A stretch of DNA of 21,613 nt, taken from NCBI GenBank assembly GCA_900754535.1, contig CAAEDF010000284.1, forward strand, positions 1-21,613, given 5' to 3'. The notes under the pieces were generated by a model. That model did not search any database. It had not been told where the DNA came from and saw nothing but the letters and a program-made list of their open reading frames with translations. Origin of the DNA: Clostridia bacterium (GTDB lineage Bacteria; Bacillota; Clostridia; Oscillospirales; CAG-382). The position numbers were made by a program, and so were the translations under genes. Shown in pieces: positions 1 through 21,613 of this stretch (position 1 is the first letter of the stretch; every line of letters begins with the position of its first letter).

Positions 1-756
1 AAGACAGCCGTAATCACCGGCGCATCAAGCGGACTGGGCGTTGAATTTGCGAAAGCCGTCGCGTCTCTCTGCCCCGAAGCGGAGGAAATATGGCTCATCG
101 CACGGCGCGAGGAAAAGCTTGCCCAAGTCGCATCGCTTCTTGAGGGAAAGCGTACCTTTGTGCTGCCCATGGACCTGACCGATATCGACGGGTACGGAAA
201 GCTGCGCGAAGCGCTTGAGGAGAAAAAGCCGGATATAGTTTATCTCATCAACAACGCCGGGTTCGGAAAGCTGGGAGATTATCAGGATATAGGCGCGCGC
301 GACCATTTTGATATCGCAACGCTCAACTGTGCGGCTCCGGCGGCAGTGGTGAGCACCGTGCTGCCGTATATGAAGCGCGGCGCGCACATAATAAACGTCT
401 GCTCCATCGCCGCCTTTGCGCCTACTCCGCGGATGACCGTCTACTGTTCCACAAAATCGTTTATATACGCCTTTTCACGCGCGCTGGGTGAGGAGCTTAG
501 AAAAGACGGTATAAGCGTTACGGCTGTCTGCCCCGGTCCCATGGATACCGAATTCCTGCCGATAGCCGGCATACACGGCAACTCAAAGATGTTCAATTCC
601 CTTCCGCGCTGCAATGTGCGCGAGGTCGCCGAAAAGACGATACGGGCTTCCCGAAGGGGCCGTGCGGTATACACAAACAAGCTGCTGTTCAAGCTTTACC
701 GCGTAATGGCAAAAATACTGCCGCATGCTTTTGTAGTAAAATTTTCGAAGTGCTGA
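1..756 (+). CDS. Short-chain dehydrogenase/reductase (SDR), 5' end cut by window edge
   Basis: The frame is open from base 1 to a TGA at 754-756, about 251 codons. It begins with KTAVITGASSGLG, so probably only the start codon lies outside the window. Classical SDR landmarks are in order: the TGxxxGxG nucleotide-binding turn (TGASSGLG), the acidic LPMDLTD strand end, the NNAG motif (INNAGFG), a serine strand (INVCSIAAF), the catalytic YxxxK (YCSTK) and the PGP turn (VCPGPMDTEF). The family does NAD(P)-dependent oxidoreduction of small hydroxyl or carbonyl substrates in the cytoplasm; the substrate cannot be read from sequence. The C-terminal tail (KLLFKLYRVMAKILPHAFVVKF) is hydrophobic and basic, as in SDRs annotated as DltE/YqjQ-like, which may associate with membrane. 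It heads a same-strand cluster; the next gene starts 38 bases later. Family call is certain, specificity unknown. Confidence 0.93.
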   Translation, partial: KTAVITGASSGLGVEFAKAVASLCPEAEEIWLIARREEKLAQVASLLEGKRTFVLPMDLTDIDGYGKLREALEEKKPDIVYLINNAGFGKLGDYQDIGARDHFDIATLNCAAPAAVVSTVLPYMKRGAHIINVCSIAAFAPTPRMTVYCSTKSFIYAFSRALGEELRKDGISVTAVCPGPMDTEFLPIAGIHGNSKMFNSLPRCNVREVAEKTIRASRRGRAVYTNKLLFKLYRVMAKILPHAFVVKFSKC

Positions 757-794
757 ACGGACAGATCATCCGTTGAAAGGAAGTGCCCGGGAAA

Positions 795-1409
795 ATGAAC
801 GCCCAGAGATTCAGCGAACGCAGAAAAGGATATGACAAAGCCGAGGTGGAGGAATTCGTGCGGAGACTGAGCGAAGACAGTCTGCGTGCGGAGGCCGAGC
901 GAGACCGCGAAATAAAGCGCATTTCGGGCGAGCTGGACACGCTTGCGGGAGAGCTTGGAAAGAAATCGGCCGAATGCGAACGTCTGGCCGAAGAAAAGGA
1001 AGCGCTGTCTTCCCTGCTTGCCGAGCGCGAGGAGGAGCTTGCCGCGTGCAGGGCCGAGATATCGGTCTATGCGGAAGCGGAAGAAAAATACAGGCAGGCC
1101 GAGAGGGAGCACAAGGCCGAGACGGCATCGCTGCTTTCGAAAATCGAAAAATACGAAAAGCAGGCTGCCCGGCAGGCTGAGTCATGTGCCGTTCTTGAGG
1201 AAAAAGCCGCGGCATATGACAGGCTGCTTGAAGACGTCGGCCGTGAGATGAGATCAAAGCCCGATACATACCGCAGCGAAGCGGGAGGTATGCAGAGGCA
1301 GCCCGCTTCACAGGACGAAAAACAACGTCCCTGCCGCAGCAGCCGGCAGAAGAAAGACGGCATTGTAAGCGTATTCAGGAGGCTTATGGAAAATGACAGG
1401 GACATATGA
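795..1409 (+). CDS. DivIVA-domain-like coiled-coil protein
   Basis: This is a 204-residue protein. I chose ATG 795 over the upstream in-frame GTG 783 because GAAAGGAA at 775-782 sits about 12 bases before 795 but touches 783. The N-terminus (QRFSERRKGYDKAEVEEFV) matches the DivIVA/GpsB N-terminal signature, a short segment followed by GYdxxeVdeFl. Residues ~25-150 are an almost uninterrupted charged heptad region rich in E, K, A and R, predicted coiled coil. The tail is basic and polar (about 150-190) and ends with VFRRLMEND. Family members bind curved membrane and act as scaffolds in division, polar growth or sporulation. The N-terminal Phe/Arg pair that inserts into membrane in true DivIVA is not clearly present, so a diverged paralog is more likely than DivIVA itself. 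Its last 17 bases overlap the next gene, which suggests translational coupling. Confidence 0.7.
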   Translation: MNAQRFSERRKGYDKAEVEEFVRRLSEDSLRAEAERDREIKRISGELDTLAGELGKKSAECERLAEEKEALSSLLAEREEELAACRAEISVYAEAEEKYRQAEREHKAETASLLSKIEKYEKQAARQAESCAVLEEKAAAYDRLLEDVGREMRSKPDTYRSEAGGMQRQPASQDEKQRPCRSSRQKKDGIVSVFRRLMENDRDI

Positions 1410-1929
1410 CACGCGCGACATAAAAAGCTGGGCCGGAAAGGTACGCGCCGGAGACGAGATACTGCTTTCCGGTGTCGTTTATACCGCGCGTGACGCGGCG
1501 CACAAGAAAATCGCCGCGCTGCTTGCCGACGGCGCGCCGCTTCCGTTTGATATCGCCGGCGCAGTGATATATTACGCGGGGCCGACGCCGGCGAAGCCCG
1601 GCGCGGTATGCGGCTCGTTCGGCCCGACAACAAGCTGCAGGATGGATTCGTTTGCGCCCGCGCTTTACGATCTCGGCCTCGGCGCAACGATAGGCAAGGG
1701 CGGCAGGAGCGAAGCGGTGAACGAAGCCATAGCGCGCAACGGCGCGCTGTATCTGATAGCGATAGGCGGCGCCGGCGCGATAGCGGCAAAGCATATAGTC
1801 TCACTTGAGGAGACAGCTTTCGAGGAGCTGGGCTGTGAATCGATAAAACGGCTTGAGTTTGCAAGCTTCCCGCTTATCGTAGCCACCGACTCGCACGGGA
1901 ACGATATATACAAACGTGAAAGGATCTGA
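1393..1929 (+). CDS. Class I fumarase/tartrate dehydratase beta-subunit-type hydro-lyase (orphan)
   Basis: This is a 178-residue protein starting at ATG 1393, with AGGAGG at 1377-1382, a 10-base spacer. It matches the C-terminal (beta) domain of [4Fe-4S] class I fumarases and L(+)-tartrate dehydratases: GDEILLSGVVYTARDAAHKK near residues 16-35, YYAGPTPAKPG, the GSFGPTTSCRMD block, GKGGRSE and the late FPLIVATDSHGNDIY segment. Length fits a stand-alone beta subunit (family about 180-200). In the two-subunit enzymes it pairs with an alpha subunit carrying the iron-sulfur cluster, hydrating fumarate to malate; the alpha gene is usually adjacent. None is here: upstream is a DivIVA-like gene whose end it overlaps, downstream a dipeptidase. 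Either the alpha gene is elsewhere or this is a beta-like paralog with another partner. Family assignment is strong; the reaction is inferred. Confidence 0.88.
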   Translation: MTGTYDTRDIKSWAGKVRAGDEILLSGVVYTARDAAHKKIAALLADGAPLPFDIAGAVIYYAGPTPAKPGAVCGSFGPTTSCRMDSFAPALYDLGLGATIGKGGRSEAVNEAIARNGALYLIAIGGAGAIAAKHIVSLEETAFEELGCESIKRLEFASFPLIVATDSHGNDIYKRERI

Positions 1930-1936
1930 TCATATA

Positions 1937-3328
1937 ATGTCGGACATACAAGCCGTAAAGGCAGAGCTTGACGCTTTTCTGGGCAGGCCCGAAATAAAGG
2001 AATCCATGGTGCGCGACCTTGCGCGCATCGTCGCCATACCGAGCGTAAAGGGCGAGCCGAGCGAGGGACACCCGTTCGGTGACGAATGCGCACGCGCGCT
2101 TGATGAGGCGCTGGAGATGGGCAGGGAATATGGATTTGAAACCGAGAACCACGACTACTACTGCGGAAGCATAATATACGGTGACAGCGAGCAGGAAATG
2201 GGCATAGTCGTACATCTGGACGTCGTTCCCGCAGGCGACGGCTGGGACGCCGACCCGTTTATGCTGCGCCGCGACGGCGATATGCTTATCGGACGCGGGA
2301 CCGACGACGACAAAGGACCCTTTATAACCGCGCTTTATACGCTGCGCTTTCTTAAGGAGACGGGAAAAAAGCTTCCGTTTTCCGTGCGGATAATACTCGG
2401 CTGCGACGAGGAAAGCGGATGCAGCGATCTTGAGCACTTTGCGTCGGTAAGAAAGATACCCTTTTTCTCGTTTACGCCCGATTCGGAATACCCCGTAGGC
2501 ATCGGTGAAAAAGGCATGTACGGCTTTGACGTCGTGCTTGACTGCGGCGGCATAGAGCTTTCGGGCGGAAGCGCGCCGAATGCCGTGGCGGCGTCCGCGT
2601 CGGCAAAGCTGCGCTTTCCGGTCGACGCCTCGACTTTGCCGTATGACGACCGCATAACCGTCGAGACCGACAGCACCTCCGCCGTCATAACCGCCGAGGG
2701 CATAAGCGCACACGCGGCAATGCCGGAAAACGGCGCCAATGCGATAGGCATCCTCTGCTCGTATCTCATATCCGCCGGGCTGTCCGACAGCCCCGCAGTC
2801 AAATTCCTTGCCGAAAGCTGTACCGACTATCTCGGCAAAGCGTTCGGGATAGACTGTGCGGACGACAAGTTCGGCCCGCTGACCTGCATCGGATCGATGG
2901 TTGGGACAAAGGACGGCAAAACGGTTCAGAACTATAACGTCAGATATCCGATATCGGCCGATATAAATGCGATGCGCGCCGTGATAGCCGAAAAGGCGGC
3001 CGCACTGGGAGGCAGCGTTGAAAACGAAAGCATAAGCGAAGGATACTACAAGGACCCTGACAGCGACGAGATAAAAGCGCTCACCGAAGCCTGCGAGGCC
3101 GTGCTGGATATCCCGTGCGTGCCGTACACGATGGGCGGCGGGTCCTACGCGCGCCATATGCGCGACACCGTTGTATTCGGAGCCGGGATACCTTCGATGC
3201 GCGGACTGCGCGGAGAGGGCAAGGGCGGCCCGCATGAAAACGAGGAATATTTTACCGTGACCGAGCTTGAAGCCGGAGTGAGGATATTTGCGCTTTCCGT
3301 GCTCAACATAGCCCGTAAGCGCTGTTGA
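1937..3328 (+). CDS. pepV: PepV-type M20 metallodipeptidase
   Basis: This is a 463-residue protein. ATG 1937 is preferred; an in-frame GTG at 1916 overlaps the preceding gene, and AAAGGA at about 1918-1923 precedes 1937 by 13 bases. M20/PepV hallmarks are in order: HLDVVPAGDGWDADPF (first metal His and Asp near 93-95), GRGTDDDKGP (bridging Asp region), the catalytic/metal ILGCDEESGCSD segment, TPDSEYPVGIGEKG, a lid domain (about 180-360), GGGSYARHM and the C-terminal HENEEYF with a metal His. The family hydrolyses dipeptides with free N-termini in the cytoplasm using two zinc ions, releasing amino acids from imported peptides. Length matches typical PepV (about 465-470). It is the last gene of the cluster, 7 bases after the fumarase-like gene, and is followed by a strong terminator at 3368-3411. 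A carnosinase-like or Xaa-His specificity cannot be excluded. Confidence 0.93.
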   Translation: MSDIQAVKAELDAFLGRPEIKESMVRDLARIVAIPSVKGEPSEGHPFGDECARALDEALEMGREYGFETENHDYYCGSIIYGDSEQEMGIVVHLDVVPAGDGWDADPFMLRRDGDMLIGRGTDDDKGPFITALYTLRFLKETGKKLPFSVRIILGCDEESGCSDLEHFASVRKIPFFSFTPDSEYPVGIGEKGMYGFDVVLDCGGIELSGGSAPNAVAASASAKLRFPVDASTLPYDDRITVETDSTSAVITAEGISAHAAMPENGANAIGILCSYLISAGLSDSPAVKFLAESCTDYLGKAFGIDCADDKFGPLTCIGSMVGTKDGKTVQNYNVRYPISADINAMRAVIAEKAAALGGSVENESISEGYYKDPDSDEIKALTEACEAVLDIPCVPYTMGGGSYARHMRDTVVFGAGIPSMRGLRGEGKGGPHENEEYFTVTELEAGVRIFALSVLNIARKRC

Positions 3329-3346
3329 CCGTACCCGTAATCAGGC

Positions 3347-4555
3347 TTACGGCTCAGCGGCTCCGTCGCCTCCGAAAAGGACCACCTCCTTTTCGGAGGC
3401 GATGTTTTTTTCCACGGTCGCATCGGCAGTCAGCACATACACGCCGCGCTCCTCGTCGGCATATCCCTCATACTCGATGCCGTAAAGCGTTCCGTCAAGC
3501 GACGAGCACCAGTTATGCAGGTCGAGAAGCGCCAGTCCCTCGGCTTCCTGCTCGGAAAGCAGCCTGCTGCGGTTTTCGTATTCGGTAAATACCGCCCTGG
3601 TCACCTTGAGCGGAAGCTTTATAAAGCCGAACAGCCGGACGTTCTCCTCAACTATACCCACATCATATTCCTCAAACTCCGGCTTTTCGTCGGAATACAG
3701 CGCAAATCGTGCTCCCAGCACCGAGATGTCCGTTTTGGTCTGAGTGTTTGAAGTAAGCGCCTGATACGTATATTCAAAGGGTATTTCGGTCACAAAGCTC
3801 CGGTTTACCAGCGCATACACATCGCCTTTTGCGTGGCAGGCGCGCACGGTCTCATATATCCCCGTCGAAAACGCGCTTATGACCACTTCGCCGGCAAGCA
3901 CCGTGTCGCCGGCAGATACCACCGGTATCCCGCGGATGGCTTCCACGGAGGTTATTATTCCGTCCTCCGATGCGACAACGTTGAAGATGCCGTCGGTATC
4001 CGTGTCGACCGTTTCGGGAGGGCTCTTGCGCTCTATGACATCCACACAGGCATACGTGCCCTTTATGTTTACGGATATGGAGGATATCCCGTCAAAAGAC
4101 AAAAGAAATGCCGTTTCGGTTTTCTTTACATCAAGCGACGGGATAAATGTGCCCACCGAAAGCGAATTTTCCTCAAGCTTTTTCATGATCACTTCCGTGT
4201 CTATGTCCCTGTTCCCGGTGATCTGTATTTCCCAGACCACAAGCGAGGAGGCAAATATCAGCACAAGCCCTGCAAGCGTCCCCACTATCAGCCCGAGGCG
4301 GTTGCGGTATTTATACGCGACGAAAGGCAATCCGACGGCTTTTTCAACCGTGAGGTCAATTCCTTCGTCCGCTGCGGCAAGATAGATAAGCTCCATGGTA
4401 AAAAGAGAGCATCTGAACAAAAGCCTGTCATCGGTCCGCACGGCGTTCCAGTAGAGAAGGCGTCTTTGCGTAAGCATATTCAGCATTTTTACGGCGTCCG
4501 GGCCGGATACCGAAACGATATAATATCCGAATATACAATGTATCAGCTTATACAT
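3347..4555 (-). CDS. yqfD: Sporulation protein YqfD
   Basis: This is a 402-residue membrane protein, the usual family length. Residues ~1-85 form a soluble N-terminal part (VSGPDAVKMLNMLTQRR, LFTMELIYLA), followed by one strong membrane segment at about 86-107 (LGLIVGTLAGLVLIFASSLVVW). A long extracytoplasmic part follows, opening with WEIQITGNRDIDTEVIMKKL, a POTRA-like strand-helix layout, then beta-rich sequence with IERKSPPE and GDTVLAGEVVISG-like stretches. This layout is characteristic of the YqfD family, made in the mother cell under sigma-E in Bacillus and needed for efficient sporulation; the exact biochemical role is not established. Its ATG overlaps the yqfC stop region by 8 bases, the conserved yqfC-yqfD order. 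The phoH gene that follows in Bacillus is absent. Its 3' end contains the terminator of the convergent pepV cluster. Confidence 0.93.
   Translation of the reverse strand: MYKLIHCIFGYYIVSVSGPDAVKMLNMLTQRRLLYWNAVRTDDRLLFRCSLFTMELIYLAAADEGIDLTVEKAVGLPFVAYKYRNRLGLIVGTLAGLVLIFASSLVVWEIQITGNRDIDTEVIMKKLEENSLSVGTFIPSLDVKKTETAFLLSFDGISSISVNIKGTYACVDVIERKSPPETVDTDTDGIFNVVASEDGIITSVEAIRGIPVVSAGDTVLAGEVVISAFSTGIYETVRACHAKGDVYALVNRSFVTEIPFEYTYQALTSNTQTKTDISVLGARFALYSDEKPEFEEYDVGIVEENVRLFGFIKLPLKVTRAVFTEYENRSRLLSEQEAEGLALLDLHNWCSSLDGTLYGIEYEGYADEERGVYVLTADATVEKNIASEKEVVLFGGDGAAEP
3368..3411 (+). terminator. Intrinsic terminator of the pepV cluster, inside the yqfD coding region
   Basis: A perfect 14-bp inverted repeat (arms 3368-3381 and 3387-3400) closes a 5-base loop. 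GATG and seven T (3405-3411) follow on the + strand. It lies 40 bases past the pepV stop but inside the last codons of yqfD on the opposite strand, encoding part of its EKEVVLFGGDGA tail. On the - strand no T run follows, so it should act only for + transcription. Confidence 0.9.
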
Positions 4556-4787
4556 AGCGAACTCCCGTCACGATACCGCGGACGGCGATTTTTTCCGGCG
4601 ACATATAGGAAAGCGTGAGCTTTTCGCCGAAAATGCACATCCGTTTGCCGCCCAGCACCGATATTTCTATTTCATCCTGCCCGTAAACAAGCAGCCCGCA
4701 GCATCCGTCTACCAGCACGATGCTCTGGCCGCGAAGTTCCACAAAGCAGCTTTCCGCCTTTTCAAACGGCGCAAAAATATTTTTCAT
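4548..4787 (-). CDS. yqfC: Sporulation protein YqfC (YabP/YqfC family)
   Basis: This is a 79-residue protein. The family signature is visible: G-x-x-x-x-V-E-x-x-G-type start of the beta-sandwich (SCFVELRGQSIVLVDGC), LLVYGQDEIEISVLGGKRMCIFGEKLTLSYMSPEKIAVRGIVTGVRYV in pieces, especially IRG-like AVRGIVTGVRY at the end. YabP/YqfC proteins are small, beta-rich sporulation proteins expressed in the mother cell; YqfC is sigma-E dependent in Bacillus. A GGTGA about 7 bases before ATG 4787 is a modest ribosome site. It overlaps yqfD by 8 bases on the same strand, so translational coupling is likely. It is divergently oriented from ylbJ across a 113-base gap with no clear sigma-E-type promoter that I would defend. 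Only the biochemical role is uncertain. Confidence 0.9.
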   Translation of the reverse strand: MKNIFAPFEKAESCFVELRGQSIVLVDGCCGLLVYGQDEIEISVLGGKRMCIFGEKLTLSYMSPEKIAVRGIVTGVRYV

Positions 4788-4900
4788 CGCACATTCACCG
4801 CTATAATACTATTGCGGCCGCTCCGCAAATATGATATGTATATCCGCAAACACAAATCGGGCCGCATTATGCTTATTACAAACGGAGGGGCAAAAAAGAA

Positions 4901-5827
4901 TTGAACAACAATCACAACACGGCGCCGGGCATGTCATCCGGAAGCCGAAAAAAAGCGGGAGGAGCGGTTTCGGCCGTTTTGCTGCTGGGCGCGTTTGTCG
5001 TAGCGAGCATATATACGGGTGCTTCCGAAAAAGGAACGCTGGCGGGCATATATTTCAGTGTGGGAGTGATAGCGCCGTCGCTGTTCATTTATATAACACT
5101 TTCAAAGCTGCTCACTTCCCTGCCGGCGGTCGTTCGGCTGTCGGAGCGTGCGGCTGAGCCTATGATGCTTGTGCTGGGGCTGGTCTGCGGGTTCCCGACC
5201 GGAGCGGTCACTGCCAGAGGGCTGTACGAAAGCGGCGCGATAAGCAAAAAACGCGCAGAATACATCTGTGCGTTTTCAAACAATCCGTCGCTGTCATTCG
5301 TGCTTGGGTTCGCGGGCGGTCATGTGTTTCCGCAAGAAGACGCCGGAATAAAATTTTCGCTGTTGCTTGCTTTATCGTCGCTTATAAATATGATCGTTTT
5401 CAGATATATACTTTTTTCAAAAGCCGAACGCAAACTTGTCGGCCGCACGGGGACGGTATTTGCGGCGACGGGAAGATCTTTTGCGGAAACGGTATCCGAA
5501 AGTGCGCTGACGCTTATCTCGGTTTGCGCGATGATAACGCTGTTTACCTGCATAACGTATATTATCAACGATATGTTTTGTCCGTCGGGGATTGCCAAGG
5601 TGGTCATAAACGGATTTCTGGAATTTTCCGGAGGGACGGCACTGTGCGCTCGGCTTCCCGCAGCCGCCGGACCCGCAGCCGCCGCGGCGATCATGGGCTG
5701 GTCGGGCGTATGCGTGCATATGCAGGTAAGAAGCGTGACGGGCGGCCGTTTTTCGCTTATGCCCTTTGTGTGTGCAAAGCTTTTGCAGTCCGCCGTAATG
5801 GCGGCGGGCGCTTTGCTTCTTTTCTGA
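4901..5827 (+). CDS. ylbJ: Sporulation integral membrane protein YlbJ
   Basis: This is a 308-residue polytopic membrane protein. Its start is TTG 4901, supported by GGAGGGG at 4884-4890 with a 10-base spacer; the next in-frame ATG (residue 11) lacks such a site. Hydrophobic segments run about 22-42, 48-70, 85-105, 150-170, 196-225 and 270-307. YlbJ-type motifs are the loop LVCGFPTGAVTARGLYESGAISKKRAEY near 105-130 (GxPxGA, then a G-I/A-ISK turn) and CAFSNNPSLSFVLG just after. The second half repeats the layout (GGTALCARLPAAAG), as in nucleoside-recognition/Gate domain relatives. In Bacillus YlbJ is a sigma-E-dependent sporulation protein; the transported substrate, if any, is unknown. It sits divergent to yqfC-yqfD, forming a sporulation island. 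Family about 400 residues in Bacillus; this shorter form is common in Clostridia (from memory). Confidence 0.87.
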   Translation: MNNNHNTAPGMSSGSRKKAGGAVSAVLLLGAFVVASIYTGASEKGTLAGIYFSVGVIAPSLFIYITLSKLLTSLPAVVRLSERAAEPMMLVLGLVCGFPTGAVTARGLYESGAISKKRAEYICAFSNNPSLSFVLGFAGGHVFPQEDAGIKFSLLLALSSLINMIVFRYILFSKAERKLVGRTGTVFAATGRSFAETVSESALTLISVCAMITLFTCITYIINDMFCPSGIAKVVINGFLEFSGGTALCARLPAAAGPAAAAAIMGWSGVCVHMQVRSVTGGRFSLMPFVCAKLLQSAVMAAGALLLF

Positions 5828-5844
5828 TGGTACCCGAACCGAGC

Positions 5845-5873
5845 TTGACAAAACGCTTACGGATTGTTATAAT
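5845..5873 (+). promoter_or_regulatory. Consensus housekeeping promoter for the small Cys protein
   Basis: TTGACA at 5845-5850 and TATAAT at 5868-5873 are exact consensus hexamers with a 17-base spacer. Transcription should start near 5880, giving a leader of about 38 bases to the ATG at 5918. It begins 17 bases after the ylbJ stop, so the small gene is expressed independently of the sporulation gene upstream. Confidence 0.88.
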
Positions 5874-5917
5874 GAATACATAAAGAACTGCTTTTCTGCG
5901 AACGGGGGGCGCTCTGT

Positions 5918-6127
5918 ATGAGAAAAAGAAAGGACGACGACGAGAGAGTCTGCGCATACTGTCAGAACTCTGTTCCCGTGAACAACTCCGATGCGTTTCT
6001 CTGCGACATAAAAGGGATAGTGCGTGCAGACGGGTATTGCCGCAGATTTGTCTTTGATCTTCTAAAAATAAATCCCGGACGGGTTCGCATACCCGCCGAA
6101 AATGAAGACACGGATTTTTCTCTTTGA
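5918..6127 (+). CDS. Small four-cysteine (zinc-ribbon-like) protein, unknown function
   Basis: This is a 69-residue protein with ATG at 5918 and a GGGGGG run at 5904-5909, 8 bases upstream. Four cysteines at residues 12, 15, 29 and 41 (CAYC, then FLCD, then GYCRRF) have the spacing CxxC-13-C-11-C, compatible with one zinc or iron-sulfur site. The N-terminus is strongly charged (RKRKDDDER) and there is no signal peptide or membrane segment, so it should be cytoplasmic. I recall short proteins of this shape (C-x2-C, YCRRFxxDPLKR-like) as conserved hypothetical genes in Clostridia; here the tail is FVFDLLKINPGR, matching that pattern. Function is not known. It has its own perfect promoter at 5845-5873 and lies between ylbJ and a tRNA gene, with no terminator visible before the tRNA promoter. 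Confidence 0.82.
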   Translation: MRKRKDDDERVCAYCQNSVPVNNSDAFLCDIKGIVRADGYCRRFVFDLLKINPGRVRIPAENEDTDFSL

Positions 6128-6157
6128 AAATTGCCTGCCAAAATATCTTCTTCGAGG

Positions 6158-6186
6158 TTGACAAGCGCATTTCTTTGTGGTATAAT
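6158..6186 (+). promoter_or_regulatory. Consensus promoter for tRNA-Ser
   Basis: TTGACA at 6158-6163 and TATAAT at 6181-6186 are separated by exactly 17 bases. The predicted start near 6193 leaves a leader of about 60 bases before the mature tRNA at 6252, presumably removed by RNase P. Confidence 0.9.
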
Positions 6187-6251
6187 CACGCAAGGCGGGT
6201 GTGAAAGGCGCAAAATACCGCATACGCTTTTTAACACACAATTTTGCATAA

Positions 6252-6343
6252 GGAAAGATGGCTGAGCTGGTCTAAGGCGCACGACTGGAAATCGTGTGTG
6301 CGTTAATAGCGCACCCAGGGTTCGAATCCCTGTCTTTCCGCCA
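6252..6343 (+). tRNA. tRNA-Ser (anticodon GGA)
   Basis: The sequence folds as a class II tRNA of 92 bases. The acceptor stem GGAAAGA (6252-6258) pairs with TCTTTCC (6333-6339), followed by discriminator G and an encoded CCA (6341-6343). The anticodon arm is CACGA-CTGGAAA-TCGTG, giving anticodon GGA, which reads UCC and UCU. A long variable arm with a GTGCG/CGCAC-type stem around 6297-6314 is typical for serine. The T arm contains GGTTCGAATCC. It stands alone, with its own promoter and terminator. Confidence 0.97.
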
Positions 6344-6349
6344 GAAATG

Positions 6350-6385
6350 ATCCGGAGCCGGACACGCTCCGGGTCTTTTCTTTTT
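6350..6385 (+). terminator. Intrinsic terminator of the tRNA-Ser transcript
   Basis: ATCCGGAGC (6350-6358) pairs with GCTCCGGGT (6366-6374), one G-T wobble, with a 7-base loop. It is followed by CTTTTCTTTTT (6375-6385). It begins 6 bases after the tRNA CCA end. Confidence 0.9.
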
Positions 6386-6387
6386 AT

Positions 6388-6412
6388 AAAAAAGCCCGCA
6401 GCAAAGACGGGC
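6388..6412 (-). terminator. Small back-up hairpin with T run
   Basis: Read on the - strand, GCCCG (6412-6408) and CGGGC (6398-6394) flank a 9-base loop and are followed by TTTTTT (6393-6388). On the + strand the same hairpin is followed by ATCTTTTC, so it may work weakly both ways between the tRNA and the convergent anti-sigma gene. Confidence 0.6.
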
Positions 6413-6455
6413 ATCTTTTCGGTTTCGGTTTCGATTTACGGATTTCGGGAACATC

Positions 6456-6506
6456 AAAAACAGCCGGACGGCGCCGACCCGCACAATGGGTTCGGCGCCG
6501 TCCGGC
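6456..6506 (-). terminator. Strong terminator of the sigma/anti-sigma operon
   Basis: Arms at 6463-6480 and 6488-6506 are an 18-bp GC-rich inverted repeat with one unpaired T and a 7-base loop. On the - strand the hairpin is followed by TGTTTTTG (T run complementary to 6456-6460). It lies 63 bases beyond the stop of the anti-sigma-like gene. On the + strand there is no T run. Confidence 0.88.
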
Positions 6507-6568
6507 GTCATACTTGTATAAAACAGGGAGAAACCGGATTTATTAAACCTCAGTCCCGCTTCACGGGA

Positions 6569-8815
6569 TCAATCGTCGTATTCGGATTCGAAATCGATCA
6601 CCGCACCCGTAGCCGCGTTGATCTCCGCCTCATATTCGGTGTTTCCGTACCTGAACTCTACTTCATATATGCTTCTTCCGTCATCGAAATCAAGCTCCAC
6701 TTTGGTAAAAGTGACCTGCGATACCGAAAGTCCGGCGCGCTCAGCCGCTTTTGCCTTCGCCTCGTCTGCGCTTATGATGCCGTCCTGTGTGCCGCCGGGA
6801 ACATAGTCGTCATTTCTCTCGGATTCGTATTTTATCACGCTGCCGGTCGAAGCGTCTATCTCCACGCTGTATTCGACTCCGTTGCACACGAATTCAGTAT
6901 CATAGACCTTTCTGCCGTCGTCCACGTCAAGCTCGACCTTGGTGAATGTCACCTGCGAAACGGTAAGCCCCGCGCGCTCGGCCGCCTTGGCCTTCGCCTC
7001 GTCGATGCTTATAATCGTTTCCTGGCCGGCGGACGGGAGCTCCTCGCGGTCCTCCTCGTACTTCACTATCGCGCCGGTAGACGCATTGACTTCGACGTCG
7101 TATTCGGTGTTGCCGTACACAAATTCTATTTCATATACGGTTCTGCCGTCGTCGCTGTCAAGTTCGACTTTGGTAAAGATGACCTGAGATGCATTCAGGC
7201 CGGCGCGTTCGGCGGCTTTGGCCTTTGCGTCATCGATGCTTATAAGGGTTTGCTGATTGCCGCCGGTGCCGCCGTTACCGACTGTCTCGGTCTCGTATTT
7301 CACTATTTCGCCGGTAAGAGCGTCTACTTCTATTTCGTACTCGGTGCCGTCGCATACAAACTCTATCTCATAAAGCGCTCTGCCGTCGTCATTGTCAAGC
7401 TTCACAAAATGTTTTACCACCTTATCGGAAGCAAGTCCTGCGCGCTCCAGCGCTTTGGCATATGCAGACTCGGAATTGATATATTCGTTCTGAGAAGGAT
7501 TCGTGGTGGGGATATGGAAGCCCTCTATTTCCATATCATAGCTGAGGATCGCGCCGGTGACGGCGTCTATTTCAAAATCGTATTCCGTTCCGTTGATATA
7601 AAACTCAATGTCATATTCCATACGACCGTCGTCTTCACCGAGCTGTGCACGGACAAAGATCACATCCGACGCCGACACACCGGCCGCCTTGAGGGCGATA
7701 TCCTTCGCCTGAGCAGTCGTAAGATAAGTGCCGGTCTGATCGCTGCCTGCGGAAGGGAGCTTTAACGCATCCTTTTCGGCATGGATAACGGAACCGGTAA
7801 ACGCATCCACCTCATACTCATATTCATCGGTATCCGTCAGAAATTCTATCTCATATCTCGTGCGTCCGTCGTCACTGTCGAGTTTGAACTCGGTTACGGT
7901 TACGGCATCGGCGGAGAGAGACGCGTGCTCAAGGGCGGCCGAAAGCGCCTGATCCTGAGTTATATACTGATCCACGGAACCTGTCGCACCGACTATGCCG
8001 GAGATGTCAAGCTCTTCGTCGGAAACAAGCTTCGTGATGTTCCAAAGGCTCATGGAAGCGAGCGAAGAAACGTCGAGCGACGGATATTTATCGCTGATCC
8101 CCTTTATAAGAGCCGCTTTGCCGTAGGTTATCGAAAGACTTTCGGCAAGCGAAGAGATATCGGCCTGCTCGCTGTTATACACGCTGTCAAGTATAACGGC
8201 ATTGACGCCGGAATTCTGCATGGCGGAATTTATGCCGCCGGACAACGAAGAAACAAGCTGCTGAGAACGTGCGTCGTCCTCACAGATAACCGAAACAAGT
8301 ATCCGTCCGTCGGTGCCGACAAGATATCCGTTTCTGACCATGGAGCCCGTTATTGCGTTGACGGCAAGCTCAAGGTCTGCACCGACAAGCTCCATATCGC
8401 CGATCACCGTCTGGCCCTCCGGATTGAGCGCGCGCACGGCTATGACCTTATCCGTCGGATCTGCGGTCAGTTCTATTCCGGGGTTGACGTCTATTGTGAT
8501 TATCGTGTTGCCTTCATAAATAGGCGAAGTGCTCTCGGTACCGGACACCGCAGGCGAGGAAGACTCGCCGGACGGCCCGGTAATATCGGAATCACGCGAA
8601 AGTATCAGCGTTGCGGCAAGTGCGCTCACGCATATACAAACGGCAAGCACAACCGCTATCATACGGCCGGTGGTGCGCCTGCGAGGTGCGCCGGGAAGCG
8701 GCGACGATGCCTTTCCGACCCTCTCGGAGGAAACGCTTTCGTAAATATCCGGAGTTATTTCGGAAACGGCCCTGTCAAGGTCCTTCCGTATCTTGATTTT
8801 GCCAAATTTTTTCAT
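6569..8815 (-). CDS. RsgI-like membrane anti-sigma protein with six PepSY domains
   Basis: This is a 748-residue protein; ATG 8815 is preceded by GAAAGGA about 11 bases upstream and lies 27 bases after the ECF sigma gene. Residues 1-50 are basic and presumably cytoplasmic (FGKIKIRKDLDRAVSEITPDIY). One membrane segment spans about 52-72 and a Ser/Gly-rich linker about 75-100. Residues ~103-275 resemble the extracytoplasmic RsgI-type domain (ITIDVNPGIELTAD, VIAVRALNPEGQ). Six PepSY-like units follow near 284-348, 363-427, 444-508, 523-587, 600-664 and 679-743, each with a KA.ERAGL-like helix, DDGR, YEIEF and a VDAxTGxI strand. Placement next to a sigma factor and topology argue for a regulator holding the sigma until an outside cue; sensing by the PepSY array is inference. 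No zinc-binding anti-sigma (ZAS) motif is visible in the short N-terminus. Confidence 0.85.
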   Translation of the reverse strand: MKKFGKIKIRKDLDRAVSEITPDIYESVSSERVGKASSPLPGAPRRRTTGRMIAVVLAVCICVSALAATLILSRDSDITGPSGESSSPAVSGTESTSPIYEGNTIITIDVNPGIELTADPTDKVIAVRALNPEGQTVIGDMELVGADLELAVNAITGSMVRNGYLVGTDGRILVSVICEDDARSQQLVSSLSGGINSAMQNSGVNAVILDSVYNSEQADISSLAESLSITYGKAALIKGISDKYPSLDVSSLASMSLWNITKLVSDEELDISGIVGATGSVDQYITQDQALSAALEHASLSADAVTVTEFKLDSDDGRTRYEIEFLTDTDEYEYEVDAFTGSVIHAEKDALKLPSAGSDQTGTYLTTAQAKDIALKAAGVSASDVIFVRAQLGEDDGRMEYDIEFYINGTEYDFEIDAVTGAILSYDMEIEGFHIPTTNPSQNEYINSESAYAKALERAGLASDKVVKHFVKLDNDDGRALYEIEFVCDGTEYEIEVDALTGEIVKYETETVGNGGTGGNQQTLISIDDAKAKAAERAGLNASQVIFTKVELDSDDGRTVYEIEFVYGNTEYDVEVNASTGAIVKYEEDREELPSAGQETIISIDEAKAKAAERAGLTVSQVTFTKVELDVDDGRKVYDTEFVCNGVEYSVEIDASTGSVIKYESERNDDYVPGGTQDGIISADEAKAKAAERAGLSVSQVTFTKVELDFDDGRSIYEVEFRYGNTEYEAEINAATGAVIDFESEYDD
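6587..7966 (-). repeat. Tandem PepSY-domain coding repeats (six units)
   Basis: Six consecutive units of about 65 residues, spaced about 76-81 residues apart, encode residues 284-743 of the anti-sigma-like protein. Units 4-6 (covering about 6587-7249) are nearly identical over the helix and first strand: the run KAKAAERAGL recurs in all three, as does FTKVELD. Units 1-3 are more diverged. This points to recent duplication at the C-terminal end. Confidence 0.88.
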
Positions 8816-8842
8816 AAATAATTCCGTCCTTTCAGGTGCCTT

Positions 8843-9442
8843 TTACCCCGCTGCCGTTCTTATTCCGGCGTCGGGCGCATTAAGGATGTTCTTCAATTTC
8901 TTGATTGCACGGTTATATTTTGACAGAACCGTGGAAAGGGGAAGTTCAAGAAGCTGTGCGATCTCTCTGTGCTTCAGCCCGCTTACGGCGTGAAGCATGA
9001 CTATCTGGCGTTCGTCTTCGCCCAGACCGTTCATGGCGGACTCGAGGACGAGCCTGCCGTCATGATCGGTCACGCAGGAAAACGAGATGTCGTCCTCGAG
9101 CCGGCCAAGCTCGGCATATCTCGATTTCTCGCGAAGCTTCATAAGGCAAAGATTCCTTGTTATGGTGAACAGCCATGCCATCGGCTTGCCTCTGCCCTCA
9201 TACAGATGAGCGCACGACTTGAGCTTGATATAAGTGTCGTGCAGAGCGTCCTCGGCATCGTATCTGTCCTTGAGTATCGACAACGCAAAGCCGAACAGCG
9301 GCTTTGCGGTCGCCTCATACAGTATACGGAACGCCTCGTTGTCGTCTTCGCCTATTCTTTTTATGATATCGTCATCCACAGCCGAAAGCCCGTTGCGCTC
9401 GTCGCGGTAGGAGCTTTCCAAAGCAACCAGTAAAAGCAGCAT
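8843..9442 (-). CDS. ECF-type RNA polymerase sigma factor
   Basis: This is a 199-residue protein; ATG 9442 has AAAGGGG 8 bases upstream and is preferred over an in-frame GTG at 9460 that overlaps that site. Region 2 (about 25-90) is visible in EAFRILYEATAKPLFGFALSILKD, then the core-binding DAEDALHDTYIKL and the promoter-melting AWLFTITRNLCLMKLR. After a linker, region 4 (about 140-190) gives LGEDERQIVMLHAVSGLKHREIAQLLELPLSTVLSKYNRAIKKLK in pieces, a helix-turn-helix that would read the -35 element. Regions 1 and 3 are absent, the ECF definition; this is not the SigI type that usually pairs with RsgI proteins. It is followed after 27 bases by the RsgI/PepSY protein, very probably its regulator, with both ending at the 6456-6506 terminator. 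Target promoters are unknown. Confidence 0.93.
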   Translation of the reverse strand: MLLLLVALESSYRDERNGLSAVDDDIIKRIGEDDNEAFRILYEATAKPLFGFALSILKDRYDAEDALHDTYIKLKSCAHLYEGRGKPMAWLFTITRNLCLMKLREKSRYAELGRLEDDISFSCVTDHDGRLVLESAMNGLGEDERQIVMLHAVSGLKHREIAQLLELPLSTVLSKYNRAIKKLKNILNAPDAGIRTAAG

Positions 9443-9547
9443 TCGCTTTTCCCCTTTCACTCAAATAATGCACAAGATACACGTTTTATCGCACGGACGG
9501 AAATTTTTTTTACAAGCGCCGTATTTTGAGCATTTGCAACAAAGCTA

Positions 9548-9576
9548 TTGATTTATTGTCATATATATTGTATAAT
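9548..9576 (+). promoter_or_regulatory. Promoter-like sequence facing the PH-domain gene (tentative)
   Basis: TTGATT at 9548-9553 and TATAAT at 9571-9576 have a 17-base spacer on the + strand. No + gene lies downstream; a transcript would run through the hairpin at 9591-9622 and antisense to the PH-domain gene. The region is AT-rich, so chance is a serious alternative. Confidence 0.3.
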
Positions 9577-9585
9577 ATTATTTGT

Positions 9586-9622
9586 AAAAACACGGCATAA
9601 GCCAAAAAAGCCCGATGCCGTG
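9586..9622 (-). terminator. Terminator of the PH-domain gene
   Basis: CACGGCAT (9591-9598) and ATGCCGTG (9615-9622) form an 8-bp stem with a 16-base loop. On the - strand the stem is followed by TTTTT (9590-9586). It lies 40 bases past the stop of the PH-domain gene and separates it from the sigma-factor gene. Confidence 0.7.
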
Positions 9623-9661
9623 TCAAAATGTCCGTATTAATGCGGCGTACGCATTATTCTG

Positions 9662-10054
9662 TCAGATAAGGTCATCCGCCGTTTCTTCCGCCTCTGCGTC
9701 CTCCGCGCCCATAAATTCCCTGCTTGTGATACGCTTTTTTTCACGCTGCTGCTCGACCATGTCGGACAGCATGTCTTTTACTTCTTTTGACTTCTTTATG
9801 TGCAGCAGGTCGAATTCCGGTGTGGATTTATCAGCGGAGCAGCAATGGACCGTACCGAGTCCGCACAGACGCTCCCAGAATTTACGCTTGAGCGTCACAT
9901 CCATTATCCTGTAAAGCCTGACCTCATCTTCCCGCGTGCTGAACACGCCGGTTTTGATGTAAAGCTTCTCCTCCGTAACGGAATACTTTGTAAACGTCCA
10001 CGGCAATCCGAAAAAAATGCGTTTTCTGTCTTTCCATACACAGTTTTCTTCCAT
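9662..10054 (-). CDS. Bacterial PH-domain (DUF304/bPH_2-like) protein
   Basis: This is a 130-residue protein; AAAGGAG lies 11 bases before ATG 10054. Residues ~5-90 match the bacterial pleckstrin-like bPH_2 pattern: WKDRKRIFFGLPWTFTKYSVTEEKLYIKTGVFSTREDEVRLYRIMDVTLKR in pieces, with the characteristic Y-T/S-x-T-x-x-R/K-L-x-x-x-x-G strand and E-x-x-L-Y-R-I-x-D-V that follows, then FWERLCGLGTVHC (G-x-G-T/D-I core). The tail (95-130) is charged and acidic, with REKKRIT and EDAEAEETADD. No membrane segment is seen, unlike YdbS/YdbT proteins where this domain follows membrane helices. The biochemical role of such soluble single-domain versions is unknown. It has its own promoter and terminator, so it is probably not part of the sigma operon downstream. 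Confidence 0.85.
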   Translation of the reverse strand: MEENCVWKDRKRIFFGLPWTFTKYSVTEEKLYIKTGVFSTREDEVRLYRIMDVTLKRKFWERLCGLGTVHCCSADKSTPEFDLLHIKKSKEVKDMLSDMVEQQREKKRITSREFMGAEDAEAEETADDLI

Positions 10055-10109
10055 CGTCTGAGCTCCTTTATATATTTATTCACACGGCGGTTTACTGTTT
10101 TCTTATATA

Positions 10110-10138
10110 ATTATAGCATACGCTTTGTGCTTTGGCAA
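10110..10138 (-). promoter_or_regulatory. Promoter for the PH-domain gene
   Basis: On the - strand, TTGCCA (complement of 10133-10138) and TATAAT (complement of 10110-10115) have a 17-base spacer. The start would fall near 10103, about 49 bases before the ATG at 10054. Confidence 0.8.
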
Positions 10139-10247
10139 TAAATACATATTTTTTTTACAAAGCGACACGGCACCCGGTCATGCGCCGGAGTGGAAACGGT
10201 TGAAAAACAACGGTTCGGGCAGAATGCCCGGGAAAGGTAAAGTATCC

Positions 10248-12785
10248 ATGAAAAAAATGCTGGCTGTTATCCTCGCGCTTACGTTGATTCTGCCTATGGC
10301 GTGTATAAGCTCATCGGCAGAATACGCAGGCTACGACCGGTTGGACGGTTGTGAGAACATTTTTCTTTCCTACACCTTCAACTGCAACAACTGGAGCTAC
10401 GGCAGACGCACCGTCGAAGGGTACGAGCCGCTTGTCGGTTATTACGATACCGACGGCGATCTCATCGACACCTTTTTCGACACGTTTCTGTTCCTTCCCT
10501 GCGTCACCACCACACCGAGCGGCGGAAGGACCTATCGCGACAACAACCATCCCTCCAACTTTTCCGACTGGCAGGCGTTCGTTGACGATGTTTTCCTTGA
10601 CGGCTACAATATAAAAGCGCTCAACGAAGCGGTAGTCGACATGAAGGCGCAGCTTGGAGAGGAATACGACGACTACAAGGCAAAGGTGTTCCTGACAAGT
10701 CTGTACCCCGTAAGAACTCAGACAAATTTCGGAGACGTTGACGAAGACGGGGTCACGGAAAATTTCAGCCTGCTTGCCGACCGCCAGAAAGCCATCAAAT
10801 GGATAATTGACGAGCAGCTTTCCAGATACAGTGCGGGAAATTTTGAAAATCTTGAGCTTATCGGCTTTTACTGGTTCGAGGAGGATTTTGCTTCGTCCGA
10901 CCCGCACGAAAACAGTCTGTTCACCTATTTCAATTCGTACGTCCATTCGCTGGGCTACAAAACCATATGGATTCCTTATAACGGCGCCAACGGCTATAAC
11001 CGCTGGGAGGAGCTTGGATTTGACGTCGCCTGCTATCAGCCCAACTACATGTTTGTTTCCTCCGCCACCGCGCAGCGCGTTGCAGACACCTGCGACACGG
11101 CAAAGCAATTGGGCATGTGCGTTGAGATGGAAATATCCGGTCAAGCGCTTACCTCGGCTGAATATTACAACAGATATATGGATTATCTGAGAATATGCAC
11201 GGAAAAGGGCGCCTCAAGTGCGATAAAAATGTATTACAACGACGGAGTTAACGGAGTATACTACAACGCCTTCAACTCCTCCGACCCGCTGCTGAGAAAA
11301 ATATACGATCTGACGTATAAATACAGCAAAGACATACTTGAACCGGAGGAATGCCAAAAGATCTCGGTACAACGTCCGGAGATGTTTTACGACATAATAT
11401 CCGTCGGCTGTGATTACACCGCCTCAGCGCCGTATACGAATTCCGACGCGGGTTACGCGAACATCGACGGACACGAGCTGACCGATGGAGTCTTCGGCTC
11501 CTCCGATTTCGGAACCGAATGGTACCCCTTCCACATATCGAATATCGAAGACGACGGATTTTATTATATAGACCTTGATCTCGGAATGATATACGATGAC
11601 ATCCGCTTCTTTGCGCTTGAACTAAAAAACGACCCGGCATCGGGGATAAGTCTGCCGGACTATGTTGAATTTTATTTCTCCGAAGACGGATCGCAATATT
11701 CGTCGGCGGGAAGAATAAGCAATCTGACAGATTTCACGCTGTCAAGCCCGTCGGCCGTCCTTGAGACAGACGAGCCCGTGAGCGCAAGATACATAAAAGT
11801 AAAGCTGGCGCCCGGGGATCTGAATTTTCTGTTTGCCTCGGAGCTGTCGGTCGGCGTAAAGCCGTCCTCGATTTATGACGCCGGCGGATATACAAACGTT
11901 TCCTGGAAGAAATCATATGATTCCACTCGCGCATATACCGATACGATGGTCGAATACGCCGATGTGAGCGGATATGAGCTTACCGACGGGATATACAACG
12001 ACGGAAACGCGCTTTCGACCGCCTGGCACGCTTTCCACACTTCATACGCCGAAAACGGAAAATATTATGTGACCGTCGATCTCGGAGGAGAAGTGACCGG
12101 GCTTTCGCGGTTCGTGATGGAATTCGCATATATGCCAAGCGCATCCATAGGGCTGCCGGGCAACGTCGAATTCTTTGTATCCGACAACGGCACCTCGTTC
12201 ACGTACGTCGGCAACGCCGTGCCGCAGGCTACGGGTACCGGCACATATGCGGCGAAGCTTGACACCGAGCCATGCACGGGACGTTATGTAAAAGCGGTGT
12301 TTGACACCGGTAACCTTCATTTTGTATTTGCGGACGAGTTTTACATCGGTTCGGCAAACGACCCCGAAGTCTTCCCCGTTCCCAATGCACAATCAGGCTA
12401 TGTGCTTGTAGAGGATCTGCAGATTTGCAAGCTCATATACAGCGGCACGAGCGTTGCCGAATTTACCGGCGCCTTTGATGCCGGTATCACGATAACCGAC
12501 AGCACCGGAAAAGCGAAAGATGCTTCCGACGTCGTTTGCACCGGAGACAGAGCGGTTTATACCGCTCCATCCGGCAAACGGCTTGTGATGGCTCTTTCGG
12601 TTACGGGCGACACGAACGGAAACGGAACGGTTACGGTGACCGATTATCTGACGGCAAAGCGCATACTGCTCGGACTTGGCGAATATGCGCCGGCTGCGAT
12701 TGCGGCGGCGGATTTCAATACCGACGAACGGCTGAACGCCGTGGACTGCCTGCTTATAAAGCGCACCGTTCTCGGCCTGAGCTGA
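10248..12785 (+). CDS. Secreted DUF4855 protein with two discoidin-like domains and a type I dockerin
   Basis: This is an 845-residue protein from ATG 10248, chosen because AAAGG precedes it and a signal peptide begins there (KK, hydrophobic 4-20, cleavage near SSA-EYA). Residues ~30-365 look like DUF4855, a glycosidase-like fold with aromatic-rich, acidic segments (GFYWFEEDF 206-214, WIPYNGANGYNRW, CYQPNYMF, EMEISGQAL). Two related beta domains of about 150 residues follow (about 390-536 and 555-701), each with ELTDG, YY.. DLG, LP..VEF..S, RY.K and the FA.E strand, the F5/8-type C pattern. Residues 787-845 are a dockerin: two calcium loops, D788/N790/N792/D799 and D822/N824/D826/D833, each followed by a KR helix ending LGL. 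This implies secretion and attachment to a cohesin scaffold or to a cell-surface cohesin. DUF4855 activity is not known; a carbohydrate target is inferred. Confidence 0.88.
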   Translation: MKKMLAVILALTLILPMACISSSAEYAGYDRLDGCENIFLSYTFNCNNWSYGRRTVEGYEPLVGYYDTDGDLIDTFFDTFLFLPCVTTTPSGGRTYRDNNHPSNFSDWQAFVDDVFLDGYNIKALNEAVVDMKAQLGEEYDDYKAKVFLTSLYPVRTQTNFGDVDEDGVTENFSLLADRQKAIKWIIDEQLSRYSAGNFENLELIGFYWFEEDFASSDPHENSLFTYFNSYVHSLGYKTIWIPYNGANGYNRWEELGFDVACYQPNYMFVSSATAQRVADTCDTAKQLGMCVEMEISGQALTSAEYYNRYMDYLRICTEKGASSAIKMYYNDGVNGVYYNAFNSSDPLLRKIYDLTYKYSKDILEPEECQKISVQRPEMFYDIISVGCDYTASAPYTNSDAGYANIDGHELTDGVFGSSDFGTEWYPFHISNIEDDGFYYIDLDLGMIYDDIRFFALELKNDPASGISLPDYVEFYFSEDGSQYSSAGRISNLTDFTLSSPSAVLETDEPVSARYIKVKLAPGDLNFLFASELSVGVKPSSIYDAGGYTNVSWKKSYDSTRAYTDTMVEYADVSGYELTDGIYNDGNALSTAWHAFHTSYAENGKYYVTVDLGGEVTGLSRFVMEFAYMPSASIGLPGNVEFFVSDNGTSFTYVGNAVPQATGTGTYAAKLDTEPCTGRYVKAVFDTGNLHFVFADEFYIGSANDPEVFPVPNAQSGYVLVEDLQICKLIYSGTSVAEFTGAFDAGITITDSTGKAKDASDVVCTGDRAVYTAPSGKRLVMALSVTGDTNGNGTVTVTDYLTAKRILLGLGEYAPAAIAAADFNTDERLNAVDCLLIKRTVLGLS

Positions 12786-12837
12786 AAAACTCATTCCCCG
12801 GCGTACCACGGATAAAAAATTTTACGGAGAGTGACAC

Positions 12838-13794
12838 ATGGATATATGTGTAAGGATACTTGACGAAGTCAAAAAAGCCATAATAGGCAAGGACGCCGTT
12901 ATACTCAAGGTATTTGCCGCCATGCTTGCGGGAGGCCACATACTGCTGGAGGACATCCCCGGCGTGGGAAAAACCACTCTTGCGCTTGCTTTTTCCAAAG
13001 CAATGTCGCTTGATTACAGCCGAGTACAGTTCACTCCGGATATACTTCCGTCGGACATAGTGGGTTTTTCGGTCCCGGAACGCGAAAGCGGCAGGATGAT
13101 ATACAAGCGCGGCGCCGTGATATGCAATCTTTTTCTTGCGGACGAGCTGAACCGCGCCACCAGCAGAACGCAGTCCGCGCTGCTTGAGGCAATGGAGGAA
13201 AAGCAGGTCACCGTGGACGGTATTTCACATCCCCTTCCCGATCCGTTCATCGTCATTGCCACTCAGAACCCCGTGGGAGCGGCGGGCACACAGCTGCTGC
13301 CCGATTCGCAGCTGGACAGATTTACTGTAAAGCTTTCCATCGGATACCCCGACCGTCAAAGCGAGACCGCAATGCTTAAAGAACACCGCTCAAACGCGGT
13401 CGATACCGTTTCTCAGGTCATTGACGCGGACGGACTTGCACGGCTTCGCAGGTCGGTCTCACAGGTATACATTGCCGACAGCATATATGATTATATCGTC
13501 GCCTCCGTGGCCGCAACACGCTCTCACCCTTTGATACTGCGAGGTGCGAGCCCACGCGCATCGATAGCGCTCGCTTCGACGGCGCGCGCAATGGCATGGA
13601 TACACGGAAGGGATTACGTCGTGCCGGAAGATATGGACTCGATTTATATCGACTGCATGTCTCACCGCGTATTGCTCTCCCCGGAGGGGGAGGAGCGCCC
13701 GGGAGGCGCCGCCGCAGTGCTCGGCTCGGTTTTGAGAAGTATCCCCAAGCCGGCGATTGCCTTGCCGCAGAACTCCCGTTACATGAAAGGCTGA
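12838..13794 (+). CDS. MoxR-type AAA+ ATPase
   Basis: This is a 318-residue protein; ATG 12838 has GGAGAG about 8 bases upstream. Family landmarks are Walker A (DIPGVGKTT, 39-47), the segment QFTPDILPSDIVGF (64-77), Walker B (LFLADELNRA, 98-107), SALLEAMEE (113-121), sensor 1 (VIATQNP, 139-145), GTQLLPDSQLDRF and sensor 2 (GASPRASIAL). MoxR ATPases act as chaperone-like machines in the cytoplasm, typically assisting a DUF58 partner encoded next door. The DUF58 start lies 5 bases after this stop, matching the canonical MoxR-DUF58-transglutaminase operon. The DUF4855-dockerin gene ends 52 bases upstream on the same strand with no hairpin between, so read-through is possible. The client is unknown. 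Confidence 0.95.
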   Translation: MDICVRILDEVKKAIIGKDAVILKVFAAMLAGGHILLEDIPGVGKTTLALAFSKAMSLDYSRVQFTPDILPSDIVGFSVPERESGRMIYKRGAVICNLFLADELNRATSRTQSALLEAMEEKQVTVDGISHPLPDPFIVIATQNPVGAAGTQLLPDSQLDRFTVKLSIGYPDRQSETAMLKEHRSNAVDTVSQVIDADGLARLRRSVSQVYIADSIYDYIVASVAATRSHPLILRGASPRASIALASTARAMAWIHGRDYVVPEDMDSIYIDCMSHRVLLSPEGEERPGGAAAVLGSVLRSIPKPAIALPQNSRYMKG

Positions 13795-13799
13795 TGCAC

Positions 13800-14864
13800 A
13801 TGGCCGGCAGATGGTGCATATATATCCTAACGCTTATCTGCGCATTTGTCTTTTTCGGGGCGTACACCGAATATCTCTCGTATTACATTCTCATGACCGT
13901 GGTGCTGTTTCCGATCTTTTCGCTGCTCGTCAGCCTTTGGGGGATACTGTCCGTAAGGCTCAGGCTGTTTTCTCCAAGCAGGGTAACGGCTGCAGGAGAG
14001 GCCGGTGCGGCACTGATAGAGATTACGTCAAGCTGCCCCGTGCCGGTATTTTCGGCATATATAGAATATGAGACAAACGACATTACCTTCGGGCAGTTTT
14101 CGGTGCACGAAAAGCTTAAGCTTTTCGGAGCAAAGAGACTGACCGTGCCTTTGCGCGCAGATTTTGAACATATGGGAGCCGTGCATATCAAAATAAGGAA
14201 AATTCGCATTTATGACCTATCCGGACTTTTTTGTTTCGGGATAGCGCCGCCGGCGGAGCAAACGGTTACAGTGCTTCCCCGGCCGGTAATGCAGGTGCCC
14301 TTCCCCGCGCTGCCGTCGGGAGAAATATCGGGTCGGAACATACGTCCGAAGCCGGGAGGAGGCTTTGCGGAAGAGCACGACATACGGCTGTACCGCATCG
14401 GCGACCCGATAAACTCCGTTCACTGGAAGCTCAGCGCAAAGCTTGACGAGCTTGTGGTGCGCGAGCCGCTTATATCGGATAAAGGGGTGCTTGCCGTGTT
14501 CATAGACATTTTCGGCACACGCGACGAACTGGAGATATCGTTCGGCAAGCTGCTTTGCGTGGGCAGGGAGCTTATCGGAAGGGCGCTTGAATTCAGGATA
14601 TGCTTTTACGGCAGCGACGGTTTGCCCGAAAGCCTGACTGTTGTCTCCGAAAGCGACCTTGTCGCTTTTTTCGCCGCCGCGTTCCGCAGCCCAATACCGG
14701 AAAAAGGAAAAAGCTGTGCGAATCTGTGCGCAAAATCCAAAGCCGATTCGGCCTGCTGGTGCTGGTACGCCTCCGCTGCCGCGAACGATCCGCAAGCAGA
14801 AGACGACGCCGCTTCCGCTGACGGCGAACCGGGTTCCGCACGCACAACCGGTGGCGCATCATGA
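13800..14864 (+). CDS. DUF58 protein with N-terminal membrane anchor
   Basis: This is a 354-residue protein. ATG 13800 has AAAGG (13786-13790) 9 bases upstream; ATG 13794, overlapping the MoxR stop as TGATG, has a 3-base spacer only. The N-terminus carries two hydrophobic stretches (about 6-22 and 29-51). Residues ~60-170 are beta-rich. The DUF58 signature runs 194-223: DIRLYRIGDPINSVHWKLSA then LVVREP, with an invariant HWK. A vWA-like half follows (VLAVFIDIFGTRDELE; the DxSxS metal site is DIFGT here). The tail (about 295-354) is Cys/Ala/Glu-rich and looks disordered. DUF58 proteins partner with MoxR ATPases at the membrane. Its stop overlaps the next gene in ATGA, so the two are coupled. 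The altered vWA metal motif is common in this family. Confidence 0.92.
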   Translation: MAGRWCIYILTLICAFVFFGAYTEYLSYYILMTVVLFPIFSLLVSLWGILSVRLRLFSPSRVTAAGEAGAALIEITSSCPVPVFSAYIEYETNDITFGQFSVHEKLKLFGAKRLTVPLRADFEHMGAVHIKIRKIRIYDLSGLFCFGIAPPAEQTVTVLPRPVMQVPFPALPSGEISGRNIRPKPGGGFAEEHDIRLYRIGDPINSVHWKLSAKLDELVVREPLISDKGVLAVFIDIFGTRDELEISFGKLLCVGRELIGRALEFRICFYGSDGLPESLTVVSESDLVAFFAAAFRSPIPEKGKSCANLCAKSKADSACWCWYASAAANDPQAEDDAASADGEPGSARTTGGAS

Positions 14865-17218
14865 GGGCGGTATCTTATATCGGCCGCTCGGCCGCCGATA
14901 CGTTTATTCTTCTTTCGGGCGTGGCCGGCATTACATTTTCGCTTATAAGCGCCTATTCGTTTCCCGCTGACGACGGCGCCGTGCTTTTGAGCTGCATTCT
15001 TTTCTGCTTGTTATACTCGTTCATATTCAATCTGCGCGGAAGGATTTTTTCGGCTGCGGCCGTGCTGCTTTCGCTCGGTGCCGCCGCAGTATTTTACGAA
15101 CGGATCATAAACGCCTTCAAGGGCTTTTTGTATCTGATGCTGTTTATGTGGAACGAGCTTGCGCGGATAAACATAAGCACTGATTTTATCAAATGCAGTT
15201 ATGCCACGGCCGCGGAACGGACGGAGGACTTTTTTATAATACTGCCCGCGCTGCTTGCGCTGGCGGCGGGATTCTTTATAATACGTCTGAAGCGCTTTAT
15301 CCCGGCGCTGGCCGTTATCGCGCCGTTTGCGGCGTGCTGCTTTGTAACCATAGAAACCATACCGGATATAACGGCGTTTTCATTTTTCATGGCGTTCTGC
15401 GTCATATGCGCGCTGACCATGCGTTCGAGGAAGGGCCCGTCGCCCGCATATGCGAGAGTGACTGCCGCGCTCACACCGGCCGTGGCGCTGCTTTTGTTTT
15501 TTGTGCTTACGGTTTTTCCTCAGGCAGGATTTACCCGCCCGCCTGCCGCGGACAGGATGTTTGCCTTTATAGATTCGCTTGTTGCGCTCCGGCGCGACAA
15601 CAGCTCTTCGGCAAGCCTGCCGTCCGGGACCTCAGGCGACAACTCATACACACAGCCCCCGTTGGGTTTTGAAATGAACCCGCTGCCGCTTACGGGTATC
15701 GACGCGCCCGAATATACGGGGGAAACCGTATTTTTGATAGATACCGATTACACGGGCCAGCTTTTGCTGCGCGGCTATTCTTTGGGGGATTATACGGGCC
15801 GGCAATGGGAGGTTCCCGCGTACGGCGTCCCGGAAATTGCTTCTCCCGGCACGCTTTTCTCGCTTTCGTCCTCATGGACGGATGCGGCGGTGCGGGCCGT
15901 TGACGGAACAAACGAATATTTTTTCGGCATATACCCGTCGTCATCGTTTGCCGAGAACGGATCGGAAATAATGTTTACCCCGTATTTTACCGACCGTGCG
16001 GCGTTCACTACCGTTTTCGACAGCGACTGCATGACGCTGGTTAACAAAGGAATGCCGTACTCAGGCTATTTTGCGGTGCCGCAAAGCATGTGGGAACTTA
16101 CCGACGTGCATGTCGCTTCCGGCGGAGAACCTGAGAGCATTTTTGCCGAATACGAAGCGCATACGGCTCAATACTACCTTAATATATCCGACTCTCTTGC
16201 CGAATTCCTGCGCGATTACGCGAAAAGCCGATCGCCGTACATAGACGGGATGACCGGGCGCGCTCTTGCGGAGGAGATAGCCGGCATCATAATGAACGGC
16301 GCGGAATATAATAATATGGTAGAAGCATATCCTCAAAACGAGGATTTCGTGCTTTATTTCCTTAACGAATCCCGTGAGGGCAGGTGCGTGCATTTTGCCA
16401 CCGCCGCGACTCTTATGTACCGTGCGTTCGGGATACCCGCGCGCTTTACGGTCGGTTACGCGGCGCCTGTCTACGGCGGAACGGCTGATGTGTACGACAA
16501 ATACGCGCACGCATGGACCGAAATATTCGTCAGCGGCATCGGCTGGGTGCCGGTTGACGCCACTCCGCCTCTGTATCCCGGCGCATATCATCCGGTAATC
16601 ACGCCGGGTGAGGACAGCACGGCAGTGTCGGAAAATCTTTCCGAAGACCTGTCGGGCGGATTGATAGAAGATATTTCGGGAAACATTTCCGGAACGGTCT
16701 CCCATGAATTTTCGTCAGAAGTCTCGTCCGAGGTATCCTCCGGGGATTCCTCTGCCGTCAGCACCGACAGTTCTCTTCCCGGCGAATCCTCCGCCTCATC
16801 GGCCTCCGAGCCCTCTTCACCGTCGGCGGGACCGCCCGCGGATACGGGAGGCATAAAAATACCCGATTATGTATATGCGATCATCACCGCGGCGGTGCTA
16901 ATTGCCGCTCTAATCGTTTTAACGGTGCTTCGCAGGCGGGCGGCCGGTGCAAAACGCGAACGGGCGTTTTCGCAGTCTGACGGAAGCCTGGCGGCTCTTG
17001 CCGCGTGGAAATACATAACCGCGCTGTCGGCATACGGGGTAAAGCCTGCCGAACGGATATACTTCCTTGCGCAGAAGGCTGCGTTCAGCCACCACACGCT
17101 TACCGCCGAGGAAGCGGGCGAGGTAACGGCGTTTGCACGGGCAAGTGCGGCAAAGGTAGATTCGGAGCTTAAGTTTTTAGGAAAATTTGTATTCAGATAC
17201 ATAAAAGCCTTGTACTGA
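14861..17218 (+). CDS. Membrane-bound transglutaminase-like (TgpA-type) protein
   Basis: This is a 785-residue protein whose ATG overlaps the DUF58 stop (ATGA). The N-terminal 1-220 holds about six membrane segments (10-33, 40-57, 62-80, 125-142, 148-164, 171-187, 204-220). An extracytoplasmic part (225-665) contains the transglutaminase core with the triad Cys509 (REGRCVHFATAATLMYRAFG), His550 (YAHAWTEIFV) and Asp566 (GWVPVDATP). Residues 585-665 are a Ser/Glu-rich linker, then one membrane segment (669-690) and a cytoplasmic basic domain (691-785). The layout fits the TgpA/DUF3488-transglutaminase family, which acts on surface proteins or wall peptides; the donor and acceptor are unknown. 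The N-terminus diverges from DUF3488. It ends the operon; only a weak hairpin (17315-17332) follows. Confidence 0.92.
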   Translation: MRAVSYIGRSAADTFILLSGVAGITFSLISAYSFPADDGAVLLSCILFCLLYSFIFNLRGRIFSAAAVLLSLGAAAVFYERIINAFKGFLYLMLFMWNELARINISTDFIKCSYATAAERTEDFFIILPALLALAAGFFIIRLKRFIPALAVIAPFAACCFVTIETIPDITAFSFFMAFCVICALTMRSRKGPSPAYARVTAALTPAVALLLFFVLTVFPQAGFTRPPAADRMFAFIDSLVALRRDNSSSASLPSGTSGDNSYTQPPLGFEMNPLPLTGIDAPEYTGETVFLIDTDYTGQLLLRGYSLGDYTGRQWEVPAYGVPEIASPGTLFSLSSSWTDAAVRAVDGTNEYFFGIYPSSSFAENGSEIMFTPYFTDRAAFTTVFDSDCMTLVNKGMPYSGYFAVPQSMWELTDVHVASGGEPESIFAEYEAHTAQYYLNISDSLAEFLRDYAKSRSPYIDGMTGRALAEEIAGIIMNGAEYNNMVEAYPQNEDFVLYFLNESREGRCVHFATAATLMYRAFGIPARFTVGYAAPVYGGTADVYDKYAHAWTEIFVSGIGWVPVDATPPLYPGAYHPVITPGEDSTAVSENLSEDLSGGLIEDISGNISGTVSHEFSSEVSSEVSSGDSSAVSTDSSLPGESSASSASEPSSPSAGPPADTGGIKIPDYVYAIITAAVLIAALIVLTVLRRRAAGAKRERAFSQSDGSLAALAAWKYITALSAYGVKPAERIYFLAQKAAFSHHTLTAEEAGEVTAFARASAAKVDSELKFLGKFVFRYIKALY

Positions 17219-17588
17219 CGCATCGTCCAAGCCCGGCGCTGTCCGTCCCGCAACCGCATATGCAGGCGTTATGCGATAACATCCGGCTATCCGGCATTAG
17301 AGACCTATCTTAAATCCCGCGCTGAGGCGGGACATTATACCCTTTTGCTTATGCGGACATTATTTTTGATGCCGCTTATGCGGCGTCTAAGGACTGCCGA
17401 GGAGCTTTGTTTACTGTTTTGACACGTTTTTTGCTTTTTATATACACAATTTGGGTATATAGTAGTTAAACTGCTTGTTTTATGCTTTTTTGTACACATA
17501 AAACGCGGTTTTTCCGGACTAAACTTACCGGTACCGATATATCTTCGTTCTATGATGTATCGTCCATTCCAAAGAAATGAGGAAATGT
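17219..17588 (+). other. Intergenic region with a weak hairpin and AT-rich promoter zone
   Basis: This stretch of 370 bases has no convincing gene. It holds a 6-bp hairpin (TCCCGC 17315-17320 with GCGGGA 17327-17332) without a good T run, a second hairpin (17371-17384), the 10-base direct repeat GCTTATGCGG twice (17347 and 17374 region), and an AT-rich promoter zone beginning near 17410. A - strand open frame at 17335-17601 looks spurious. Confidence 0.6.
17419..17446 (+). promoter_or_regulatory. Putative promoter for the lytic transglycosylase gene
   Basis: TTGACA at 17419-17424 and TATACA at 17441-17446 are separated by 16 bases. Transcription would start near 17453, giving a leader of about 136 bases to the ATG at 17589. 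The -35 is exact consensus and the -10 has one mismatch. Confidence 0.6.
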
Positions 17589-18350
17589 ATGAGAAACTCA
17601 AAAAAACGATGGATACGGGTGTTACCGAATATGGTTTGCATTTTACTTGTTTTTATAATGCTCTACACTGTTTCCGTCACTATCGGTTCTGGTTCCGGCG
17701 CCACAATGCCGGACGCACAGAACGCACAAACCGCCGTTGCTATGCCCGAACTCGGAGGGCTTGACGGCGTACTGTCCGATTCGGGAGAAGACGAAGCCAT
17801 TTTCGCCGCTTCCGACGATAGGCTTGAAAACAACACCGTGATGAGCAACGAACAGCTCTCACATTCGGCGCTTATGGGGTTTGACAGCGGGTTTTATCGT
17901 TATACCTACTGCTATTACACCGACGGCAGGCATGACATCGAGCTTTCGGAAGAGCTTCAGCTTCACACTTTCCGTATGGCGCAGGAATATGACGTTCAAT
18001 ACGAAATGGTGATGGCCATCATGGGCGTTGAATCCGGATGGGACGAGGATGACCGTGGCAACGGCGTTTTCGTAGGGCTTGGGATGATATATATCGCACA
18101 GCTTGGCGAGCTTGGTCAGATTGGGATAACCGATCTGTACGACCCCAAGCAGAACATCGAGGCGATATGTTATTATCTGCGCTACAAGCTCGACCTGGTC
18201 GGCGGCAACGAGCACATGGCGCTTATGTGCTACAACATGGGCGACGCGGGCGCTGCTGCTTACTTTGACGAGGGCGTATATCAGACCGCCTATTCCCGCA
18301 AGGTCATAGCTTTCAGAGATTCCATGATAAAAATAAAAATGGGCATCTGA
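17589..18350 (+). CDS. Membrane-anchored lytic transglycosylase (SLT-like) protein
   Basis: This is a 253-residue protein. ATG 17589 is chosen because GAGG sits 6 bases upstream, while ATG 17577 lacks a ribosome site. A membrane anchor or uncleaved signal spans about 12-32 after a basic start (RNSKKRWIR). Residues 33-95 are a low-complexity acidic linker. Residues ~120-245 resemble a goose-lysozyme/SLT fold: MAIMGVESGWDEDD (142-155) places a catalytic Glu at 148, then NGVFVGLGMIYI, DPKQNIEAICYYLRYKL (185-201) and LMCYNMGDAGA (212-222), like the SLT YNxG motif. Such enzymes cleave peptidoglycan glycan strands to 1,6-anhydro-MurNAc. The motif after VESGWD (GLGMI in place of G.MQI) is unusual, so activity is likely but unproven. 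It is expressed as a single gene between a promoter and a strong terminator. Confidence 0.85.
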   Translation: MRNSKKRWIRVLPNMVCILLVFIMLYTVSVTIGSGSGATMPDAQNAQTAVAMPELGGLDGVLSDSGEDEAIFAASDDRLENNTVMSNEQLSHSALMGFDSGFYRYTYCYYTDGRHDIELSEELQLHTFRMAQEYDVQYEMVMAIMGVESGWDEDDRGNGVFVGLGMIYIAQLGELGQIGITDLYDPKQNIEAICYYLRYKLDLVGGNEHMALMCYNMGDAGAAAYFDEGVYQTAYSRKVIAFRDSMIKIKMGI

Positions 18351-18360
18351 CAACGGACAC

Positions 18361-18400
18361 AAAGCCGCAGGCGCAGAAATAACGCGCCTGCGGCTTTTTC
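18361..18400 (+). terminator. Strong terminator after the lytic transglycosylase gene
   Basis: AAAGCCGCAGGCGC (18361-18374) and GCGCCTGCGGCTTT (18384-18397) are a perfect 14-bp stem with a 9-base loop and a TTTTT run spanning the end of the stem. It starts 10 bases after the stop. The A-run on the other arm could let it work on the - strand as well, but no - gene enters here. Confidence 0.93.
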
Positions 18401-18441
18401 GTCCTTTCCGCAATAACGGCAGTGATTTTTAAGAAGCTCCG

Positions 18442-18501
18442 GCAAATGCGTCTGACGCAGATGCGTCTTTCGCAGATGCGTCTTTCGCAGATGCGTCTTT
18501 C
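18442..18501 (+). repeat. Tandem 15-bp repeat, four copies
   Basis: Three perfect head-to-tail copies of GCAGATGCGTCTTTC (18457-18471, 18472-18486, 18487-18501) follow one diverged copy (18442-18456, three mismatches). Each unit contains the near-palindrome GCAGATGCGTC. The frame is open as ADASF repeats but has no start codon after a stop at 18430, so it is probably not translated. It lies between the terminator at 18361-18400 and the antiporter promoter. Confidence 0.9.
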
Positions 18502-18541
18502 GCGGTCGCAGACGACGGGCTGACAATTCGGACTTTATGTG

Positions 18542-18570
18542 TTGAAAAGCGGAAAATATTATGTTATCAT
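18542..18570 (+). promoter_or_regulatory. Promoter for the cation/proton antiporter gene
   Basis: TTGAAA at 18542-18547 and TATCAT at 18565-18570 have a 17-base spacer. The start would lie near 18577, giving a leader of about 85 bases. The tandem repeat lies about 40 bases upstream of the -35. Confidence 0.7.
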
Positions 18571-18662
18571 ATATATTATTAAGCAGCATCCGACACAGAG
18601 GCAATAAACGGTTTTAGTGATTATCGGATCATATATAGATAAACAAATAACGATTTGGGGTA

Positions 18663-20267
18663 ATGGGTTTGACTTTGATGCTGATCGTTATCGCCGTGAT
18701 AGTGATAATATGCGTTTTTTTTGACAGAATAACATCAAAGCTCGGCGTTCCGATGCTGCTTGCTTTTATATTGCTTGGAATGGTATTCGGTTCGGACGGG
18801 CTTTTCAAAATCGACTTTGAGAACTTTGAATTTGCCGAGCAGTTCTGCTCGGTGGCGCTTATTTTCATCATATTTTACGGCGGCTTCGGAACAAACTGGC
18901 GGGAAGGAAAGCAAGTGGCCGCGCAGTCGATACTGCTGTCCTCTGCCGGCGTTATCCTCACCGCGCTGCTGGCAGGCGTTTTCTGCCGTTTTGCGCTCGG
19001 ATTCGACTGGGAGGAAAGCCTCCTTATCGGCGCCGTTCTCAGCTCCACCGATGCTGCAAGCGTTTTTTCGGTGCTTCGCCGGAAAAAGCTGGGGCTGAAG
19101 TATTCCACCGCCTCGATGCTTGAGCTTGAAAGCGGGAGCAACGACCCGTGGGCATATATGCTGACCGTAGTGATGCTGTCGGTTATGCAGGCGGATTTTT
19201 CGGCCGGCGCTGTGGCTTACACCGTCTTTGCGCAGGTGGTTTTCGGTTCGCTGGGAGGTCTTCTTTTTGCCGCGGCAGGCGTTTTTGCATTAAGGCGTAT
19301 GACCTTTACGTCCGCAGGATTTGACACCGTCTTCATGGCTGCCGTTGCCCTGCTGGCATATGCCGTGCCGACATATATAGGCGGCAACGGATATCTTAGC
19401 GCCTATATTGTCGGGATCGTGCTCGGGAATTCAAGCATACCGAACAAAAAAGCGCTGGTAAACTTTTTTGACGGCATAACGGGACTTGCTCAAATGGGCA
19501 TATTCTTCATGCTCGGACTGCTGTCGTTCCCTTCGCGTATGCCGCAGATCATTTTGCCCGCCGTGCTTTTGTTCCTGTTCCTTACATTTATAGCGCGCCC
19601 TCTTTCCGTAGGAGCAATACTGCTTCCGTTCCGCACAAAGCCGAACGCCGTTGCCGTAGTCTCGTGGGCAGGGCTGCGAGGAGCCACATCCATAGTCTTT
19701 GCAATTATGGCGACCGTGAGCGAGGCACATACATACAGCGATATATTCCATATCGTCTTCTGCGTAGTGCTGCTTTCGATAGGCATACAGGGCTCGCTGC
19801 TGCCGAAAATATCCGGCAGGCTGGGAATGATAGACGCCGACGAAAACGTAATGAAAACCTTCAACGATTACACGGCCGAAACTCAGGTGCAGTTTATTTC
19901 TCTTGAGCTGGTCGAGGGGCACGCGTGGATAGGATGCCGCATAAAGGACATAACCCTGCCGCCCAAAACGCGCATAGTCCTGATACTGCGCGACGAGGAA
20001 AAGGTGATACCCAAGGGCGGAACGCTGCTTTGCGAAAATGATTCGCTTATACTCAGCGCGATAGGCGACCCCGGACATCAGCGTGATATCAGGCTTACCG
20101 AGCTTGAAATAGACAAAAACCACGAATGGTGCAACACGCGGATATCCGATATAACTCTGCCGGATACCGTCATAGTTCTTATACGCCGGAAGAACAGATC
20201 GATAATACCTACCGGCTCCACGGTTATAAAGGAAAACGACGCGGTCGTGGTGATAAACGCAAAATGA
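18663..20267 (+). CDS. CPA1-type potassium/proton antiporter with two RCK_C domains
   Basis: This is a 534-residue protein. ATG 18663 is taken, but GGGG is only 2 bases before it; TTG 18669 (8-base spacer) is an alternative start. About 12 membrane segments fill residues 1-385. CPA-family motifs are SSTDAASVFSVLR (127-139) with the conserved Asp130, and LESGSNDPWAYML (155-167) carrying the Asn-Asp pair. Two RCK_C-like units follow (about 405-467 and 475-534), each with the pattern I.DITLP then VLI.R...IIP.G.T...NDxVI, a small cytosolic sensing fold. This architecture matches NhaP2/CvrA-type K+/H+ antiporters, in which the C-terminal part gates transport; cation identity (K+, Na+ or Rb+) is not readable. 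It has its own promoter and shares the bidirectional terminator at 20326-20353 with the convergent alcohol dehydrogenase gene. Confidence 0.9.
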   Translation: MGLTLMLIVIAVIVIICVFFDRITSKLGVPMLLAFILLGMVFGSDGLFKIDFENFEFAEQFCSVALIFIIFYGGFGTNWREGKQVAAQSILLSSAGVILTALLAGVFCRFALGFDWEESLLIGAVLSSTDAASVFSVLRRKKLGLKYSTASMLELESGSNDPWAYMLTVVMLSVMQADFSAGAVAYTVFAQVVFGSLGGLLFAAAGVFALRRMTFTSAGFDTVFMAAVALLAYAVPTYIGGNGYLSAYIVGIVLGNSSIPNKKALVNFFDGITGLAQMGIFFMLGLLSFPSRMPQIILPAVLLFLFLTFIARPLSVGAILLPFRTKPNAVAVVSWAGLRGATSIVFAIMATVSEAHTYSDIFHIVFCVVLLSIGIQGSLLPKISGRLGMIDADENVMKTFNDYTAETQVQFISLELVEGHAWIGCRIKDITLPPKTRIVLILRDEEKVIPKGGTLLCENDSLILSAIGDPGHQRDIRLTELEIDKNHEWCNTRISDITLPDTVIVLIRRKNRSIIPTGSTVIKENDAVVVINAK

Positions 20268-20325
20268 CGGAGCCGCGGCGGCAATAACATCGGCCGCACC
20301 GCTTGAAAAAACCGGAAAACGACGG

Positions 20326-20353
20326 AAAAGGCGCCCTGTACGGGCGCCTTTTT
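20326..20353. terminator. Bidirectional intrinsic terminator between convergent genes
   Basis: GGCGCCC (20330-20336) and GGGCGCC (20342-20348) form a 7-bp stem with a 5-base loop. It is flanked by AAAA (20326-20329) and TTTTT (20349-20353), so both strands see a T run. It lies 58 bases past the antiporter stop and 36 bases past the alcohol dehydrogenase stop. Confidence 0.9.
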
Positions 20354-20389
20354 ATTTGGGAAAAGGTGTATTTTTTACAGTCGGAAAGC

Positions 20390-21580
20390 TTAAAAATCAA
20401 CTTCCGTGTCGTAGTAGCAGCACTTAAGCAGCTTTTCCATGACCGCGGGAGTGATCTCTCTCGGGTTGGAGCCGGTGCAGGCATCGCCGACGGCAAGCTC
20501 TGCAACGGTGGGAAGCTTTTCAAGGAACTCCTTCTCGTCTATTATGCCGCCTTCATAATCCTTGATGCAAAGCGCGATTCCAAGAGACTTGTTGAGCTCT
20601 CTGAGACGTGCGATAAGCGCGTCGGTAAGCTCGGCGTCGCTGTTGCCTTTAAGCCCGATAAACTTTGCGATCTCGGCATATCTCTTCATGGCCTCAGGGT
20701 TCTTTGAATTATACTTGATGACTTTGGGCAGATACATTGCGTTGGCCGCGCCGTGAACTATGTGCCCGCCCGAGAAGGCCGCGCCGGTCTTGTGAGCCAT
20801 GGAGTGGACTATACCGAGCAGAGCGTTGGAGAAAGCCATACCTGCAAGGCACTGTGCGTTGTGCATACGGTCGCGCGCTTCCATGTTGCCGTTGTAGGAA
20901 TCGACAAGCAGTTCGTTGATCATTTTGATGGCGTGGAGCGCAAGCGGATCGGTATAATCGCAATGCAGCGTGGAAACATAGGCCTCGATGGCATGTGTCA
21001 TCGCGTCCATGCCGGTATTTGCGGTAAGCTTTGCGGGCATGGTCTCGGCAAGCGCCGGATCAATGATAGCCACATCGGGGGTTATATTAAAGTCGGCAAG
21101 CGGATACTTGACGCCCTTCTGATAGTCGGTTATAACGGAAAAAGCGGTGACTTCGGTCGCAGTGCCGGAAGTAGAGGGGATCGCGCAGAATTTAGCCTTT
21201 GTGCGAAGCGTCGGGAAATTGAACGGGATGCAAAGCGACTCAAACGTCGTATCGGGATATTCATAAAACGCCCACATCGCCTTTGCCGCGTCTATCGGAG
21301 AACCGCCGCCGATGGCCACTATCCAGTCGGGCTGGAATTCGGTCATGGCCTTAGCGCCCTTCATGACGGTCTCAACGGAAGGATCGGGTTCAACGCCTTC
21401 AAAAAGCGTTACTTCCATGCCGGCTTCCTTAAGATAGCTCTCGACCTTATCGATAAAGCCGAACCTCTTCATGCTTCCGCCGCCGGTAACGATTATCGCG
21501 CGCTTGCCGACAAGCGTCTTGAGCGCCTCAAGCGCATCCTTGCCATGATACATATCTCTCGGTAACGTGAATCTTGCCAT
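20390..21580 (-). CDS. Iron-containing alcohol dehydrogenase
   Basis: This is a 396-residue protein; GGAGG lies 10 bases before ATG 21580. Group III (Fe-dependent) alcohol dehydrogenase marks are clear: IIVTGGGSMKRFGF (29-42), the nucleotide-binding GGGSPIDAAK (91-100), FCAIPSTSGTATEVT (131-145), the metal motif GMDAMTHAIEAY (190-201) with candidate ligands Asp192 and His196, and HSMAHKTGAAF (259-269) then HGAANAMYLP (276-285) with candidate His259 and His276. Ligand assignments are by alignment from memory. The sequence resembles the C-terminal domain of AdhE more than stand-alone butanol dehydrogenases. The family interconverts aldehydes and alcohols with NAD(P)H in the cytoplasm, typically ethanol or butanol formation in fermentation; the substrate here is inferred. 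It is monocistronic as far as the window shows, its upstream region cut at the window edge. Confidence 0.95.
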   Translation of the reverse strand: MARFTLPRDMYHGKDALEALKTLVGKRAIIVTGGGSMKRFGFIDKVESYLKEAGMEVTLFEGVEPDPSVETVMKGAKAMTEFQPDWIVAIGGGSPIDAAKAMWAFYEYPDTTFESLCIPFNFPTLRTKAKFCAIPSTSGTATEVTAFSVITDYQKGVKYPLADFNITPDVAIIDPALAETMPAKLTANTGMDAMTHAIEAYVSTLHCDYTDPLALHAIKMINELLVDSYNGNMEARDRMHNAQCLAGMAFSNALLGIVHSMAHKTGAAFSGGHIVHGAANAMYLPKVIKYNSKNPEAMKRYAEIAKFIGLKGNSDAELTDALIARLRELNKSLGIALCIKDYEGGIIDEKEFLEKLPTVAELAVGDACTGSNPREITPAVMEKLLKCCYYDTEVDF

Positions 21581-21613
21581 GATTTTTTTCCTCCGTTTAT
21601 TTTAAAATTTATT

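Follow-up and report, generated by a model that had tools for sequence, protein, structure and literature searches.

The gene pair at 6569-9442 of a 21,613-nucleotide stretch of DNA from a Clostridia bacterium (contig CAAEDF010000284.1; here called the window) encodes an ECF sigma factor and an RsgI-like membrane protein with six PepSY domains. From their sequences and predicted structures the two proteins are likely, with a probability of roughly 0.7, to form a surface-signalling sigma/anti-sigma system, in which a SEAL-type anti-sigma factor would have a head specific for ECF sigmas and use its PepSY part as a handle. Computed support came from the conservation of the pair behind a promoter-like element, from a SEAL domain with a D-V-N-P motif outside the membrane and a PepSY array beyond it, and from the finding that certain PepSY genes of relatives are preceded by this promoter signature as well.

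The gene pair and the domains of the membrane protein

The features of the pair are as follows.
8843..9442, minus strand: ECF sigma factor gene starting at ATG 9442 (alternative GTG 9460, giving 8843-9460); Sigma70_r2, Sigma70_r4_2, TIGR02937 and PDB neighbours
6569..8815, minus strand: gene for the putative RsgI-like PepSY-array anti-sigma factor, 748 aa; Pfam and conserved place after the sigma gene
8717..8815, minus strand: cytoplasmic head, residues 1-33, presumed to bind sigma; AF2 helices 2-19 and 24-33, low pLDDT
8606..8665, minus strand: transmembrane helix, residues 51-70; AF2 helix and hydropathy
8030..8509, minus strand: RsgI_M / SEAL domain, residues 103-262
8483..8488, minus strand: predicted self-cleavage site N110-P111, in the loop joining strands one and two; D-V-N-P invariance and strands
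6581..7960, minus strand: six tandem PepSY domains, residues 286-745; Pfam stretches and model repeats

The sigma partner matched Sigma70_r2 and Sigma70_r4_2 only (regions 2 and 4), both above the Pfam cut-off, and scored 83.2 bits against the NCBIfam model TIGR02937 sigma70-ECF (cut-off 42.9). Its nearest PDB chains were solved ECF sigmas. ATG 9442, the start given in the preliminary description, fits better than GTG 9460, since a conserved promoter-like element at 9466-9493 stops 5 nt before 9460. In the 748-aa protein, Pfam found six stretches of PepSY (PF03413; E 1.4e-64, 214.7 bits, above cut-off) and RsgI_M (PF23750) at residues 105-238 with 74.2 bits (cut-off 25.3). The combination of an ECF sigma with an RsgI-like protein carrying six PepSY domains, proposed earlier from the DNA itself, was confirmed by the Pfam and NCBIfam searches. 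An ordinary SigI/RsgI system was rejected, as there was no SigI, and RsgI_N (PF12791) gave no match in the window protein at E up to 1. PF27330, listed for P0001, was absent from the local Pfam scan.

An AlphaFold model of the 748-aa protein (mean pLDDT 81; pTM 0.39, a value at which the domain arrangement is not readable) contained two short low-confidence helices, the membrane helix, the SEAL domain and six PepSY folds, each of one helix and four strands. Foldseek matches of the full-length model included many unrelated beta-rich proteins. The predicted PepSY fold matched YpeB (5boi), and the PepSY units were visible as DNA repeats with a spacing of 231-243 nt. The top 19-residue hydrophobic stretch began at residue 53. 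The central domain was RsgI-like in sequence as well as in predicted fold, with solved RsgI periplasmic domains as matches, and its previously suggested relationship to RsgI was borne out. Acidic C-terminal tails were rejected as a family trait; some homologs show such tails, yet only 1 of 81 did so by the cut-off.

The head was predicted to consist of two helices around a conserved proline, P21, on which 85 aligned heads were anchored. The domain of class I has four helices; the two predicted here before the membrane helix had a pLDDT of about 57-70. The H-x3-C-x2-C (ZAS) motif was absent from 81/81 heads, including that of the window protein, in agreement with what had been noted for its N-terminus. 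Class I ECF anti-sigma factors also have members without zinc. Residues 1-33 are presumed to bind sigma. CnrY, a class II ECF anti-sigma factor, clasps its ECF sigma with a short two-helix head according to the available text of PMC7406223, and by that description the window head is similar, being short and having two predicted low-confidence helices; it could work as such a clasp.

N110-P111 is located between predicted strands 103-108 and 112-117. The D-V-N-P motif was invariant in 24/24 aligned proteins, and a D/E-x-N-P site was retained together with the SEAL fold in 92/92 ECF-PepSY proteins. By analogy with characterised RsgI proteins, we infer self-cleavage at N110-P111. Alternatively, the PepSY array may be a peptide- or protease-facing sensor, with a regulated site-1 protease, and not loss of a pre-cut ectodomain, starting signalling. 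The original description of PepSY was as an inhibitor of M4 peptidases that acts intramolecularly (available text of PMC10653890), and a PepSY/M4 propeptide (9vy3) was among the sequence matches, but a site-1-protease scheme needs neither the cleavage site nor the SEAL fold, and the near neighbourhood held no peptidase gene except that of an M20 peptidase at 1916-3328. Such a sensor is considered unlikely. Loss of a pre-cut outer half is a more economical trigger than the proteolytic or peptide cue suggested earlier, because of the SEAL-type cleavage site.

Conservation of the pair and the coupling of sigma class to head type

The genome scan yielded 447 relatives, and the pair was examined at the 80 loci listed among them. 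In 79/80 loci the gene immediately upstream, in the same orientation, was a window-related sigma, with the sigma of L045 cut by the contig end; in the 80th, L046, the neighbour was a divergent ECF sigma. With the two genes adjacent in 80/80 loci listed, chance adjacency was rejected, and the pairing of sigma and anti-sigma genes put forward in the preliminary description proved to be conserved. The number of PepSY domains per protein ranged from 2 to 7 among 81 proteins, as counted with our own repeat model.

Of the 291 genomes in the class to which G005 (the source of L036) belongs, 109 contained RsgI_M. The sigma partners of 150 distinct RsgI_M ORFs, which were the strongest among the matches listed and do not give unbiased sigma-class shares, were SigI in 93 cases, ECF in 35 and unassigned in 22. 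L227, L228, L239 and L242 fall outside the 150, our own model having given no RsgI_M ORF there. NCBIfam confirmed the class for five representatives per sigma class; one ECF representative, L046, came from the 80 loci. The view that the RsgI type occurs mainly with SigI was too strong, ECF neighbours being not rare among these ORFs.

RsgI_N was found in 90/93 SigI-linked, 0/35 ECF-linked (E up to 0.01) and 9/22 unassigned ORFs. PepSY was found in 0/93, 13/35 and 4/22, respectively, and CBM_3 in 15/93 SigI-linked ORFs. Judging from these sequences, sigma class and head type go together. On a tree of 146 SEAL domains the sigma class required 8 changes, at least 2 of them forced by supported branches, compared to a mean of 34 after shuffling, which suggests that the SEAL stalk came to be paired with different sigma classes on more than one occasion. 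Head distances tracked sigma distances beyond SEAL, with a partial r of 0.29 that is inflated by shared descent (0/999 permutations, 85 close pairs). If the two genes were mere neighbours, and the PepSY protein a surface protein without anti-sigma function, neither the swap of heads with sigma class, nor the correlation between heads and sigmas, nor the constant adjacency would be expected. One source does label the relative P0003 a 'cell wall protein', but this explanation is very improbable.

Some RsgI_M genes deviated from the usual arrangement. Two tandem RsgI_M genes were seen at each of the loci L174, L184, L231, L243, L245 and L248, perhaps providing two anti-sigmas per sigma. RsgI_M proteins without N-P were L230 (ECF, D-V-N-Q) and L210 (SigI, D-T-D-P), possible non-cleaving variants. 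The lipoprotein-like product of L375:1523-2554 has RsgI_M and a single PepSY domain, but no sigma-type head and no membrane helix in the usual place.

Among systems already described, those of the SigI/RsgI type in Bacillus subtilis and Clostridium thermocellum are like the window pair in having a single membrane helix, an RsgI_M/SEAL domain with D-x-N-P, C-terminal sensor modules and an anti-sigma gene placed after its sigma gene. Unlike these, the window pair has a two-domain ECF sigma as partner, no RsgI_N, and a PepSY ectodomain where RsgI has CBM, GH or other modules. Sigma24C of C. thermocellum is an ECF factor. The combination of an ECF sigma with an RsgI-like protein is not new as such, since sigma24C-Rsi24C is listed among RsgI-like membrane anti-sigma pairs in the available text of PMC3990059; set beside the window protein by its description there, Rsi24C differs in having an ectodomain that resembles GH5, a glycan module. 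YpeB, TseB and CopD resemble the window protein in their outside PepSY repeats, but the available text of PMC10653890 does not describe them as anti-sigma factors, the role proposed here.

Promoter signature and PepSY genes outside the pair

Two sites in the window are relevant.
9466..9493, minus strand: predicted sigma-dependent operon promoter TGCGATAAAA-N12-GCATTA, with the -35-like end at 9493 and the -10-like end at 9466
17272..17299, plus strand: possible second sigma-dependent site, 278 nt 5' of 17577-18350; 2 mismatches, PWM 19.0

The copy at 9466-9493 had 15/16 consensus bases, one mismatch to the 15-base pattern and a PWM score of 26.3, the top score in the window; it is followed by AAAGGGG and then ATG 9442. 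The element TGCAATAAAA-N12-GCATTA, with at least 13/16 bases, was found upstream of the sigma gene in 75/91 loci, with a spacing of 12 in all 75, and was missing there in 16/91. The lowest score of the 75 elements was used as PWM threshold (17.4 or more). It was reached at 76/91 ECF-PepSY loci and by 5/5 close sigmas with a PepSY-less partner (two of the five nearly identical), and by 0/19 remote ECFs and 0/94 SigI genes. Because the signature is present with close sigmas and absent from remote ECFs and SigI genes, it marks this sigma subfamily, as autoregulation would predict. The usual ECF -35 element has an AAC core; TGCAATAAAA / GCATTA has none in its -35 element.

Sites with at most one mismatch numbered 54 in 50 genomes, compared to 12 for the reversed pattern, and 40 of the 54 were identical to elements upstream of a pair's sigma gene. 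A second pattern gave 52 sites against 6 reversed in 44 of these or related genomes. Altogether 29 distinct non-self sites (14 + 14 + 1) were examined. The count of those not linked to PepSY was near the level of the reversed-pattern controls (12 and 6 matches), and 8 of one batch of 14 fell within reading frames of at least 150 codons. Four of the 29 preceded PepSY genes without RsgI_M that encode 2 to 5 PepSY domains by Pfam (L066/L282, L286, L290, L390) and have a signal-peptide-like start, as judged by eye. By chance 0.006 of 29 was expected (p 6e-11), assuming about 0.5 such PepSY genes per genome of 2300 genes; a tenfold frequency gives p 5e-7. Besides PepSY genes, the near-exact sites led to one gene for a metallo-beta-lactamase-fold membrane-anchored protein (L280:1076-1997, G315), which is preceded by the exact promoter pattern. 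In G007 (L415) the gene behind one site, of 99 aa, resembled PepSY on visual inspection; it was not counted because Pfam gave no PepSY match.

PepSY genes outside the pair were found at 28 loci in 55 genomes, 15 of them of the window's PepSY type. Of these 15, four had a strong site, L388 had a variant site and ten had no site. No site was found at the 13 PepSY loci of other types (best PWM 11.2). Of the 28 loci, 12 were missed by our own PepSY model; scanned whole, these had no site (best 11.2). PepSY genes of RsgI_M-less genomes had a site in 0/6 cases, a comparison that was not significant (p 0.28). Sigma and PepSY-gene promoters tended to have the genome's own variant in common in five cases: GGATTA occurred twice in G015, GCAATA twice in G310 and GCATAT twice in G001, with less exact agreement in G314 and G007. 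Among 120 permutations the true pairing came out best in this post hoc test of five pairs. Another PepSY gene, L389:242-2095 (minus strand), encodes six PepSY domains behind a type I dockerin and had no promoter site in the 300 nt upstream.

In the window, the second site at 17272-17299 precedes a transglycosylase-like gene (17577-18350, SLT by Pfam) and starts with the window-specific TGCGATAA shared with the sigma promoter. Chance alone would give about 0.07 such sites, and it is therefore only a lead to a possible second sigma-dependent site. The best PWM score elsewhere in the window was 10.3, and the dockerin gene at 10227-12785 was rejected as a sigma target on these grounds. This divergent gene encodes DUF4855, two F5/8 type C stretches and a type I dockerin, hinting at a dockerin-using surface system near the pair. 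A gene for a small bPH_2 protein (9662-10054) lies upstream of the sigma gene and shares its orientation, and MoxR-type AAA, DUF58-like and transglutaminase-core genes stand in a row at 12838-17218.

The transglycosylase-like gene bears on the possibility that the PepSY array attaches to the cell wall or to a complex engaged in wall synthesis, so that wall damage pulls or frees the ectodomain in an envelope-stress system. CopD, TseB and YpeB act with wall synthesis or wall-lytic enzymes, and no binding was seen between the CopD PepSY ectodomain and those PBP transpeptidase domains that were tested (both from the available text of PMC10653890). Apart from the transglycosylase lead, no wall genes were found behind the promoter signature. 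Wall binding is a serious candidate, at somewhat less than even odds, and it would refine the surface-signalling explanation, not contradict it.

Proposed mechanism and significance

In the surface-signalling explanation the membrane protein probably keeps the sigma factor in check. The short head would hold sigma at the membrane, while the SEAL domain would cut itself between N110 and P111 with the halves remaining together. Binding, pulling or displacement of the PepSY array would make the outer half depart, after which a site-2 protease (RasP/RseP type) could cut the membrane helix and a cytoplasmic protease (ClpXP type) could remove the head. The freed sigma would activate its own operon and, in some relatives, also secreted PepSY proteins. 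A more tentative and rather doubtful extension is a self-referential circuit, in which the PepSY array senses a PepSY-containing outer layer or complex and the regulon, under the AAC-less promoter, makes secreted PepSY proteins.

In the literature searched, which lay outside most subscription journals, no account was seen of an RsgI-like PepSY anti-sigma factor or of a TGCAATAAAA/GCATTA promoter. Nor was a counterpart seen there for the PepSY ectodomain on an RsgI-like anti-sigma factor, for the rule that ties head to sigma class, for the promoter signature or for its link to PepSY genes. The SEAL stalk is seen with two sigma classes that differ in the head, and the concrete promoter signature makes the regulon of this clostridial ECF family testable. 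PepSY arrays, the role of which is poorly understood, would gain a place in signalling, and if the self-referential circuit is true, the sensor ectodomain and the regulated product would belong to one feedback circuit.
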